64,000 nt of DNA from Leptolyngbya subtilissima AS-A7 (GTDB lineage: Bacteria; Cyanobacteriota; Cyanobacteriia; Phormidesmidales; Phormidesmidaceae): contig NZ_JAMPKY010000007.1 of assembly GCF_039962255.1 (NCBI RefSeq), positions 186,001-250,000 on the forward strand. The letters are read 5' to 3'. A program made the translations under genes and the position numbers. Shown here piece after piece: positions 1-64,000 of the stretch; positions within the stretch are counted from its first letter, which is position 1; each line of letters opens with the position of its first letter. The notes under the pieces were generated by a model. That model did not search any database and was not told the DNA's origin. It saw only the letters and a list, made by a program, of their open reading frames with translations.

Positions 1-323
1 GCGACATCTGAGAGCCCAGACGCGCCGTCAAAGAGACCCATGACCCCTTCGACCAAAGCAAAGTCGGCCCCTTGGCAGCGGTGGGCAAAGCACTGCTGCA
101 CGTAGGTTTCTGAAGTCAAAATGGGGTCGAGGTTGTAGCAGGGTCGCCCAGTGGCCTGCTGGTGGAACATCGGGTCAATGTAGTCTGGCCCCACCTTAAA
201 CGACTGCACCCGGGGCGATTTTTGCGCTAGGGCCGCCAATAGCGCCAGGGTGACGGTGGTTTTACCTACACCGCTGCGCTCGCCTGCGATCACTAGGCCG
301 CCGGGGCTAGCCGCTGTACTCAA
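1..323 (-). CDS. cbiA: Cobyrinate a,c-diamide synthase, N-terminal part (gene runs off the window)
   Basis: Only the first 107 codons are present. The product is the ATP- and glutamine-dependent amidase that converts carboxylates a and c of cobyrinate to amides in corrin synthesis, a cytosolic enzyme. The sequence shows a nucleotide-binding GERSGVGKTT at residues 14-23, then FKVGPDYIDPMFH and EGVMGLFDG, all typical of the CobB/CbiA family; the glutaminase half lies outside the window. I chose the TTG at 323: it has an AGGG about six bases upstream, and a TAG closes that frame further upstream with no ATG between. The ATG at 337 is out of frame and stops after five codons. A second corrin gene, cobK, lies 21 kb away, so the pathway genes are scattered here. 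Confidence in the family is high; cobyrinate versus hydrogenobyrinate as substrate cannot be told. Confidence 0.88.
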   Translation of the reverse strand, partial: MSTAASPGGLVIAGERSGVGKTTVTLALLAALAQKSPRVQSFKVGPDYIDPMFHQQATGRPCYNLDPILTSETYVQQCFAHRCQGADFALVEGVMGLFDGASGLSDV

Positions 324-448
324 GACCCTGCCCTCATGGTGAGCTTCCTACGGTTAAATCTGTGCAAACCATCTTATCGAGGGACGGGTACCGACGGTGG
401 CGGTTGGGTAGTCTTGAAATATCTACGGTACGGGATAGGCCCAATGCG

Positions 449-1908
449 ATGACGACGCCTTCGCTACTGGAGCAGGCCAAGGATGGGGATGCGGCAGCGA
501 TCGCCGCCCTGCTCACCCACGCCCTCAAGCCCAGGGGCATTACCGTACGGGGCGATCGCCATAGCTACTGTTTGCAGCTGTGGTTTAGCGGCAGCCCCGC
601 CCCACCCCAATCGACAACGGTGGCCTACGTCCGCCGCACAATGGCAAAATTGCAGCCCTCCGTCATTGGTATTGTGCAACTCCACGGCACACAAACAGGC
701 GAAACTCAGCCTGTTTGGACTGAGGAAATTGCCCTGCTGTCGCTGTTCTCAAAAGCTCCCCTATCTGACGAGTCACAGGCCTGTGAGACGCTAACCTCTA
801 CAAATGGGGGCAGAGCTGCTACCCCGGCCCCCCCAGAGCCAGTAGCAGTAGTTCGCGCCTACAAGGAACTGGGGCTATCCCTGGGAGACCCGCTGCCTCA
901 GATAGAGGCTGTGTATTTTAAGCGCCGAGCGGAGCTGCTTTACCGGGGCGATCGCGCCGCCCTAGAGCCCCTCAAGTGGGCCTTCACCACCCTCAAGACT
1001 CATCTAGAGCAGAGTGTTGTCGCCGAGGTCGCCCCCACTAGCACCACTTTGCTAGAAGCAGATCTCCCTACAAATCCAGGACCGGGGCGGCGATCGCGAC
1101 CCCGACAGACCAAGCCCCAGCCTGACCCACCAGCAGACGATACCGATTTGCTGTCATTTCAGAATCGCTACAGTAACGGGCTGATCTTCCCCGGCCTGAT
1201 GCTGCTGGGAATGCTGATGAACGCCATGCCCATCGTCAATGCGCTGCTGTTCGGCATCAAAATTTGGATCCATGAGTTTGGCCACGCCACCGTGGCATGG
1301 CTGTCGGGGCGGCAGGCGCTACCCCTGCCCATCGGCTGGACGAGCTACAACCCCCAGCGATCGGTTTTGGTCTACCTTGCCATTCTGGTGCTGCTAGGTT
1401 TGCTTTTTTGGGCTGGACGACGCGAGGCCCAGCGCTGGCCAATGGTGCTGGCTGCGACGCTAGCTGTGGTGCAGTTTTATATGACCTGGCTGCTGCCTGC
1501 CGATCGCTTTGAGATGCTGATGGCCTTTGGCGGCGTGGGGGGCGAAATTTATCTGTCCGCCCTGCTGATGGTGGGATTCTACTTCCCCCTGCCCAACTAC
1601 TTTCGGTGGGATTTTTATCGCTTTCCGGTAGTGCTGGGGGCGGCCTTTTGCTTTTGGGGTCAGGTGTGGCTGTGGCAGCAAGTGCCCAAGGGCAAAGCCT
1701 CAATTCCCTTTGGCAGCCTGTGGGGCGAAGCCGAGCACGGCGACATGAACCAGCTGATCGACATTCATGGCTGGATGCCGGGTGACATCATTGGCACCTA
1801 TAGCACCCTAACCCACCTCTGCCTGCTGGGAATCATCGGGGTCTACGGGTACAAGCTATTTCGGCAGCACCGTGAGATTTTTATTGCTCTTGGGCGGCAG
1901 TGGTTACC

Positions 1909-1912
<4 letters not shown>
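449..1912 (+). CDS. Membrane protein with HEFGH metalloprotease-like motif and J-like N-terminal region
   Basis: Predicted 487 residues. Residues 1-85 (AIAALLTHALKPRGITV region) match a segment I recognise at the start of many uncharacterised cyanobacterial proteins. Residues about 130-195 (VRAYKELGLSLGDPLPQIEAVYFKRR) look like a short DnaJ-like helical module. From about residue 235 the protein is hydrophobic with about six membrane segments, and a membrane-embedded HEFGH sits at 275-279, the zinc motif of M50-type and other metallopeptidases. Possible third ligands are E near 365 (GGVGGE) or H430/D432 (EHGDMNQ). Protease activity is inference; the family may be unrelated to true site-2 proteases. 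An in-frame GTG at 362 would add 29 residues, but the ATG at 449 gives the expected N terminus. The stop overlaps the cysS stop by 4 bp on the opposite strand. Confidence 0.8.
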
Positions 1913-3384
<1,472 letters not shown>

Positions 3385-3546
3385 GGCAGGGCGAGGCAAC
3401 GGCGCAGAATGCCCAGTATATAAGTTTATAAAAGGCGCTAACAGAACGATTCAACACTGAAACTGCCCTGGGTGCAACGCAGCACTCAGGTGTTGCAGAT
3501 CGCTAGACTAGCTCATCACAGAGCTTAGATTCAAAATTGCTCGCTC

Positions 3547-4464
3547 TCACCGCAGCACCTCCACCAGGGTTTTGACGACGGTGCTGCTCTTCCAGTAGCC
3601 GCTGTGGGCATCGCCACCCCACAGCAGAGGCAGCCGTCCCCAGGTAATGGGCAAGCCGCGGTGCTCGGTAATCACATCTCGCAAATGCACATAGAGCTGA
3701 GCGTTGCCCATCAGCCGAGGCATGAGTCCCTGTAGGGGATAGGCAATCGGGTCACCGGGGTGCAGGTAGTTGTACCAAGGCAGCGCTTTCTTGCCTCGCT
3801 GGTGGTATAGGGTTTGCAGCATTGCTCGCAAATCCTTCGTCAAGTCATGGGTGCTATCGCCGGTCACCGACAGCAGGCTAAACAGTGCGATCGGCGACCC
3901 TAGGGTGTGCACGCTGGAAATATGTATTCCTCGCCCCGGCTCTTGGCCCAGACCAAACAGGGTATTGCGCAGCTGGGTTACCGTTTGCCGAGTTTGGCGG
4001 GTGCTGGCGTCTTTGTCCAAACTGGGGTCATCCCAGCGGGTGGCAAACAGCAGGTCGAAGAGAATGACGCTGCCCAGGCTGTGGGTGACAATGTGGAGGC
4101 GATCGCCCGGCTGCGCCCCTTGCAGAACCGGCAAAGCGATTTGCTGAAACCGCTGCACCACCTGAGCCCCCACGTGGCGGCTGAGGTATAGGGCCGCATC
4201 GCCCGCAAACTCAACCACCTCTCTGATGCGAAAGTCGGTCAGCCATAGGTTGCGCCACTGGGGAGAGGCTTCAAGCCCCTGGCGTAGGCTGGCCTGGGGC
4301 TGCACGTTCAAGTCGCCCCAGAATACGACGATGGGTTTAATCGTGCGTCCGTTACTACCGATGCTTCGCTGCACGTTCTGGAGCAGTTCCTGAACGGTGC
4401 GGTTAAACGCCTCAGGCTGACGCTGCTTGACGCCGTGAACAAATAAAACGTAGTCGGTGGCCAT
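3547..4464 (-). CDS. Alpha/beta-hydrolase fold protein, lipase-like
   Basis: A 305-residue protein beginning MATDYVLFVHGVKQR, where FVHG is the typical oxyanion region of alpha/beta hydrolases. The nucleophile elbow is THSLGS with Ser129. A following strand-loop with HTLGSPIALFSL resembles lipases, and a late HPGDPIAYPL could carry the acid residue. No signal peptide is visible, so a cytosolic location is expected. The substrate is unknown; esterase or lipase is inference. An upstream GTG/ATG extension to 4527 is possible, but the ATG at 4464 has GGAG about ten bases upstream and starts directly at the first core strand. The gene is divergent from the lumenal pentapeptide gene, with about 210 bp between start codons. 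Confidence 0.85.
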   Translation of the reverse strand: MATDYVLFVHGVKQRQPEAFNRTVQELLQNVQRSIGSNGRTIKPIVVFWGDLNVQPQASLRQGLEASPQWRNLWLTDFRIREVVEFAGDAALYLSRHVGAQVVQRFQQIALPVLQGAQPGDRLHIVTHSLGSVILFDLLFATRWDDPSLDKDASTRQTRQTVTQLRNTLFGLGQEPGRGIHISSVHTLGSPIALFSLLSVTGDSTHDLTKDLRAMLQTLYHQRGKKALPWYNYLHPGDPIAYPLQGLMPRLMGNAQLYVHLRDVITEHRGLPITWGRLPLLWGGDAHSGYWKSSTVVKTLVEVLR

Positions 4465-4673
4465 AGCAGTGTTCTCCAGGGGCAATGGGTAATACAGCTT
4501 ACCTGCGCACCACCAGGTCGCAAGCATCGCTCTATAGCTACAGGAGTAGCGGCAACATTTCAGAAGATTGACGCTGGCAGAATGCAGGATACCTGTAGGC
4601 TGGGGGATTGGTTTGGCCTAAGTCAACCTGTAAGCTCAAATATATAGGATTTGATTTGAATACGTTGGGAGCC

Positions 4674-5165
4674 ATGGTTAGTCGATCCAGCCTGTGTCGG
4701 ATAGTTGTAGCCACGCTGATGGTGCTAACCCTTTGTCTCAGCTGGGTGGGCCCGGCCCAAGCCACCAGCTACGATCGCCAAAACCTGAGAAAGACCGACT
4801 GGTCTAACCAAGACCTGCGCGACAACAACTACACCCGCGCCGACATGGCCGACGCCGACATGAGCCACGCCAACCTGCGCGGGGTTCGCCTGTTTGACAC
4901 CACCTTGGCCCGCGCCAACATGGAAGGAGCCGATATGACCGGAGCCACCCTAGATGGGGCCCGTTTCTTTCAGGCGAACCTCACCAACGTCATTCTGGAA
5001 GGGGCCTACGCCTTTGGCACCGACTTTCGCGAAGCCATTATTGATGGAGCCGACTTTACCGATGTGCTCCTCGACCCCAAGGTCAACAAAATGCTATGCG
5101 ATGTGGCCAAGGGCACTAATCCAGTCACGAAACGCAACACCCGCGATACTCTCTACTGCTCATAG
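4674..5165 (+). CDS. Thylakoid-lumen type pentapeptide-repeat protein
   Basis: A 163-residue protein with a signal peptide (hydrophobic core LMVLTLCLSWVGPAQA, likely cleaved after AQA) and then a right-handed pentapeptide helix of A(D/N)LXX repeats: ADMADADMSHANLRG, ANMEGADMTGATLDGARF, ANLTNVILEGAYAFG and AIIDGADFTDVLL. The C-terminal tail DPKVNKMLCDVAKG...TRDTLYCS carries two cysteines that could form a disulfide. It closely resembles the plant and cyanobacterial lumenal pentapeptide proteins of the TL15/TL17 type. The biochemical role is unknown. The ATG at 4674 is preceded by GGGAG and starts a normal signal peptide; an earlier ATG-like start at 4608 would bury the signal inside the protein. 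The downstream gene is convergent. Confidence 0.88.
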   Translation: MVSRSSLCRIVVATLMVLTLCLSWVGPAQATSYDRQNLRKTDWSNQDLRDNNYTRADMADADMSHANLRGVRLFDTTLARANMEGADMTGATLDGARFFQANLTNVILEGAYAFGTDFREAIIDGADFTDVLLDPKVNKMLCDVAKGTNPVTKRNTRDTLYCS

Positions 5166-5312
5166 GTTTAGATCAGTTCCCGCTGGGAGTGATCCTGTAA
5201 TTGCGATCGCCCACAGCTAAAACTGGGACGGCAAGCTGGCCTATAGCGATCGCCTGACTACTGATGAAAATGTCCTGACCTTTGTGGCAACGGCTATGAG
5301 GTAACCAATCAG

Positions 5313-5344
5313 AAAAAACCCCTACGCTGAACTCAGCGCAGGGG
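5313..5344 (-). terminator. Rho-independent terminator of the alkaline phosphatase gene
   Basis: Read on the minus strand, CCCCTGCGCTG pairs with CAGCGTAGGGG across a four-base loop (one G-T wobble) and is followed by six T residues. It lies 33 bp past the stop codon of the phosphatase gene at 5378. Confidence 0.88.
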
Positions 5345-5377
5345 CTAAAGGCACGAACTTCAGGCGGTCAAGCTCCC

Positions 5378-8300
5378 CTACGCCGCAACGGGCTCAGCCG
5401 AGTTGATCGTAATGACCAAGTCGTTAAAGTCATTGTCAGAAAGGTCTTCGAAGCCCCAAACGTTGCCGTTGCGTTGAATGCGAGACTCACCGATGGTAGC
5501 CAGGTTATTGATATCACCATCCACCAGCAGCACAGGGGCATAGTAGGTGCCACCGGGCAGGGTCAGTTTGACACTGTCAGTCACCAGGTTGTCGACAAAC
5601 AGCTCGGCATCGAGCAGGTTGGCGGCAACAGCTGTCTCATAACCAGCATCTCCGGCCACAAGGCCATCTACGCGCCCCTGGGCATCGGTTTCGTAGAACC
5701 GCAGCACGTTATCGAAGGTTGCTTCACGGGTCACAGTAATATCAACAACGACATCACCGTCGATACCAGTCAGATCAACCAGTTCAGCCACAGGTGGCTC
5801 AAACGCCTCATCCCCAAACAACGTGCGATACATCATCTCGTAAATGAAGGTGTTGTCTAGGGTAGAAGGCAGCAGGTCGGCATTGAGACCATAAGCTTTA
5901 GACACAATGCTGCCGGGAAAGTCGGGGGTGCCCACCCAGGCCACACCGAAGTTGCCCATTGGGCCATCGATGCTGTCGGTAGCCGCAAAGGAATCCCAGG
6001 GGAACTCCACACTGCCGGTGCTGCCGGTAGCGCCATCCAGAAAGACAGGAGTACCTGCTTCGGTGGTGGGGTTGGCGTAGATAAACGGAACCTCAGCTTC
6101 CTCTGCACCCAGAGCCGGTCCTGAGACAGGGTTACCTGAGGGGCGGGTGTAGGGGGCAAACTGGAACACCTGTAGACCGCCCGCATCGCTGTCGGCAGCG
6201 GTGACGACTAGGGTATTGGGGTCAACGTTATCGACGTAGTCCATGGCGACGCCAATGGCGGCATCGGCTCGGCGCACGGCTTCGATCGTGCCTGCCGCAT
6301 TGTTGCTGTTGGCAAAGTTGTCGGTGCCCTCTTCTTCCAACACCACAAAAAAGCCATCGGGATCGTTGGAGACCAGTTTGAGGGTGGCGTCCAGCATTTC
6401 GGCAACAGTGGGAGCGGTCGCTACGTAGAGGGGTAGGGGAGAGTCTGTATTCAGCCCTAGGTCCTCTTCGGTGGTAGCGTCAAAGGTGGCATCGGCAGCA
6501 AAGACACCCAGCAGCTTTTCGGGAGGGTTGTTGCCATTGACCACCGCGTTCATCTGCTCCTCGGTGTAGACCACGGTGTAGCCCAGGGATTCTGCCAGTT
6601 CAATCAGATTTGTCTCAGGGCGGCGCTCGGGCCGGGTTTCAGCCGCATCAATTTCGGCGGTGACGTGGAAGCCGGTGGTGCCGACGGGCAGCATGTATAG
6701 CTCACCACCGCCCAGAATGACGTTGGTGCCAGAGCGAATGGTCTGCTCGATGATTTCGGCGTACTTGTCGCGGGCGCGGATGTCGTCACCGTCACGGTTG
6801 GTGGTGGCGGCGGTAAAGGCAGCGGTGCCCGGCTCGGCCATTTGACCCGATTGAATCAGCGCGGTGGCTTTGCCCGCCTCGATCGCCTCTTCCAGAATGG
6901 TTTTGCCCACGTTGCCCGAGGCCGGCACCACAACGGAGTTGTCTTCTTCCAAACCAAAGGACTCGTTGAAGACCTTGACCCCATTAGCGTGGGTGACGGC
7001 CCCGGCGTTGGAGGTACCGGTGAGCTGGTTTTCCATGTGGCCTAGGTAGACCCCAGCGTTGGACATTTTGTCCCAGTTGAGGCGACCATCGGGGCCGAGG
7101 TCGACGTTGCGCAGCGCCATATAGTGGGAGGGGCTGGTGCCGTCGGGGTGGATGAAGATGACGTTGCCAGTCTCGGCGGTAGGGGCGGGTGCCACCTTAG
7201 TTTGGTCAGGAATGCGCGGCTCAAGCTCGACATCGAACAGAGTTTCGTACATCAACTCGTAGATGCCGGTGTTGTCGACGGTGACGGGTAGCTTGTCGGC
7301 GTTGAGCCCCTCGGCCTTAGAGACAATCGAGCCAGCAAAGTCAGGGGTACCAGCCCAACCTACAGCGAAGGGGAATTCATCGCCGTTAGCATCCGGGGCA
7401 GCCACAAAGGGCAAGGTGCCCACGCCGCCCACGCCATCCAAAGGCACCGGACGGTCTTCGAGGGTGGGGTTGTTGTTGACGGTGCCCACGGGCTCAGCGG
7501 GGTCTACGTCAGTAACCTGTAAGCCACCGGCATCGCTGTCGGCAGCGGTAATGATCAGAGTATTTTCGTAGCGGCCGAGAAAGTCTTGGGCAACGCCGAT
7601 CGCCGCATCGGCCCGCCGCACTCCCTCAATGGTGCCAGCGGCGTTGTTGTTGTTGCCAAAGTTGTCAGAGCCCTCTTCTTCGACGATCGCGATCGAGCCA
7701 TTCTCAAAGTTGGGATGGGCCTCCATCAGCTGTTGGGTGACCTCCAGCATTTCGGCCAGGGTGGGCGCCGTCTCTAGGTAGAGGGGCAAACCACCCTCAG
7801 CCAGCACTTCTTCGGGGCGATCGTTGAAGGTGTGAACGGGCGCGAACACCCCCAGCACCTTTTGGGGCGTTGCCGACTGCTCCAGCAGGGCATAGAGCTC
7901 ATCGCGGGTATAAACCACGGTGTAGCCCAGGGACTCAGCTAGCTCAATCAGGTTTTCAGAGGGGCGACGGACGGAGTCGCTGGCGATCGCGTCGTATTCC
8001 GCAGCGGTGCCGTGAAAGCCGTCAGTGCCCACCGGCAGCAGCGTGACTTCGCCCCCGGCCAAGATAAAGTCCACTCCAGACTCAATCACCTGCTTGGCGA
8101 TTTCAGCGGTTTGACTCCGAGGCACAACCGTTCTACCATCGACTTCAACATTGCCGGTCTCAGCTACAAAGGCCGCCGTACCCGGTTCGAAGATCGCCCC
8201 AGACTGCACCAGCGCGGTGACCTTGCCTGCGTCGATCGCCTCCTCAACGATGGTTTTGCCCGTGTTGCCCGAGAGCGGCGTAATCTCCGAGCCATTTTGC

Positions 8301-8530
8301 TCTAGACCAAAGGATTCGGCATACACCTTAGCCCCAGTAGCGTGGGTGACAGCACCCGCATTGGAGGTGCCGCCCAGCTGGTCTTCCATATGCCCTAGGT
8401 AGACCCCGGCATAGTCCAGGTTGTCCCAATTAAGGCGACCATCGGGGCCTAGATCGGCAAATCGCGCCGCGGCGTAGTGAGATGGGCTAGCTCCATCAGG
8501 GTGAATGAAGATAACGTGGTTGTTGGCCAT
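5378..8530 (-). CDS. Secreted alkaline phosphatase with two tandem catalytic domains and a DUF4114 tail
   Basis: 1050 residues. Domain 1 (about 1-425) and domain 2 (about 455-885) are clear duplicates of the alkaline phosphatase fold: each has an IHPDG(A/T)SPSHY metal aspartate, a GTSNAGAVTHA(T/N)G segment carrying the serine nucleophile, PGTAAF, and LGGGE or LAGGE. The usual metal histidines are missing in both copies: the E.coli D-x3-H region reads GSDNFGNNNNA or GTDNFANSNNA, and TADH reads AADSD. Residues 900-1045 are a DUF4114 domain (RNGNVWGFEDLSDNDFNDL). There is no N-terminal signal peptide, so export is presumably by a type I-like route through the C terminus (inference). The ATG at 8530 follows AAGGA. 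A strong terminator ends the gene. It probably releases phosphate from organic monoesters outside the cell and is induced by phosphate limitation. Confidence 0.88.
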   Translation of the reverse strand: MANNHVIFIHPDGASPSHYAAARFADLGPDGRLNWDNLDYAGVYLGHMEDQLGGTSNAGAVTHATGAKVYAESFGLEQNGSEITPLSGNTGKTIVEEAIDAGKVTALVQSGAIFEPGTAAFVAETGNVEVDGRTVVPRSQTAEIAKQVIESGVDFILAGGEVTLLPVGTDGFHGTAAEYDAIASDSVRRPSENLIELAESLGYTVVYTRDELYALLEQSATPQKVLGVFAPVHTFNDRPEEVLAEGGLPLYLETAPTLAEMLEVTQQLMEAHPNFENGSIAIVEEEGSDNFGNNNNAAGTIEGVRRADAAIGVAQDFLGRYENTLIITAADSDAGGLQVTDVDPAEPVGTVNNNPTLEDRPVPLDGVGGVGTLPFVAAPDANGDEFPFAVGWAGTPDFAGSIVSKAEGLNADKLPVTVDNTGIYELMYETLFDVELEPRIPDQTKVAPAPTAETGNVIFIHPDGTSPSHYMALRNVDLGPDGRLNWDKMSNAGVYLGHMENQLTGTSNAGAVTHANGVKVFNESFGLEEDNSVVVPASGNVGKTILEEAIEAGKATALIQSGQMAEPGTAAFTAATTNRDGDDIRARDKYAEIIEQTIRSGTNVILGGGELYMLPVGTTGFHVTAEIDAAETRPERRPETNLIELAESLGYTVVYTEEQMNAVVNGNNPPEKLLGVFAADATFDATTEEDLGLNTDSPLPLYVATAPTVAEMLDATLKLVSNDPDGFFVVLEEEGTDNFANSNNAAGTIEAVRRADAAIGVAMDYVDNVDPNTLVVTAADSDAGGLQVFQFAPYTRPSGNPVSGPALGAEEAEVPFIYANPTTEAGTPVFLDGATGSTGSVEFPWDSFAATDSIDGPMGNFGVAWVGTPDFPGSIVSKAYGLNADLLPSTLDNTFIYEMMYRTLFGDEAFEPPVAELVDLTGIDGDVVVDITVTREATFDNVLRFYETDAQGRVDGLVAGDAGYETAVAANLLDAELFVDNLVTDSVKLTLPGGTYYAPVLLVDGDINNLATIGESRIQRNGNVWGFEDLSDNDFNDLVITINSAEPVAA

Positions 8531-8971
8531 TGGTATGCTTCCTTACAGATTGTGTCTCTAGAACCGGGCAAGCTCTACGCAGCAACCTTTCGTCTCGCCT
8601 GGCCCATCCCAAGCGCTGCAAACCTGGCAAAGCGCACTAAAGCAGGCCACACCGGTTGCGACCGTGCGACGTCTCATTGCCTGAGACTGATACCTCAGGG
8701 TTGAGACAAAGGTTAGAGTGGGGCAACTCCCCAATCGCGTTAGAGGGGCTTAAGACTGAGCGTCGAGATCCGGTTACTGCTTGACCGCCGCTTGATAATC
8801 TCTCACAGCAACTTTAAAGAGAAGCTGACATCGGGTTAACGGATGCCCCGTAATTGGTTTAATCATTTCGAAAAGTTCTTAACCGCAAGTTCCATCCCAC
8901 CCCACCAACCTGTTCAGATAGTCCTTTCAGGTCAATGGAGTGAGATGGGAACTGGCTTAGCTTCAAGCCAT
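8531..8971. other. Intergenic region between the two phosphatase genes
   Basis: 441 bp without a gene. It holds the candidate Pho-type promoter of the alkaline phosphatase gene (8813-8886), a leader of about 280 bases before the ATG, and near 8952-8969 a short TGGCTT...AAGCCA hairpin just past the stop of the phytase-like gene that may weakly terminate it. No open frame here has coding character. Confidence 0.6.
8813..8886 (-). promoter_or_regulatory. Candidate Pho-box promoter of the alkaline phosphatase gene
   Basis: On the minus strand GTTAACCC (8833-8840) is followed after exactly 14 bases by TTTAAA (8813-8818), a plausible -10. Further upstream are ATTAAACC and GGTTAAG elements roughly 22 bp apart. 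The GTTAACCC-N14-TTTAA(A/T) layout is shared with the promoter of the neighbouring phytase-like gene. Cyanobacterial SphR/PhoB boxes are direct repeats of (C/T)TTAA(C/T)C(T/A) at 11-bp phase, so this match is partial. Confidence 0.5.
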
Positions 8972-11900
8972 TTAAGCAACGGCCTCAGCCGAGTTGACGG
9001 TGACGATTAGGTCGTTGAAGTCGAAGTCGGTGAGATCTTCGAAGCTCCAAACGTTCCCGTTGCGCTCAATGCGAGACTGCCCCAGAGCCGCATCGTCGAT
9101 CGTGACCAGGTTCTCAGGGTTGCCCTGAATCAACAGCGCTGGCGCGTAGTAAGTGCCACCCACCAGCAGAATGGATTGATCGACAACGCTGAGATTGTCG
9201 AGGGTTAAGCCGTCTGCATCGAGCAGGTTAGCCGCAACCGCTGCTTCATAACCGGCTTCACCGGGTAGAAGCCCATCCACAGCGCCCCGAGCATCGGTCT
9301 CATAAAATTTCAAGATGTTGTCGTAGGTCGCTTCGCGGCTCAGGGTAACATTCACGGCCACATCGCCATCAAACCCGGTTAGGTCAACTAGCTCCGTGAC
9401 AGCGTCTCCAGCCAATCCAGCGACACCCAAACGAGGGTCGAGGTTTAAAGGCTGATCGAGCTGAAGTTCGATAATTTCGTTGTTGTCAATTCCCGGTGGA
9501 CGGCCCACCGAGAAGGGGTAGTTGTTGTCGTTGGCCACCAGGATGGTGTCGGCATCGAGCACCAAGACATCCTCAATCGTTTGGAAGGGGAAGTCAAAGG
9601 TGGTGCTGCCGTCGCCATTGAGATCGTTGGGGTCGCTCACGTTCAGCAGATCAACCAGCTCTTCTTTTTTGACAAAGCCTTCGTTGTCGAGCTGAGACAG
9701 GTCAACTTTGAAGATCTTCTTGAACTCGGCGGCCTCGCCCTGGTTGTTATCGCGCTCAATTACGAGAAACTCGTTGGCGTTGATGGGGGTGAAGTCGCCG
9801 ATCGCATGGCTAGTTGACTCCAGCTGATACAGACCTACCACTCCCTCAAAGGAACTGTTGGCCACGTCGAATTCGTAGATGCGCAGGGAGCCAGGGGGGT
9901 CACCGACGACAGTGCCCTCCAGCATCGGGTATAGGGTGGTGCGATCGGGGCTAAAGGCCATGCCCTCAAAGCCTTGGGAACGGTTGAGGTTTGCCACTGC
10001 CGGCTCTTCAATGAAAGTGCTGCGGGCGGTAAAGCCGGTGCCAGGGAAATCGGTGAAGAAGCCGTCTACCCCTAGCTCGATGAACTGCTCATATTCATTG
10101 AGGGGGTCGCCCTCGTAGCTGTCAGGCAGGAAGAAGCTCTCATTCCGCAGGGTATAGAGGTGAACCAGTAACCCAGCGTCATGGGCGTCTTGAATCAGGG
10201 TGGTAGGGATGCCAGTGACGCGATCGCCATCGCTAATCGCTCCATCGCCATTCAGGTCATCAGGCTGGCCGTTACTATCAGCATCCACCGTACTCAGCGG
10301 CACAATGCGCTGTTTGTTGGGGCCAATGCCAGCGGCATACCCAGCAATTTCTGCCAGGCCAGCGGGGGTAGACAGGTCAGTGTAGGTGCGAGCGTCGCCA
10401 GCAACCACAAAGTCGTAGGGCTGCCCCGAACCGCCAAACAGCTGCACTAGGGGAATGTCGATCGCCGCAGCGGGCATGATCGTGTCGTTCAGCGCCTTCA
10501 GGTTTGCCACCTCAAAGGACTGGATGTAAACCCGGCTGGGGTCGGTGAAGCCTTCTGCCACTAGGGTTTCCACCAGGATTTCGCTGGTGTTGAAGCCCTG
10601 CTGCTCAAAGAAGGTGGGGTGCTTGGTTTCGGGATAGATGCCGATTTTGCGTCCGGTTTCCGCCTCGACCTCTTGCACTAGGTCGATCACCTCCGCCAGG
10701 GTGGGCACCTTCAGGCCATCGTTGTTAAATTCGGTACCCCGAATCGCCGGAATCCGCTCAATGGCGTTGAGCTGCTTGACCTCCGCCAAAGTAAAGTCTT
10801 CGGCAAACCAGCCGCCCCGCAGAACGCCGTCCAGGTTTTTCACCGTCAGGCGATCGGCAAACTCAGCCCGCAGGTAAACATCGGTGCTGGTGTCGGTGGT
10901 GTTGAGCACGGGGTTACCGCTGGCGTCCAGCTGAATGGTGCCGTCAGGATTCAGCGCCACCACCCCTAGCATGGGTTCGTGACGAGCGATCAGCACACCG
11001 TCTTTGGTAACTACCAAGTCAGGCTCGATAAAGTCTGCCCCCTGGGCGATCGCCAGCTTGTAAGCCTCTAGGGTATGCTCAGGCCGCTCACCCGATGCCC
11101 CCCGGTGCCCAATCACAATGGGAGCACCGCCAGTTAGCGTATCGAACTCTGTAGTGGCCAGCACTTCAGGGTTTTGGGGCGAGCGAACAAAGTCACTGGT
11201 GATTTGATCACGCACCAGATCCCCCGTGCCGGGGAAGTCGGTAAAGTAGCCATCCACACCCAGGTTGATGAACTGCTCATATTCCTTGTTGGGGTTGCCC
11301 TGATAGTCGGCCGCCAAAAATCGCCCCTCGTTGCGGAAGGTGTAAGCATGGACAAACAGCCCCGCATCATGGGCATCAGGAATCAGCGTGGATGGGGCAG
11401 TGGTTATTTTGTCCGCATCGTTGACGGCGCCATCGCCGTTCACATCGTCCGCTGCACCGTCGCCATTGGCATCAACCCCTTCGACCGACACAATCATTCG
11501 CTTCCAGGGGCCGATGCCGTCGGCATAAGTGGCAATTTCGGCTAGCCCTTCAGCGGTTTGCAAATCGCCGTAGGTGCGGCTGTCGCCGTTAACCGCAAAG
11601 TCGTAGGGACGAGCATTGACATCCTCGTAAATGAGTGACCCATCTAGGGCCACGTCGTAGGCATCTAGCAACTGCACCAGAGGAATATCGGTCTTATTGT
11701 TGAGCTCCTTGAGGTTGGAGACCTCAAAGGATTGGATAAAGACGCGGCTGGGGTCGGTAAAGCCCGTTGACTCTAGGGTCGCCAGCAGGGGCTCTTCTAG
11801 AGACAGACCCAGGTCGTCGTGGTAGGTGGGGTGCTTAGTTTCAGGATAGATGCCGATCTTTTTACCGGTATCCGCCTCAACCTGCTTGACCAGGTTAATC

Positions 11901-12838
11901 ACCTCTTCGAAGGTTGGGATCTGGAATACGCCATCAAACGCATCGGTGCGGTAGCCCTGTGGCATGATGGCGCGCAGGGTCTTGATTTCTTCAAGGGTAA
12001 AGTCGGAGGCAAAGAATTCGTTTTCGTAGGTGACGCCATCGATCACACCTGTGCGCTTGCGATCGGCAAACTCGGGGCGGCTAGCGACATCCGTGGTGCC
12101 TCCGAGAATGGGCTCGTGGCGAGCGATCAACACGCCATCTTTGGTGGCTACCAGGTCGGGCTCGATAAAGTCGGCCCCACGGGCGATCGCCAGACTATAG
12201 GCCTCTAGCGTGTGCTCTGGCAATTCACCACTCGCACCCCGGTGTCCAATCACTAGCGGAGCTTCGCCGTTGAGAGTGCTCAAAGGTTTGATATTGGGAG
12301 TAGCAATAGGCGCATCTAGCAGCACACCAGTAGCGTCAAAGTGCAGCAGGTAAGGGCCAAACTCATCGCCAATCCAGATTTCACCGTTGCCGTCAATGAC
12401 AAACGATTCCACATCAAAGTCAGCGCCAGTGAGAAAACGCTCTGTCGTCTCCCCATTCACAATGTCAAAGGGAATCAGGTTGTTGGGGTCGCTGAGCTGC
12501 ACAAAGCCCTGAATATCGACACTGCCATCCCCACCTTCTGACCCAGCTAAGCTCGGGTCAGCCTGATACAGCCGCAGCAGGTAGTCAGCACTGTTGGTCT
12601 TAGCGCCAAAGCCGTTGTCTGAGAGGAACCAAAAAGTCGAGCCATCGCTACCGGGAGCAAACTGAACGCCGCTGAAGCCTTGAATAGGCTGACCATCGAA
12701 GGGGCCAGTGCGACCATTGCCGGTGACGGGTGCGCCAGTGCCATCGTTGCCGCCAGCGGCAGGGCCTTCGGCAAAGGTGTCAGCGGGCAGTGAGGCAAAG
12801 CCAGTCAGCTCTGCACCCTGGGTTGTATCTAAATTCAT
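8972..12838 (-). CDS. Phytase-like esterase with two inserted GDPD domains and a DUF4114 tail
   Basis: 1288 residues with an unusual order. Residues 1-185 ([40 protein letters not shown]) are the first part of an esterase-like phytase beta-propeller. Two glycerophosphodiester phosphodiesterase domains follow at about 195-560 and 575-930; each begins [10 protein letters not shown](L/R)PEHTLEAY and carries FIEPDLV and ARHEP, the catalytic HRG and metal residues. At about 945-1130 the propeller resumes ([33 protein letters not shown]). The last 140 residues are a DUF4114 domain very like that of the alkaline phosphatase next door. It probably hydrolyses phosphodiesters and possibly phytate outside the cell. 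There is no signal peptide. I prefer the ATG at 12838 (GGGAG 12 bases upstream) to a start 14 codons earlier. Confidence 0.87.
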
Positions 12839-12975
12839 AGCTGTCAGGCTCTCCCAAGTGACTCGTTGTAGTCCGTTCAAACAGGCATCAAAATCTTTTG
12901 CTGAGCTATCAACTCAGCAAGTTGTTTTCACCCCAATTTCCAGGGAAGATGCTCTCACAAAAGCTTTGAGGTGAG

Positions 12976-13037
12976 ATTAAATGTGGGCTACCTTAGGGTT
13001 AACTTTGTTTCCCTATAAGTTAAGGAATTGTTTAAGG
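12976..13037 (-). promoter_or_regulatory. Pho-box promoter of the phytase/GDPD gene
   Basis: On the minus strand four related units occur in about 11-bp steps: CCTTAAAC, TCCTTAAC, AGGGAAAC and GTTAACCC (the last at 12996-13003). After 14 bases comes TTTAAT (12976-12981) as -10. This resembles the phosphate-starvation box bound by SphR in cyanobacteria, and the gene product fits a phosphate regulon. Confidence 0.68.
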
Positions 13038-13387
13038 AGGGATTTATTATAGACTTAGCCACCTATGGATCCTGCCTGCCCCTTTGAAGTAGAAGATTGC
13101 TTAAGATTGAAGCCCTTATTTGCTGCAAACGTCTTGGTTTAGAAAGTTTCGATGTCGTCAAATCATCTTTCTTAGCTGATTCGCCTCTAAAAGCAAGTTT
13201 CTTAAAGGGAGCTATTAAGCAATAAAGTTTGGTTTAAATTCAGAGAAATTTCAAGTTGAGTATCTGCGTAGTTAATAGGATATTGGTCGGGTGAGTGCGA
13301 TCGCATTGCTGCGAGCATTTTGCCAAATTCAACTATTGAGTATATGCAAATTTATAGAACATGCATTTAAAAAATCCCTTGCTAGCT

Positions 13388-13534
13388 AACACCAAATCCG
13401 AATTTCATAACCCCGATTTCATATAGGTCAAACTGTAGGGGCAATTGGCATTTGACCTACTAAATTGGCAATCCTGTAGGGGCGTAGCGTGCTACACCCT
13501 TACAAATCACGCGTATTCATGCGGGATTTGGTAT
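13388..13534. repeat. MITE-like element with inverted ends and internal palindromes
   Basis: The ends are ACCAAATCC (13391-13399) and its complement GGATTTGGT (13524-13532), with further partial matches outward. Inside are TAGGTCAAA / TTTGACCTA (13424-13432 and 13451-13459) and two GTAGGGGC motifs, one followed by a GCTACA half-palindrome. The 147-bp size, absence of coding potential and nested palindromes suit a non-autonomous mobile repeat. No clear target duplication is seen. Confidence 0.55.
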
Positions 13535-13603
13535 AGGCAGGTGAAATGGTTCTATAGCCAATCTCACCTGAACAATTATGCTGATGCGGTGAAGATAGCA
13601 GCT

Positions 13604-16600
13604 TTAGCCTCTTGGCAAACTTGGGGCGTCGGGTCGATCGTTGATGCTGATGCAGTAGCGATTGCGGCCCGCCAGTTTGGCCTGGTATAGAGCGGTATCG
13701 GCAGCAGCCAGTAGCTCACTGGGCAACTTTTCCTGGAGGGGTACGCAGCAGGCGATGCCAAAGCTCAAGGTAATGTGGTCAGCTACTGACGAAAACCCAT
13801 GGGGCAACCGAGCCTGGGCAAACTGCTGTTGAATTCTAGTCGCCACTGCCATCGCCCCCACTAGCGTAGTTTTGGGCAATAGCACCACAAACTCTTCGCC
13901 GCCGTAGCGAGCCAGCACGTCCCCAGGGCGTTGAATATGATCCTTCAACAGTTGGGCCACCTGCTGCAAACACCGGTCCCCGGCCGGGTGCCCGTAGTGA
14001 TCGTTGTAGGGTTTGAAATAATCTACATCACACATGATCAGGGCCAGAGAGGTAGTGGCCCGCTGGGCCTGGGCCCACTCTTGCATAAATACCTGATCGA
14101 AATAGCGTCGGTTGGCTACTTGGGTGAGGGCATCTGTAGTGGCAACCCGGCTTAGCTCTCCGTTCGCCTGCTGTAGTTGCTGAGTCAACTCTTGCAGCTG
14201 CATCTCCGCCCGCATCTGGGCATCGATGTCTTGAAACGCCCCATAAAGACGTGTGCAGGTGCCGTCGACAAACTCCGCCTGCCCTAGCGATCGCACCCAA
14301 CGTAGATTTCCCTTAGCGGTTATTACCTGTAGCTTTTCATCCCAGGGTTGCCCAGTGAGGCGCGCGCACTCGATAACCGCCACCATACGCTGGCGATTAA
14401 CTCCTGGGGGATAAAAATTGAGAGCCGTCGCCAGGGTTGGCTCAAAATCGGCATCTACCTCGTGGATTTCTCGAGTAATGGGAGTCCAGTGCACCAGGTC
14501 CTGCTGTAAATCGACTTCCCAACCGCCAACGCGAGCGACGCTATTAGTCTGCTCTAAAAAGACTTTGGTGCGCTGAAGCTCTTCTTCCATGTGCTTGCGC
14601 TGGGTGATGTCGCGCCCCTCCGGAATTAGCAGCACCACCTGACCTTGATCATCTAAAACCGGCCGCAGGGAGAAGTCGATGGTCATCATCTGCTGATTGA
14701 CCCCCTGCAACGTCACCTCATAGCGCACAAACTCGCCTTGGCCAGCGGCGGCGATCGCCTGCTTAAGCTGGGCCTGGGTTTCGCGGGAAAAATTCCACCA
14801 GCCCGTTTCCCAAAAGAGGCAACCCACCACATCTTCTCGCGCAAAGCCACCAAAGGTCAGGGCAGTCTGGTTGGCCTCCAGCAAAATACCTTCTGGCGTC
14901 AGCAGGCCAATAAACTGATACATCTGGTCAAAGATTGCCTGAAAGCGCTGCTGGCTCTCCCGCAACGCCTTCTCCGCCGTCACCCGGCCAGAGATATCCC
15001 GCACCATCACTAGCGCTTCGTCCCCCTCTAGGGGCACAATCCGCGCCTCTTCGTAGAGGGGCTTACCATTTATAGTGATGGCGTACTCGTAGATCTGGCG
15101 CTCTCCAGTGTCGAGGGCCTGGTGAATAAAATGCAGCCGCTGGTCGGCCAGCGCCTGAGGCAGCATCTCGTAGAGCGACTGGGGACGGTTGGTGTCAACG
15201 TCGCCGCAAAGGGTGATTTCACCACCCGAGATGAAGTCATAGCGCAGACCCTGCCGATCGATGCGCATGAGCAGATCGGGAATCGCTGACAACATGGCCT
15301 GTTTGGTGGCTTCACTCTCTTGCAAGGCCAGCTCGGTTTGCTTACGCTCGGTGATGTCTTGGATGTAGCCCAAGAACTGGGCAACGGTGCCGTCGTCGGC
15401 ATAGATTACCCGAGTAAAGTCATCGATCCAGCGATACTCGCCGTTGGCGTGGCGCAGCCGATAGGTTTGGGCAAAGCACTGGGTTTTTGCCGTCGTAGCT
15501 GCGGTTACCTCTGCCTTTACCCGTGCCACATCTTCAGGATGAATTAAGGCAGCGAAGGCCACCCGCCCCTCTACCAGCGTCTTCGGTTCATATCCCAGTT
15601 GGGCCTGCACGTTGGGAGAAATATATTCCACTGGCCAGTCAGCTGTCGTTCCCCAGCGGATGACCATCGTTGGGCCGCCGATGAACAGGCTGCGCTCTTC
15701 CTCGAGGGCTTGCTCTATCTGCTTGCGATCGCTGATGTCCTGCACGATCGCAATGTCTGAAATCGCCTGCCCCTCGGCATCGCGCAGGATAGACAGCACT
15801 AGATTTGTCCACCGCACGCTGCCGTCTTTATGGAAATAGCGTTTTTCTAGCGTGACTGACGAGACCTCTTCCGCATAGAGTTTGGCTAGGGCGGCTTCAG
15901 TTTCTTGTCGCTCATCGGGATGGGCAATGTCTTGATAGCGCAGCTGGAGTAGTTCTGCCTCGTTGTAGCCCAACATGTCGCAGTAGGCCTGGTTAGCCTG
16001 CAAAAAATAACCGTCTAGGGACGCCTGGTTGATGCCCAGGGCGGCCTGCTGAAAGATGGCCCGCAGCCGACTTTCACTCAGGCGCAGGGCTTCCTCTAGC
16101 TGCTTTTGTTCAGTAATGTCAGTGGCGACGCTATCTAAGCGAACCGGCTTGCCCTCTGGGTCATAAACCACCCGCGAGCGATCGTGCACCCAGCGCACCT
16201 CTCCATCGGCTCGGGTAATGCGATACTCCAGATCAAAACGTTCTTGCTCACCAAGCTGCCCCAAAAATTGCTCAATCTTGGGTTGGTCGGCAGGGTAAAT
16301 CAGACTGTGCCACAGATTAGTGGCACTCAAAAAAGCCTCCTTAGAATAGCCATAGAGAGTCTCTACAGCAGAATTGACGTACCGAGTTGTCATCGTCGGT
16401 AAATCAATTGACCAAACCACGCCGTTGATATTGCTGAGAATGTTGTCAAGCAACGAGTGCTCGTGGGCGAGCTGACTTTGAACAACCCGTAATTCCTCGG
16501 TGCGTTCTTTAACCTGCTGGGCAAGCATTTGGTTGAGATGCTCCTTGAGAGCCTCGGCCTGCTTACGCTCAGTAATATCTCGCAGAATAGACAGGTGAAA

Positions 16601-17041
16601 GTGGGGAGAAACGTTGGCCGTAGCCGCATACTCCACAATTCGTTCTTCCCCGTTGCCTACCCTTAAGGCAATTTCTCCCTGCATGTGCCCCTGGGCCAAA
16701 AACATCCGCCACTGTTGATGCAGGTCAACCCCAGGGTGCAAAACACAAAAATCGGCAATGGTGCGGCCAATTATCTGGTCTCGAACACAGTTCAGCAGCT
16801 TGCAGGCAGCAGGATTGACCTCAACATATCGACCCTGATCGTCAACAATGAGCATGGCATCCAAGGCCATGTTAAAGAGGTTGCGACCTTGAGATTCTAA
16901 AGCCACTCCCTCTTCCCCTAGGTCAGCCTGAGGTAAGGGGCCAAGGTTTACAGGCAACCCATTAGGAGTTAGAGACACAATAAAGTGTGGGCGAAAAACA
17001 ACAGGGAAATGGAGACACCTCAGGTGGGCAGGTTTCACCAC
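13604..17041 (-). CDS. Multi-PAS diguanylate cyclase (seven PAS domains plus GGDEF)
   Basis: 1145 residues. Seven PAS/PAC units can be followed by their repeated ITERKQ-type ends at roughly 55-165, 200-320, 325-445, 450-575, 580-695, 700-820 and 830-950, joined by short coiled coils. A GGDEF domain at about 970-1135 has an intact GGEEF active site (RYGGEEFVVLLP) and an RPGD inhibitory site five residues before it, so product inhibition by cyclic di-GMP is expected. There is no EAL domain, no transmembrane segment and no haem or flavin motif that I can assign; a GAF-type tetrapyrrole cysteine is not seen. The start is uncertain: GTG at 17041 or GTG at 16978, neither with a clear ribosome site. 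The signal is unknown, and seven tandem PAS units suggest integration of several cues. Confidence 0.93.
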   Translation of the reverse strand: MVKPAHLRCLHFPVVFRPHFIVSLTPNGLPVNLGPLPQADLGEEGVALESQGRNLFNMALDAMLIVDDQGRYVEVNPAACKLLNCVRDQIIGRTIADFCVLHPGVDLHQQWRMFLAQGHMQGEIALRVGNGEERIVEYAATANVSPHFHLSILRDITERKQAEALKEHLNQMLAQQVKERTEELRVVQSQLAHEHSLLDNILSNINGVVWSIDLPTMTTRYVNSAVETLYGYSKEAFLSATNLWHSLIYPADQPKIEQFLGQLGEQERFDLEYRITRADGEVRWVHDRSRVVYDPEGKPVRLDSVATDITEQKQLEEALRLSESRLRAIFQQAALGINQASLDGYFLQANQAYCDMLGYNEAELLQLRYQDIAHPDERQETEAALAKLYAEEVSSVTLEKRYFHKDGSVRWTNLVLSILRDAEGQAISDIAIVQDISDRKQIEQALEEERSLFIGGPTMVIRWGTTADWPVEYISPNVQAQLGYEPKTLVEGRVAFAALIHPEDVARVKAEVTAATTAKTQCFAQTYRLRHANGEYRWIDDFTRVIYADDGTVAQFLGYIQDITERKQTELALQESEATKQAMLSAIPDLLMRIDRQGLRYDFISGGEITLCGDVDTNRPQSLYEMLPQALADQRLHFIHQALDTGERQIYEYAITINGKPLYEEARIVPLEGDEALVMVRDISGRVTAEKALRESQQRFQAIFDQMYQFIGLLTPEGILLEANQTALTFGGFAREDVVGCLFWETGWWNFSRETQAQLKQAIAAAGQGEFVRYEVTLQGVNQQMMTIDFSLRPVLDDQGQVVLLIPEGRDITQRKHMEEELQRTKVFLEQTNSVARVGGWEVDLQQDLVHWTPITREIHEVDADFEPTLATALNFYPPGVNRQRMVAVIECARLTGQPWDEKLQVITAKGNLRWVRSLGQAEFVDGTCTRLYGAFQDIDAQMRAEMQLQELTQQLQQANGELSRVATTDALTQVANRRYFDQVFMQEWAQAQRATTSLALIMCDVDYFKPYNDHYGHPAGDRCLQQVAQLLKDHIQRPGDVLARYGGEEFVVLLPKTTLVGAMAVATRIQQQFAQARLPHGFSSVADHITLSFGIACCVPLQEKLPSELLAAADTALYQAKLAGRNRYCISINDRPDAPSLPRG

Positions 17042-17336
17042 ACCAGGGTTTTTAGAAAACGTGGGGCAAAAAGTAAAATCCTAAGCGTGAATATAATCTG
17101 AGTCGTTTAACCACTAATTTAGGGCGGCGGCAGCCCTCTTTCTGTATCACTACCGCTATGCCCATATCAATGGACCTATATTTCCCAACTGCTTGGCAAT
17201 TTATCCCGCCCAATCTATTTCTCTTTCAGCAACAAACCCGTTGAGGGTGCTGGCGCATCTACGGCCGGGTTTCTCTAAAGGGCAGTTATTGCAGCAGTTG
17301 ATTTAGTTAGGACACCTTGACAGGCGGAATCCTCTA

Positions 17337-17360
17337 GTAGGGGCACTGCAATGCCCCTAC
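17337..17360. repeat. GTAGGGGCA palindromic repeat
   Basis: GTAGGGGCA and TGCCCCTAC form a perfect 9-bp inverted repeat around six bases. The same GTAGGGGC core occurs twice inside the element at 13388-13534, suggesting a dispersed REP-like family. Confidence 0.55.
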
Positions 17361-17410
17361 GTCGAACCTATCCCAATCCAATGGACATTTGCAATATCCT
17401 GCATCAGATG

Positions 17411-17453
17411 CCAACAAAACAGCCCCTGCCAGAAGTTACTGACAGGGGCTGTT
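17411..17453 (-). terminator. Terminator downstream of the DUF4278 gene
   Basis: AACAGCCCCTGTCAG and CTGGCAGGGGCTGTT (minus strand) form a 15-bp stem with one mismatch, followed by TTGTTGG. It lies 20 bp past the stop at 17473. Confidence 0.8.
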
Positions 17454-17472
17454 AATTCAAGGGGGCAAGCGC

Positions 17473-17943
17473 TTAGCTAGCAGCGGCACCGCTGCGGCTG
17501 TAGGTAGCCCAAAAGCTAGGGTGCACCTTGCCCTGGATGTGGTTCCAGTATTGGGCAGCTTCGGCGGGCAAGCCAGCTTCGGTAGCTAGACGAGCTAGCA
17601 TCGATTGCTGACGCTGCTTCACAGAGCGATGACGGTTCATCATGCTCATGCGGGCTTTGTCTTCGGTGCTAAGGGCAGTTGCCATGGCGGGGGCTGCGAT
17701 CGCAGGCACGGTCGATGCCGCAACCACGGGTACAGCCTCAACCACAGGCGCTGCCTTAGGAGTACCAGTCTGGTAACCCACACCGCGATAGACCAAGTCT
17801 AGGGTGGGCTGCTGCACGGTAGCTTTCTTGACGGTGCGAAATCGAATATCTACGCCGCGGAACTTGCCAACTTCATCGGTTAAGTTGGATTCCACAACGG
17901 GGGGATTATAGTCGTAGCTTACGCCGCGATAGGTGAGTTTCAT
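17473..17943 (-). CDS. DUF4278 domain-containing protein
   Basis: 156 residues. Two copies of the small cyanobacterial motif (T/V)YRGV(S/G)Y occur, at residues 4-10 (LTYRGVSYDYNPP) and about 50-58 (DLVYRGVGYQTG), which define DUF4278. An Ala/Pro/Val-rich linker (about 62-95) is followed by a basic helical C terminus (MMNRHRSVKQRQQSMLARL...). No signal peptide or membrane span is seen. The function is unknown; the arginine-rich helix could bind nucleic acid or a membrane surface, but this is inference. The gene is monocistronic, with its own strong terminator and a leader that contains a 9-bp hairpin at 18023-18053. The ATG at 17943 begins directly with the DUF motif. Confidence 0.85.
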   Translation of the reverse strand: MKLTYRGVSYDYNPPVVESNLTDEVGKFRGVDIRFRTVKKATVQQPTLDLVYRGVGYQTGTPKAAPVVEAVPVVAASTVPAIAAPAMATALSTEDKARMSMMNRHRSVKQRQQSMLARLATEAGLPAEAAQYWNHIQGKVHPSFWATYSRSGAAAS

Positions 17944-18022
17944 GGGGTCGCCTCCAAAAGATCAAGGGTTTGATCAGAACATTGGGGCGCGTTCCTTCGG
18001 GGGCTATTAACCCCTACTTCCG

Positions 18023-18053
18023 TCTCGCTTTAGCCAGTAACGAAAAAGCGAGA
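18023..18053. other. Leader hairpin upstream of the DUF4278 gene
   Basis: TCTCGCTTT and AAAGCGAGA form a perfect 9-bp stem over a 13-base loop, about 80 bp upstream of the DUF4278 ATG. It lacks a T-tract on either strand, so it is not an obvious terminator of the RNA ligase-like gene. Confidence 0.45.
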
Positions 18054-18159
18054 TGAACGAATTTCTGATTACTTCTGTATAGTAAGCTACGGTTTTGGCA
18101 AATGTCAAGGCAAGTTCTATTCCGTATAAGCTTCTACACAATCCCGTATGCGTTGTAGG

Positions 18160-18753
18160 TCAGGCCTTTGAAGCACTTAGCGGCAGCTCAGAGAAAATTT
18201 GCCAAACTTGCCCATCGTGACGGAGCAAGGTGAGAGTGGGCACTTCAAACTCTGCCGAGAAAGGTCGGTGCTCAAACTCAGCCCAGGCCTGGTGAAAGGC
18301 AGCGGGCGCAAGGTCACGAAAGCCAATGGTAACGTGGGGCGTAAAGGGCCAAGAGGCGCGGCGATGGTCAGAACCAGTTCGGTAGCCCTCCCGCAGCCCA
18401 AAGTGTGTTTCTAGATGGGTTACTAGGGCTGGTTGAACGGCCATTAGCGCTGCCGTCTGATGCACATCTACATAAATCACTCGTGGCGGAAAGGCGCCAA
18501 ACCCTTCTAAAACGATGGGAATGGGCCGCTGCTGATGGGCAAATCTGTGCAGATGGTGCTGTAGCTCGTCTAACCGCTCTAGAGACCAATTAAAGGGCGG
18601 CTGTAGAGTGATGTGAGGCGGCGATTTCAGGGCCGCCCTGCTGCCAAAGCGACGCTCAACTTCCTGCTTGATGGCAGTAATGGCATCCTGCACCGGCTGA
18701 GGCGGCAGTAGGGCGACAAAAAATCGAGCAGACTTTGGCGATGGGCTGGCCAT
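18160..18753 (-). CDS. 2'-5' RNA ligase / 2H phosphoesterase family protein
   Basis: 197 residues. The two HxT motifs that define the 2H superfamily are present: HITLQPPF (about residue 45) and HVTIGF (about 140), each on a predicted strand. RFFVALLPP at the N terminus is typical of the ThpR/LigT branch. Family members act on 2',3'-cyclic phosphates or 2'-5' linkages in RNA; the real substrate here is unknown. The length is normal. The ATG at 18753 (MASPSPKSARFF) is preferred to an in-frame TTG three codons upstream. The upstream DUF2808 gene is on the same strand with a 31-bp gap, so the two may be cotranscribed, with no functional link evident. Confidence 0.9.
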   Translation of the reverse strand: MASPSPKSARFFVALLPPQPVQDAITAIKQEVERRFGSRAALKSPPHITLQPPFNWSLERLDELQHHLHRFAHQQRPIPIVLEGFGAFPPRVIYVDVHQTAALMAVQPALVTHLETHFGLREGYRTGSDHRRASWPFTPHVTIGFRDLAPAAFHQAWAEFEHRPFSAEFEVPTLTLLRHDGQVWQIFSELPLSASKA

Positions 18754-18784
18754 GGAGGGCAAACCTTAGCGATGAGAATTTGGG

Positions 18785-19381
18785 CTAGGGCCAGCGATCG
18801 CGATCCCTTTCATAAAACGACAGCCGAGCGTAACCCATAAAGGTAGATTTCACCGTTTCGCCCACTGGGTAAGCCGTTGCCCCGAACAGATAGACCCCAC
18901 CAAAACGAGGATTCCGCACGGGCCGCAGGGCCAAGGTGATAGGTACCCCAGGTTCAGCAGGTGGGTCGAAGGAAATCGTCAATTCGCGGGCGTCTTGGTC
19001 CTGGGTAAGTTCGCCTAAGGGTAGCGACACCCGACCATTAGGGGTATTGGCAAAGGCTTCAGTAGCTTCTAGCCGATAGCGAAAAATTGGGTCATAGCCT
19101 TCATTCAGGCGAATCACCACCCGATCCAGTGGCTCAACTGCCGCCTCGGGAAAGTCAAAGGTGAGGTAGTAAGTGACATTGCTTTCGCTGACCAGATTGC
19201 GGGTAGCGTAGCTTTCGGTCAAACGCGGCGGGTACGAAAAACCGACAGTGCCGTCAGAGTACTGAATTGCCGGGGCAGAGGTTAGCGCTAAAAACCCCCA
19301 GGTAGATCCCAGAGTTAGTAGACTGGCACCGACCAAAGCAACGCTTCGTCTAAACGATGGCCAAGGTAGAGATGGAGACAT
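18785..19381 (-). CDS. DUF2808 domain-containing protein
   Basis: 198 residues with an N-terminal membrane segment or uncleaved signal (ALVGASLLTLGSTWGFLALTS). The rest is a beta-rich domain (FSYPPRL, YYLTFDFPEAA, LNEGYDPIFRYRLEATEAF, PVRNPRFGGVYLFGATAYP) that matches the cyanobacterial and plastid DUF2808 family, whose function is not established. It is likely anchored in the plasma or thylakoid membrane and faces outward. The ATG at 19381 is chosen because the 24 residues before it lack family character. The gene has same-strand neighbours on both sides: the 2H protein 31 bp downstream and the GAF-SpoIIE phosphatase about 120 bp upstream. Confidence 0.85.
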   Translation of the reverse strand: MSPSLPWPSFRRSVALVGASLLTLGSTWGFLALTSAPAIQYSDGTVGFSYPPRLTESYATRNLVSESNVTYYLTFDFPEAAVEPLDRVVIRLNEGYDPIFRYRLEATEAFANTPNGRVSLPLGELTQDQDARELTISFDPPAEPGVPITLALRPVRNPRFGGVYLFGATAYPVGETVKSTFMGYARLSFYERDRDRWP

Positions 19382-19501
19382 AACGCGATCGCGGCAAAGG
19401 GCTACCTCACCGGTGGAGACGGCGACATCGCCAACTGAGGCTAGATACCTCAAGTCTAGCGCTGTCAGGCCGAGAACTTGGGCCGAGAATCTGAGATCGC
19501 G

Positions 19502-20956
19502 CTAGTTGTCAAATAGGTTGAGCTGAAGTTCTGGCTTTACCCGCATCACCACCAGAGTCATGTCGTCGTCGTTGCTGCGATCGCCCCCAATGAAGCGATC
19601 GATCAAGTCAAAGGTGTAGTCTAAAATCGCTTCGGCTGAAGTGCAGTTGCGGCAAGCCCACTGGAGAGCCCGCTCCAGGTTTTCTTCCTCAAAGCGCTCA
19701 CCGCGAGGGTTAGAGGCCTCGGTAAAACCATCGGTGTAAAACACTACCGTGTCGCCCGGCTGGAGTTCTACCTCGGCTTCGCAGTACTCGGTATTCATAT
19801 CCAGCCCCAGCAGCATACCGGGGGTATCAAGCCGGGTGATGGTGTTGGTGGCCGCCTGCCACAGCAGCGGTGGATTGTGGGCGGCGTTGCCGTAGGCTAG
19901 GCGGCGAGTTTTAGGGTTGTACTCGGCATAGAACAGCGTCACAAAGCGGTTTGAGCTTTCTAAGTCGCTGTGCATGACGAAATTTAAATCTTGCAAAATG
20001 CGAGCGGGCGAATGGCCGTTGAGCACCTCAGTTCGCAGCATACCCCGCATCATGGTCATGATTAACCCAGCGGGAACCCCTTTGCCCATGACATCCCCAA
20101 TGGCAAAACTCCAGGGGGCTGCTGCCGTCTGCTGAGAACCGGCCTGGCGTAGCTGGTCAAAGGTGGTCGGGATAAAGTCGTAATAATCGCCGCCTACCTT
20201 GTGGGCAGTGCGGCACTTAGCCGCCAGATCCATCCCCTGGATGGCGGGGCACTCGCGGGGTAGAAGCTGCAGCTGAATTTCAGCCCCAATTTCGAGCTCG
20301 CGATCGAGGCGCTCTTTTTTGCGCACCGCCGCTGTTAGTTCATTGTTTTCGATCGCTACGGAGGTTTGGTCAGCCACCAGGCGCACCAGCTTTTGGCGGG
20401 TCTCCGTCCAAGCATAGTCGGGGTCGCGGCTAAACACGTAGAGCCTCCCCCGCTCTACGTTTTGCACGATAATAGCGGTGCCAAACAGCTGAAACTCGTC
20501 ACCCAGGTAGCGGTTGACCTGGCGATCGAGTGCCAACATAGCATTGCGCGCCATCGACATCATGGTGCTCTCAGGGGCAGCCTTAAAGCTAGCCGTCACT
20601 TGGCGGGTAGCAGCCTCTAGGGCCGATCGCACATCCTGGCACTGGTCTTCGCTCTGGCAGTGCAGTCGCTCTAGACGGACCTGCCCATCCGCTCGAAACA
20701 GCACCAGGGCACCGCCGCTAGCATCAGTTACCCGACTGGCGATCATGGGAATCAGCTCTAGGAACTGATTCAGGTTGTTGAGGCTGCGTAGAGCAAACCC
20801 TAGCGAACTGAGCAAATCCTGGATTTTGTACTGCTCACGCTGCAGCCGAGCCACCAGTTCCTTGAGGGCAAACACGGGTGGAGTATCTGGCAGAGCGCTA
20901 CTGCTAACGCTCTCAAAAGAAGGTGATGGCCCGGATGGCATGGGAAAAGCTGTCAT
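19502..20956 (-). CDS. GAF-domain PP2C/SpoIIE-type serine phosphatase
   Basis: 484 residues, cytosolic. Residues about 30-60 form a coiled coil, 60-225 a GAF-like domain (NQFLELIPMIASRVTDASGGALVLF ... DQTSVAIENNELTAAV), and 240-480 a SpoIIE/RsbU PP2C_SIG domain. The catalytic metal residues are in place: VGGDYYDF, GDVMGKGVPAGL, FYTDGFTEA and DDDMTLVV. Such proteins dephosphorylate anti-anti-sigma (STAS) partners in partner-switching pathways, in cyanobacteria often linked to carbon or stress responses. No kinase or STAS gene lies in the window, so the partner is unknown. The ATG at 20956 (MTAFPMPSG) is preferred; an in-frame start at 21007 has no better ribosome site. Confidence 0.92.
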   Translation of the reverse strand: MTAFPMPSGPSPSFESVSSSALPDTPPVFALKELVARLQREQYKIQDLLSSLGFALRSLNNLNQFLELIPMIASRVTDASGGALVLFRADGQVRLERLHCQSEDQCQDVRSALEAATRQVTASFKAAPESTMMSMARNAMLALDRQVNRYLGDEFQLFGTAIIVQNVERGRLYVFSRDPDYAWTETRQKLVRLVADQTSVAIENNELTAAVRKKERLDRELEIGAEIQLQLLPRECPAIQGMDLAAKCRTAHKVGGDYYDFIPTTFDQLRQAGSQQTAAAPWSFAIGDVMGKGVPAGLIMTMMRGMLRTEVLNGHSPARILQDLNFVMHSDLESSNRFVTLFYAEYNPKTRRLAYGNAAHNPPLLWQAATNTITRLDTPGMLLGLDMNTEYCEAEVELQPGDTVVFYTDGFTEASNPRGERFEEENLERALQWACRNCTSAEAILDYTFDLIDRFIGGDRSNDDDMTLVVMRVKPELQLNLFDN

Positions 20957-21243
20957 GGACGACCTGTGCAAAATGCTCTCGTGAGACTTAACGAACCAAA
21001 TGACCAACTAAATATAGGGGCTAACCGAAAAACTGGCGTACGTCTTTGCCCTTAGACGTAGAAAATCCCCATTTTTGGCGGCATACAGCAACTTTTGCGA
21101 AGGTAATCCCGGCCGGCTGCAACCGGGGATAGCCCATAGTAGCGCACAAATTGAAGGCCAAGAATAGCATTCTCGAAAGGACTTAACTACCCCTGGGGAA
21201 GGAGATTAGCCAGTGAGGCTGGAAGCGAGGCATGGTTAGTTTT

Positions 21244-22041
21244 TTACCCATGGCCCTGGTGCGATCGCCACCACCCTCGGCAAAGCGCCAAAGCCTCCTC
21301 CTGGCTACGACACACTAGCGGGTAATCGAGTTGAGGACGATTCAAAATATATAGAGAAATCTCTAGCTGTTCAGCGATCGCGCACTTGATATCTTCTCCC
21401 CCAGGTGCGCCAGAGGCCTTGGTGATCACCTGAGTGATGCCCCACTGCTGCCAGAGGGCGCGTTCTAGCTCAGCAGTAATGGGAGGACGTAGAGCGATCA
21501 GGCGATCGGGAGTAAAGCCCGCTAGTAGGGCAGCCTCCAAGGCTACCGACGACGGCAGGATACGGGCAAATAGGGTAGCCTGGGTCTGCCAAGGGGCGAA
21601 GTGGTGCAGCCAGCGATAGCCCAGGGTCAGCAACGTTCGCTGTTTCAGCAAAACTTCAGGGGTGAGCAAGGCTTGAAGGTCTTCTATATAGTAAACACGC
21701 CCATTAGAAGAGGATTCTATAGCAGGACGCTCGTAGCGCCAGTAAGGGAGGTTAAAGGCTCGAGTAGCGGCGATCGCCCCTTGCGAAATTTCCACCGCAA
21801 AGGGATGCGACACATCCAGCACTGCCCCAATGTGCTGAGCCCGAATGAACTCTCCCAGCGACGCCACGTTCAGGCCCCCAACTAGAACCTTTAAATAAGT
21901 ACTTTTTTTATAGGCATGCTGCGCGATCGCCGTTGTCACCGTAACCAAACAGGGAATCTGCTCCGCCACCAAGGCAGCAGCCAACTCCACCGCCTCCCCT
22001 GTACCCCCAATCACCCACAGGACTGAACCTCGATTGTCCAC
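21244..22041 (-). CDS. cobK: Precorrin-6A reductase
   Basis: 265 residues. The enzyme reduces precorrin-6A (or cobalt-precorrin-6A) with NADPH in corrin biosynthesis. The N terminus VLWVIGGTGEA is the nucleotide-binding glycine motif, DVSHPFA (about residue 95) is the CobK/CbiJ signature, and TKASGAPGGEDIKCAIAEQL near the C terminus matches the family. The length is usual. The start is GTG at 22041 with GAGGGG about six bases upstream. It is divergent from murT, with 140 bp between starts. No cobalamin riboswitch features are recognisable in that gap, and the other corrin gene in the window (position 1) is not adjacent. Confidence 0.93.
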   Translation of the reverse strand: MDNRGSVLWVIGGTGEAVELAAALVAEQIPCLVTVTTAIAQHAYKKSTYLKVLVGGLNVASLGEFIRAQHIGAVLDVSHPFAVEISQGAIAATRAFNLPYWRYERPAIESSSNGRVYYIEDLQALLTPEVLLKQRTLLTLGYRWLHHFAPWQTQATLFARILPSSVALEAALLAGFTPDRLIALRPPITAELERALWQQWGITQVITKASGAPGGEDIKCAIAEQLEISLYILNRPQLDYPLVCRSQEEALALCRGWWRSHQGHG

Positions 22042-22181
22042 AAATTCCCCTCACTATCGTGTGTTCCTCCAAGCCGCAAAAGGGCGTCTCTCTACCCCCT
22101 CGCCTCAAAAAATTGCAGCAGACTCGTGGGTCTGTCCCTACACTCTGCTACCCTTTCCCTCATGATCTGCCTGGCCCGGCC

Positions 22182-23498
22182 ATGAACCAACTGCTGCTGA
22201 TTCCTATTGTTGCGTTTGCAAAGCTGCTGACCCTGGCCCTGCGTATATCCGGGCGGGGCTCGGGCACCGCCTTGCCAGGTTATCTGGTCGGCCGCTATTT
22301 TCCCTTTGTGCTAGAGGCACTGGTCAGCCAAATTCCGGTAGTGGTGGCTATTACCGGCACTAACGGCAAAACCACCAGCCAGACGATGCTCAGTGCCGTG
22401 CTTGATCAAGTTCCGCGGGCCAAGGTGCTGCGCAACAAAGCCGGGGCTAACCTCAGCCAGGGTATTTTGTCAGAGCTCCTTAAGCAGAGCAACGCCGTTG
22501 GCCGCCTCGACTTTACCCACGCAGTCCTCGAAGTAGAAGAAGCCACCCTGCCTCGCATCGCCCGGCTGCTCAAACCCAATATCATCGCCGTCACTAACCT
22601 TTACCGCGACCAGCTCGATGCCTATGGCGAAATCGATCGCACCGAAAAACTGATTCGCGACGGCATCGCCCAGTGCCCCACCGCCGCCGTGGTCGTCAAT
22701 GGCGATGATCCCCGCACCTCTCGCCTCACCCACGGGCTAGAGAACGCCACCTACTTTATGTCGCTTGCCCCAGAGTACGCCCGGTTTTTACCCTACGAGG
22801 GCAAGCTCAACAGTCGGGTCCCTGGCAGTCAAGGGCTGGAGGCGACGAACATCCACATCAACGAAGACCTGACCACCGACTTTTCGGTTCAGGGGCAAAT
22901 CAATCATGAAACGGTGCTCCTGCCCGAGGCTAAGACGGTATCGCCAGGATTCTTTCATGTTTACAACGCGCTGACTGCGATCGCGATCGCCAACCTTCTC
23001 GGTATAGACGGAGCCACCGCGATCGCCGGGCTCAAAACCTTCAAGCCAGCCTTTGGTCGAGGCGAAATCCTTACCCGTCAGCAGGGCGACAAACAGGTCA
23101 ACTACCGCCTCCTGCTGGTAAAAAATCCCGCCAGTTTTAGCCTCAGCCTAGAGCTGCTGCGCAATATCCCTGGCCTTAAACTTATCCTCGCCATCAACGA
23201 CAACACCGCCGACGGCAAAGACGTTTCCTGGCTGTGGGACAGTGAACTCGAAAGGCTCAACCAGGCCAATATTGACTGGATTTTCTGCACTGGCGTTCGC
23301 GCTAAGGATATGGCAGTGCGGCTAAAGTATGCGCTGGATGTTCCCCCCAGCCCCATCCCAACCGAAGAATCGATCCGCCAGACAATTGATTTATCCTTTA
23401 AGGAGGCTGGTTCTGGCGACACAGTGTTTGTGCTGCCCACCTACACGGCCATGCTCGAATTTCGCAAGCTCATGGGCAAAACCTTGGATGTGGTCTAA
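22182..23498 (+). CDS. murT: Lipid II isoglutaminyl synthase, MurT subunit
   Basis: 438 residues. A Mur-ligase-like ATPase that, with GatD, amidates the alpha-carboxylate of D-glutamate in the peptidoglycan stem. Seen: an N-terminal hydrophobic helix, the P-loop VAITGTNGKTT (about residue 52), NKAGANLSQGI, EVEEATLPRI, NLYRDQLDAYGE, VVNGDDPR, and a C-terminal DUF1727 region beginning LLVKNPASFSLSLELL. Many MurT proteins carry a four-cysteine zinc ribbon after the NxDDP segment; here no cysteine is found between the NGDDP and LVKNP motifs. The ATG at 22182 begins the hydrophobic helix; a start at 22059 is open but unlike the family. It is the first gene of murT-gatD-lepB. Confidence 0.93.
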   Translation: MNQLLLIPIVAFAKLLTLALRISGRGSGTALPGYLVGRYFPFVLEALVSQIPVVVAITGTNGKTTSQTMLSAVLDQVPRAKVLRNKAGANLSQGILSELLKQSNAVGRLDFTHAVLEVEEATLPRIARLLKPNIIAVTNLYRDQLDAYGEIDRTEKLIRDGIAQCPTAAVVVNGDDPRTSRLTHGLENATYFMSLAPEYARFLPYEGKLNSRVPGSQGLEATNIHINEDLTTDFSVQGQINHETVLLPEAKTVSPGFFHVYNALTAIAIANLLGIDGATAIAGLKTFKPAFGRGEILTRQQGDKQVNYRLLLVKNPASFSLSLELLRNIPGLKLILAINDNTADGKDVSWLWDSELERLNQANIDWIFCTGVRAKDMAVRLKYALDVPPSPIPTEESIRQTIDLSFKEAGSGDTVFVLPTYTAMLEFRKLMGKTLDVV

Positions 23499-23543
23499 CC
23501 TACCCATCTACTCCCCTACCCATCCACCCCCTACCCATCCATG
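23499..23543 (+). repeat. Three 15-bp tandem repeats in the murT-gatD spacer
   Basis: Three units, CCTACCCATCTACTC, CCCTACCCATCCACC and CCCTACCCATCCATG, fill the whole gap and run into the gatD ATG. There is no purine-rich ribosome site in the spacer, so gatD translation may depend on coupling or on this pyrimidine-rich leader. Confidence 0.8.
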
Positions 23544-24332
23544 CCCTACGCCCTCACCATTACCCACCTCTACCCCGACTACCTCAACCTCTACGGCGAC
23601 ACCGGCAACCTCATCGTGCTGCGCCGCCGCTGCCAGTGGATGGGCATTGACTGCGCGGTGAAACCCTTGACCATGGAAGAGGTAGCCCAGAGCGGTCAGA
23701 CCGATCTTTACTTTATGGGCGGCGGCCAAGATATGGACCAGGTGGCGGTAGTCAATGACTTCCACCAGCTCAAGCACGAGGCCATCAGGGCCGATACCGA
23801 GGCGGGAGTAGTATTCCTAGGGGTATGTGGGGGCTACCAGCTCATGGGCAACACCTTTCTGATGGGCAATGGCGAAGAAACCCAGGGGCTGGGCATCGTC
23901 AACGTCAACACCCGTGCCCCCAGCACCGACGTCAAGCAGCGATGCATCGGCAACCTGGTTGTGGAAATTAACTCTACCGGCTACGCCGAGATGCAGACCA
24001 TGTACACTACCCCTCGAAAAATTCCTCGTACCCTAGTGGGGTTTGAAAACCACTCAGGGCAAACGTACCTCGGCGAGGGCGTAGAGCCCCTAGCTAAAAC
24101 CATCGCTGGATTCGGTAATAATGCCACCGCCGAGTACGAGGGCGCGCGTTACAAAAACGTTTTTGGCAGCTACATGCACGGGTCGCTGCTACCCAAAAAC
24201 CCACATTTTGCCGATTACCTGATTGGGCTAGCCCTACGCCGCAAGTACGCCGATGTCAATCTTACCCTGCCCACCCTGACCGATACCGAAGAATTTGCCG
24301 CCCACGAGTTCGTTGTTCAGCGCTACAGGTAA
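23541..24332 (+). CDS. gatD: Lipid II isoglutaminyl synthase, glutaminase subunit GatD
   Basis: 263 residues. A class I glutamine amidotransferase that supplies ammonia to MurT. The catalytic cysteine is C96 in FLGVCGGYQLMG, the histidine is H213 in GSYMHGSLLPKNP, and the N-terminal ITHLYPDYLNLYGDTGN matches GatD rather than cobyric acid synthase. YFMGGGQDMDQ is the family glycine loop. It is cytosolic, in complex with MurT at the membrane. It begins 42 bp after murT inside a tandem repeat that supplies the ATG, and the signal peptidase gene follows after 9 bp, so the three genes are one operon. Amidated peptidoglycan stems have been linked in other bacteria to crosslinking and lysozyme resistance; whether that holds here is unknown. 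Confidence 0.93.
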   Translation: MPYALTITHLYPDYLNLYGDTGNLIVLRRRCQWMGIDCAVKPLTMEEVAQSGQTDLYFMGGGQDMDQVAVVNDFHQLKHEAIRADTEAGVVFLGVCGGYQLMGNTFLMGNGEETQGLGIVNVNTRAPSTDVKQRCIGNLVVEINSTGYAEMQTMYTTPRKIPRTLVGFENHSGQTYLGEGVEPLAKTIAGFGNNATAEYEGARYKNVFGSYMHGSLLPKNPHFADYLIGLALRRKYADVNLTLPTLTDTEEFAAHEFVVQRYR

Positions 24333-24341
24333 TCCTGAGCC

Positions 24342-25406
24342 ATGAAGGCAACCTCTAAGGTTCTGGTGGGCCGACAAAAAAGTCCGTGGCTGGCAGTTAA
24401 TCTATCCGCAGCGCTGCCTGGCATGGGGCAGATTTATGACGGTGCGATCGCCCGTGGTTTAGTCATCATCACTGCTCACCTAGGGCTCATTGTCTTCATC
24501 TTCTGGTCGATCTTCGCACCTAGGGGCAACACCCTGCGAGGGCTGATGACCCTCATTCCATTGATCAGTCTTTATCTATTTAATCTGTGGGATAGCCACC
24601 ATGGGGCCAAACAAGGCATCACCCTCAACGAGTTCAGCCCGCTGCGCTACCAGTCTAGCGATCCCTGGTACCCCGTGTTTCTCTCCCAGATATTACCGGG
24701 GCTAGGGCACCTATTTTTGCAGCAGGCCACCGTAGGGGGTACGCTACTAATCTTAGGCATTTTCACCGCCTACCTAGCCAATTTCAACTCAGCTCTGCTA
24801 CCCATACCGCCCATTATTTGGGCGCTGGGTTGTGGGTTGGTCTACCGAGTTGCTCCTGCCCGTCAGCGTCAGTGGAGCTGGTTAGGAGGGCTGCTCGTAG
24901 CAGTGCTAATTACCCGTCTGGCGATCAGCTCCATCCCATTTGTCGTGCCGCAAAAAGTGGTGCAGTGCATTGTGCCCAGCGAGTCGATGCTGCCCACACT
25001 AGAGGTGCACGATCGCATATTTGTTCGCCCCCGCCCCTTCGAGTATCCCCTAGCCGTGGGCGACATCGTTGTCTTCTCTAACCCTGAGCGCACTCCGATT
25101 GAACAAGCCGGAGAACTCAAGAATTTGATGGTGAAGCGGGTCATTGCTCTGCCCGGTCAGCAGGTAGAGATTCGCGACGGCCAAGTGTGGCTTAATGGCA
25201 TTCCCCTAGTCGAGTCTCACCTAGTCGCCCCTATCCTCTACCAATGGGGGCCAAAAACGGTACCCACTGACCACCTGTTTGTACTCGGCGACAACCGCAA
25301 CAACAGTCGCGATTCCCACGTGTGGGGGTTTCTGCCCCGAGCTCACGTGGTGGGCAATGCCTACAAAATCTATTGGCCACCCCAACGAGTACAGCCTTTA
25401 CCTTAG
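24342..25406 (+). CDS. lepB: Signal peptidase I with an N-terminal multi-span extension
   Basis: 354 residues, longer than the usual 190-220 of cyanobacterial type I signal peptidases. Residues 195-350 are the S26 domain: nucleophile S215 in PSESMLPTL, general base K265 in MVKRVIALPG, and the family end box GDNRNNSRDSHVWGFLP. The active site would face the periplasm or lumen. Residues 1-190 contain two similar halves, each with a short Pro/Gly motif (NLSAALPGMGQIYDGA and LSQILPGLGHLFLQQA) followed by membrane spans; these resemble TM2/DUF5683-like small membrane modules fused in front of the peptidase. Their role may be membrane targeting, which is inference. The gene closes the murT-gatD operon. 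Confidence 0.92.
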   Translation: MKATSKVLVGRQKSPWLAVNLSAALPGMGQIYDGAIARGLVIITAHLGLIVFIFWSIFAPRGNTLRGLMTLIPLISLYLFNLWDSHHGAKQGITLNEFSPLRYQSSDPWYPVFLSQILPGLGHLFLQQATVGGTLLILGIFTAYLANFNSALLPIPPIIWALGCGLVYRVAPARQRQWSWLGGLLVAVLITRLAISSIPFVVPQKVVQCIVPSESMLPTLEVHDRIFVRPRPFEYPLAVGDIVVFSNPERTPIEQAGELKNLMVKRVIALPGQQVEIRDGQVWLNGIPLVESHLVAPILYQWGPKTVPTDHLFVLGDNRNNSRDSHVWGFLPRAHVVGNAYKIYWPPQRVQPLP

Positions 25407-26035
25407 TTGAGAATATTCTCAACTACTTTATTCGTTCATCACAAATTTAAATTGTTGGATTTTCAGTCTTTTTTAGAGTTAGATCAATCTCCCATCAGGG
25501 TAATTTAAGGGTGATTTTGTTTGCCAAAGGCCAATCTGAACAGCTGCCGCCATATTTATATGGTTTTCACATGTTGACAGTCTGACTTCACCGACTGCTC
25601 ACAATGATAGTCCGGGTCAGGGCTAAGCTAGCCAACAGGCGTATCTTAGGAAAGCCTAAATATGTATGTCGTCACTATGCAAAAGGATTTACGTCATGCT
25701 TAGGTACGCTGATCACACTCTAGTAGCGACTTTATGAGTCCTAAAGTACACAACTTCATGATCAAGTTAAAAACTTGTTAATGCAGTTGAAGACAGCAGG
25801 TGAGTGTATAAGTCTGGCGTAAGCTACGGTAAGAATACTTAAGCTAAAGATTCATTCGACTCAACTTAGTTCCCCAGCTCACGACTAAATAGAATTTTCA
25901 GAAAGGAGAGTTTTCATTTAATATAGGCAGTGTTTTACTAAGACAAATGAGTTGAAATTTAGCTCAGCTTCCGCAGGTTGAGCGCGTCAGTTCGAAGACC
26001 AGAACTTCCTAGTTTTATTAATTTCTAGAGGGTTT
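25407..26035. other. Long AT-rich leader region before the sugar-nucleotide cluster
   Basis: 629 bp with no supported gene, no HIP1 site and visibly lower GC than the flanks. A TTGACA occurs at 25574-25579, but no well-spaced -10 follows it. A GAAAGGAGAG purine tract near 25900 resembles a ribosome site but leads to no open frame. The rfbF ATG is preceded by AGAGGG. Nothing else is recognised. Confidence 0.5.
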
Positions 26036-26809
26036 ATGAAAGCAGTTATATTAGCTGGTGGTTTAGGTACTCGCTTAAGTGAAGAGACTAGCATTAAGCC
26101 TAAACCCATGGTTGAGGTTGGGGGCTATCCAATCCTCTGGCACATCATGAAAATTTATGCTGCCCACGGCATTAACGAATTCATCGTTTGCTGTGGCTAC
26201 AAAGGCTATGTCATCAAAGAGTACTTTGCCAACTACTTTTTGCACATGTCAGATGTAACCTTTGACTTGCGTTACAACCAAATGAATATTCATAACGGTA
26301 ACGCCGAACCGTGGAAAGTCACGCTAATCGATACTGGCGCATCGACGCTGACCGGTGGACGTCTCAAGCGGGTAAGAGAATATATTGGGTCTGAGCCCTT
26401 TTGCTTCACCTATGGTGATGGAGTTAGTGATGTAAACGTCACCGAACTCATTAAATTCCACGAAGAGCAGGGTACCCTAGCCACGCTTACCGCAGTCAAG
26501 CCCCCTGGTCGATTTGGAGCCATCTCCCTACATGAGGGGCAAACCACGATCGCATCCTTCGCTGAAAAAGCCGATGGCGATGAAGCCTACGTTAACGGTG
26601 GCTATTTTGTCTTAGATCCTCAAGTAATCGACTTTATCCCCGATGAGGACGTCATGTGGGAGCATGAACCCCTAACGAAGCTAGCTGAAATGGGACAACT
26701 GTCAGCCTACCGTCACGACGGCTTTTGGCAACCCATGGATACCCTCCGAGATAAAAATAATCTTGAAGGATTATGGAAATCTGGAGAAGCTCCTTGGAAA
26801 GTTTGGTAA
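26036..26809 (+). CDS. rfbF: Glucose-1-phosphate cytidylyltransferase
   Basis: 257 residues, the full length of the family. It makes CDP-glucose from CTP and glucose-1-phosphate, the entry to CDP-3,6-dideoxyhexose and related sugars. Seen: the nucleotidyltransferase signature [20 protein letters not shown] at residues 6-25, the sugar-1-phosphate region [28 protein letters not shown], and the C-terminal [13 protein letters not shown], all diagnostic of RfbF rather than RfbA. It is the first gene of a five-gene run. The typical partner CDP-glucose 4,6-dehydratase (RfbG) is not in the window. Base composition is lower in GC than the flanks. Confidence 0.95.
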
Positions 26810-26860
26810 TCCAAGCCTTTTCCAAAACAGCCTGCATAACTGCACACTAGAGCAAACATA

Positions 26861-28081
26861 ATGTCCAATACCTACGACTACGCCATTGTTGGCGGTGGCA
26901 TTGTGGGCCTGGCTACAGCCATGAAGCTGAGCCAAATGCTCCCCAGCGCCAAAATTACTGTCATCGAAAAAGAGTCCTCCTGGGCCTATCATCAAACAGG
27001 TAACAACAGCGGAGTTATTCACTCCGGCATCTACTACAAGCCCGGCAGCTTCAAAGCAAAATTCAGCCGAGCCGGTTGTCAGTCAATGGTGGACTTTTGT
27101 CGCCAGCATGACATTCCCTATGACGTCTGCGGCAAAGTCATTGTCGCGACTCAGGAGAAAGAACTACCCCTCCTAGAAAATCTCTTTCAGCGTGGTCTTC
27201 AAAACGAGATTCCCGTTACCAAGATTACGCCAGAGCAAGTTAAGGAGATCGAACCCTACGTTAACTGTATTGCCGCTGTTAAGGTAGATTCAACCGGCAT
27301 CGTTAATTACAAAGCCGTTTGTCAAAAGTACATCGAGATTATTCAAGAGGCGGACAACGACCTCCGCTTGAATACCAAGGTACTAGGTATCTCCTTAGAA
27401 CCACAAAATGTAGTTCTAGAGACGAACAAAGGCACCATCAAAGCGAAGTTTTTGATCAACTGCGCTGGGCTATTCTCGGACAGAGTGGCCCAGATGGCTA
27501 ACCTCAAGCCCTCAGCCAAGATCGTACCTTTCCGCGGTGAGTACTACGAGCTTGTGCCCGAGAAGCGGCATATGGTTAATACCCTGATCTATCCGGTACC
27601 CAACCCCAGTTTCCCCTTCCTTGGGGTGCACTTTACCAAAATGATTGATGGTAGCGTGCATGCTGGCCCTAACGCAGTCCTAAGCCTGAAGCGGGAAGGC
27701 TACAAAAAGACCGATTTTGATCTGAAAGACTTTGCTGAAGTGATGGCTTATCCAGGCTTCTGGAAGCTGGCCTCCAAGCATGCAGATGAAGGTGTCCGCG
27801 AGATCGTTCGTTCTTTCAGTAAAGCGGCCTTCGTTAAAAGCTTACAACGCCTCATTCCAGAGGTTCGTAGTGAAGACGTTGTCCCCACCCATGCTGGGGT
27901 ACGGGCTCAAGCGCTAATGAACAACGGCAGCTTGGTTGATGACTTCCTCATCGTTAACGGAGAGCGGTCAATTCATGTCTTGAACGCGCCGTCTCCGGCA
28001 GCCACATCATCTCTGGAAATTGGTAAGGAGGTTGCCTCCCAAGTGGTTAATGCCACGGCTCCAACCTCCGTCGCACTCTAG
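26861..28081 (+). CDS. lhgO: L-2-hydroxyglutarate oxidase-like FAD protein
   Basis: 406 residues of the DAO flavoprotein family. The dinucleotide motif is YAIVGGGIVGLATA (residues 6-19), followed by TVIEKE and HQTGNNSGVIHSGIYYKPGS, the signature of LhgO/L2HGDH. The C-terminal RSFSKAAFVKSLQRLIPEV and GVRAQAL also match. LhgO oxidises L-2-hydroxyglutarate to 2-oxoglutarate and passes electrons to the respiratory chain. Its position between a CDP-sugar synthase and an epimerase is unusual; it may instead oxidise a related 2-hydroxy acid or sugar acid, which is inference. It starts 51 bp after rfbF and ends 25 bp before the epimerase gene, so cotranscription is likely. Confidence 0.88.
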   Translation: MSNTYDYAIVGGGIVGLATAMKLSQMLPSAKITVIEKESSWAYHQTGNNSGVIHSGIYYKPGSFKAKFSRAGCQSMVDFCRQHDIPYDVCGKVIVATQEKELPLLENLFQRGLQNEIPVTKITPEQVKEIEPYVNCIAAVKVDSTGIVNYKAVCQKYIEIIQEADNDLRLNTKVLGISLEPQNVVLETNKGTIKAKFLINCAGLFSDRVAQMANLKPSAKIVPFRGEYYELVPEKRHMVNTLIYPVPNPSFPFLGVHFTKMIDGSVHAGPNAVLSLKREGYKKTDFDLKDFAEVMAYPGFWKLASKHADEGVREIVRSFSKAAFVKSLQRLIPEVRSEDVVPTHAGVRAQALMNNGSLVDDFLIVNGERSIHVLNAPSPAATSSLEIGKEVASQVVNATAPTSVAL

Positions 28082-28106
28082 TCCTACTCAAACAGGTAAT
28101 TCACCC

Positions 28107-29132
28107 ATGAAAGTATTAGTTACTGGTACAGAAGGCTATCTTGGCTGTTTGCTGGCACCGTTGCTCCTGCAAAAAGGCCATGACGTGATTGGCGTTGATA
28201 CCGGCTTTTATAAAGCAGGCTGGCTATACAACGGTATTAACTCGTCGGCTAAAACCCTAAACAAAGATATTCGCAATATTGAAGCTGCCGATCTTGAGGG
28301 TGTGGAAGCCATTGTTCACATGGCTGAGCTCTCTAACGATCCCCTAGGTAAGCTCGCCCCCAACATCACCTATGACATCAACCACAAAGGGTCTGTGCGC
28401 CTAGCGGAATTAGCCAAGGCCGCTGGGGTACGTCGCTTTGTCTATATGTCATCCTGTAGCGTTTACGGGGTTGCTGAAGGCGATGACTACGTCACCGAGG
28501 AGTCTGAGGTCAACCCTCAAACCGCCTACGCTAAATGCAAAACCCTCGTAGAGCAAGATCTGAAGCCCATGGCGGACGACGACTTCTCTCCCACCTTTAT
28601 GCGTAATGCCACCGCCTATGGGGCATCTCCGCGCATGCGTTTTGACATTGTGCTCAACAATCTCTCGGGGTTGGCTTGGACAACCAAAGAGATTCGCATG
28701 ACCAGCGATGGTACTCCCTGGCGTCCTTTAGTGCACGGTTTAGATATTGCTAAGTCAATTATCTGTGCCCTCGAAGCTCCCCGTGATATCGTCCACAATC
28801 AGGTCTTTAACGTCGGCGACACCAACCACAACTACCAGGTGCGCGAAATTGCGACGATTGTTGCAGAAACTTTCCCTGAATGTCAGCTGAGCTTTGGCAA
28901 GCCCGACACGGACAATCGCAGCTATCGCGTATCCTTCGACAAGATCAATAGCGTGCTGCCTGGGTTTAAGTGCGACTGGGATGCCAGACGTGGTGCAGAG
29001 CAACTTTTGAAGGTGTTCCAGCAAATCGATATGACCGAAGAGATGTTTACCTCTCGCGGCTTTACCCGTCTCAAGCAGCTGGAGTATCTCATTCGCACCC
29101 AGCAAATTGATAAAGATTTCTTCTGGAGCTAG
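28107..29132 (+). CDS. NAD-dependent epimerase/dehydratase (extended SDR)
   Basis: 341 residues. The Rossmann motif is VTGTEGYLG (residues 5-13), the active site is SSCSVYG followed by YAKCK (Y-x3-K), and the C-terminal half has the sugar-binding features FMRNATAYG, RMRFDIVLN and WRPLVHGLDIAKSI. It belongs with nucleotide-sugar 4-epimerases and 4,6-dehydratases; the exact reaction cannot be read from sequence. In this cluster the likely substrate is a CDP- or dTDP-sugar. ATG at 28107 is the natural start, since the open frame before it overlaps the end of lhgO without family similarity. It ends 2 bp before the RmlC-like gene, indicating translational coupling. Confidence 0.9.
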   Translation: MKVLVTGTEGYLGCLLAPLLLQKGHDVIGVDTGFYKAGWLYNGINSSAKTLNKDIRNIEAADLEGVEAIVHMAELSNDPLGKLAPNITYDINHKGSVRLAELAKAAGVRRFVYMSSCSVYGVAEGDDYVTEESEVNPQTAYAKCKTLVEQDLKPMADDDFSPTFMRNATAYGASPRMRFDIVLNNLSGLAWTTKEIRMTSDGTPWRPLVHGLDIAKSIICALEAPRDIVHNQVFNVGDTNHNYQVREIATIVAETFPECQLSFGKPDTDNRSYRVSFDKINSVLPGFKCDWDARRGAEQLLKVFQQIDMTEEMFTSRGFTRLKQLEYLIRTQQIDKDFFWS

Positions 29133-29134
29133 CC

Positions 29135-29665
29135 ATGATTTTTGAAGCAACTAATCTCAAAGATGCTTTTGTCATCGATCTCGAAATTCGCAGCGACGAC
29201 CGAGGCGGCTTTGCTCGTACCTTTTGCGCCAAGGAATTTGAAGAGCATGGGTTAAAGCCCATGGTTGCTCAGTGCAACATGTCCTTCAACTACAAGAAGG
29301 GTACTCTGCGGGGCATGCATTATCAGCTTGCCCCGGCAGCCGAGACTAAGCTGGTGCGCTGCACCCGCGGCGCTATCTACGATGTCATCATCGATATTCG
29401 CCCCGATTCTCCGACGTACATGCAGCACTTTGGCATTGAGCTAACCGCTGACAACCGTAAGGCGCTCTATGTACCTGAGCTGTTTGCCCACGGCTACCAA
29501 GCATTGACTGACGATGCTGAAGTGATCTACCAGGTAGGCGAATTTTATTCCCCTGGTTATGAGCAGGGTATTCGTTATGATGACCCCACCTTTGGCATTG
29601 AATGGCCAATTCCCGTGACGGTTATTTCTGAAAAAGATGGTCAGTGGCCTCCCTTTAAAAGCTAG
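29135..29665 (+). CDS. dTDP-4-dehydrorhamnose 3,5-epimerase family protein
   Basis: 176 residues, a cupin of the RmlC family. The catalytic base H62 in TLRGMHYQ and tyrosine Y132 in VIYQVGEFYSP are present, as are DDRGGFAR, VRCTRGAIYDVIIDIR and VPELFAHGYQAL. Family members epimerise C3 and/or C5 of 4-keto-6-deoxy nucleotide sugars; CDP-sugar versions are known as well as dTDP ones, and the rfbF context favours CDP. The gene follows the epimerase gene by 2 bp. A 12-bp perfect inverted repeat follows it and may reduce transcription into the next gene. Confidence 0.9.
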   Translation: MIFEATNLKDAFVIDLEIRSDDRGGFARTFCAKEFEEHGLKPMVAQCNMSFNYKKGTLRGMHYQLAPAAETKLVRCTRGAIYDVIIDIRPDSPTYMQHFGIELTADNRKALYVPELFAHGYQALTDDAEVIYQVGEFYSPGYEQGIRYDDPTFGIEWPIPVTVISEKDGQWPPFKS

Positions 29666-29675
29666 GTAATCTTCT

Positions 29676-29725
29676 GCCAGTTCTTTGCTGAGACGAAGTT
29701 CTCCGCCAAAGAACTGGCCTTTATT
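29676..29725 (+). terminator. Intra-cluster hairpin, possible attenuating terminator
   Basis: GCCAGTTCTTTG (29676-29687) and CAAAGAACTGGC (29707-29718) are perfectly complementary over 12 bp with a 19-base loop, followed by CTTTATT. The T-tract is weak, so this may be a leaky terminator or an mRNA end stabiliser between the RmlC-like and SAF genes. Confidence 0.6.
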
Positions 29726-29765
29726 GAGCTATTTCAATCTAATCTATCGCTTAGGTTTAAACACC

Positions 29766-31124
29766 ATGTTTATTGTTGATACGGCGCTAAAAGCCAGACA
29801 GGAAGCCGGCAATCCGGTTCGAGTGGGGATGATCGGCGCGGGGTTTATGGGGCGCGGGGTCGCTAACCAAATGCTCAACTCTGTGCCGGGTATGGAGTTG
29901 GTAGCGATCTCAAATCGCAACGTAGATACCGCTAAGCGGGCTTACCAAGAAGCAGGTGTCGAGGACATTACCGTCGTCTCCACTGTGGCTGACTTGGAAA
30001 ACAGCATTGCAGCGGGCGGCTATGCTGTTACCGATGACCCGATGCTGCTGTGTCGAGCAGAGGGTATTGATGCTCTGATTGAAGTCACTGGTGCCGTAGA
30101 GTTTGGTGCCCATGTGGTGATGGAGGCGATCGCCCACAAAAAGCACGTCGTGCTCATGAATGCTGAGCTAGATGGCACCATTGGCCCTATTCTCAAAACC
30201 TATGCCGATAAAGCTGGGGTGATTTTGTCAGCCTGCGATGGCGACCAGCCTGGCGTTGAGATGAACCTCTACCGCTTTGTTAAGAGCATCGGCCTTACTC
30301 CGCTGGTGTGCGGCAATATTAAGGGCCTACAAGACCCCTACCGCAACCCCACTACTCAAAAGGGGTTTGCCGAACAGTGGGGGCAGAATGTAAACATGGT
30401 AACCAGTTTTGCCGATGGCACCAAAGTCTCTTTTGAGCAAGCTATCGTTGCTAACGCCACCGGTATGACCGTCGCTAAACGCGGCATGTTGGGCCACGAT
30501 TTCAGGCTGCACCAGGATGAGTTGGTCAAGCAGTACGATCTCAACTACACCGGTCACATTGACGACCTAACCAAGCTGTACGATGTCGACCAGCTCAAGG
30601 AACTGGGCGGCATCGTTGACTACGTCGTAGCGGTAAAACCCGGCCCTGGAGTCTATGTATTTGGTACCCACGACGATCCCAAGCAGCGCCATTATCTGAA
30701 CCTATACAAGCTGGGTGAGGGGCCTCTATACAGCTTCTACACCCCCTACCACCTGTGCCACTTTGAAGTGCCACTGTCAGTCGCCCGCGTTGTCTTGTTT
30801 GGCGACGCCGTTATGACTCCCATTGCTGGCCAGAAGGTTGATGTGGTGACCATCGCCAAAATCGACCTGAAAGCTGGTGAGACTATTGACTGCATTGGCG
30901 GCTTTATGACCTACGGCGAGTGCGAAACCGCTGAAATCACCGCGGCGGAAAACTTGCTTCCGGTGGGTCTAGCTGAGGGCTGTAAGCTAAAGCGGGATGT
31001 TGCTAAGGATCAGGCGTTAACCTACGACGATGTCGAGCTTCCTCCTGGGCGTCTGTGCGACAAGCTGCGGGCTGAACAAAACGCTATGTTTGCTCCGCAA
31101 AAATCCCTTGCCGGGGTAGCGTAG
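29766..31124 (+). CDS. NAD(P)-dependent oxidoreductase with C-terminal SAF domain
   Basis: 452 residues. Residues 1-150 are a Rossmann domain (VGMIGAGFMGRGVANQM) of the homoserine-dehydrogenase-like NAD-binding type; the middle has EVTGAVEFGAHVVMEAI, MNAELDGTIGP and SACDGDQPGVEMN. Residues about 360-435 form an SAF domain (PIAGQKVDVVTIAKIDLKAGETIDCIGGFM) like those of sialic acid synthase and altronate dehydratase. Such proteins are often mislabelled as flagellar FlgA-like. Their reaction is not established as far as I know; the company of rfbF, an epimerase and an RmlC-like cupin suggests a carbohydrate substrate. The ATG at 29766 gives the natural N terminus. A terminator follows at 31164. 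Confidence 0.85.
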   Translation: MFIVDTALKARQEAGNPVRVGMIGAGFMGRGVANQMLNSVPGMELVAISNRNVDTAKRAYQEAGVEDITVVSTVADLENSIAAGGYAVTDDPMLLCRAEGIDALIEVTGAVEFGAHVVMEAIAHKKHVVLMNAELDGTIGPILKTYADKAGVILSACDGDQPGVEMNLYRFVKSIGLTPLVCGNIKGLQDPYRNPTTQKGFAEQWGQNVNMVTSFADGTKVSFEQAIVANATGMTVAKRGMLGHDFRLHQDELVKQYDLNYTGHIDDLTKLYDVDQLKELGGIVDYVVAVKPGPGVYVFGTHDDPKQRHYLNLYKLGEGPLYSFYTPYHLCHFEVPLSVARVVLFGDAVMTPIAGQKVDVVTIAKIDLKAGETIDCIGGFMTYGECETAEITAAENLLPVGLAEGCKLKRDVAKDQALTYDDVELPPGRLCDKLRAEQNAMFAPQKSLAGVA

Positions 31125-31163
31125 CTAGGGTAATTCCCTATTGCTCAACAGACTTAATGTAAG

Positions 31164-31195
31164 AGGGGAAGTCCACGATGGGCTTTCCCTTTTTT
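31164..31195 (+). terminator. Terminator after the SAF oxidoreductase gene
   Basis: GGGGAAGTCC and GGGCTTTCCC form an imperfect stem over an ACGAT loop and are followed by TTTTTT. It lies 40 bp past the stop at 31124. Confidence 0.78.
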
Positions 31196-31338
31196 ATGAT
31201 CTTGCTGAGGGGAATGAATGCTTGAAAAGCAAAGTGGGATACACCACGGCTGCCGGATCTGAAGAGGGGCGATCGCATATCTAGGCAGATGAACATGGAT
31301 GAGCTTGCCGATCTACATTGCTAACCCACTCCTTGTCG

Positions 31339-32118
31339 CTAGCTATAGCGGGTCAAGTTGACGCGATAGCGCTCTTTTTTAGTAACGGCGACTTCACCAA
31401 TTTCGAGCCTTCCCTTGCCGCGAATTGCGATTAAGTCCCCAGTGGCCAGGGTGTGGCTGGCTTGGGTGATCGGCTTCCAATTCACGCGTACATCGCCGCT
31501 GTTGATGAGGTCAGCCATTTTGCTGCGCGACATGCCAAACCCGGCGGAGGCCACCGCATCGAGTCTCAGGGATGCTTCAACAGTGGTCAGGTCTTTTTTC
31601 TGAGGAGCACGCACCCGCAGTTGATCCCACTCTAGGGGTTGAGTCTTTACAGGTACAGAGCGTACTTGAGTAAGGGACTGGGTGAGAAATTCTGCCAGTT
31701 CAGGCACAACGATCGCCTGCGCCCCCCGCTCTCCAAGCACGATGATGTCGCCCACTTTGCCACGGTGCAGGCCGGTGCCGAGCAGGGCCCCTAAAAAGTC
31801 CCCATGGCTAGCGGGATCGAACATAAAGTTTCCCCCTACCGTCAGCAGCGATAGGGGAATCTGGGTCTGATCGAGGGGAATATCGGCTCGCGCGATCGCC
31901 AGCCGCTGGCGCTCAGCCTGGGGATACCCACCCCAAGCGAGGCTGTGAACATCGGTCAATCGCTGGAGCAGCGCTGCGGCCTCGATTTGCTCGGGGGGCG
32001 ACAAAAAGTCGGTAACGACGATATCCCAGGTTTTGATGGCCTGGTCGGCCTGGTCTAAAACACGGGCCAAACAGTCGCGGTTGTCACTCGATTTCAGCAG
32101 GTCATCCTTGGGTAGCAT
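31339..32118 (-). CDS. Photosystem II S4-domain (YlmH-like) RNA-binding protein
   Basis: 259 residues. The C-terminal S4 domain (about 180-240) has RLDAVASAGFGMSRSKMADLINSGDVRVNWKPI, the alpha-L RNA-binding motif. The N-terminal two-thirds (PLSLLTVGGNFMFDPASHGDFLGALLGTGLHRGKVGDI) matches the cyanobacterial and plant family annotated as photosystem II S4 proteins and relates to YlmH. YlmH-type proteins are implicated in rescue or recycling of stalled large ribosomal subunits in Gram-positive bacteria; a photosystem role is only from the family name. The ATG is at 32118. The gene is convergent with the sugar cluster and stands alone. Confidence 0.9.
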   Translation of the reverse strand: MLPKDDLLKSSDNRDCLARVLDQADQAIKTWDIVVTDFLSPPEQIEAAALLQRLTDVHSLAWGGYPQAERQRLAIARADIPLDQTQIPLSLLTVGGNFMFDPASHGDFLGALLGTGLHRGKVGDIIVLGERGAQAIVVPELAEFLTQSLTQVRSVPVKTQPLEWDQLRVRAPQKKDLTTVEASLRLDAVASAGFGMSRSKMADLINSGDVRVNWKPITQASHTLATGDLIAIRGKGRLEIGEVAVTKKERYRVNLTRYS

Positions 32119-32279
32119 GGGCAGAGAGCGTTTAGCGACAGATCAGTGATGGTGGTGGACTTGGGCAAACCCAACCTTCGGGCACTGATCCTAGCTTACT
32201 GTCAGGCAGACCTGGGGCAGAGGAGGGAAACTAGGTGGTTATGGGTTTCAACCTGACCACCTGGTTTCTGCAGCGGTAG

Positions 32280-32882
32280 TTAGTTGGCGATCGCTTCAGT
32301 TACCTCCTTGCGCTTGGCATAAATGCTCTTTAGGTGGCGCTTCACTGTATTGACGGTGATGTAGAGTTCCTGAGCGATCTCGTCGTAGGTGCGATTGGCT
32401 CGGCGCAGCACCCACACGGCTCGCTCACGGGGGGTGAGGTCATACTGCAATGCTTCAAGCATGGCAGAGGCGTGGGCTGCACGGGTTTGATTTTCTAAAG
32501 ACACCAGCAGATAAGCACTGGCCGTAGCAGGCAGTTCGAGCCACTGAATACGGGCTCGAATTTGGTGTCCAGAGCAAGACGTAAATTCTTGGGTGAGCAC
32601 CAGCATGGTTTCGGGGTAAAACTCACGGCTTTCTAGGAGGTGCACACACATAGCTTTAAGCCCAGGGGGCAGAAGATTCGTACTATCACTGCCGCTGAGA
32701 TCGCGGCAGAGGGCTCTACCCTTCTGATTGCTATGTACGCAGGTGCCGTCTTCGGCCAAGACCAAAATTCCATCAACAAAGCCTTCGAGCACGGCGCTGA
32801 GCAGGGGTAGATTAGCCTGGGTTGCTGGGGAAGCAATAAAACGAGAATTAGAGAGAGTGGTGGATGAACTCATAGTGACCAT
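32280..32882 (-). CDS. LuxR-type transcriptional regulator with PAS-like domain
   Basis: 200 residues. The C terminus is a GerE/LuxR helix-turn-helix (LTPRERAVWVLRRANRTYDEIAQELYITVNTVKRHLKSIYAKR), preceded by a PAS-like region (about 20-130: LLSAVLEGFVDGILVLAEDGTCVHSNQKGR). Similar two-domain LuxR proteins are common in cyanobacteria and often have unknown cues. No receiver domain or phospho-acceptor is present. The start is ambiguous between ATG at 32882 and ATG at 32873; an AGGT lies nine bases before the former. It is divergent from the TPR lipoprotein-like gene with about 520 bp between them; its targets are unknown. Confidence 0.88.
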   Translation of the reverse strand: MVTMSSSTTLSNSRFIASPATQANLPLLSAVLEGFVDGILVLAEDGTCVHSNQKGRALCRDLSGSDSTNLLPPGLKAMCVHLLESREFYPETMLVLTQEFTSCSGHQIRARIQWLELPATASAYLLVSLENQTRAAHASAMLEALQYDLTPRERAVWVLRRANRTYDEIAQELYITVNTVKRHLKSIYAKRKEVTEAIAN

Positions 32883-33403
32883 GGGGCTACCTGGTTTAAG
32901 ACACGACAGAGTTAAGGGAGTCATCCGGGAACACAGCCGGTTAAGTTGCGCTGGGATGGTTTGCGCTGGAGTTTTCAGTAAAGAGAACCTCAACCTGGAG
33001 GGTGGGATCTCCGCACACTAGGGACAGTTTTCTAAGTGGTTTCTACAGGGTTGCAGCGGCGGCGAAGGTGAATCGCCCGTAAAAATACGGATAAAACTGA
33101 CAGATTCTTCACCAAGATGAAGCGTTGTTCTGGAAAGTTTGGCAAGTTTCTATGGCAATTTGCTGACTTTTTGAGTCATTTATTTGGTAATGGAAACCGG
33201 TCTCGGGTTAAAGGGCTTGCATAGATGCTGTTCGCCACGTTCTGAGCAGATTGAGCAAGGCTCAGTAGCTACCAGAGCGCCCGGCCCAATCTGCTGCACT
33301 AGTCGCTAAGTTGTTGCAGCAATTTGATGAGACGGTTGAAAAAGTAAGGGCTTATCTATATTGTTATGGGCATTCCATTGGGCTAGGGGCCATAGTAACA
33401 AGT
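32883..33403. other. Divergent intergenic region between luxR-type and TPR genes
   Basis: 521 bp with no supported gene. A small palindrome CCGTA-AAAA-TACGG lies at 33077-33090. Open frames here extend from the flanking genes without added family character. No clear promoter is assigned. Confidence 0.5.
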
Positions 33404-34306
33404 ATGATATCGGCCAATCGACGACTGTTACGACGTTTGCGGGGGGGCATGATGGCCGCTGCGATCGCACTTCCCTTCCTCTATCCAACACTGCATGTGG
33501 CAAGCTATGCCCAGGAAGCACCGCCAGCGGCGGCAGAGGCCGCCCTCAACCAAGGGTTGAGCCTCATTCAGCAGGGGCAAATCGACGGTGCTCTGGCCCA
33601 GTTTCAGCAGGCGGCAGCCCTAGACCCCACCCTGGCTGCGGCCCATTACAACGTTGGCCTAGCCCTGCGCCAAAAAGGTGAGCTACAAGAGGCAGCCTCC
33701 GCGTTCTGGGCAGCAATTCGAGCTGATCCGCAGTTTGCGCTGGCCTACGCCAACCTAGGCGGGGCTCTGATCGAAGGCAATAACCTTGATCAGGCCGAAC
33801 AGTATTTGCAGCGGGCGATCGCCATTCAGCCCGACTTGGGCAATGCCCATTACAACCTGGGCTTGGTTTATCAGTCTCAGGGAAAATTTCCCGAGGCACT
33901 GGCGGCGTTCGAACGGGCAGGTCAATATAGCCCCAACGCCCCCGAGTCATTTTTGCAGAGGGGCATTATCTACCTACAAACCGAGCGCAACGCCGAAGCC
34001 GAGGCTGTGCTGCAACAGGCTCTGACTCTTCAGCCCCGGTACGCGCAAGCCCACTACAACTTGGGAATTGCTCGATTCAACCAGGGTCAAACCGAGACTG
34101 CTCTCAACTCGTTTCGCATAGCGACTCAAATCAACGGTGGCTACGCTGACGCCTACTACAGTGCTGGGCTAGCCTTTATTCAGCTTGGTCGTTTTGCTGA
34201 AGCCCGCACCGTGCTGGAATATGCCAAAAACCTCTATATCACCATGGGTAACCCAACCTGGGCAGCTAAAGCCCAAAGTCACCTAGGGCAATTGCCCGAG
34301 AGCTAG
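33404..34306 (+). CDS. Secreted or periplasmic tetratricopeptide-repeat protein
   Basis: 300 residues. A basic N terminus (NRRLLRRLRGG) followed by a hydrophobic core and a likely AQEAPP junction is a signal peptide. About seven TPR units follow from residue 40 to 290, with the typical A-x-YNLGLAL-x-Q/G-x-ALAAFE pattern (for example AHYNVGLALRQKGELQEAASAF and AHYNLGIARFNQGQTETALNSF). TPR proteins scaffold complexes; partners are unknown. I chose the ATG at 33404, where the signal peptide begins; an open frame back to 33311 lacks it. The gene is convergent with the methyltransferase-glycosyltransferase gene. Confidence 0.88.
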   Translation: MISANRRLLRRLRGGMMAAAIALPFLYPTLHVASYAQEAPPAAAEAALNQGLSLIQQGQIDGALAQFQQAAALDPTLAAAHYNVGLALRQKGELQEAASAFWAAIRADPQFALAYANLGGALIEGNNLDQAEQYLQRAIAIQPDLGNAHYNLGLVYQSQGKFPEALAAFERAGQYSPNAPESFLQRGIIYLQTERNAEAEAVLQQALTLQPRYAQAHYNLGIARFNQGQTETALNSFRIATQINGGYADAYYSAGLAFIQLGRFAEARTVLEYAKNLYITMGNPTWAAKAQSHLGQLPES

Positions 34307-34361
34307 TGAGTTTGAAGGGGTACGGTTTAGCGATTTACACGACTATTTCACTACCGAAGCA

Positions 34362-35834
34362 CTATCGAAACTTGAGCTTGCGAGAGGCGTAGAGGCACAT
34401 TTTCAGCAAGATTAGCCCTTCTCTAACGTGGGCAATATTTGAGCTCCCATAGGTGCGAGGCTGGTAGCGAATTGGCACTTCCACAATGTGGAGGTTGAGC
34501 TTAGCAGCCCCAAACAGCAGGTCAAAATCCCCAAAGGGGTCGAAGTCGCCGAAGTAGCTGCGCCCGGCAGCAATACGCTTATAGTCGCGTCGCCACAACA
34601 CTTTGGTGCCGCAAAGGGTGTCTTTAAGCGGCTGCTCTAGCAAAAATGAGAAGAGCAGAGCAAAGATTTTGTTGGCCACCATATTGAGCCAGGGCATGGC
34701 GGTCGTAGAGCGAGGGTAAACCAACCGCGATCCGTTGGCAAATTCTCCCCGACCTGAGGCCAGCACTTCGACAAAGTGGGGCAAATCTTCTGGGGGAACG
34801 GTCAAATCAGCATCGAGAATAAGCAGAATGTCGCCGCTGGCCTGGTCGAACCCGAGCCGCACTGCATCCGCCTTGCCCCGCCCCGTCTGCTGGAATGCCT
34901 TCAGCGTAAAAGGCCCTCGATAGGTCTGCACTAAATCCTGAATGGCTTGCCAAGTCTGGTCACGGGAGTGGCCTTCGACAAAGATGACTTCGGTATGGGC
35001 ACCCAGTTGGGGCAGCCGAGCCACGGCAGCGGCAACGTTTCCCGCCTCATTTCGAGCTGGAATGATGACGGAACAGGTCGGCTGATCTGAATTGGGAACG
35101 GATTGAGGCCGAGCCACGATAAAGGTGGTCAAGCACAGGTGCTTAACCACGGGCAGAGGCGCTAGATAGCGATTCACCAAGCCAGCTATCCCCGGCACAA
35201 ACTTGGGCCAGAGAAACCGATTGCCCCGCTGAAGGGGGCGATAGCCGGTGATGGTGAGTAGGTTAGCCACGTCATCCATGCTCAGCCAGTTTTGGGGGGG
35301 TTGGGGGCGGCGCTGTCCTATCCGTTCGGCTAGGCCCAGCAGGGGCTCCCAAAGGTGGCTGTGGAAGGTGAGAATGAGGCGAGTGTGGGGCTGGCAGAAG
35401 GGCTGCAACCGCTGGAGCACAGCTTGAATATCGCCTAGGTAGCCCAGCACTCCTGACAGCAGAATGTAGTCGAACTGGCGGTGTTCTAAAGCCAGCTGAG
35501 CGGGCTCGATCGCCTCAGCATCTAGCGTGTAGAAGGCAAGCTCAGGGTATTTTTGGCTGGCGATCGCCGTCACCGCCGGAGCAAAGTCAATGCCTACCCC
35601 AATCGCTGGAGCGGTGGCATGGAGCAGGTCACCAGTACCGCAGCCGACTTCTAGCACGCGGCTGCCGGGTGGAATAATAAATTGATGAAGCCGAGCCAGA
35701 TCGCCGTAGTAGTAGCGGTTGCGACGACTCCAGCGATCTAGCTCGGAGGCAGTGTAATCAAAGTAGGCCCGGATATCTTGCTTGAAGTCTTGCTTGGGGG
35801 CCTCAAGCAAATTAGTGGAATGGGCTTGAATCAC
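34362..35834 (-). CDS. Fused SAM methyltransferase and family 2 glycosyltransferase
   Basis: 490 residues. Residues about 20-245 are a class I methyltransferase (VLEVGCGTGDLLHATAP, the SAM motif; DYILLSGVLGYLGD). Residues about 250-485 are a GT2 domain: CSVIIPARNEAGNVAAAV, FVEGHSRDQTW, GRGKADAVRLGF, ILLILDADLTVPPEDLP (DxD-like) and GTKVLWRRDYKRI, resembling dolichol-phosphate-mannose-synthase-like enzymes. It probably acts on a lipid-linked sugar at the membrane face, though no membrane span is present. The start is GTG at 35834, without a clear ribosome site. It lies 6 bp after the psaI stop and in the same reading frame (TAA, two codons, GTG), so translation probably depends on psaI. Confidence 0.9.
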   Translation of the reverse strand: MIQAHSTNLLEAPKQDFKQDIRAYFDYTASELDRWSRRNRYYYGDLARLHQFIIPPGSRVLEVGCGTGDLLHATAPAIGVGIDFAPAVTAIASQKYPELAFYTLDAEAIEPAQLALEHRQFDYILLSGVLGYLGDIQAVLQRLQPFCQPHTRLILTFHSHLWEPLLGLAERIGQRRPQPPQNWLSMDDVANLLTITGYRPLQRGNRFLWPKFVPGIAGLVNRYLAPLPVVKHLCLTTFIVARPQSVPNSDQPTCSVIIPARNEAGNVAAAVARLPQLGAHTEVIFVEGHSRDQTWQAIQDLVQTYRGPFTLKAFQQTGRGKADAVRLGFDQASGDILLILDADLTVPPEDLPHFVEVLASGRGEFANGSRLVYPRSTTAMPWLNMVANKIFALLFSFLLEQPLKDTLCGTKVLWRRDYKRIAAGRSYFGDFDPFGDFDLLFGAAKLNLHIVEVPIRYQPRTYGSSNIAHVREGLILLKMCLYASRKLKFR

Positions 35835-35840
35835 AGACGT

Positions 35841-35969
35841 TTAGGACTTCTTGAGGGGCTCAGCGGCGTCATCCCGCTCAATGTAAAGGAATAAAAAGGC
35901 CATGGCAACAGCGGGAAAGACAAGCCCCACCAAAGGAACCAGAATAGAGGGTAAGAATGCAGCTGGCAT
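35841..35969 (-). CDS. psaI: Photosystem I reaction centre subunit VIII
   Basis: 42 residues in a single membrane span: it starts [15 protein letters not shown], continues [16 protein letters not shown] and ends [11 protein letters not shown]. The AAFLP-IL-P and FP-V-M--LF-YIE pattern matches PsaI, which sits beside PsaL and helps PSI trimer formation. The C-terminal extension after YIE is longer than in most PsaI. A GAGGT ribosome site lies 8 bases before the ATG. PsaI genes commonly lie near psaL; psaL is not in this window. The gene is immediately upstream of the methyltransferase-glycosyltransferase gene. Confidence 0.85.
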
Positions 35970-36031
35970 AGGGTTTCTACCTCAATAGCAACATCACAGC
36001 GTTGAGCATAAGACTACTGCGAATCGGCGTT

Positions 36032-36427
36032 CTATATGTCTATCTTGTTACAAACTTTCTCACTCGACGGGTTTGCCTCTTCCAAGAGCAGACGGCTGTG
36101 CCACCAGGCTTGGGTTTCGCGATCGAGCTTGGCAGTGTAAAGGGTGGTGACAAAGGACTGAGCTCCATAGCCCTGACCGACAATTTCAACGCAGTAGGAG
36201 GGCGACTTGCGGGTGGCCATATCGGGCACAAATCGCTTGCCAATGCGCCGCCAGCTGGGCTCTTTGCCCCGCCACTGAATGCGACAGCAGGGCCAGGGTA
36301 GCTGATCGCGATCGAACAGGCGGCAGCAGGGACCGACGACGCGGTAGGTGAGATGCGCCCCTGGGCTCTGAAAAACATGGCCCGTAGGCCAGGGATGCTC
36401 TGAGGAGGGCGGCAGGGGCGGTATCAT
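36032..36427 (-). CDS. Conserved cyanobacterial hypothetical protein
   Basis: 131 residues, basic, with no signal or membrane span. It is rich in aromatic residues and carries several cysteines (VVGPCCRLFDRDQLPWPCCRIQW, SPSYCVEIV). I recognise no domain, though the sequence has the coherent composition of a real gene. The two CC pairs and histidines might bind a metal, but this is speculation. The ATG at 36427 is chosen because the open frame before it overlaps the divergent DUF2470 promoter region. It is divergent from DUF2470, with 49 bp between starts. Confidence 0.7.
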   Translation of the reverse strand: MIPPLPPSSEHPWPTGHVFQSPGAHLTYRVVGPCCRLFDRDQLPWPCCRIQWRGKEPSWRRIGKRFVPDMATRKSPSYCVEIVGQGYGAQSFVTTLYTAKLDRETQAWWHSRLLLEEANPSSEKVCNKIDI

Positions 36428-36476
36428 AACAGCATGTAACAACTGGCCAATGTTGAAGTAGTCTACGGGATTTTCT

Positions 36477-36758
36477 ATGGCTGAGCCAATTACTCCAGCG
36501 GTGAGCGATCGCATCTGTAAGCACATGAACGACGACCACACTGAAGCGGTCCTGCTTTACGCCACCGCCTACGGCAACCAACCCACCGCCACCGCCGCCG
36601 TGATGGAATCTGTGGACCCCGAGGGCATGACCCTGGCGGTGACCGTAGACGGAGCCCCAACCACTGTGCGAGTGCCCTTCGACCACACCTTGGAGGGGGC
36701 CGAAGATGCCCACCACACCCTAGTTGCCATGCTCAAACAGGCAAAAGCCAGAGCTTAA
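36477..36758 (+). CDS. DUF2470 domain-containing protein
   Basis: 93 residues forming a single DUF2470 domain (RICKHMNDDHTEAVLLYATAYG near the N terminus, AVMESVDPEGMTLAV, RVPFDHTLEGAEDAHHTLVAML). The HMNDDH histidines and late HH are typical; in HugZ- and Dri1-type proteins this domain is linked to haem. The pairing with a 2Fe-2S protein 15 bp downstream suggests a shared redox or haem-related role (inference). Cyanobacterial DUF2470 protein Dri1 has been connected with succinate dehydrogenase and haem; whether this is the orthologue is not shown. The ATG at 36477 is preceded by a weak site. Confidence 0.88.
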   Translation: MAEPITPAVSDRICKHMNDDHTEAVLLYATAYGNQPTATAAVMESVDPEGMTLAVTVDGAPTTVRVPFDHTLEGAEDAHHTLVAMLKQAKARA

Positions 36759-36773
36759 GCTGGGATCTTTACC

Positions 36774-37016
36774 ATGAGCGTCTCCATTCAATTTTTGCCC
36801 GATGGCGTCACCGTCGAAGCCGAGGTGGGAGAACCCCTGCTGGCGGTGGCCGATCGCGCTGGGGTGAGCATTCCCACCGGCTGCCTCATGGGGTCGTGCC
36901 ACGCCTGCGAAGTGGACTTGGAGGGGCAAGCAGACCCGATCTGCGCCTGTATTTCGGCAGTGCCGCCGGGCCACGACGCGCTCGTCGTCAACCTTTACGT
37001 CGACCCCACCTGGTAG
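36774..37016 (+). CDS. Small 2Fe-2S ferredoxin-like protein
   Basis: 80 residues. Iron-sulfur ligands are C37, C42 and C45 in GCLMGSCHACEV, with a fourth from C57 or C59 in PICACISAV. The spacing CX4CX2C is that of plant-type ferredoxins, but the fourth cysteine comes only 12-14 residues later, earlier than the roughly 30 of photosynthetic ferredoxins. It probably transfers electrons in the cytosol to an unknown partner. It follows the DUF2470 gene by 15 bp in one operon. Confidence 0.88.
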   Translation: MSVSIQFLPDGVTVEAEVGEPLLAVADRAGVSIPTGCLMGSCHACEVDLEGQADPICACISAVPPGHDALVVNLYVDPTW

Positions 37017-37039
37017 GGATTCTGCCTGGCATCGATCAG

Positions 37040-38290
37040 CTACGCTCTGAAGCCTTTGCTCAACGTCGGCAAGAGGCGGCGCTGGCGAGATGGGATAAGG
37101 GTTGAGGTTGCATTGCGATCGCCCCCAGTCACCAACTCCTGCAAGTACCCCCAGGCCTGTTGTTGAGCGGCATCCCAGCTCAAATGTTGGCGGTAGTGCT
37201 GCCAAGCCGAGAGGGCTAGGGCTTGGTAGCGTGGGTAGTCGGCCATGACGGCGGCAATATATTGGGCGTATTCAACAGCGGTGGCCTCTACCTGGAAGGC
37301 TCTGCCGTTAACGTCGGTTTGCAATACGGTGGGAATGCCCCCTACAGCGGCGGCCACGCAGGGGAGGCCGGCGGCGTTAGCTTCACTAATGGCAACCCCA
37401 AAAGTATCGGCCTTGGTGGGAAAGATTAAAAAGTGGGCAGTGCTGAGCAGGTGAGCAAATTGGGCCTCACCCTCGGGGGTAGCGCGTTCAATGAACCCGA
37501 AGGAGCGCACAAAACTGGGGCGATCGCCCACCCATTTAGGTTCGCAGCCGACGACCCAGAGTTCAGTCTTTACGCCCTGCTGGTTGAGGGTTTGGGCCAC
37601 CTCTAGAGCTAGCGGCCCACCCTTGCGCTCCCAGTCCACCCCAAGAAACAGCAGTCGACAAGGGTTTGGCGGCCGCTGCGCAATCAGGGCTTCTACCTCA
37701 GACTGAGTCAGATCCTGAGCTCGGCTGGCCCCACGGGGAATAATGCGAATTTTGTCGGCGGGCAGACCGTAGAGATCGATCGCAGACTGGGCCGCCCATT
37801 GAGAGGTGAGAATGACGCGATCGCACCGTTCTAGGGCCTCCTTCTCTACAGCGTGCAGCCGCCGTCGAGTCTCGGGGCACAGATTAGTTAGATAAGGATA
37901 AAAATCTACCAGGCTGCCCAACAGCGCATCGGTCCACAGCACCGTGGGCAGTACCGTGCGCACCCGTGCTAGGGGAATGGCGTTCTCAGGACAAAGCAGC
38001 AGGTCAGCCTTAAATTGGGCGAGTTGAGCTTCAAGCTGGCGAGCGTAGTAGGGCGCAACCCAGGGTTCCACAGGGCTGTAGTAGCTCTGCCCCAGGCGTT
38101 GGTAAAGTAGCCACTTGAGCCGAGTAATCGGCACCCTGCGCCGCTCCAGCGGACCGAGAAATTCCAGTTCAGCCCCAGCACTTTGCAGGAGTTCAGCAAT
38201 TTTTTGCCCAGCTCCATAGAGGCCCAGATGGCGACGGGGCCAGGAGGCACGATCGCGCACATTATAAGTAGTAGCGTAGGCAATTCTCAT
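37040..38290 (-). CDS. Family 4 glycosyltransferase
   Basis: 416 residues of the GT-B fold. The N-terminal donor-independent half begins MRIAYATTYNVRDRASWPRRHLGLYGAGQ; the C-terminal half contains RLLFLGVDWERKGGPLAL, ELWVVGCEP, LLSTAHFLIFPTKADTFGVAISEANAAGLPCVA (the E-x7-E region), and GGIPTVLQTDVNGR. The sugar donor and acceptor are unknown. It has no signal peptide or membrane span. ATG at 38290. It is convergent with the ferredoxin gene, and the GGDEF gene upstream on the same strand is separated by about 85 bp. Confidence 0.92.
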   Translation of the reverse strand: MRIAYATTYNVRDRASWPRRHLGLYGAGQKIAELLQSAGAELEFLGPLERRRVPITRLKWLLYQRLGQSYYSPVEPWVAPYYARQLEAQLAQFKADLLLCPENAIPLARVRTVLPTVLWTDALLGSLVDFYPYLTNLCPETRRRLHAVEKEALERCDRVILTSQWAAQSAIDLYGLPADKIRIIPRGASRAQDLTQSEVEALIAQRPPNPCRLLFLGVDWERKGGPLALEVAQTLNQQGVKTELWVVGCEPKWVGDRPSFVRSFGFIERATPEGEAQFAHLLSTAHFLIFPTKADTFGVAISEANAAGLPCVAAAVGGIPTVLQTDVNGRAFQVEATAVEYAQYIAAVMADYPRYQALALSAWQHYRQHLSWDAAQQQAWGYLQELVTGGDRNATSTLIPSRQRRLLPTLSKGFRA

Positions 38291-38375
38291 ATGAATAAGG
38301 GTTGAGCTATGGCTAGCCCAACCCTCTCAGCGACTGAGCCTAGAATGCCCAGGAAATCTCATCCGGCAACGATAG

Positions 38376-40532
38376 TTAGATGAGACGAATCCAGTAGCGA
38401 TCGCGTCCTCTCCGCTTCGCCTGATACAGTGCCGCATCCGCAGCGGCAATCAGGTCTTCGGGCGACTGGTCGGCGGTGGGCACTACGCTGGCGATACCAA
38501 TGCTGATGGTGAGGTAGTCGCTCACAGACGATTGGGGATGGGCAATTTTGAGGGCAGCAATTTCCTCTTGAATGGCCTTAGCGACAATCTCGGCCCCGGC
38601 ACGGCGGGTATTCGGCAGCACCACCGCAAACTCCTCGCCGCCGTAGCGGGCCAGCAGGTCGGCAGCGCGCTTGACGGCGCGGGTAGCGGCGGCGGCAAGC
38701 GCGATCAACGCCTCATCCCCCTGCTGGTGGCCCAGGCAGTCGTTGTAGGGTTTGAAGAAATCGACATCAAACATAATCAGCGATAGGGGCTGCTGCTCGC
38801 GCACCATGCGCTGCCACTCTTGCTCCAAGTACTCGTCAAAGCGGCGGCGGTTGGGAATGTGGGTCAACCCATCTAGGGTGGCCAGGCGCTCTAGGGTTTC
38901 GTTGGCCTCAGTTAGGGCGGTTTCCATGCCCTTGCGATCGGTAATGTCGATGCAGTTAGTAATTACGCCGTTGATAGTGCCGTCGGCATCCTGAAAGGGG
39001 CTAATCACGACCTGGTACCAGCGGCGAATGCCGACTCGGTCGATCACTTCCTGCTCGCCTTGGTAGGGCAGTTGGGTCTCAATCACCCGTTGGTGAATGA
39101 GGTGCTGCTGGATGGCCTCCAATGCCGAAATGTTGGGGTTAACGTCGGTGTCGAGCTTGCCCACCATGTCGGCGGGAGTGATGCCGTGAAGGCTGGCGCT
39201 GGCGCGGTTGGCCATCTGCACCCGGCCCTGACGGTCCTTGACCACAATGATGCTGGGAATGCTGTCGATCACATTTTGCAGAAACTGACGCTGGCGAGCG
39301 ATTTCGGCCTCGGCTTGCTTGCGTTCGGTAATGTCGCGCACGATCGCCAATACCTGGTCAGGGCCACTGGTAACAATCCGCGCTTCTTCATAGCGCCAGC
39401 CGTCGGTTGTAGAAAAGCGATATTCGTAGACCTGAGGTGCGCCGGTTTGTAGCGCCAGCTGAATGTAGTGCATGCGCTCGGCAACCATATCGGCGGGAAG
39501 CACCTCATGCATGGGTCTGCCGATCTGGGCACTAGGTTCAGCAATCAGGTTGACCGCTCCGGCATTCATCACGTCGAGGCAGATGCCGTCGCCCGAAAAC
39601 CGCACCAGCAGGTCGGGAATCGCCTCTAAAATAATTCGCTGGGTGGCCTCGGCCTGGCGCAGGGCAGCGGTGCGATCGGCCACTTGGCGCTCCAGGGTCT
39701 GGTTGTAGTCAGCTAGTAGCGTTTGGGCCTGCTTGCGGGTGGTGATGTCTTGAAAGGCAGCGATCGCATATTCCACCTGCCCCCCCTGGTCAAAAATGGG
39801 CGTCGTCACCATCTCAACGGGGATAGCCTGATTACCCGGTCGCAGCTCAATATCGTCGGCCCAGCCGGGCTGTCCCCGCAGCGCCATGGTTATGGGCAGT
39901 GCCGCAGTAGGGTAGCGCTGGCCGGTGCTGGCCCGGTAGGCAATGCAGGTTTCGTCCAGACCGAGAGACGGTATTGAGGGCATGTCTTCGAGGCAGAGCA
40001 AAATACGGGCCTGCTGGCTCGCAAACACCATCTGGCCATGGCGATCGTAGACGGCAATGCCCAAAGGAATGCCGTCTAAAAACTGTCTCCAGCGCCGCTC
40101 GCTGCGCTGAAGCTCGTGGTTGAGGTGCTCTAGCTCGGCAAATGAATCGTGCAGCTTAGCGGCCATGGTGTTGAACGCCCGCGCCAGCTGCCCCAACTCG
40201 TCGGTGCTCTCAATAGGGACTGGGGTTTGCCAATTGCCCTGGGCCGTAGCTTGAATGGCCCGGCGCAGCTGGGCAATGGGCTGTAGCACTCGATTGACCA
40301 CCGCCAGCCCCACCACCACCGAGCTGCCAATGGCACCCAGGCTCACCAACGCCACGGCCCAGTTGCCGAGATAAAAGCTCAAAAACCCCAGCAGCCCAAC
40401 CGCACTAACCAGCTGAAGCACAAAAATTGCTACCAACACCGTGCTGAGCGAAAAGGGCTTAAGCAAACGGCTCAATGGGCGGTAGAATGGGAGTTTTGGC
40501 ACTGGATTGAGCGGCAATATTAAGTGAAGCAA
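38376..40532 (-). CDS. HAMP-PAS diguanylate cyclase
   Basis: 718 residues. Two adjacent membrane segments (about 28-55 and 57-80) are followed by HAMP (RVLQPIAQLRRAIQATAQGNW ... DELGQLARAFN), three PAS units (about 150-275, 300-415, 420-545), and a GGDEF domain (about 560-715) with GGEEF and an RAAD I-site five residues before it. It synthesises cyclic di-GMP at the membrane. The extracellular sensor normally found between the two membrane segments is missing, leaving only a turn. No ATG is available near the N terminus; TTG at 40532 or GTG at 40502 is the start, so the 5' end is uncertain. Its PAS2 closely resembles PAS5 of the seven-PAS protein. Confidence 0.9.
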   Translation of the reverse strand: MLHLILPLNPVPKLPFYRPLSRLLKPFSLSTVLVAIFVLQLVSAVGLLGFLSFYLGNWAVALVSLGAIGSSVVVGLAVVNRVLQPIAQLRRAIQATAQGNWQTPVPIESTDELGQLARAFNTMAAKLHDSFAELEHLNHELQRSERRWRQFLDGIPLGIAVYDRHGQMVFASQQARILLCLEDMPSIPSLGLDETCIAYRASTGQRYPTAALPITMALRGQPGWADDIELRPGNQAIPVEMVTTPIFDQGGQVEYAIAAFQDITTRKQAQTLLADYNQTLERQVADRTAALRQAEATQRIILEAIPDLLVRFSGDGICLDVMNAGAVNLIAEPSAQIGRPMHEVLPADMVAERMHYIQLALQTGAPQVYEYRFSTTDGWRYEEARIVTSGPDQVLAIVRDITERKQAEAEIARQRQFLQNVIDSIPSIIVVKDRQGRVQMANRASASLHGITPADMVGKLDTDVNPNISALEAIQQHLIHQRVIETQLPYQGEQEVIDRVGIRRWYQVVISPFQDADGTINGVITNCIDITDRKGMETALTEANETLERLATLDGLTHIPNRRRFDEYLEQEWQRMVREQQPLSLIMFDVDFFKPYNDCLGHQQGDEALIALAAAATRAVKRAADLLARYGGEEFAVVLPNTRRAGAEIVAKAIQEEIAALKIAHPQSSVSDYLTISIGIASVVPTADQSPEDLIAAADAALYQAKRRGRDRYWIRLI

Positions 40533-40917
40533 AACACCCTACCTACTTTTCTAGAATAAAGCGCCTAGACCGGCCCTGAAACACTTGCTGTGCCACATGT
40601 TTACAGAAGGTTAGGGCTTGGCTTATAGGCCTATCCTAGGGGCTAAGTAAAGGCTAGCCCGTGATCTCAAACAGCTATTTCAGCACCCCAACGGAACAAG
40701 CCAAGTGATTTAAAGCAGTTGCAGTCGCAAAGTCCTGGTTCTAGGCGATTTTAGTGGGCTTGACATAAAAAATGTTAGGCCTCTGTCCAAGATTTTTTAG
40801 GGATTATACGGTCTAGGTCAGAGCCTCTTAGCCTCTCCTTAACCCCAAAGGGTGTCTGGGCCTGCAATAGTTAGGATGTCCACGCTTGCTAGCCGGTAGC
40901 GCGATTCTGGTGCCCTC
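40533..40917. other. Divergent region between the GGDEF gene and pstB
   Basis: 385 bp without a gene. The half nearer pstB contains a Pho box (40827-40844). No other structure is seen, and no credible ATG for an upstream extension of the GGDEF protein is present. Confidence 0.55.
40827..40844 (+). promoter_or_regulatory. Pho box upstream of pstB
   Basis: CTTAGCC (40827-40833) and CTTAACC (40838-40844) are direct repeats exactly 11 bp apart, the phasing of cyanobacterial SphR/PhoB boxes. The pstB ATG is 74 bp downstream. A plausible -10 is TAGTTA at about 40869. Confidence 0.68.
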
Positions 40918-41721
40918 ATGTTAAACACCCAAGCTCTAACCTCTACAGATGTAGCCCTGAGGGCCGAAAATCTCAATGTCTACTATGGCTCTACCTTAGC
41001 CGTGCGCAACGTAGACCTACACATTCCTCGGAATGAGATTATCGCCTTTATCGGCCCCTCTGGCTGTGGGAAGAGCACCGTTCTGCGCTGCTTCAACCGC
41101 ATGAACGATCTAATTGCGTCATGCCGGGTAGAGGGCAAGATCACTTTCCACGGCAGCGATATCTATGCCAAACAGGTAGATGCGGTAGAACTCCGCCGCA
41201 GAATTGGCATGGTGTTTCAAAAACCCAACCCTTTCCCTAAGTCAATCTACGAAAACGTTGCCTGGGGCGCTCGTATTAATGGCTACCAGGGTGACATGGA
41301 TGAGCTAGTGGAAACGTCTCTGCGCAAGGCCGCCGTGTGGGATGAAGTGAAGGATAAGCTGAAGCAGAGTGGTCTGTCTCTGTCAGGAGGACAGCAGCAG
41401 CGCCTCTGCATCGCCCGCACCATCGCCATTCAGCCCGACGTCATTTTGATGGATGAACCCTGCTCGGCCCTTGATCCAATCTCGACCATCAAGATCGAGG
41501 AAACCATGCAGCAGCTCAAGCAGGACTACACAATCATCGTGGTCACCCACAACATGCAGCAGGCCTCACGGGTGTCCGATCGCACCGCTTTCTACAACGC
41601 TGAGGCGACGGACAAGGGCGGTAAGGTCGGCTATCTAGTGGAGTACGACCACACCGAAGTCATGTTTAACAACCCTCGCGAGCAGTTCACCCGCGACTAC
41701 GTTTCGGGCCGTTTTGGCTAA
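40918..41721 (+). CDS. pstB: Phosphate ABC transporter ATP-binding protein
   Basis: 267 residues. Walker A is GPSGCGKST (about residues 45-53), the signature [15 protein letters not shown], Walker [14 protein letters not shown] and the switch histidine [18 protein letters not shown]-type [41 protein letters not shown] and RCFNRMNDL are diagnostic of PstB. It powers phosphate import with PstA/PstC. Unusually, no pstS, pstC or pstA gene is adjacent; this is a solitary copy, perhaps supplementing a full operon elsewhere. A Pho box lies upstream and a strong terminator downstream. Confidence 0.96.
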
Positions 41722-41747
41722 GTTTGCTCCATTAATGCTTAGTTATG

Positions 41748-41781
41748 AACCGTGTGGTTGATCTGGCTCAACCACACGGTT
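41748..41781. terminator. Strong hairpin terminator between pstB and the SLC13 gene
   Basis: AACCGTGTGGTTG and CAACCACACGGTT are a perfect 13-bp stem with an 8-base loop, followed by TATTGCTTC on the plus strand. It ends pstB and may also act for the convergent SLC13 gene. Confidence 0.8.
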
Positions 41782-41855
41782 TATTGCTTCAATAGCTGAG
41801 GTGAGCAGATTGATTGTAGTCAGACGATTCCCTTGATACCCGAGCGCTATAACGT

Positions 41856-43655
41856 CTACAGGCCATACAACCAAGCAATCAAAAGTGGCGTTATCACCGT
41901 CAAAATTATGTTGAGGGGTAACCCGACTCGGGTAAAGTCAAAGAATTTATAGCCCCCTGGGCCATACACCATTGTGTTGGTCTGGTAACCGATGGGCGTG
42001 ATGTAGCTGTTAGAGGCCGCAAAGGTGACGGTGAAAATAAAGGCGATGGGGTTTAGCTCTAGGCTTGTGGCTACTCCCGCTGCGATCGGAATCATTAAGA
42101 TGACGGCGGCATTGTTTGAGAGCAGTTCGGTCAAAAGATTAGTCACCAGATAAAAAATTATCAAGAGGACGATGCCCGATGCTCCACCGCCAATGGCAGC
42201 TAGCTGCTGGGCTAGCCAGTCCGTAGTACCAGAATTTTCCATAGCTGTGCCGAGGGGAATCAACCCGGCCAGCAAAAAAATCACGTCCCACCGAACCGAA
42301 CCGTAGATTTCTCCTGGTTTTAGGCAGCCTGTAATCACCATTGCCATCACCCCCATCAGAGCGGTGACGAGAATAGGAGCCCAGTTCAAGGCGGCAACCA
42401 CGATCACTCCCAAGATGATGGCGATCGCGACCCAAGCCTTGTCAACCCGCAGGCCCTCAGCCTCCCGCTGTTCTAAAACCAGCAGCTCTCGGGTGGTTTG
42501 CAAGCCGGTAAAGCTGCTCTGAGGACCCTGCACCAGCAGCAAGTCGCCGAAGCGGAGGGGAACTTTGCCCATGCGATCGCGCACCAGTTCTTCGCCTCGC
42601 CGGATGGCCAGCACCGTGGCGTTGTAGCGTTGGCGAAAGCGCATTTCCTTAAGAGTGGCTCCGACCAAGCGAGAATTCGACAGAATTAACACCTCAGCAA
42701 TGTGCTCTTCACTGGTGTCTGGCTCGTCTTCAATGGGTTGTTGGCCAAATTTGACTTCAGGCAAGATGTCTAGCCCGCGCTGATCTTTGAGGCTGAGCAG
42801 TTCATCTCGGCCGCCTCGAATCATCAGTACGTCGCCCGCCTGTAGCACTTTGTCGGCTAGGGGTTGAGCAAAGTGGCTGCCATCGCGAATGATCTCCAAC
42901 ACGTCGATGTCAAACTTCCGCTGAATCTCGCTCGCTTTTAGGGTCTGACCAATTAGGGTTGAGCGCGGAGTAATAACCACCTCGCTCATGTAGTCTTTCA
43001 AATCGTAGTTTGACAAGTTAGGGGACGACGATTTGCGATCGGGCAAGAGCTTGGGCGCAAATAGAGCTAGGTAAGCCAAGCCCACAGCAAAGGTGATTAC
43101 TCCGACGGCAGTGAACTCAAACAGCCCAAATTCTCCATAGCCCAAGTCTTTGGATACCCCACTGGCCAGAATGTTAGTCGATGTACCAATCACCGTAATC
43201 ATGCCACCCAGCACCGTGACGTAGGACAGCGGGATCAGCAGCTTCGACGGCGAAATATTCTGTTTTTTACACCATTCCTCGACAATCGGCAGAAAAATGG
43301 CTACCACAGCCGTGTTGTTGATAAAGGCTGTGATCGGCCCGACCAGGATGCCCATCACAAAAATCTGCCGGGAAGGCTCCTTGCCTCCCCATTTCATCAG
43401 CCAGTCTCGCACAATCTGAATTACACCAGTTTTGGCGACTCCAGCGCTCAGAATGAACATGAGCATAACGGTAATGGTGGCGGCGTTGCCAAAACCGGCA
43501 ATGCCTTCCTCGGGCGTGACTAACCCTAAAACAATTAATACAGTGGCGATCGCCAGGGCAGTCAAATCTACCGGTAGCCACTCTGCCACAAAGGCGATCA
43601 GAGAGCAGACCAGAACCACCAACATCAGAAAAATAGGATTTTGAATAAAGTCCAT
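41856..43655 (-). CDS. SLC13-family anion permease with two RCK_C (TrkA-C) domains
   Basis: 599 residues. About 11 membrane spans of the divalent anion:sodium symporter fold, with the signature NNTAVVAIFLPIV and IGTSTNI in the first half and LLSNNAAVILMIPI and ITPIGYQTN in the second. The central hydrophilic loop (about 200-420) carries two TrkA-C domains (SEVVITPRSTLIGQTLKA ... DVLMIRGG; AEVLILSNSRLVGATLKEMRF ... DLLLVQGP). Members transport sulfate, dicarboxylates or related anions; sulfate is plausible but not proven. The RCK_C domains suggest ligand gating. ATG at 43655. It is divergent from the PucC-like gene. Confidence 0.92.
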   Translation of the reverse strand: MDFIQNPIFLMLVVLVCSLIAFVAEWLPVDLTALAIATVLIVLGLVTPEEGIAGFGNAATITVMLMFILSAGVAKTGVIQIVRDWLMKWGGKEPSRQIFVMGILVGPITAFINNTAVVAIFLPIVEEWCKKQNISPSKLLIPLSYVTVLGGMITVIGTSTNILASGVSKDLGYGEFGLFEFTAVGVITFAVGLAYLALFAPKLLPDRKSSSPNLSNYDLKDYMSEVVITPRSTLIGQTLKASEIQRKFDIDVLEIIRDGSHFAQPLADKVLQAGDVLMIRGGRDELLSLKDQRGLDILPEVKFGQQPIEDEPDTSEEHIAEVLILSNSRLVGATLKEMRFRQRYNATVLAIRRGEELVRDRMGKVPLRFGDLLLVQGPQSSFTGLQTTRELLVLEQREAEGLRVDKAWVAIAIILGVIVVAALNWAPILVTALMGVMAMVITGCLKPGEIYGSVRWDVIFLLAGLIPLGTAMENSGTTDWLAQQLAAIGGGASGIVLLIIFYLVTNLLTELLSNNAAVILMIPIAAGVATSLELNPIAFIFTVTFAASNSYITPIGYQTNTMVYGPGGYKFFDFTRVGLPLNIILTVITPLLIAWLYGL

Positions 43656-44010
43656 ACAAATTTGAGGCTGAGACTGAGCTTAAGTTTTGCACACCGCCTG
43701 CATTAAACAGTCAGGGGTGGCCTAAGGCCCATCTAGCTTTTTTCTGGTTTCGCGCCAAAGCATACACCTGCTGTGTAGAAGCTCAGTGCGCTCACAAACC
43801 TAGGACTTAAAAAAATATTTCGGCAGCAGTCTCAAAAGTTATTGCCATCTTTCAATGCTTGACCTGAGCAGCTCTTTTTGTCGGGTCTGGTCTAACGGAC
43901 TAGTGAGAATGTTTTCCTCAGCTCGCGTACTGGGTTAGGAGCAACCTAATATGGCCATACAATTAGGTTCTAAGGTAGTACTATCCTCTGAAGATTTTTC
44001 TTAAAAGCCT
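43656..44010. other. Divergent region upstream of the SLC13 and PucC-like genes
   Basis: 355 bp without a gene. It contains the inverted repeat at 43943-43969 close to the PucC-like start. No other structure is recognised. Confidence 0.5.
43943..43969. promoter_or_regulatory. Inverted repeat upstream of the PucC-like gene
   Basis: AACCTAAT (43943-43950) and ATTAGGTT (43962-43969) form a perfect 8-bp inverted repeat, with the palindrome ATGGCCAT inside. It ends 41 bp before the ATG at 44011 and could be an operator. Confidence 0.45.
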
Positions 44011-45474
44011 ATGACTAGCCCCGATGTTTCGCCCTCGGCTCCGGGCTCGGCGGCCGTCCCCAAACCCAGACTAGGCCTTCTGACCATGCTGCGTTTGGGG
44101 GTGTTCAACATGGGTTTGGGCATTATGTCGCTGCTCACCCTGGGGGTGATCAACCGGGTGATGATTGACGAATTGCGCGTACCGGCGTTGGTTGTGGGGG
44201 GGGTGATCGCGGTTCACCAGTTTATGGCTCCCGCCCGGGTGTGGTTTGGCCAGATGTCTGACTCTAGGCCAATTTTTGGCCATCACCGCAGCGGCTATAT
44301 CTGGCTAGGCATTGGGACGGTGGCGGTAACGGCATTTTGCGCTTTGCAGGTGGTGTGGCAAATTGGCAGCCGCATTGCCGAGACTGGCTGGGGGCCAGCG
44401 GTGTACCCCTGGGTGGGGCTGCTAGGGCTGCTGTTTGCAGTCTACGGCCTGGCATTGAGCGCCACTTCGACCCCCTTTACTGCACTACTGGTGGATGTGT
44501 CGGACGAGGACTCGCGATCGCGCCTGGTGGGTATCGGCTGGGCCATGCTACTGCTGGGCATTATCGCCGGGGCGGTTATCACCTCCATCGTGCTGAAGTC
44601 AATTGAGTTGAATGCCCCCTTTGAGCAGGTGCGTAGCGCGGTGAATCGGCTATTTATAATTGCCCCTGCGGTGGTGTGTGTGTTGGCGGTGCTGAGCACC
44701 TACGGCATTGAGCGCAAGTATTCACGGCTGACCCAGCGATCGTCGCTGCGCGACCGAGAAGACAGCCTCACCCTTGGTCGGGCCCTCAAGATTCTCACTG
44801 CCAGCCGCCAGACGGGGCGGTTTTTTACCTTTTTGCTGGTGCTCAGCCTTAGCCTGTTTATGCAGGATGCAGTGCTCGAGCCCTACGGTGGCGAAGTCTT
44901 TGGCATGACTATTGCCGAAACTACCCGACTCAATATCGCCTTTGGTTTGGGCTCGCTGCTGAGCCTGATTACCACCGGCTGGCTGGTGGTGCCCCGCCTG
45001 GGCAAAAAGCGTACGGTGGTGCTGGGTTGTAGGTGGGCGGCGGTGTGCCTGGTGGGCATTACCCTATCAGGGCTGACGGGCAACCCGGCGATTTTACTGA
45101 CGGCGGTGTTTTTGTTTGGCACCGCCGCTGGCATTCTCACCCTGGGGGCGATCGTGCTGATGCTCGATTTGACGGTGGCCGAGACGGCGGGCACCTTTAT
45201 TGGGGCCTGGGGGTTGGCCCAGGCGATCGCCCGAGGCAGCGCTACCATCCTGGGCGGCGGCGTGCTCGATCTGGGTCGCGCCCTGCTTAGAACCTTTGGC
45301 GGGGTGGGGGAAGTGGGGCAGCCCCAGGCGTTTTTGGCCTACGGGCTGGTGTTTACCCTGCAAGCGATCGGCATGCTGGTCGCGATTTGGCTGCTCAGCC
45401 GGGTGAATATTCAAGAGTTTCAGGCCAATGCCAAGGCGGCAATTACCGCCGCAATAGAAAGCGATATGGATTGA
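44011..45474 (+). CDS. BCD/PucC-family major facilitator protein
   Basis: 487 residues with about twelve membrane spans. The opening LGLLTMLRLGVFNMGLGIMSLLTLGVINRVMIDEL, AVHQFMAPARVWFGQMSDSRP and GHHRSGYIWLG define the bacteriochlorophyll-delivery (BCD) family, to which PucC, LhaA and cyanobacterial homologues belong. In purple bacteria these help assemble light-harvesting complexes; in cyanobacteria they are thought to handle chlorophyll or pigment-protein assembly, without firm proof. It lies in the plasma or thylakoid membrane. The IMPase-family gene starts 2 bp after the stop, so the two are translationally coupled, although a functional link is not obvious. Confidence 0.92.
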   Translation: MTSPDVSPSAPGSAAVPKPRLGLLTMLRLGVFNMGLGIMSLLTLGVINRVMIDELRVPALVVGGVIAVHQFMAPARVWFGQMSDSRPIFGHHRSGYIWLGIGTVAVTAFCALQVVWQIGSRIAETGWGPAVYPWVGLLGLLFAVYGLALSATSTPFTALLVDVSDEDSRSRLVGIGWAMLLLGIIAGAVITSIVLKSIELNAPFEQVRSAVNRLFIIAPAVVCVLAVLSTYGIERKYSRLTQRSSLRDREDSLTLGRALKILTASRQTGRFFTFLLVLSLSLFMQDAVLEPYGGEVFGMTIAETTRLNIAFGLGSLLSLITTGWLVVPRLGKKRTVVLGCRWAAVCLVGITLSGLTGNPAILLTAVFLFGTAAGILTLGAIVLMLDLTVAETAGTFIGAWGLAQAIARGSATILGGGVLDLGRALLRTFGGVGEVGQPQAFLAYGLVFTLQAIGMLVAIWLLSRVNIQEFQANAKAAITAAIESDMD

Positions 45475-45476
45475 GC

Positions 45477-46292
45477 ATGTCACAAAATTTTTGGGATAAG
45501 GTGCTGGCCTTTGCCGAGGCGACCACAACAACAGTGGGGCAAAAGCTGCTCGAAGACTTTGGCCAGGTGCAGGCCGATTTGAAAGCCGATGGCAGTTTGG
45601 TGACCCGGTGCGATCGCTGGGCCGACGACACCCTGCGCGCCGCCATTCACCAGCAGTTCGCCGATCACGGTGTGCTCAGCGAAGAGGTAGAGCACATCTT
45701 TCCCGCCACCGACTGGTGCTGGATTATTGACCCGATCGACGGTACCACCAACTTTACCCGCGGCATTCCGGTGTGGGGCATTTCCCTGGGTTTGCTGTAT
45801 CGCGGCACTCCTGTGTTTGGCTACGTGGCCATGCCGCCGCTCAACCAGTCCTTCTATGGCTACTGGCCAGGGGAAAGCGGGCTGGAGATGCCCAGGGGCG
45901 CATTCTGCAATGGTCGTCCTATCCACAGCAGCGCCGCATCCCCCGACAAGACCCAGTTCTTTAGCCTCTGCGCCCGTAGCACCTCGGTGCTGGAGAAACC
46001 CTTTCCCTGCAAGATTCGCATGCTGGGGTCGGCGGCCTACAACCTGCTGCTGGTGGGGGCTGGCTGGGCAATTGGCGCGGTAGAAGCAACACCCAAGATT
46101 TGGGATATTGCAGCAGTATGGGCGATCGTCCAAGCTGCCGGAGCCACCTGGGTACCGCTAGATGATGTGGAACCCTTCCCGCTGGAGGTGGGCAAAGATT
46201 ACAGCACTCGCCCCTACCCCACGCTAGCAACAGCCCAGGCTCCTTTGGTAAAGGCTTTCCGGCCGTTAGTACAGCAAGTGGCCAATTCCTAG
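45477..46292 (+). CDS. Inositol monophosphatase-family phosphatase
   Basis: 271 residues. The metal-binding motifs are complete: LSEEVEH (about residues 60-66), WIIDPIDGTTNF (about 83-94) and KIWDIAAVWAIVQAAGA near 205. This is the lithium-sensitive Mg-dependent phosphatase fold; substrates in cyanobacteria include inositol-1-phosphate, fructose-1,6-bisphosphate, PAP and histidinol phosphate, and sequence alone does not decide. It is cytosolic. ATG at 45477 is 2 bp after the pucC-like stop; earlier in-frame codons lie inside that gene. The TetR gene converges 23 bp downstream. Confidence 0.92.
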   Translation: MSQNFWDKVLAFAEATTTTVGQKLLEDFGQVQADLKADGSLVTRCDRWADDTLRAAIHQQFADHGVLSEEVEHIFPATDWCWIIDPIDGTTNFTRGIPVWGISLGLLYRGTPVFGYVAMPPLNQSFYGYWPGESGLEMPRGAFCNGRPIHSSAASPDKTQFFSLCARSTSVLEKPFPCKIRMLGSAAYNLLLVGAGWAIGAVEATPKIWDIAAVWAIVQAAGATWVPLDDVEPFPLEVGKDYSTRPYPTLATAQAPLVKAFRPLVQQVANS

Positions 46293-46315
46293 ACAGCGCG
46301 ATCGCCAGCCCAAAG

Positions 46316-47098
46316 TTACAGGGACTCGGCGGCAGGGCGCACAAACTGCTTTCCGCAATCCTTGCAGAGATAGCACTGCTTGCCCCGCCGTCGCCCGTTT
46401 TTAGCCAGCTCCTGAGAATTACAGTGAGGGCAAATCATTACATTCATTACATGCTCGTGAATCTGATCGCCCACATCGGCAGCTAGGTACGCAGCCAATA
46501 GCACTGGAATTTGCTGCACTAGGCGATCGCGCTTTTCTTGATCGGGCTGCCGCAGGGCCGCCAAGATCAGGGCGTTGCAGCTGTGGACGCAGACCTCCGC
46601 CAGGAGATTGCGCCGCTCCGTTGACAGGTCTGGGTTGCGCTGATGCAGGATGGTGGAGAGAAATGCGATTGCTTCCTGGGTCAGGTTGTCGTCGATAGTT
46701 TGGAAGCGATCGCGCGCCGTGTAAAACTGCACAAACATCACCCGCGACACCGGCTGCTCAAACATTGCCACCACGCCAGTGGTGAGCTGAGTCAACATTT
46801 CCTGTAGCGGCAGTCGCCAAAACTCTTGGGCATTGGCCTGGCTCCACATAGCCTGCACCCGCTCCAGGTGGCGTAGTTCCATCGCGTTAAAGATCGCCGT
46901 TTTATCGGGAAAGAACTGGTACAGCGACCCAATCGCCGTGCCCGCTCGTTCGGCAATTTGGTGAGTAGTGGCCGCCTCATAGCCCACTTCGTCAAACACC
47001 AGCGCGGCGGCTTCTAGAATTTTTTCGACCCGCTGTTGGCCCCGCTGCTGCTTGGGCTGGCGGCGCAGGCGACTTGACGAATGCGAGTCATTTGTCAT
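46316..47098 (-). CDS. TetR-family regulator with a C-terminal zinc ribbon
   Basis: 260 residues. The DNA-binding helix-turn-helix is at about 20-65 (ILEAAALVFDEVGYEAATTHQIAERAGTAIGSLYQFFPDKTAIF). The middle is a TetR ligand domain. The last 38 residues are CPHCNSQELAKNGRRRG, then C242, YLCKDC and GKQFVR, a two-CXXC zinc ribbon like the N terminus of IS1-type and related transposase proteins. It starts with ATG at 47098 and is divergent from the Rieske oxygenase gene, 52 bp apart; it probably controls that gene in response to a small molecule or metal. The extra ribbon could contact DNA or sense metal or redox state (inference). Confidence 0.9.
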   Translation of the reverse strand: MTNDSHSSSRLRRQPKQQRGQQRVEKILEAAALVFDEVGYEAATTHQIAERAGTAIGSLYQFFPDKTAIFNAMELRHLERVQAMWSQANAQEFWRLPLQEMLTQLTTGVVAMFEQPVSRVMFVQFYTARDRFQTIDDNLTQEAIAFLSTILHQRNPDLSTERRNLLAEVCVHSCNALILAALRQPDQEKRDRLVQQIPVLLAAYLAADVGDQIHEHVMNVMICPHCNSQELAKNGRRRGKQCYLCKDCGKQFVRPAAESL

Positions 47099-47140
47099 AT
47101 TTTTAAAACACGACGAATTTCTCACAATTTTATATCTATC

Positions 47141-47145
47141 GGAGG
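47141..47145 (+). promoter_or_regulatory. Ribosome binding site fixing the Rieske oxygenase start
   Basis: A perfect GGAGG lies five bases before the ATG at 47151. An open frame reaching back to 47052 crosses the TetR start and lacks such a site, so the ATG at 47151 is preferred. Confidence 0.85.
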
Positions 47146-47150
47146 CTTCT

Positions 47151-48146
47151 ATGCAGTCCATGCTTCCCGGTGCGCCTTGGCTTGTGGCGCACAAGTCTAT
47201 GCTGGCTACTAACCAGCTCCGCAAAATTTCCCTCTACGGTAATGATTACGTCCTGTGGAGAGATGGCGCAGGCGAGATTCACGCCCTGCCCAACGCCTGC
47301 CCGCACATGGGGGCGATGCTGTCAGAAGGCTGGTGCGAAGCAGCGGGTGACGGCAGCAGTCGAGTCGTTTGCCCCTTCCATGCCCTCGCGTTTGACGATC
47401 GGGGTTGCACGGTGCTGCCGGGGTCCAAACAGCAAACCCTGCCTCAGCTGGAGCCCCTAGAGCTAATTATCCAGGGCGATTTTGTTTGGTCCTACGGGGG
47501 TTACGAGCCCAAGGTGCCAATTCCCGGGGTGCTGAATGCGATCGCAGCCGAATACAGATTCATTGGCCACACCGCCGATTGCGCAGTAGAAACCGACCTG
47601 CTCACCATGCTGCTCAACATGCACGACTACAACCACCAAAACGGCACCCACCGCAATCTGTTTCGCATTGACGAAGTGCAGTTTCACCAGTTCGTCGATC
47701 GGGGGCACGAATCCCATGCCTACTACGACATGCCCACCGCCCCTTACGCCCTAGCGGAAAAACTCCGTCGTCCAGACTTATTTTTGCTGCCCAACACCAT
47801 CGAGGCCCATCTCGAAAATCACTTTCCATCTCTCATTATTTTTCACGGAGACTCACCCCTGGGCAAATTGGTGCAGTGCCATCTATTTGTGCCCGAGGCC
47901 GAAAACCGCACCCGTACTTATATTTTGCTGTTTGGCTTGGCCAAGCACCCCGTCTTCAATCTGCTAGGGCGCAGCTATCTCAACTTTGGCAAAGTGGTGG
48001 TCGATCAAGATGCCGATATCTTAGGCAAGATTTACCCCAACAGCCCGCAGAAAATCAAACTCAACAATGAGGTAGGCATGGACTGGGTGAAACGTAATTT
48101 CGCCAGCTTTCCAGCAGTGGTTAAACCAAATTTTTCTAAAGCGTAG
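47151..48146 (+). CDS. Rieske-type aromatic-ring-hydroxylating oxygenase
   Basis: 331 residues. The Rieske 2Fe-2S ligands are C50 and H52 (NACPHMGAM) and C74 and H77 (CPFHALAF). The mononuclear iron site fits D159-x2-H162-x4-H167 in MHDYNHQNGTHRN, the canonical oxygenase alpha-subunit pattern. Such proteins in cyanobacteria include chlorophyllide a oxygenase/PaO relatives and sterol- or betaine-type demethylases; this short protein without a C-terminal membrane anchor cannot be assigned. The divergent TetR gene is the likely regulator. It ends 2 bp before the convergent PSI accumulation factor gene. Confidence 0.9.
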   Translation: MQSMLPGAPWLVAHKSMLATNQLRKISLYGNDYVLWRDGAGEIHALPNACPHMGAMLSEGWCEAAGDGSSRVVCPFHALAFDDRGCTVLPGSKQQTLPQLEPLELIIQGDFVWSYGGYEPKVPIPGVLNAIAAEYRFIGHTADCAVETDLLTMLLNMHDYNHQNGTHRNLFRIDEVQFHQFVDRGHESHAYYDMPTAPYALAEKLRRPDLFLLPNTIEAHLENHFPSLIIFHGDSPLGKLVQCHLFVPEAENRTRTYILLFGLAKHPVFNLLGRSYLNFGKVVVDQDADILGKIYPNSPQKIKLNNEVGMDWVKRNFASFPAVVKPNFSKA

Positions 48147-48148
48147 TG

Positions 48149-48763
48149 CTACTGCTCTGGCACCAGCTCCGAATTCACCTCGTTGATGGGGCGACGGCGC
48201 AGCTCTTCCGACTCGGTGCGAGGCAGCAGGTCAAAGACCTCTCGCATGACATCGTCGATCGCCTCGTAGGGCACTATGCCAACTTCGTTAAATACCAGCT
48301 CTCCCTGGGCATTGAACACCAGAGTCTGGGGAACAGCATCCTTAAAGTAGTAGCCCGGCTCGTTGGGCTCGTAGGAATCTTTGACGGGAATTGCGTCGGC
48401 CATAATCGGCACAAAATTGGTCACCCGCCCGTAGGGAGCCTGAAGCTGAGAAATAACCGACGCAAATTTCTTACAGTCGCTGCTGTCGTCTACATAGATC
48501 ACCACAATGGCGGGCTTGCCGTAGCGCAGCGATTGCTCCAGGCTGACCTTGGGCGGCACTAGCGACCCATTGCCGGCATAGAGGGCAAAGATATTGCCGT
48601 CATAATTGTCGTCAGTGAGACCGGCTAGGGCAACGGGCTGCCCGCCCAGACTCAGCCACAGCACTAGGGCCGCGCAGGCTAGGCCAAAGCCACGGCTCAG
48701 GCCAGTCATGGCCTTGGGGAAAACGGCTAGGGTAGAAAACGGTGCAATAAGCCAGCGCAGCAT
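48149..48763 (-). CDS. Thylakoid membrane photosystem I accumulation factor (thioredoxin-like)
   Basis: 204 residues. A signal or membrane segment (LACAALVLWLSLGGQPVALA) precedes a thioredoxin-like domain. LTDDNYDGNIFALYAGNGSLVPP, IYVDDSSDCKKFASVISQLQ and VPQTLVFNAQGELVFNE match the family reported to aid PSI accumulation. In place of CXXC it has DSSDCK, a single cysteine, so a redox-exchange reaction of the usual type is not expected. The domain faces the lumen or periplasm. ATG at 48763 has AAGGA ten bases upstream; a second ATG lies 18 codons later. The upstream lipoprotein gene on the same strand is about 85 bp away. Confidence 0.85.
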   Translation of the reverse strand: MLRWLIAPFSTLAVFPKAMTGLSRGFGLACAALVLWLSLGGQPVALAGLTDDNYDGNIFALYAGNGSLVPPKVSLEQSLRYGKPAIVVIYVDDSSDCKKFASVISQLQAPYGRVTNFVPIMADAIPVKDSYEPNEPGYYFKDAVPQTLVFNAQGELVFNEVGIVPYEAIDDVMREVFDLLPRTESEELRRRPINEVNSELVPEQ

Positions 48764-48847
48764 GGCAATGTCCTTGGTCTAGGGGCTGAGGCCGAGGCGT
48801 AATAGCCACGAAGCCACAGACTCTATTAGGCCACAGAATGGCGGCGC

Positions 48848-49462
48848 TTAAAGCTGAGAAGCACGAAATTCCTCTACTACGGCCCGCATGGCTTCGGCAT
48901 TAGCCGTGCGGAGATCGTCGGGGGTCCACACTACCACCTGATAGTATTCTTCGCCCATTTCAACAGTGGTGTGTAGGTAGGCCACGGCCTGTTCAGACAC
49001 ATTGCCCCGCACCTCGTACTGCACCGCCGGAAAGCTGCTGATCCGCTCGACGCCGGTACGGGCCTGGTTGGCAAGTACCTGTCTAAAGCCGCCCTTGAGA
49101 ATTTGCAAATAAACGTTGGCCTGATCCTCGATATTGCCGGAGCCCACCGCCTCGCGATTTTCACCGAGCACGACCAAAAACATGTTTTCGTCGAGGTTGT
49201 AGGCCTCGAGGTCGGCATTGTTGTGCAGGGTGCCGGTAGGGGCGGCGCTCCAGCCGGGTTGCAGCCGGAGCTGCACGGGTTTCATGCGGCTCACCAGCAT
49301 ATCGCCGCGAAACCCGCTGTCAACATACTGGTTGCTCATCTCGCCAGTGCCCTCGAGCGATCGCGACAGACCCAGGGTGTCGCACCCCGCTAGCCCCAGC
49401 GCCACTAGCCCTGCCACTAGAACGGGCCGCATCCACTGCCCTGTCCCTGTCACTCCAGCCAT
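48848..49462 (-). CDS. Predicted lipoprotein
   Basis: 204 residues. The N terminus MRPVLVAGLVALGLAGCDT has a lipobox LAGC with the modified cysteine at residue 27. The mature part (FRGDMLVSRMKPVQLRLQPGWSAAP, LEAYNLDENMFLVVLGENREA, AVQYEVRGNVSEQAVAYLHT) is a compact alpha/beta domain of a kind I see as conserved in cyanobacteria but cannot name. It is probably anchored in the outer leaflet of the plasma or outer membrane. GGGTGAG precedes the ATG at 49462. It is divergent from ychF, 144 bp apart. Confidence 0.85.
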   Translation of the reverse strand: MAGVTGTGQWMRPVLVAGLVALGLAGCDTLGLSRSLEGTGEMSNQYVDSGFRGDMLVSRMKPVQLRLQPGWSAAPTGTLHNNADLEAYNLDENMFLVVLGENREAVGSGNIEDQANVYLQILKGGFRQVLANQARTGVERISSFPAVQYEVRGNVSEQAVAYLHTTVEMGEEYYQVVVWTPDDLRTANAEAMRAVVEEFRASQL

Positions 49463-49541
49463 AGCTCACCCTTTTGCGGTCGTTGGTTTGGTTTGCCTTA
49501 AGGGTATAGCAACACCTCCGCAATGGCCCCATCCTCTCCTA

Positions 49542-49585
49542 TGCTAGATAGGTGTTTGCCGATGGCGGCAAACACCTATCTAGCA
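49542..49585. repeat. 20-bp perfect palindrome in the ychF leader
   Basis: TGCTAGATAGGTGTTTGCCG and its exact complement CGGCAAACACCTATCTAGCA flank a 4-base ATGG loop. It ends 21 bp before the ychF ATG. As both neighbouring genes start from this region, it is not a terminator for either. Confidence 0.9.
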
Positions 49586-49606
49586 ATTTCAATTTAGAGT
49601 TACCCC

Positions 49607-50698
49607 ATGTTACGAGCTGGCATTGTTGGCCTGCCCAACGTTGGCAAATCAACCCTATTTAACGCCGTGGTGGCCAACGCCAAGGCCCAGGCCGCAAACT
49701 TTCCCTTTTGCACTATCGAACCAAACGTGGGCATTGTGGCGGTGCCCGATGCCCGGCTGCGGGTGCTAGCCGACATCTCTAGCTCAGTGGAGACGGTGCC
49801 GGCTCGGGTTGAGTTTGTTGATATTGCGGGCCTGGTGCAGGGGGCCAGCCAAGGCGAAGGACTGGGCAACCAGTTTTTGGCCAATATTCGCGAGGTGGAT
49901 GCGATCGTCCACGTGGTGCGCTGCTTTGAGGACGACGACATCATTCATGTCTCCGGCTCGGTTGACCCGGTGCGCGACATTGAGGTGATCAACCTCGAGT
50001 TGGCCCTGTCTGACCTAGCCCAGCTCGAACGCCGGGTCGATCGGGTACGCAAGCTGGCCCGCGCCGACAAAGAGGCCCAGGCCGAGCTGGCCATTCTCGA
50101 AAAAATATTGCCGGTGCTCAACGAGGGCAAACCTGCCCGCCAGGTGGAACTCGACGCCGAAGCCGAGGCGATCATCAAGCCTCTGGGGCTGCTCACCCGT
50201 AAGCCCGTCATCTACGCCACCAACGTCTCTGAAGAGGATCTGGCCAGCGGCAATGCCTGGGTGGAGCAGGTGCGGGCGGTGGCGGCAGCAGAAAATGCCC
50301 AGGTGGTGGTGATTTCAGCCCAGGTGGAGTCAGAACTGGTGGATTTGAACGACGAGGAGCGCAAGGACTTTCTCGAAGCCCTCGGCGTCGAAGAAGGCGG
50401 CCTCAAGACGTTGATTCGCGCTACCTACGAACTGCTGGGGCTGCGCACCTATTTCACCACTGGCCCGAAGGAAACCCGCGCCTGGACAATTAAGGCGGGC
50501 ATGGTTGCCCCCCAGGCGGCTGGCGTTATTCACACCGACTTTGAGCGGGGCTTTATTCGCGCCGAGACAGTGGCCTACAAGGACCTGGTGGCCGCAGGGT
50601 CAATGGCTACGGCCAAAGATAAAGGGCAGGTCCGCAGCGAGGGCAAAGAGTATGTGGTGCAGGAAGGCGATGTGATGCTATTTCGGTTCAACGTGTAG
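49607..50698 (+). CDS. ychF: Redox-regulated ATPase YchF
   Basis: 363 residues, the normal length. The G1 motif is GLPNVGKST (residues 8-16), G3 [15 protein letters not shown]4 YATNVSE, and a C-terminal TGS-like domain ([31 protein letters not shown]). YchF/OLA1 prefers ATP, binds ribosomes and is linked to translation control and stress tolerance. The C-terminal [10 protein letters not shown] is typical. The start ATG at 49607 follows TTACCCC without a clear ribosome site and sits 21 bp after the 20-bp palindrome. Confidence 0.97.
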
Positions 50699-50829
50699 CT
50701 CGCGTTTTACCATCCTCCAAAGCACACAAAAAACCTCGCCGCAATAGTGGTTTGTGGGGGAAAATCTATCTACAATTTGACCCATTGGCGGGGCTGGTTC
50801 TCTAGCTCCAGGTTTGTAGGTATATCGCT

Positions 50830-51693
50830 GTGGCTTTACCGCTTCCACCCTATCTTCAGTTTCGCTCGGCGCTACATCGGCTTCAGCGGGTCCCCCCTTG
50901 GGCGCTGCTGTCGCTGGTGTTGAATGGGCTGCTGTTTATCACGGCGATGGCGATGCTGCGACAGCTGAGTCAAGCGGGGGATGCGGTGCTGCCCCAGGCC
51001 AACGCCTTTGCGGCTGACCCGCAACCGGTTGCCCCCTTTGAGCCTGAGTTGGGAAAGCGCCACAGCCTCGATTACGAGCAGTGGGTGGCGCTGCTGGCAG
51101 CCGAGGCTGAGGCTGCGGTAGCCATTGATGCGCCAAGTCAGACGGTTTTGCTGGGCGATTCCCTAACGCTGTGGTTTCCGGCCAACATGCTGCCGGGACG
51201 TAGAACCTGGATAAATCAAGCCATCTCAGGGGAAAAATCGACTGGCCTGCGCGATCGCCTCTACTTGCTCGACGGCACCTCACCCGAAGCGGTATTCATC
51301 ATGGTGGGCATCAACGACTTGATCTGGGGCGGTTCTGAGGCCGACCTGGTGTACAACGTCCGCAAAATGGTGGACTACTTACACCAAACTCATCCCCAAA
51401 CGCGAGTGGTGGTGCAGTCAATTTTGCCCCACGGCGGTGAAATGGCCACCTGGGAAGGGCGCGATCGCCTGGTGGCCGTTTCCCCCGATCTAATTCGCGC
51501 TGTGAATGCTCAGCTTAAGGCCGTAGCCGCCGAGACCGGGGCTGAATTTTTGGATTTGTATCCGCTGTTTGTCAATGGCGACGGTTATCTGCGAGCCGAC
51601 CTTACTACCGACGGGCTGCATCTCAACCAGGATGGCTACATGGTGTGGCGCACTGCTCTGGCCCTGCTCAATGAGACAGAGTTTCAACCCTAG
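50830..51693 (+). CDS. Membrane-anchored SGNH/GDSL hydrolase
   Basis: 287 residues. A signal anchor (WALLSLVLNGLLFITAMAML) is followed by an SGNH domain: block I LLGDSLTLWFP (catalytic Ser), block II QAISGEKS (Gly), block III GINDLIWG (Asn) and block V TTDGLHLNQDGY (Asp/His). It is likely an extracytoplasmic esterase on polysaccharide acetyl groups or lipids. The start is GTG at 50830; the residues before it lack coding character. Its 3' end overlaps the next gene, on the opposite strand, by 26 bp. Confidence 0.9.
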   Translation: MALPLPPYLQFRSALHRLQRVPPWALLSLVLNGLLFITAMAMLRQLSQAGDAVLPQANAFAADPQPVAPFEPELGKRHSLDYEQWVALLAAEAEAAVAIDAPSQTVLLGDSLTLWFPANMLPGRRTWINQAISGEKSTGLRDRLYLLDGTSPEAVFIMVGINDLIWGGSEADLVYNVRKMVDYLHQTHPQTRVVVQSILPHGGEMATWEGRDRLVAVSPDLIRAVNAQLKAVAAETGAEFLDLYPLFVNGDGYLRADLTTDGLHLNQDGYMVWRTALALLNETEFQP

Positions 51694-52288
51694 GGTGGGC
51701 AGCGGTTGGGGCATGCCAAAACTGTTCTGGACCTTCTATAAACCATGAGGGTGAGCAATCGCCCACCACCGTCAACGGACAAACCCCGGGCACTAGGCTA
51801 ACGGCCAGATCCACAGCCGCAAAGCTGAGCCGGCGATCGCTAGGGCAAACCTCTACCTGAGCAGAGGTCACCCCTTGGCCATGGTGGGGCAGGATATAGG
51901 TGGCCGTAAGCGTATAGGAGCCGGCCGGCAGGTCATAAAAGCAGTAATGACCATCGCCGCCGCTCTGGGTTTGGTCGGGTCGGGCTAGGGCCAGCGGCTG
52001 CTCTAAGCAATCAAGCAACCGCTGCGCTGTTGCTAGAGGGGCCGAAGACCGCTGCCAGTCGGCAATGAGGTCACCGTAGTGGGCTTGAACATCAGGGCGA
52101 TGGGCGATCGCAGCAACTAAAAGCGCCATGAGCCCTTCGGCAAAGGCCGCCGGGGCAGCAGTGATGCGCACCACGGCCTGGGGCATGATGTCGCCGGTAG
52201 CGGCGTTGGTGATGGTGCCTGCGATCGCAACTCGATAGGGTCGAGCAGCATCGGGCAAAGGCTGGTTGGCTGTCTGAGAGCCGGGCAT
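51668..52288 (-). CDS. Carboxypeptidase-regulatory-like (beta-sandwich) protein
   Basis: 206 residues. Two stretches, VAIAGTITNAATGDIMPQAVVRIT (about 20-43) and GHYCFYDLPAGSYTLTATY (about 112-130), are the hallmark of the carboxypeptidase regulatory-like Ig fold, here interrupted by a helical insert (about 48-100). There is no signal peptide. The function is unknown. The C terminus overlaps the convergent GDSL gene by 26 bp. ATG at 52288 fits the composition; no strong ribosome site is seen. Confidence 0.75.
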   Translation of the reverse strand: MPGSQTANQPLPDAARPYRVAIAGTITNAATGDIMPQAVVRITAAPAAFAEGLMALLVAAIAHRPDVQAHYGDLIADWQRSSAPLATAQRLLDCLEQPLALARPDQTQSGGDGHYCFYDLPAGSYTLTATYILPHHGQGVTSAQVEVCPSDRRLSFAAVDLAVSLVPGVCPLTVVGDCSPSWFIEGPEQFWHAPTAAHPRVETLSH

Positions 52289-52817
52289 AGCTATCTTCCA
52301 ATAAAATTACAAGGTAAATCGGGCACTGCTGCACGAATCGGAGCGCGCCGGCCAGTCATAAAATCAGAACTGCTAAGCATTCGGCATTGCAAGGCACAAC
52401 GGTTTTGCCTAGAAGTTTCGAGATTGCAGTCTGGTTAAGGTCTGGCAAGCCAGCTTGCAGCTAAGCCTGCCTGGAAAAACAAAGAGTTACAGAAGTAGCT
52501 TTAAAGCGCCTGGGCCTGATTGGCCCCCTAGGACCAGCGCATTTTTCAATGGCAAAGCAAATTTAATTGAGAGAGCAATTGCAAAGAATTTATTGTTAGC
52601 GTCAGCATATACTCGCGTGAAGCCAGAGGCTATTGCGAGCCCAAGCCCATGCTACTGCGATTTGTCGCAGCGTTGAAGTGCCGTTAAATTAAATTTGCAT
52701 CAAGAACGTTTTGGGTTGTGTGATAGAAGGGCACCGAGGCAGGACAACAGACATGGGATAGTGGTTCAACGATGATTTAGATTTAGGCAGAATAGCCCAC
52801 TGACGCTCACACTTATC
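52289..52817. other. Intergenic region with 12-bp inverted repeats
   Basis: 529 bp without a supported gene. A short open frame at 52455-52676 has no coding character. A pair of 12-bp inverted repeats at 52557-52568 and 52687-52698 bounds a 142-bp block. Confidence 0.55.
52557..52698. repeat. 142-bp block bounded by 12-bp perfect inverted repeats
   Basis: GCAAATTTAATT (52557-52568) and AATTAAATTTGC (52687-52698) are exact complements. The block has no gene and could be a small non-autonomous element; no target duplication is visible. Confidence 0.45.
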
Positions 52818-53675
52818 TCATATCGGCACCAGTTCCAAGCGATAGCGATACAACGCCACAGGTTGATTCTGGGCCCTGAGAAACTCGGGATCCTGGGGCG
52901 ACAAATACACCGCCGTCACCTGGTCAGCCCCCACGCGGGTGGCGAAACCCGACCCCGCAGAGCCGTCTGCTACTCGGCGATAGGCGGTGGTAGTTTCCAC
53001 TTCATTGAAGTAAGGAATCGCAACGCCACCCCGAAACACCTGCTGAAACCGCTCCACGGTGATAAATTCAGCCTCCCCAAGCACTTCAACGGCTCGAGCC
53101 GTCACCGTGGACTCAAGCTGACGGTTGCCCTCCAGCAGCGTCACCTGGCGGTTGGGGTTGCCGGGGTCTACCTTGACCGCCTGCACCGCGGTCTCTCCCA
53201 GGTAGGCACGGGCCATGCTTAATCCATTAAAGGCGCGATCGGCCACGGTTTGCGGCGAACCGGCTACAGCGGGGATTAAACGCAGCGCGGCTCCCAGCGG
53301 GCCACGCTGCGCCCCTCGTGGTGCTGCTACAAACTGCACTGGACAGGTCACTGGTACACCCAGCTGAGCCCGATTACCCTCAAAACCAGGAGTCACCAAG
53401 TCAGGAGCCATGGGTGCTGCCAAATCGACTAGAGTGCTGGTAAGCTGCCACTTGCCCTGCAACCAATCGGGGTAAACCAAGTCACCTTGAGCCACAGGCA
53501 AGGCGGGCTTGGTGCCCCACTGGGGAAAAGCCGCTAGGCGCTCGACCAAACTTTGACCGCCCTTTAGAGCCGTCGCTCCCGCCGGAGCCTGACCGCTGCA
53601 CAGTAGCCACACCGTCAGCAGCAGGGTGAGCCAGAACAGACGGCGGCGCAGAAGAGTGAGCAGCGATCGGGGCAT
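52818..53675 (-). CDS. DUF6816-like lumenal protein
   Basis: 285 residues with a cleavable signal (RRRLFWLTLLLTVWLLCSGQAPAGATA). The mature part (YPDWLQGKWQLTSTLVDL, GVPVTCPVQFV, ADRAFNGLSMARAYLG, ERFQQVFRGGVAIPYFNEVETTTAYRR) matches a cyanobacterial and plastid family, which I believe is DUF6816, with beta-barrel character. It is probably in the thylakoid lumen or periplasm. The function is unknown. ATG at 53675 begins the signal. It is monocistronic. Confidence 0.8.
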   Translation of the reverse strand: MPRSLLTLLRRRLFWLTLLLTVWLLCSGQAPAGATALKGGQSLVERLAAFPQWGTKPALPVAQGDLVYPDWLQGKWQLTSTLVDLAAPMAPDLVTPGFEGNRAQLGVPVTCPVQFVAAPRGAQRGPLGAALRLIPAVAGSPQTVADRAFNGLSMARAYLGETAVQAVKVDPGNPNRQVTLLEGNRQLESTVTARAVEVLGEAEFITVERFQQVFRGGVAIPYFNEVETTTAYRRVADGSAGSGFATRVGADQVTAVYLSPQDPEFLRAQNQPVALYRYRLELVPI

Positions 53676-54041
53676 AGATGAGCGACCAAGATGACAAGCT
53701 AGAACGACCTAAATTCAGACCTAGCATACCTTAGGTGAAGATCTGCTCTACGCCCCCGATTGGAATGGGCTAAGGGTTGGTTCACCGAACCTACAGACTG
53801 GATAGATTAGCTGATTTTTCTGGCCTACCTAAGCAGCGCAGATTGAGAACTGTTAAGGTTGCAAGAATCAGAACTGCCCTGGCTCAAACAACCGTTTACC
53901 AAGGCCGAGCTTCTGGCTATCCTAAAATATCTATCCTAGGGTAGAGGACACCTTCTTTTTGCTCCGACATTCGCTCCTGCGACCTGAAACGCTGGCAGTT
54001 ATAACCCAAATCCCAATTATCGTCGCCGTTGAGGATTTCTT
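53676..54041. other. Divergent intergenic region before the pentapeptide gene
   Basis: 366 bp without a gene. An eight-base direct repeat CTATCCTA occurs twice, 14 bp apart (53917 and 53931). Otherwise nothing recognisable; the last part carries the ribosome site of the TTG-started pentapeptide gene. Confidence 0.5.
54031..54035 (+). promoter_or_regulatory. Ribosome binding site deciding a TTG start
   Basis: GAGGA lies six bases before the TTG at 54042. No ATG exists before the pentapeptide repeats, so this TTG is the likely start. Confidence 0.75.
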
Positions 54042-54953
54042 TTGGAAACGCCCCCCTCCAGTTCCCAGTTCTTCAGTTCTCAACTCCCCAACCTGCCGGC
54101 AGATATAACTGTCGCCGATCTACTGGAGCGCTACGCGGCGGGGGAACGAGACTTTCGCGGCATTCAACTAATTGGCGCTGACTTGAGTCGACAGAACCTC
54201 AGCGGGGCCAACTTTCGTCAGTCTAATCTGCAAAATACGACCTTTGCTGGGGCCACGTTGGTTGGGGCTAACTTCCGCGAGGCTAAGCTCACGGACGTCA
54301 ATTTTAATCAGGCTACGCTGATTTTAGCCAACTTAATTGGGGCTGACATGGCCGATGCTCGCCTGGTGGGAGCCGACCTGAGTGAGGCAGGTATGCGAAG
54401 CGCTAACCTGGTGCGAGCTGACCTCAACCAGGCAGTTTTACGCGAAACCAACCTCAACGAAGCCGTGCTCGACCACGCTACGCTGCACAAGGCCGTGCTG
54501 AGCGAGGCTAGCCTCAGCCGGGGCAGAATGCTAGCGGCCGACATGGAAGGCGCTAACCTGGAGCACGCCAATATGACCAGTGCACTTATGAACCGAGCCG
54601 TCCTGCGAGGAGCCGTGTTAGTGGGTGCGGTGTTCACTGGAGCTACCCTCGAGGGGGCTGATTTTCAAGAGGCGGACATGAGTCGGGCTAAGTTGACGAG
54701 CACAAACCTGGTGAATGTCAATTTGTCCTATGCCAATTTGCGCGGGGCCAATCTGAGTTGGAGCTCGCTGCGGGGGGCCAATCTGCGGGGGGCAACCCTA
54801 TATCGCACCCGCCTGAGCTGGTCAAATCTCAGCGGGGCTGACCTCACCGATGCGGTCATGATCAACGCCAAGCTCGACTACACCAACCTGCGGCGTACCG
54901 ATGTGCACGGCACCATCATGCCCGACGGTTATACTATGGGCTCCCAGGAATAA
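54042..54953 (+). CDS. Cytosolic pentapeptide-repeat protein
   Basis: 303 residues. A short N-terminal helix (VADLLERYAAGERDFRG) leads into about 45 pentapeptides of the A(D/N)LXX form, running with hardly a break from residue 40 to 290 and folding into a right-handed quadrilateral beta helix. There is no signal peptide. Similar proteins in cyanobacteria have unclear roles; DNA-gyrase mimicry is known in other pentapeptide proteins, but the surface charge here has not been assessed. The TTG start at 54042 is supported by GAGGA. No operon partner is seen. Confidence 0.9.
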   Translation: METPPSSSQFFSSQLPNLPADITVADLLERYAAGERDFRGIQLIGADLSRQNLSGANFRQSNLQNTTFAGATLVGANFREAKLTDVNFNQATLILANLIGADMADARLVGADLSEAGMRSANLVRADLNQAVLRETNLNEAVLDHATLHKAVLSEASLSRGRMLAADMEGANLEHANMTSALMNRAVLRGAVLVGAVFTGATLEGADFQEADMSRAKLTSTNLVNVNLSYANLRGANLSWSSLRGANLRGATLYRTRLSWSNLSGADLTDAVMINAKLDYTNLRRTDVHGTIMPDGYTMGSQE

Positions 54954-55014
54954 CGCTTTTTCGGCCAAGCCTGCTGGCTTCAGTTGGTTGGGTTAGGTGC
55001 CAAAGCATAGCCCG

Positions 55015-56904
55015 TCACTGGGAGGTAGCCGGTTTACTGTCGGGCTGGTTAGCCTGCATCGGTAGCTGTGGCCCCAAAAAGGGCCAATATACTGCTGTTA
55101 GGGAAGGGGGGGTATGGCGCAGATAGTCAACCATTTGGCGCTGTAGCGCCTGAAACTGGTCCTGGATTGCCAAAGCCTCGAGATGGAGTAGAGAGGGTAG
55201 GTAGCTGATCAACCCTTCTTGACGGTGCAGCCCGCTCTGCCGCAGTCGAGGCCATGCGGCTAGGCCCTCGGGCACGGTCTGACTTAGGCGCAGTGACATC
55301 GTAGTCGTTGAAAACGCATGGGCCACTGCGGGGTCTAAAGCTGGAGCGTAGGCTTCGGCCTCAGAAGTCTGCTGCATGATAAAGCTGAAGCTCACCCCTT
55401 GGAGAAAAATGCGCAGAGGGGCGGTGGTGACGTCGGGTAACTCAGCCATGAATGGAATGCGGCCCAAGTCGGCGTTGAGGTTGTTGGGATCGCCAACGCT
55501 CAAGTGTGACCCGCCCACCACGGTAACGAGATACTTATCGGCAGGTAGCTGCATGAAGGGGCGCAACTGTTGGCTGGCCATGGGCGTGACGGTATCGTGG
55601 GTGCCGGCCAGAACCAGGGTAGGCACCCGCACTCGGCTCAGTCCCGTTTCGCCAAACAGCACTCCGGTGAGGGGGTTGGCCACAATCAGCTGAGTGATCC
55701 GATCATCGCGCAGGTTAGCGTATTTAACGGGCAAGTCTTGGGCGGCGCACTGAAGCCAGTCGGCAGGGGAGACGTTGACTGGGTTAAGGGTCTGGCAGTA
55801 GGCCTCCAGCGATCGCAGATCCAGCGCCGCTCCAGCTAGGGCCAGCCCCGTATAGCCACCGAGGGAATGGCCAATGAAGGCTACCTCGTCCGTGTTGAGG
55901 CGATCGCGCAGGCTGTAGGAGTAGGTGTTGAGTCTTTCTAAGCGATCGAGCACGTAGCTGATATCGCGGGGCCGGTCAAGAAACTCGGTGGCCGGTAAAA
56001 TGCGGCTCTGGGCAGCGGCCTCAGGCAGGTCATCGGGAGGCAACGACAGCAGGGCGGCAACATTGCTGCCGGGGTGCTCCACCGATACTACCGTAAGCCC
56101 ATGGGAGGCCAGATGCTCGGCCAAGTAGGCAAAGAAGCGGCGATCGGCCCCAAACCCATGGGAGATCACCACTAGCGGGCCGTGGCTGTCTTTGCTCCAA
56201 TAAATATCAAGGGGAATGCTGCGATCGCGGCTGTGATCGCGCAACACCAGCTCCCAGCGCTCAACCGCCGAGGAGCCTGTGGCAAAGGGATCGGTTTCCA
56301 GCAGCGGGGCAGGTTCGGCTGTTTCAGCCGCAGGGTCTTTGCGCAGCACTCGACCGAGCGCCTTACTCTCCATCTGCGCCAGCTGAAACTGAGAGGCCAG
56401 GGTGAGCAGGGTGCCCACGTCAATCTCTAAGGTGTCTTGGGGCATGGCCCGCAAAATACCCAGCAGGGTCAGGCCCGACTCTGCCTTACCCACCTGTTCG
56501 AGGGTAACTCGCAGGTCGTCGGCAGCTAGATTAGGCGCGATCGCCCGCAAAGTGTCGAGCAGCCGCGCTCCGCCGGGGGTCTGCAAAATCTCGTCTAAAA
56601 TTACCTGGCTCACCTCGGGTTCTAGGGCGATTTCGCCCTGGAGTACCTCCTGAATGCTGGCGTTGAGCAGCGGCCGGTAAAGCCGCAGCGATCGGGGTAC
56701 CTCACCTGTAGCAGCAAACGCCTGTAATTCATCAAGGCTCACCGTCTGAGACAGCCGCCCTAGACGCACCGTCACCGAATTTGCTGCCGCTGCCGGGGGG
56801 GCCACCGCCAACCCACCCACCAGCAGTCCGCTAGCTGCAACCGCGCCCCAGCCCCATCGTCTGAGGGGGGAGAAAAGACTCAAGCAAGACACTGTAGATC
56901 GCAC
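55015..56904 (-). CDS. DUF1400 alpha/beta hydrolase
   Basis: 629 residues. A signal peptide (VAASGLLVGGLAVAPPAAAA) is followed by a DUF1400 domain (about 40-190: VRLGRLSQTVSLDELQAFAATGEVP ... LYRPLLNASIQ), then an alpha/beta hydrolase domain with oxyanion region VVISHGFGADRRFFAYLAEHL, nucleophile GHSLGGYTG, acid in LAGTHDTVTP and His in VVGGSHLSVGD. Hydrolases of this pairing are frequent in cyanobacteria and are presumed extracellular; the dienelactone-hydrolase-like lid suggests ester or lactone substrates (inference). The ATG is at 56904. Confidence 0.9.
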   Translation of the reverse strand: MRSTVSCLSLFSPLRRWGWGAVAASGLLVGGLAVAPPAAAANSVTVRLGRLSQTVSLDELQAFAATGEVPRSLRLYRPLLNASIQEVLQGEIALEPEVSQVILDEILQTPGGARLLDTLRAIAPNLAADDLRVTLEQVGKAESGLTLLGILRAMPQDTLEIDVGTLLTLASQFQLAQMESKALGRVLRKDPAAETAEPAPLLETDPFATGSSAVERWELVLRDHSRDRSIPLDIYWSKDSHGPLVVISHGFGADRRFFAYLAEHLASHGLTVVSVEHPGSNVAALLSLPPDDLPEAAAQSRILPATEFLDRPRDISYVLDRLERLNTYSYSLRDRLNTDEVAFIGHSLGGYTGLALAGAALDLRSLEAYCQTLNPVNVSPADWLQCAAQDLPVKYANLRDDRITQLIVANPLTGVLFGETGLSRVRVPTLVLAGTHDTVTPMASQQLRPFMQLPADKYLVTVVGGSHLSVGDPNNLNADLGRIPFMAELPDVTTAPLRIFLQGVSFSFIMQQTSEAEAYAPALDPAVAHAFSTTTMSLRLSQTVPEGLAAWPRLRQSGLHRQEGLISYLPSLLHLEALAIQDQFQALQRQMVDYLRHTPPSLTAVYWPFLGPQLPMQANQPDSKPATSQ

Positions 56905-57154
56905 GGCAAAAGGTTTAAGCGCAAGGGGGTTAGCCGACCAGGGTCGAGCAATGGTACAGAGTTAAGCTAGGAGTACAGTACCCAAATTTTCTCTAATCGT
57001 TAACTTAATCTAAACGACAGCTCCCCTGGCTGGCGGGAATCCATCATCAAGTTTTTTTGCGATCACTCAGTCGGTCAGCCCAACGCCCTTGTCGACTCAG
57101 GGGCTAAACCAACTGAGAAACTCAGTTCACCACCCTCACCCGACTAGTTGCTCA

Positions 57155-57646
57155 ATGGCCCACATCGTTATTGGTGTCATGGGACCGGGAAGCTCGGCGA
57201 CCCCGGCCCAGGTAAAGGCAGCCTACGCCCTTGGCCATGCCATCGCTTCTGCTGGCTGGGTAGTGCTTACTGGGGGCCGTCAGGTGGGTGTCATGGAGGC
57301 TGCCTGCCAAGGAGCCAAGGCAGCAGGCGGACTCACGGTGGGTATTTTGCCCTCCGCAAATGGGGCCGATTGCTCCGCTGCCGTAGACATTCCCATCCTG
57401 ACAGGCTTAGGGGATGCCCGCAATGTCGTCAACGTGCTGTCGAGCCAGGTAGTCGTGGCCTGCGGGCTCGGTCCCGGCACCGCCGCTGAAATTGCCCTCG
57501 CCCTCAAAGCTCAGCGGCCCGTCATTTTGATGGAAATGCCCCCCAGCGCGATCGCCCTGTGGCAGAGTTTAGCGACCGGGCCGTTGGCGATCGCCGACAC
57601 CGTTGCTGCCGCCATAGAGCAAATCCAGCAGTGGCTAGCACCCTGA
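57155..57646 (+). CDS. LOG-like (SLOG, TIGR00725-type) protein
   Basis: 163 residues. A Rossmann-like fold with IGVMGPGSSATPAQVKAAYALG near the N terminus, VVLTGGRQVGVMEAACQGAKAAGG, DARNVVNVLSS and the nucleotide loop GLGPGTAAEIALAL in place of the PGGxGT(x)2E of cytokinin-activating LOG proteins. The family binds nucleotides; no activity is established for this branch. The ATG at 57155 (MAHIVIG) is used; the open frame before it lacks family character. It is cytosolic. Confidence 0.85.
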   Translation: MAHIVIGVMGPGSSATPAQVKAAYALGHAIASAGWVVLTGGRQVGVMEAACQGAKAAGGLTVGILPSANGADCSAAVDIPILTGLGDARNVVNVLSSQVVVACGLGPGTAAEIALALKAQRPVILMEMPPSAIALWQSLATGPLAIADTVAAAIEQIQQWLAP

Positions 57647-57806
57647 TCTCGTCTGAGATTGACTGACGCGCCCAAGATTTTCGACAAACCCGGTTACAGG
57701 CAACCAACGGTAGGTGTTACAGGCCACATTGGGGGTGTGATCACAGCCAGGAGACAAGAATTTATCTAATGTAAGGTAAGAGCTATGCCCTCCACCCGCT
57801 GGTGCC

Positions 57807-58082
57807 ATGACCGACAACCAACCGTCCCCCAAGGAAAACTTTCTCTTCCCCCGCAGTAAATATTGGGGTGAATTTACGCCTCAGCAGCTAGCCTTTAATG
57901 CTAATTTGCAAGAATTTGCTCAGCGGGTTTCCTTAGTCTGCAACCTTGAAACCGGCGGCAAAATGTCGGCTGACGAAGCCTACGATGAAATCAAGCGCTT
58001 GTGGAAAGACCTAAAGACCTCCAAGGCCAATTTGCTAGATGCCAAAGCCTCCCCTCCGCCAGAGCTACCCCCCGAAGCCTAG
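57807..58082 (+). CDS. Small conserved cyanobacterial protein (DUF7219-like)
   Basis: 91 residues, soluble and helical. ENFLFPRSKYWGEFTPQQLAFNANLQEFAQRV and CNLETGGKMSADEAYDEIKRLWKDLK form a compact domain I recognise as recurrent in cyanobacteria, probably the family named DUF7219. The function is unknown. It starts with ATG at 57807; a proline-rich tail ends the protein. Both neighbours are separated by about 160-200 bp, so it is probably transcribed alone. Confidence 0.78.
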   Translation: MTDNQPSPKENFLFPRSKYWGEFTPQQLAFNANLQEFAQRVSLVCNLETGGKMSADEAYDEIKRLWKDLKTSKANLLDAKASPPPELPPEA

Positions 58083-58281
58083 CAATTCGACGGCGAGCCT
58101 AGGGGAGAATGGATTTTTCTGAGGACGTTAGCGGACATCTAAGCCTTCATCCTTGGTTCTAATAACGGTGAGCTAGGGCAAGTCCAAAGGTGCCGCTACA
58201 ACGGGTCGGATTCCCTCGGTTGAGATGTGCAGGACTATTAACTCGCTCAGTTTTTTTGCTCTAGATGACCATTGGCTAGCT

Positions 58282-59556
58282 CTAAAACGCCGAGGAGGCC
58301 AACCAAAAGCTGACCAAGAATCCGGCAATGGTTGAGAATGTCACCGAGCCACCACCCATTTCGTAGGCTTCGGGCATCATGGTGCTGGCGACCATGGCGA
58401 GAATGGCCCCTCCGGCGGTGGCTTTGGCCATGGCCAGCATCCATTCAGACGCCACCGGCACCAGCTGACTGCCGACCATAGCTACTAATCCGCTGAGCAG
58501 CACCGCACCGCCCCACAGCGCCAAAATTCGCTGGGCCGAGGTGCCCGCCTGGCGCATGCCAATGGAGCTCGACATCGCCTCAGGAATGTTGGAGATAAAC
58601 ACCGCCATCAAAAATGACGCTCCCGTATGGCCTGTGCCCACGTGAAAGCCGATCACCAAAGCCTCGGGAATATTGTCGATCATGGTGCCCACCAAAATGG
58701 CCAGGGGGGCCGAGCTTTGGGCCAGCTCCTTAAACTGCTGCTCTGAGATGGGGATATCGACCTCAACGCTATCGAGCACCTGCCGCCGCCAGTGGTCATC
58801 ATCCACCGGAACAAGCTTGGCGGTGGACTGGGTGGTTTCGCGCAGCCGCCGGGCCAGAATGCGGCTCAGCCCGCTGGAGAGCTGAGGGGCGTAGGTGAGC
58901 ATGGCGTCGAAATCGGCCTTGTCGAGTTCGTAGAGCTCCATAGAGGTCTTAGCGACAACTGTGGCCGATCGCTCTTCTCCAGTCAGCAGCGCCATCTCGC
59001 CAAAGATTTCCCCAGAGCCCAGAGCGGCCAACCGCTGGGGGCCTTTGTAGATCTCAGCATCCCCCTCCACGATGAGGAACATGGAGTCGCCAGGAGCACC
59101 CTCCTGGCATAGCACCATCCCCGCCTCGACCTGGAGCGGCTTGAGCAGGGGAATAATTGCCTGCATTTCGTCAGGGGAAAGACTGTGAAGCACTTCGATG
59201 TGGCCAATGCGATCGAGCACCTCAGAGGCTTCATCCTGGCGGTGGTGGTAGAGAAACCGCCGCGACGACGACGGGTGGCGAATAAAGCCCCCCTGGTTGT
59301 CGATGTAGCCCACAATGACGGAAAACAGGGTGCCGCCCAGGGCAAAACCTGCCACCAGCGGCAAAAATCCGCTGCTCTGGTAGGCGGGCAGGGTAATGTC
59401 GAAGGCGATTGCAGAGAGCAGCGTGCCGCTGCCAAAGGCCATAATGGCCGCTGTGATCGATCGCGCCGGTCGCCAGGCAATCCCTAAAATGGCCCCTACT
59501 AGCAAGCTAGAGGCAGCCAACAACCCTTGAACTAGCGCAGCAATGGGAACGCTCAT
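58282..59556 (-). CDS. ZIP-family permease with an inserted cyclic-nucleotide-binding domain
   Basis: 424 residues. Three N-terminal membrane spans (up to about 85) and five C-terminal spans (about 270-420) have the ZIP order, with TMIDNIPEALVIGFHVG and FISNIPEAMSSS at the positions of the HNxPEG and HExPHE metal motifs. Between span 3 and span 4, at about 115-235, lies a complete CAP-like cNMP domain (VLHSLSPDEMQAIIPLLKPLQVEAGMVLCQEGAPGDSMFLIVEGDAEI ... LGSGEIFGEMALLTGEERSATVVA). The metal histidines of canonical ZIP are Asp/Asn or Ser/Asn here. It is probably a metal or related cation permease gated by cAMP or cGMP, which is inference. ATG at 59556. Confidence 0.9.
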   Translation of the reverse strand: MSVPIAALVQGLLAASSLLVGAILGIAWRPARSITAAIMAFGSGTLLSAIAFDITLPAYQSSGFLPLVAGFALGGTLFSVIVGYIDNQGGFIRHPSSSRRFLYHHRQDEASEVLDRIGHIEVLHSLSPDEMQAIIPLLKPLQVEAGMVLCQEGAPGDSMFLIVEGDAEIYKGPQRLAALGSGEIFGEMALLTGEERSATVVAKTSMELYELDKADFDAMLTYAPQLSSGLSRILARRLRETTQSTAKLVPVDDDHWRRQVLDSVEVDIPISEQQFKELAQSSAPLAILVGTMIDNIPEALVIGFHVGTGHTGASFLMAVFISNIPEAMSSSIGMRQAGTSAQRILALWGGAVLLSGLVAMVGSQLVPVASEWMLAMAKATAGGAILAMVASTMMPEAYEMGGGSVTFSTIAGFLVSFWLASSAF

Positions 59557-59655
59557 TGACGAAATGACGGGGCATTATGACCAGGTTACTGCACAATGCT
59601 CCGCTTCCTGGCAAACTAGAGCCTAGGATTTTAACCGGTCTATGGTCTGTCTGCT

Positions 59656-60225
59656 ATGAACCAACCGACCCAGCGCCGTCGCTCCGGCTTCAATCGTCAA
59701 CCGCGTCAGCGTCAGACGAGACGGCCCTCCAACCGCCGCCCCTTTTTTGGATTGTGGCTGCTGTGCGGCCTGCTCTACGCCGTCGCTGGCCTAATTTTGA
59801 CCTCCCTGGCCAACCCCTGGATCTGGCTGGTGGCTGCCGGGGGCACCGTAGTGCAGGGGACAACCTTAGCTGGTCCCGAAGCGCTAAAGCGATTTCGGTG
59901 GCTGACAGCCAATCTGTTGGTGCTGGGCAGCATCGTGGGGGGTACAGCCCTAGCGGTGGCGCTCTCGATCGCCCTCAACCACCTGGGCACCGACAACCTC
60001 GATGAACTCACCCTCGGCAGAGCATTTTTGGAAATAGTGCTCTACAGTCTGCTGGCGGTACTGCTAGCAGTACTGTGCAGCCTAACGACGGCGGCCCTGG
60101 GCGATCGCCTGCTGCGGCGCAATAAAGGCAGCAGAACCAGCCTGATTTTGCTGCTGACCTGTCTGCTGGGGCTGGGGTTGGGGGGCGCAATCGGGCTGCT
60201 AATTACCAGGCTGCCCGTCGCTTAG
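59656..60225 (+). CDS. Small membrane protein of unknown function
   Basis: 189 residues. A basic, Arg/Gln-rich N terminus (residues 1-30) is followed by four membrane spans (about 32-52, 55-75, 85-108, 125-150) and a fifth near the C terminus (LILLLTCLLGLGLGGAIGLLI). I do not recognise the family. The ATG is at 59656; the stop overlaps the stop of the caspase-like gene on the other strand by 4 bp. It lies divergent to the ZIP-cNMP gene, about 100 bp away. The conserved coding pattern and membrane topology support a real gene. Confidence 0.75.
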   Translation: MNQPTQRRRSGFNRQPRQRQTRRPSNRRPFFGLWLLCGLLYAVAGLILTSLANPWIWLVAAGGTVVQGTTLAGPEALKRFRWLTANLLVLGSIVGGTALAVALSIALNHLGTDNLDELTLGRAFLEIVLYSLLAVLLAVLCSLTTAALGDRLLRRNKGSRTSLILLLTCLLGLGLGGAIGLLITRLPVA

Positions 60226-62471
60226 GCAATGGCGTAGCGAAAACTGAGGGTGGCCCAGCGATCGTGGTGCAGGGCGTAGTAGTCAGCGGCAGGCTTTCTC
60301 TCCTCGTCAGAGCTGGTGCTGAGGTCTTGTAGCAGCGCTTGGGCCAGCCGCAGGGGCTGGGGCACCGGGCGAAAACCTGTAGCCAGCGATGGGGGATCGT
60401 CTCCCAGCACGGCTAGGCACTGATCCAGAGGCTGGGTGCTGAGAATGACGTAAGCTTCTACCCAGGTGGCCACCCCCGGCATGGCCCAGCCAGCCCCATC
60501 GGCGGGAATAGAAATGAGCTGCCCCGGTGATAGGGGAAGGGCAACGGGCGGAACTTCGGCCCCATCAGCGGCGATCGCATCAGGCAATGTGACCAAGGCG
60601 TTGCATTCTCCCCGGCTGTCAAAGCTAATCCACAGCAGGTGGAGGATTTGGGTCGAGGTGTTGGCTAAGCGGTAGCCGATACGGCCATCGCGGGGCAGCA
60701 TAATCGGGTCATCGGTCGCCGACCTTTGGGCCTGTCGAATGGCTAGGGGCCAGGTGACGGCAGGGCTGCGCTCGGTAAGCTGCACCAGCAGCGGCATGGG
60801 CTTGGGCTGCACCGCCTCTAGCAGCGCCGCCGCCCCCACCTGGGAGGCCCCATGGTTTTCGGTCAATCGCACTAGCTTAAGAGCCAGCAGGGTTTGCAGG
60901 TAAGGAGTAAGCCGGTTGACCGTTGTTTTCACCGCCTCTTCTTTGGCCAGCATGGTGCCAGGCAGCAGGGTGCGGTTGGGGGCAAACAGCCCATAGCTGC
61001 TCTCCGCAGAGCGTTCTCCCCCCTGGGAGGCTCCCCGAGCATCGCTATCCAACTTAGGCGAGGCCTCGCCAGCATTGGGTAGGGCAGCGGTGAGGGTGGG
61101 GGCTGGGCCAGTAGGCAGTCGGCCAAATAGGCAATCAGCGGCCTTTTCACCAGCGGTCACCGAGGTCACCAGGGGAATGCTCGACAGGGCGCTAGTAGCA
61201 TCTACCCGCTCCACCCGCTTGAGCTGGCTGTCGAGGGCCACAATTAAATCAATGGTTTGGGGCAGCCGCCGCACCTGCTCGAACAGGGGCTGATGGGCGA
61301 TCGCCGGTGGAGAAACCTCGCTCTCCAGAGGCCGGACCACGGCTTTTAAGCCCGTGCGCGACTCCAGCCGTAGGAGCACAGCTGCCCCATCGGCTTCGGC
61401 CATCAGGCGAGAACCGGGCTGTAGGTAACGCAGCACCTGGGGCGGCACACCTCCTAGCCACGCGGTCAAAGGCCGCTCATCGCTGCGCGGCAAAAGCACT
61501 CCTGCCGCTGGCGGCAGCTGGGGCGTTAGGCCGTAGGTCGTTGGGCCAGTGTAAGGCGGTAGGCGATCGCTTAGACCGGGCTGCTGGTCAGCCCCTACCC
61601 AACGCTGGAGTCGCGAACCAGCGCGCTGTATCAAGACCTTAGCCGTGGAGTCAGGTTCTGTTTCCCAAAGGCTCTGGGTGAGGGCGTAGGTGAAGACCCC
61701 AGCGCTAAACCCGTCCCAGTAGCTTTCTAGCACCAGTCGCCCTAGGTCAGCCGCTCGCAGCACTAGCCCTGGCCAGGGAGCGTCTAGCGGCAGGGAAGAT
61801 ATTTCCGTGGGCGACGACACCATACCCGTAGGCACCGTCGGCCGGGATCTAACTCGGGAATTTCCCCAGCGCAGGTAGCCCGCATCCTGACTGCCGGCAT
61901 CGATGACAGTAGTCAGGTTGGCAGTGGCCAGGGACTTGAGCTGAGCAACGATTTCGGCCTCAAGTAGATCGCCCAAAACAGGATTGGCTTCGCTGGGTAG
62001 GCGGCTATCCACTGTTACCCAGGCGGCCTGTAGCGCGTTCGAGGGTTCGGCCCCAACCACTCGCACCTGACTGCCGTAGCCGCTAAAGTGCAGCAGCACA
62101 ACATCGTCGGCCTGGGCCTGCCGCACTAAATGTTCGTCAATGGCAGTCAGAATGTTGGCGCGGGTGGCCTCCTCGTTGATTACCGTGACCACATCCGCTG
62201 ACTGAAAGCCAAAGCGATGCACCAGCAGCTGCCGCTGTAGTTCGACATCGGTGACGCAGCCCCTAAGAGCAATATCTTGGGCTACTCCAGGGTCGAGGGC
62301 GCGATCGGGGTAGGCATTGATGCCAATCAACAGGGCCAGCCGACGACGGGCGGGCTTGGCCAGGGCCTCTTGGTAGCGGCTATAGGTTGTTAGCCAAGCC
62401 GTACCGCCTACTCCCAGCGCTCCTAGGGCCAAGCTTGCCTGCTGCAAAAACGCCCGTCGTTTCAGTGTCAC
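60222..62471 (-). CDS. Tat-type orthocaspase-like protein with altered catalytic dyad
   Basis: 749 residues. The N terminus KRRAFLQQASLALGALGVGG is a twin-arginine signal. The caspase-like p20 region (about 40-200) contains LALLIGINAYPD, FGFQSADVVTVINEEATRANI, LLHFSGYGSQV and TVIDAGSQDAG. In active metacaspases the dyad reads SGHG and DxCHSG; here the His is Tyr (about residue 131) and the Cys is Gly (about 192), so the protein is likely non-proteolytic. The long C terminus (LGYRLANTSTQILHLLWISFDSRGECN and others) is DUF4384-like. GTG at 62471 is the start, 18 bp after the ATP sulfurylase stop on the same strand. Confidence 0.85.
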   Translation of the reverse strand: MTLKRRAFLQQASLALGALGVGGTAWLTTYSRYQEALAKPARRRLALLIGINAYPDRALDPGVAQDIALRGCVTDVELQRQLLVHRFGFQSADVVTVINEEATRANILTAIDEHLVRQAQADDVVLLHFSGYGSQVRVVGAEPSNALQAAWVTVDSRLPSEANPVLGDLLEAEIVAQLKSLATANLTTVIDAGSQDAGYLRWGNSRVRSRPTVPTGMVSSPTEISSLPLDAPWPGLVLRAADLGRLVLESYWDGFSAGVFTYALTQSLWETEPDSTAKVLIQRAGSRLQRWVGADQQPGLSDRLPPYTGPTTYGLTPQLPPAAGVLLPRSDERPLTAWLGGVPPQVLRYLQPGSRLMAEADGAAVLLRLESRTGLKAVVRPLESEVSPPAIAHQPLFEQVRRLPQTIDLIVALDSQLKRVERVDATSALSSIPLVTSVTAGEKAADCLFGRLPTGPAPTLTAALPNAGEASPKLDSDARGASQGGERSAESSYGLFAPNRTLLPGTMLAKEEAVKTTVNRLTPYLQTLLALKLVRLTENHGASQVGAAALLEAVQPKPMPLLVQLTERSPAVTWPLAIRQAQRSATDDPIMLPRDGRIGYRLANTSTQILHLLWISFDSRGECNALVTLPDAIAADGAEVPPVALPLSPGQLISIPADGAGWAMPGVATWVEAYVILSTQPLDQCLAVLGDDPPSLATGFRPVPQPLRLAQALLQDLSTSSDEERKPAADYYALHHDRWATLSFRYAIA

Positions 62472-62489
62472 CGAGTTGATTGCATCCTA

Positions 62490-63671
62490 CTAGCTGACGG
62501 CTTCGGGAACCCGCATGGCCTTAGCCAGCTCCGCCGCCACCTCGGGCCGAGAAAACTCAGGGGGGGGCAGCTCGCCGCGGCGCAGCATCTCCCGTACCTT
62601 GGTACCCGACAGGTGAATCCGCTCGTCCTTGGTGCTGGGGCTAGTTTTAGAGGTGGCCATGCCCCCGGTGCGGGTGCAGTAGAAGGCGTGCTCAAACTTC
62701 ATGGGCACGATGCCCAGCTCCGTCGGCTCAAACTCGTCGAAGATGTATTGAGCGTCGTAGGTGCCGTAGTAATCGCCCACTCCAGCGTGGTCGCGGCCCA
62801 CAATGAAGTGGGTGCAGCCATAGTTCTTGCGGATCAGCGCGTGGAAAATCGCTTCCCTAGGGCCAGCGTAGCGCATTGCGGAGGGATTGATCGCAAGAAT
62901 CACGCGGTCTTGGGGGAAGTAGTGTTCCACCATAATCTCGTAGCAGCGCATGCGCACATCGGCGGGAATATCGTCGGATTTGGTGGCCCCCACCAGCGGG
63001 TGCAAAAATAGCCCGTCAACGGTTTCTAGAGCGCACTTTTGAATGTACTCGTGGGCCCGGTGAATGGGGTTGCGGGTCTGAAAGCCGACGACGGTTTTCC
63101 AGTTGCGATCGCGAAACAACGCCCGCGAGGTAGCTGGGTCAATCTGGTAGGTGGGGAAGAGGGGATGGGGATCGCGCTGGAGCAACCACACCGGGCCAGC
63201 CAAGTTTACCGCCCCTTGGTCGTAGACCACCTTGACGCCAGGGTGCTTCTCGTCGTCGGTGCGGTAGACGTTGATAGCCTCGTGGGCCTTGTCGTAGGTG
63301 TATTTTTCTTCCAGTTCCAGCACGCCGACAAAGCGACCAGTTGGGTCATCCAGGCGCACTAGACTGCCCTCTTGCAGGGGGGCGGCGGTGGCTTCATCCA
63401 CCGACAGGGTAACCGGAATTGCCCAGGGTAGGCCGTTGGCGAGGCGCATGTCGGTGACCACGGTGTCGTAGTCGGCTTTCTTCATGAATCCGTTGAGAGG
63501 GCTAAAACCGCCAATGGCAATCATTACCAGGTCAGAGAAGGCCCGCTCGTCCAATCTCACCCGAGGCAGGGTATCGGCTTTGTCTGAGAACTGAGTTCTT
63601 TGGTCGGGCGTCGCTAGGCGATCGACCAGAGTGCCGCCGTGGGGGGCAATACCGTTTTTTTCTAGAGTCAT
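62490..63671 (-). CDS. sat: Sulfate adenylyltransferase
   Basis: 393 residues, the usual size of dissimilatory-type/plant-like single-chain ATP sulfurylases. It makes APS from sulfate and ATP, the first step of assimilation. Seen: [14 protein letters not shown] (the HXXH nucleotide motif, about 195-208), [14 protein letters not shown] and [14 protein letters not shown] near the C terminus. ATG at 63671 ([13 protein letters not shown]) is preferred to an earlier in-frame start at 63728; an AGAAGG lies 14 bases upstream. The caspase-like gene follows 18 bp downstream on the same strand, an odd operon partner. It is cytosolic. Confidence 0.95.
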
Positions 63672-63870
63672 GGAGATACCGCTGCCTTCTGCTGATGATG
63701 AAACACGAAAGATTTGAAGCCAAGCCATGGCCTAGCTGACCAAAGCAACTCCGGTTTTCCGCTAGGGAAACGGGGTTAACTGTCTTGTTCTATGAAATTA
63801 CATCTTGGTACCAATGTCACCCAGGCGCTGAGCTGTCTCTGGGGATGGCCAACTCTAGCCCGCCACCACA

Positions 63871-64000
63871 TTAATCGCGATTGATCTGCTTCCAGAGGGG
63901 GTGAGATGGTCCCTGGGCTGCAATGCGATCGCACAATTTTTCGAGTCGTCGCTGCTCGTCTTTGGTCATGCCCCACAAAATGTAGCGGCTCTCAGCCACC
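63871..64000 (-). CDS. Small protein, 5' end at or beyond the window edge
   Basis: Codons for 43 residues are visible, reading from the window edge to a TAA at 63871: AESRYILWGMTKDEQRRLEKL followed by CDRIAAQGPSHPLWKQINRD. A GTG at 63999 could be the start, or the gene may begin outside. The composition (charged helix, then a short C-terminal end) looks coding, but I cannot name a family. It is on the same strand as sat, which begins 200 bp downstream of its stop. Confidence 0.6.
   Translation of the reverse strand, partial: VAESRYILWGMTKDEQRRLEKLCDRIAAQGPSHPLWKQINRD

Follow-up and report, generated by a model that had tools for sequence, protein, structure and literature searches.

Genomic locus and domain organization

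The window analysed here is the whole stretch of 64,000 nucleotides, taken from a genome of 5.66 Mb. Its gene of interest, an open reading frame with an ATG start, encodes a protein of 424 aa with a predicted cyclic-nucleotide-binding domain (CNBD) inside a ZIP-like transporter (Table 1). The nearest named relatives of the gene are found in Nodosilinea-type cyanobacteria. On one side, past an ORF of 189 aa, lies a gene for a caspase-domain protein (60222-62471, minus strand; PF00656, 5.6e-16; 749 aa) with a weak, sub-threshold match to an N-terminal twin-arginine signal. On the other side are genes for a DUF7219 protein (57807-58082, plus strand) and a SLOG cluster 4 (LDcluster4) protein (57089-57646, plus strand); genes like these two adjoin the gene in six to eight loci, all from close relatives.

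Table 1. Features of the gene and of its predicted product
Feature	Coordinates in the window	Strand	Basis
Whole gene, CNBD-ZIP-like protein, 424 aa	58282..59556	-	ORF, Pfam, model
TM1-TM3, aa 3-87	59296..59550	-	model helices and alignment A4
Connector GGF[IL]R.....RR and helix into the CNBD, aa 88-117	59206..59295	-	A4 conservation, model pLDDT
Cyclic-nucleotide-binding domain (CNBD), aa 118-242, predicted beta roll and C-helix	58831..59205	-	PF00027, fold match
Phosphate-binding cassette, aa 180-200, GSGEIFGEMALLTGEERSATV	58957..59019	-	E187, R196 conservation
Cassette Glu187	58996-58998	-	36/36
Cassette Arg196	58969-58971	-	36/36
C-helix Arg237, at the place of MlotiK1 Arg348	58846..58848	-	36/36; structural-alignment end points
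Return linker, aa 243-272, modelled with low confidence	58741..58830	-	pLDDT <50 at 243-255 and 257-271
Helix 273-305 with TM4	58642..58740	-	model
TM4 metal motif DNIPEA, aa 294-299	58660..58677	-	profile alignment to BbZIP, A4
TM5 metal motif SNIPEA, aa 322-327	58576..58593	-	profile alignment to BbZIP, A4
TM6-TM8, aa 341-421, STMMPEA in TM7	58294..58536	-	model, alignments

A preliminary description of this DNA placed a complete CNBD between spans 3 and 4 of a ZIP-like permease carrying the motifs DNIPEA and SNIPEA, and both points hold. PF00027 (cNMP_binding) matches aa 142-220 with 72.6 bits (E = 2.7e-20; cut-off 27.5), the order of helices in the structural model agrees, and both motifs are present. 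The match to PF02535 (Zip), with 22.4 bits, is below the cut-off of 35.1. One-CNBD relatives fall on both sides of this threshold (38.1 for L169, 29.6 for L168), as do relatives that have no CNBD (L108 and L110 above it, with 40.5 and 36.0; L035, L111 and L146 below). At E <= 0.01, PF00027 matches all and PF02535 35 of the 36 cyanobacterial one-CNBD rows in alignment A4, which consists of the window protein and 35 homologues. Unlike in CRP/FNR transcription regulators, no DNA-binding helix-turn-helix (HTH) domain follows the C-helix in the Pfam matches of the window protein; a low-confidence linker and then TM4 are found there instead. Judged by its sequence, the protein is a putative ZIP-fold transporter with an internal CNBD that bears the binding residues, and it fails the strict ZIP motifs. 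Among the titles and abstract openings covered by the literature search, we found no earlier description of a ZIP protein with a CNBD, although one may exist.

Structural model

The AlphaFold2 model, built from a 79-row alignment (mean pLDDT 83.8, pTM 0.62), replaced an earlier one made from 13 rows (pLDDT 58.1). Its helices span residues 3-27, 32-62 and 65-87 before the CNBD, and 273-305, 312-336, 341-365, 371-393 with 395-401, and 404-421 behind it. The top VIA-align match is the transporter BbZIP (7z6m; Z 21.5, rmsd 2.3 over 203 residues, model range 2-396), a match that may be favoured by the four canonical ZIP rows in the folding alignment (A3); a profile of the C-terminal half made without canonical rows also recovers BbZIP (E 3.7e-10 to 1.2e-8). 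The CNBDs of PKA-R, CRP, MlotiK1 and HCN match aa ~95-250 in VIA-align with Z ~19-20. The best 50 Foldseek matches are exclusively CNBD-bearing chains, the ZIP match coming from VIA-align. Structure prediction, which the preliminary description named as a check, thus recovers both folds in the 79-row model: as modelled, an eight-TM ZIP fold and a CNBD made of a beta roll and C-helix are present in one protein. The two connections between them are modelled less firmly. Residues G89, G90, F91, R93, R99 and R100 of the connector are invariant in A4, and pLDDT is ~57 across aa 91-110; confidence is very low along the return linker, so that mechanical coupling between CNBD and permease is hypothetical.

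Distribution and phylogeny

A scan of named genomes returned 342 stretches with 259 relatives. Among the best 80 of these 259, 53 loci encode full-length proteins with one CNBD, 12 encode proteins with two CNBDs and 9 are CNBD-free; the other six, which are split, partial or ambiguous, were left out of these classes. By their record titles, all one-CNBD loci among the best 80 are cyanobacterial, the sole exception being L095 from a 'Candidatus Gracilibacteria' MAG. Since L095 has two neighbour clusters in common with the Hydrococcus locus L092, it is probably a mis-binned cyanobacterial contig. Within the genus, a full-length ORF (424-486 aa) is found in 22 of 25 other genomes and a broken one in one more (G021, Nodosilinea BSH.14), where it is split over frames (L107/L049). 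A second one-CNBD copy split over frames is the presumed pair L078/L031 of Leptolyngbya RL_3_1 (G048), and the CNBD-free copy L144 (G184) has an internal stop. A genus-mate also encodes a very divergent CNBD-free ZIP-like protein of 231 aa (L036, G008:C1:3395368-3395787) with DGIPEN and SNLPEA, on a branch of 4.58.

Across the phylum, the one-CNBD form is found at full length in at least eight of 386 cyanobacterial genomes, the window genome counted, a number that is perhaps an undercount given that at most 10 candidates were scored per genome. The other 18 of the 26 positive genomes contain two-CNBD proteins (two), CNBD-free proteins (seven, one of them short), broken or partial copies (four) and canonical ZIPs (five). 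The distribution of the one-CNBD gene across cyanobacteria is therefore patchy. Chance fusion and misassembly were considered as an origin of the architecture and are ruled out by both counts of the full-length one-CNBD form, 53 in the best 80 of 259 relatives and at least eight in the 386 genomes.

In a 74-row phylogeny based on the TM parts alone, 36 one-CNBD rows lie on one side of a branch with support of 100/99, and 16 CNBD-free rows are likewise separated with support of 98/92. The 16 two-CNBD rows make up the remainder near the root and form no supported clade. The tree is rooted on canonical ZIPs through a branch of 4.84 changes per column, and the program warned of long branches meeting; the root is unreliable and the order of the forms is not readable from it. 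The nine CNBD-free loci among the best 80 of 259 are 41-50% identical to the window protein in the C-terminal half, and this form makes up the separate group of 16 rows in the tree. A further CNBD-free protein, from outside the tree, is WP_225523609.1 of Deinococcus taeanensis, annotated as 'ZIP family zinc transporter', which has DGIPES and SNLPEG and is 34% identical over query residues 229-417. In the two-CNBD relatives (12 loci among the best 80 of 259), tandem CNBDs are inserted in the same loop of proteins of ~610-720 aa, whose C-terminal halves are 42-47% identical; they are found, for example, in Calothrix, Xenococcus, Thiocapsa and alpha- and gammaproteobacterial MAGs. Members with two CNBDs comprise L032, L033 and L112-L131, from cyanobacteria and proteobacteria.

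Median dN/dS values among eight close rows (27-28 pairs for each region; dS ~1.3, near saturation) are 0.102 for TM1-3, 0.081 for the CNBD and 0.099 for TM4-8. These values indicate purifying selection, which likewise argues against a chance arrangement, and dN/dS of the CNBD is no higher than that of the TM parts.

Predicted nucleotide-binding site

The phosphate-binding cassette of the window protein reads FGEMALLTGEERSATV. Glu187, Arg196, Ala198 and the C-helix Arg237 are each invariant in the 36 rows of A4, and Ser197 is conserved in 35. In this type of cassette, the glutamate holds the ribose 2'-OH and the arginine holds the phosphate, while a serine after the arginine does not discriminate between cAMP and cGMP. 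Judged by where the structural alignments end (model residue 239 on chain residue 350 of 1vp6 and 3clp, 238 on 349 of 3cl1), Arg237 falls at Arg348 of MlotiK1, the residue that caps the base there.

The two-CNBD relatives differ in these positions. In 16 such proteins, the glutamate is found in none of the first and seven of the second domains, the arginine in two of the first and one of the second, and the two residues together in none of the 32 domains. The pair is therefore not kept merely by the fold; among the rows examined, only proteins with one CNBD retain it. The two-CNBD proteins keep their inserts all the same, so that an insert can persist without canonical binding, which lends some weight to the reading that the CNBD of the window protein has a structural or dimerising role, or another small ligand, and that there is no gating by cAMP or cGMP. 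We consider this reading improbable, given that Glu187, Arg196 and Arg237 are invariant in the one-CNBD rows and that the cassette is of the cNMP-binding type.

Metal site and putative cargo

The profile alignment to BbZIP, together with the alignment to canonical rows, places Asp294 at His177 of BbZIP, and this aspartate is invariant in A4. Asn178 corresponds to Asn295 (Asn in 33 rows, Gly in three) and Glu181 to Glu298 (36/36); the proline and glutamate of the TM4 motif are found in all 36 rows. In TM5, Gln207 is replaced by Ser322 and Asp208 by Asn323, and Glu211 is retained as Glu326, all three invariant; the motif in A4 is SN[IF]PE, with N, P and E kept. Met99 is replaced by Leu46, and Thr392, found in all 36 rows, takes the place of the TM7 exit-site residue Glu276. 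The place of Glu240 is taken by S355 (profile alignment) or A359 (MAFFT columns), acidic in neither case, while Asp144 has no safe placement in the alignments. None of the strict ZIP motifs (HNxPEG in TM4, [HQ][ND]xPEG in TM5, the exit Glu in TM7) is present in the window protein or in A4, and the aligned metal-site positions contain no His or Met.

The predicted metal site consists of carboxylates, amides and one hydroxyl, a composition that suggests a cation harder than Zn2+, Mn2+-like or another divalent, as the putative cargo. A study of ZIP8 links non-His residues at an entrance filter to the uptake of Mn, Fe and Cd as well as Zn (PMC10372143). The change of the exit Glu to Thr could mean that metal transport is weak or absent.

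The preliminary description compared SNIPEA with HExPHE. SNIPEA is real, but HExPHE, the LIV-1 motif, is the wrong comparator for a bacterial TM5, which reads QDxPEG in BbZIP and QNxPEG in L001, the canonical ZIP of the window genome; the change is thus from Gln to Ser. The same description also inferred an altered metal choice. This is plausible, with no His or Met in the site, but it is not tied to the presence of the CNBD, since CNBD-free relatives have the same His-to-Asp change: in 14 CNBD-free proteins, the TM4 motif begins with Asp and the TM5 motif with Ser (11) or Ala (three). The change therefore appears to belong to the wider branch, independently of gating. The TM5 serine is not fixed across that branch, because some relatives have Ala there (ANYPEA, ANFPEA or ANIPEG in L119, L125, L127, L130, L143, L146, L147 and L149). 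The CNBD-free protein L148 has Thr at the same position.

Replacement of His177, Met99, Gln207, Asp208 and the exit Glu276 of BbZIP (by D, L, S, N and T) would also fit a transceptor or membrane receptor, whose ZIP-like part no longer moves metal but binds it, or binds nothing, and whose CNBD signals to partners or sets protein stability, and the gene has no conserved operon. We regard such a receptor as unlikely: D294, E298, S322, N323 and E326 are invariant in all 36 rows, the TM parts have dN/dS of ~0.1, and nine CNBD-free proteins from Bacillota and Actinomycetota keep D..PE and SN.PE, which looks like a retained transport site.

Gene neighbourhood and cAMP signalling

By crude gene calling, no conserved neighbours pointing to metal or cAMP are found in the neighbour clusters of the kept loci. 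Clusters present in 16-29 loci include none of the 22 deeper one-CNBD loci, among which no non-self cluster is found in more than four. In isolated cases, a cation-efflux gene adjoins L075 and a Fur gene lies close to L098; Pfam confirms both.

The window genome has 14 matches to the class III cyclase family PF00211 (13 open frames). The family is also present in all 18 further cyanobacterial genomes, 10 with and eight without the one-CNBD gene, so the presence of cyclases is permissive only and has no discriminating power. Cyanobacterial cAMP is described as a high-carbon signal that prevents formation of the SbtA-SbtB complex (PMC10117731), so that action of cAMP on a transporter has a precedent.

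In genome G163, the genes that come after the one-CNBD gene (+) are, in order, recA (-), a MacB-like gene (+), fur (-) and purH (+). G178, a genome of the same genus, encodes a protein identical to the one from Synechocystis salina (L098), where the same fur gene lies downstream. The slr and sll prefixes of Synechocystis PCC 6803 gene names denote the two strands, and we take purH of this strain to be slr0597. Its recA is sll0569 (PMC5101192) and its furA is sll0567 (PMC3516471). The number block and the strands agree with the recA/fur order, so that slr0593 is probably, by gene order, the orthologue of the window gene. The order is not constant in the genus: in G106, from the same genus as G163, the gene lies between dapB and a gene near a CobN/Mg-chelatase gene and not beside recA and fur. 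PMC3516471 tabulates slr0593 as 'cAMP binding membrane protein', in a passage that does not state a ZIP nature; along with an antisense RNA, its mRNA declines in iron deprivation (log2 -1.32 at 3 h and -1.35 at 12 h). Should slr0593 be the orthologue, an iron importer would not fit, because the transcript falls when iron is withdrawn. Surveys of cyanobacterial cNMP-binding proteins may list slr0593.

A possible gating mechanism

In BbZIP, the TM3-TM4 loop carries His149 and His151, which belong to a cytosolic zinc sensor proposed to restrict uptake (PMC10256678). ZIP structures assign TM2/3/7/8 to the scaffold and TM1/4/5/6 to the transport domain (PMC9278863). The canonical ZIP of the window genome (L001) keeps PHEH in the loop (alignment to BbZIP, 240 residues), and a PHEH-like histidine run is absent from the CNBD protein. 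Since TM3 belongs to the scaffold and TM4 to the transport domain, the CNBD would be part of a cytosolic tether between the two.

The reading that we favour on balance is that the protein works as a ZIP-fold (elevator) secondary transporter, gated by cAMP or cGMP through the internal CNBD. The CNBD would replace the histidine loop proposed as zinc sensor in BbZIP and form the cytosolic TM3-TM4 connection from the fixed scaffold to the moving transport domain. Ligand-driven movement of the C-helix would either pull at the TM4 side or release it, and so favour or hinder the inward-facing state. Nucleotide binding, a preference for cAMP over cGMP, coupling to transport and its direction are what we infer, as is movement of TM4 by the CNBD. 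Direct control by a nucleotide, as put forward in the preliminary description, is made more likely by the conserved Glu and Arg (36/36), the position in the loop and the cyclases in the genome, and stays a prediction. A conventional metal importer whose loop controls only protein turnover or membrane placement, with no direct gating, is very improbable, since such routes are eukaryotic and the insert here folds into a domain from a family that binds ligands. More tentatively, and with the balance somewhat against it, the gating model could be extended so that a cAMP sensor has replaced the metal-sensing loop of ZIP and tethers the domains, and carbon or light signalling would act by way of cAMP to set directly the flux of a non-zinc divalent such as Mn2+ in cyanobacteria, slr0593 included.

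If gating is confirmed, an allosteric input would be built into the connection between scaffold and transport domain, and the coupling of ligand to elevator would be directly measurable. Natural controls would come from CNBD-free relatives, from those whose single CNBD carries the binding residues, and from those in which neither of two CNBDs does. Cyanobacterial cAMP would gain a direct membrane effector linked to metal supply, and slr0593, probably this gene, would gain a concrete function to test in a model organism.

Comparison with known systems

Cation transporters with cyclic-nucleotide-type domains are known, namely the sperm Na+/H+ exchanger SLC9C1 and the CNNM Mg transporters, and the existence of such exchangers elsewhere limits the novelty of the window protein. 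Both differ in transporter fold and have the domain nearer to the C-terminus. The CNBH model of CNNM2 (PF25562) weakly matches nine of the 36 A4 members; we know of no cNMP binding by the CNNM CNBH. BbZIP of Bordetella bronchiseptica (ZIP family, GufA subfamily) has the eight-helix fold in common with the window protein, and N, P and E of its TM4 motif and P and E of its TM5 motif align. It has His, Met and Gln at the site and Glu at the exit, whereas the window protein has none of these and Thr at the exit. TM3 and TM4 are connected by a short histidine loop in BbZIP and by ~185 residues with the CNBD here. The CNBD fold is common to the MlotiK1 and SthK channels, CRP and the PKA regulatory subunit, the MlotiK1 CNBD entries being 32-33% identical to the window domain. 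Those proteins have the domain attached to a channel, an HTH or a kinase partner; in the window protein, it sits inside the predicted transporter.
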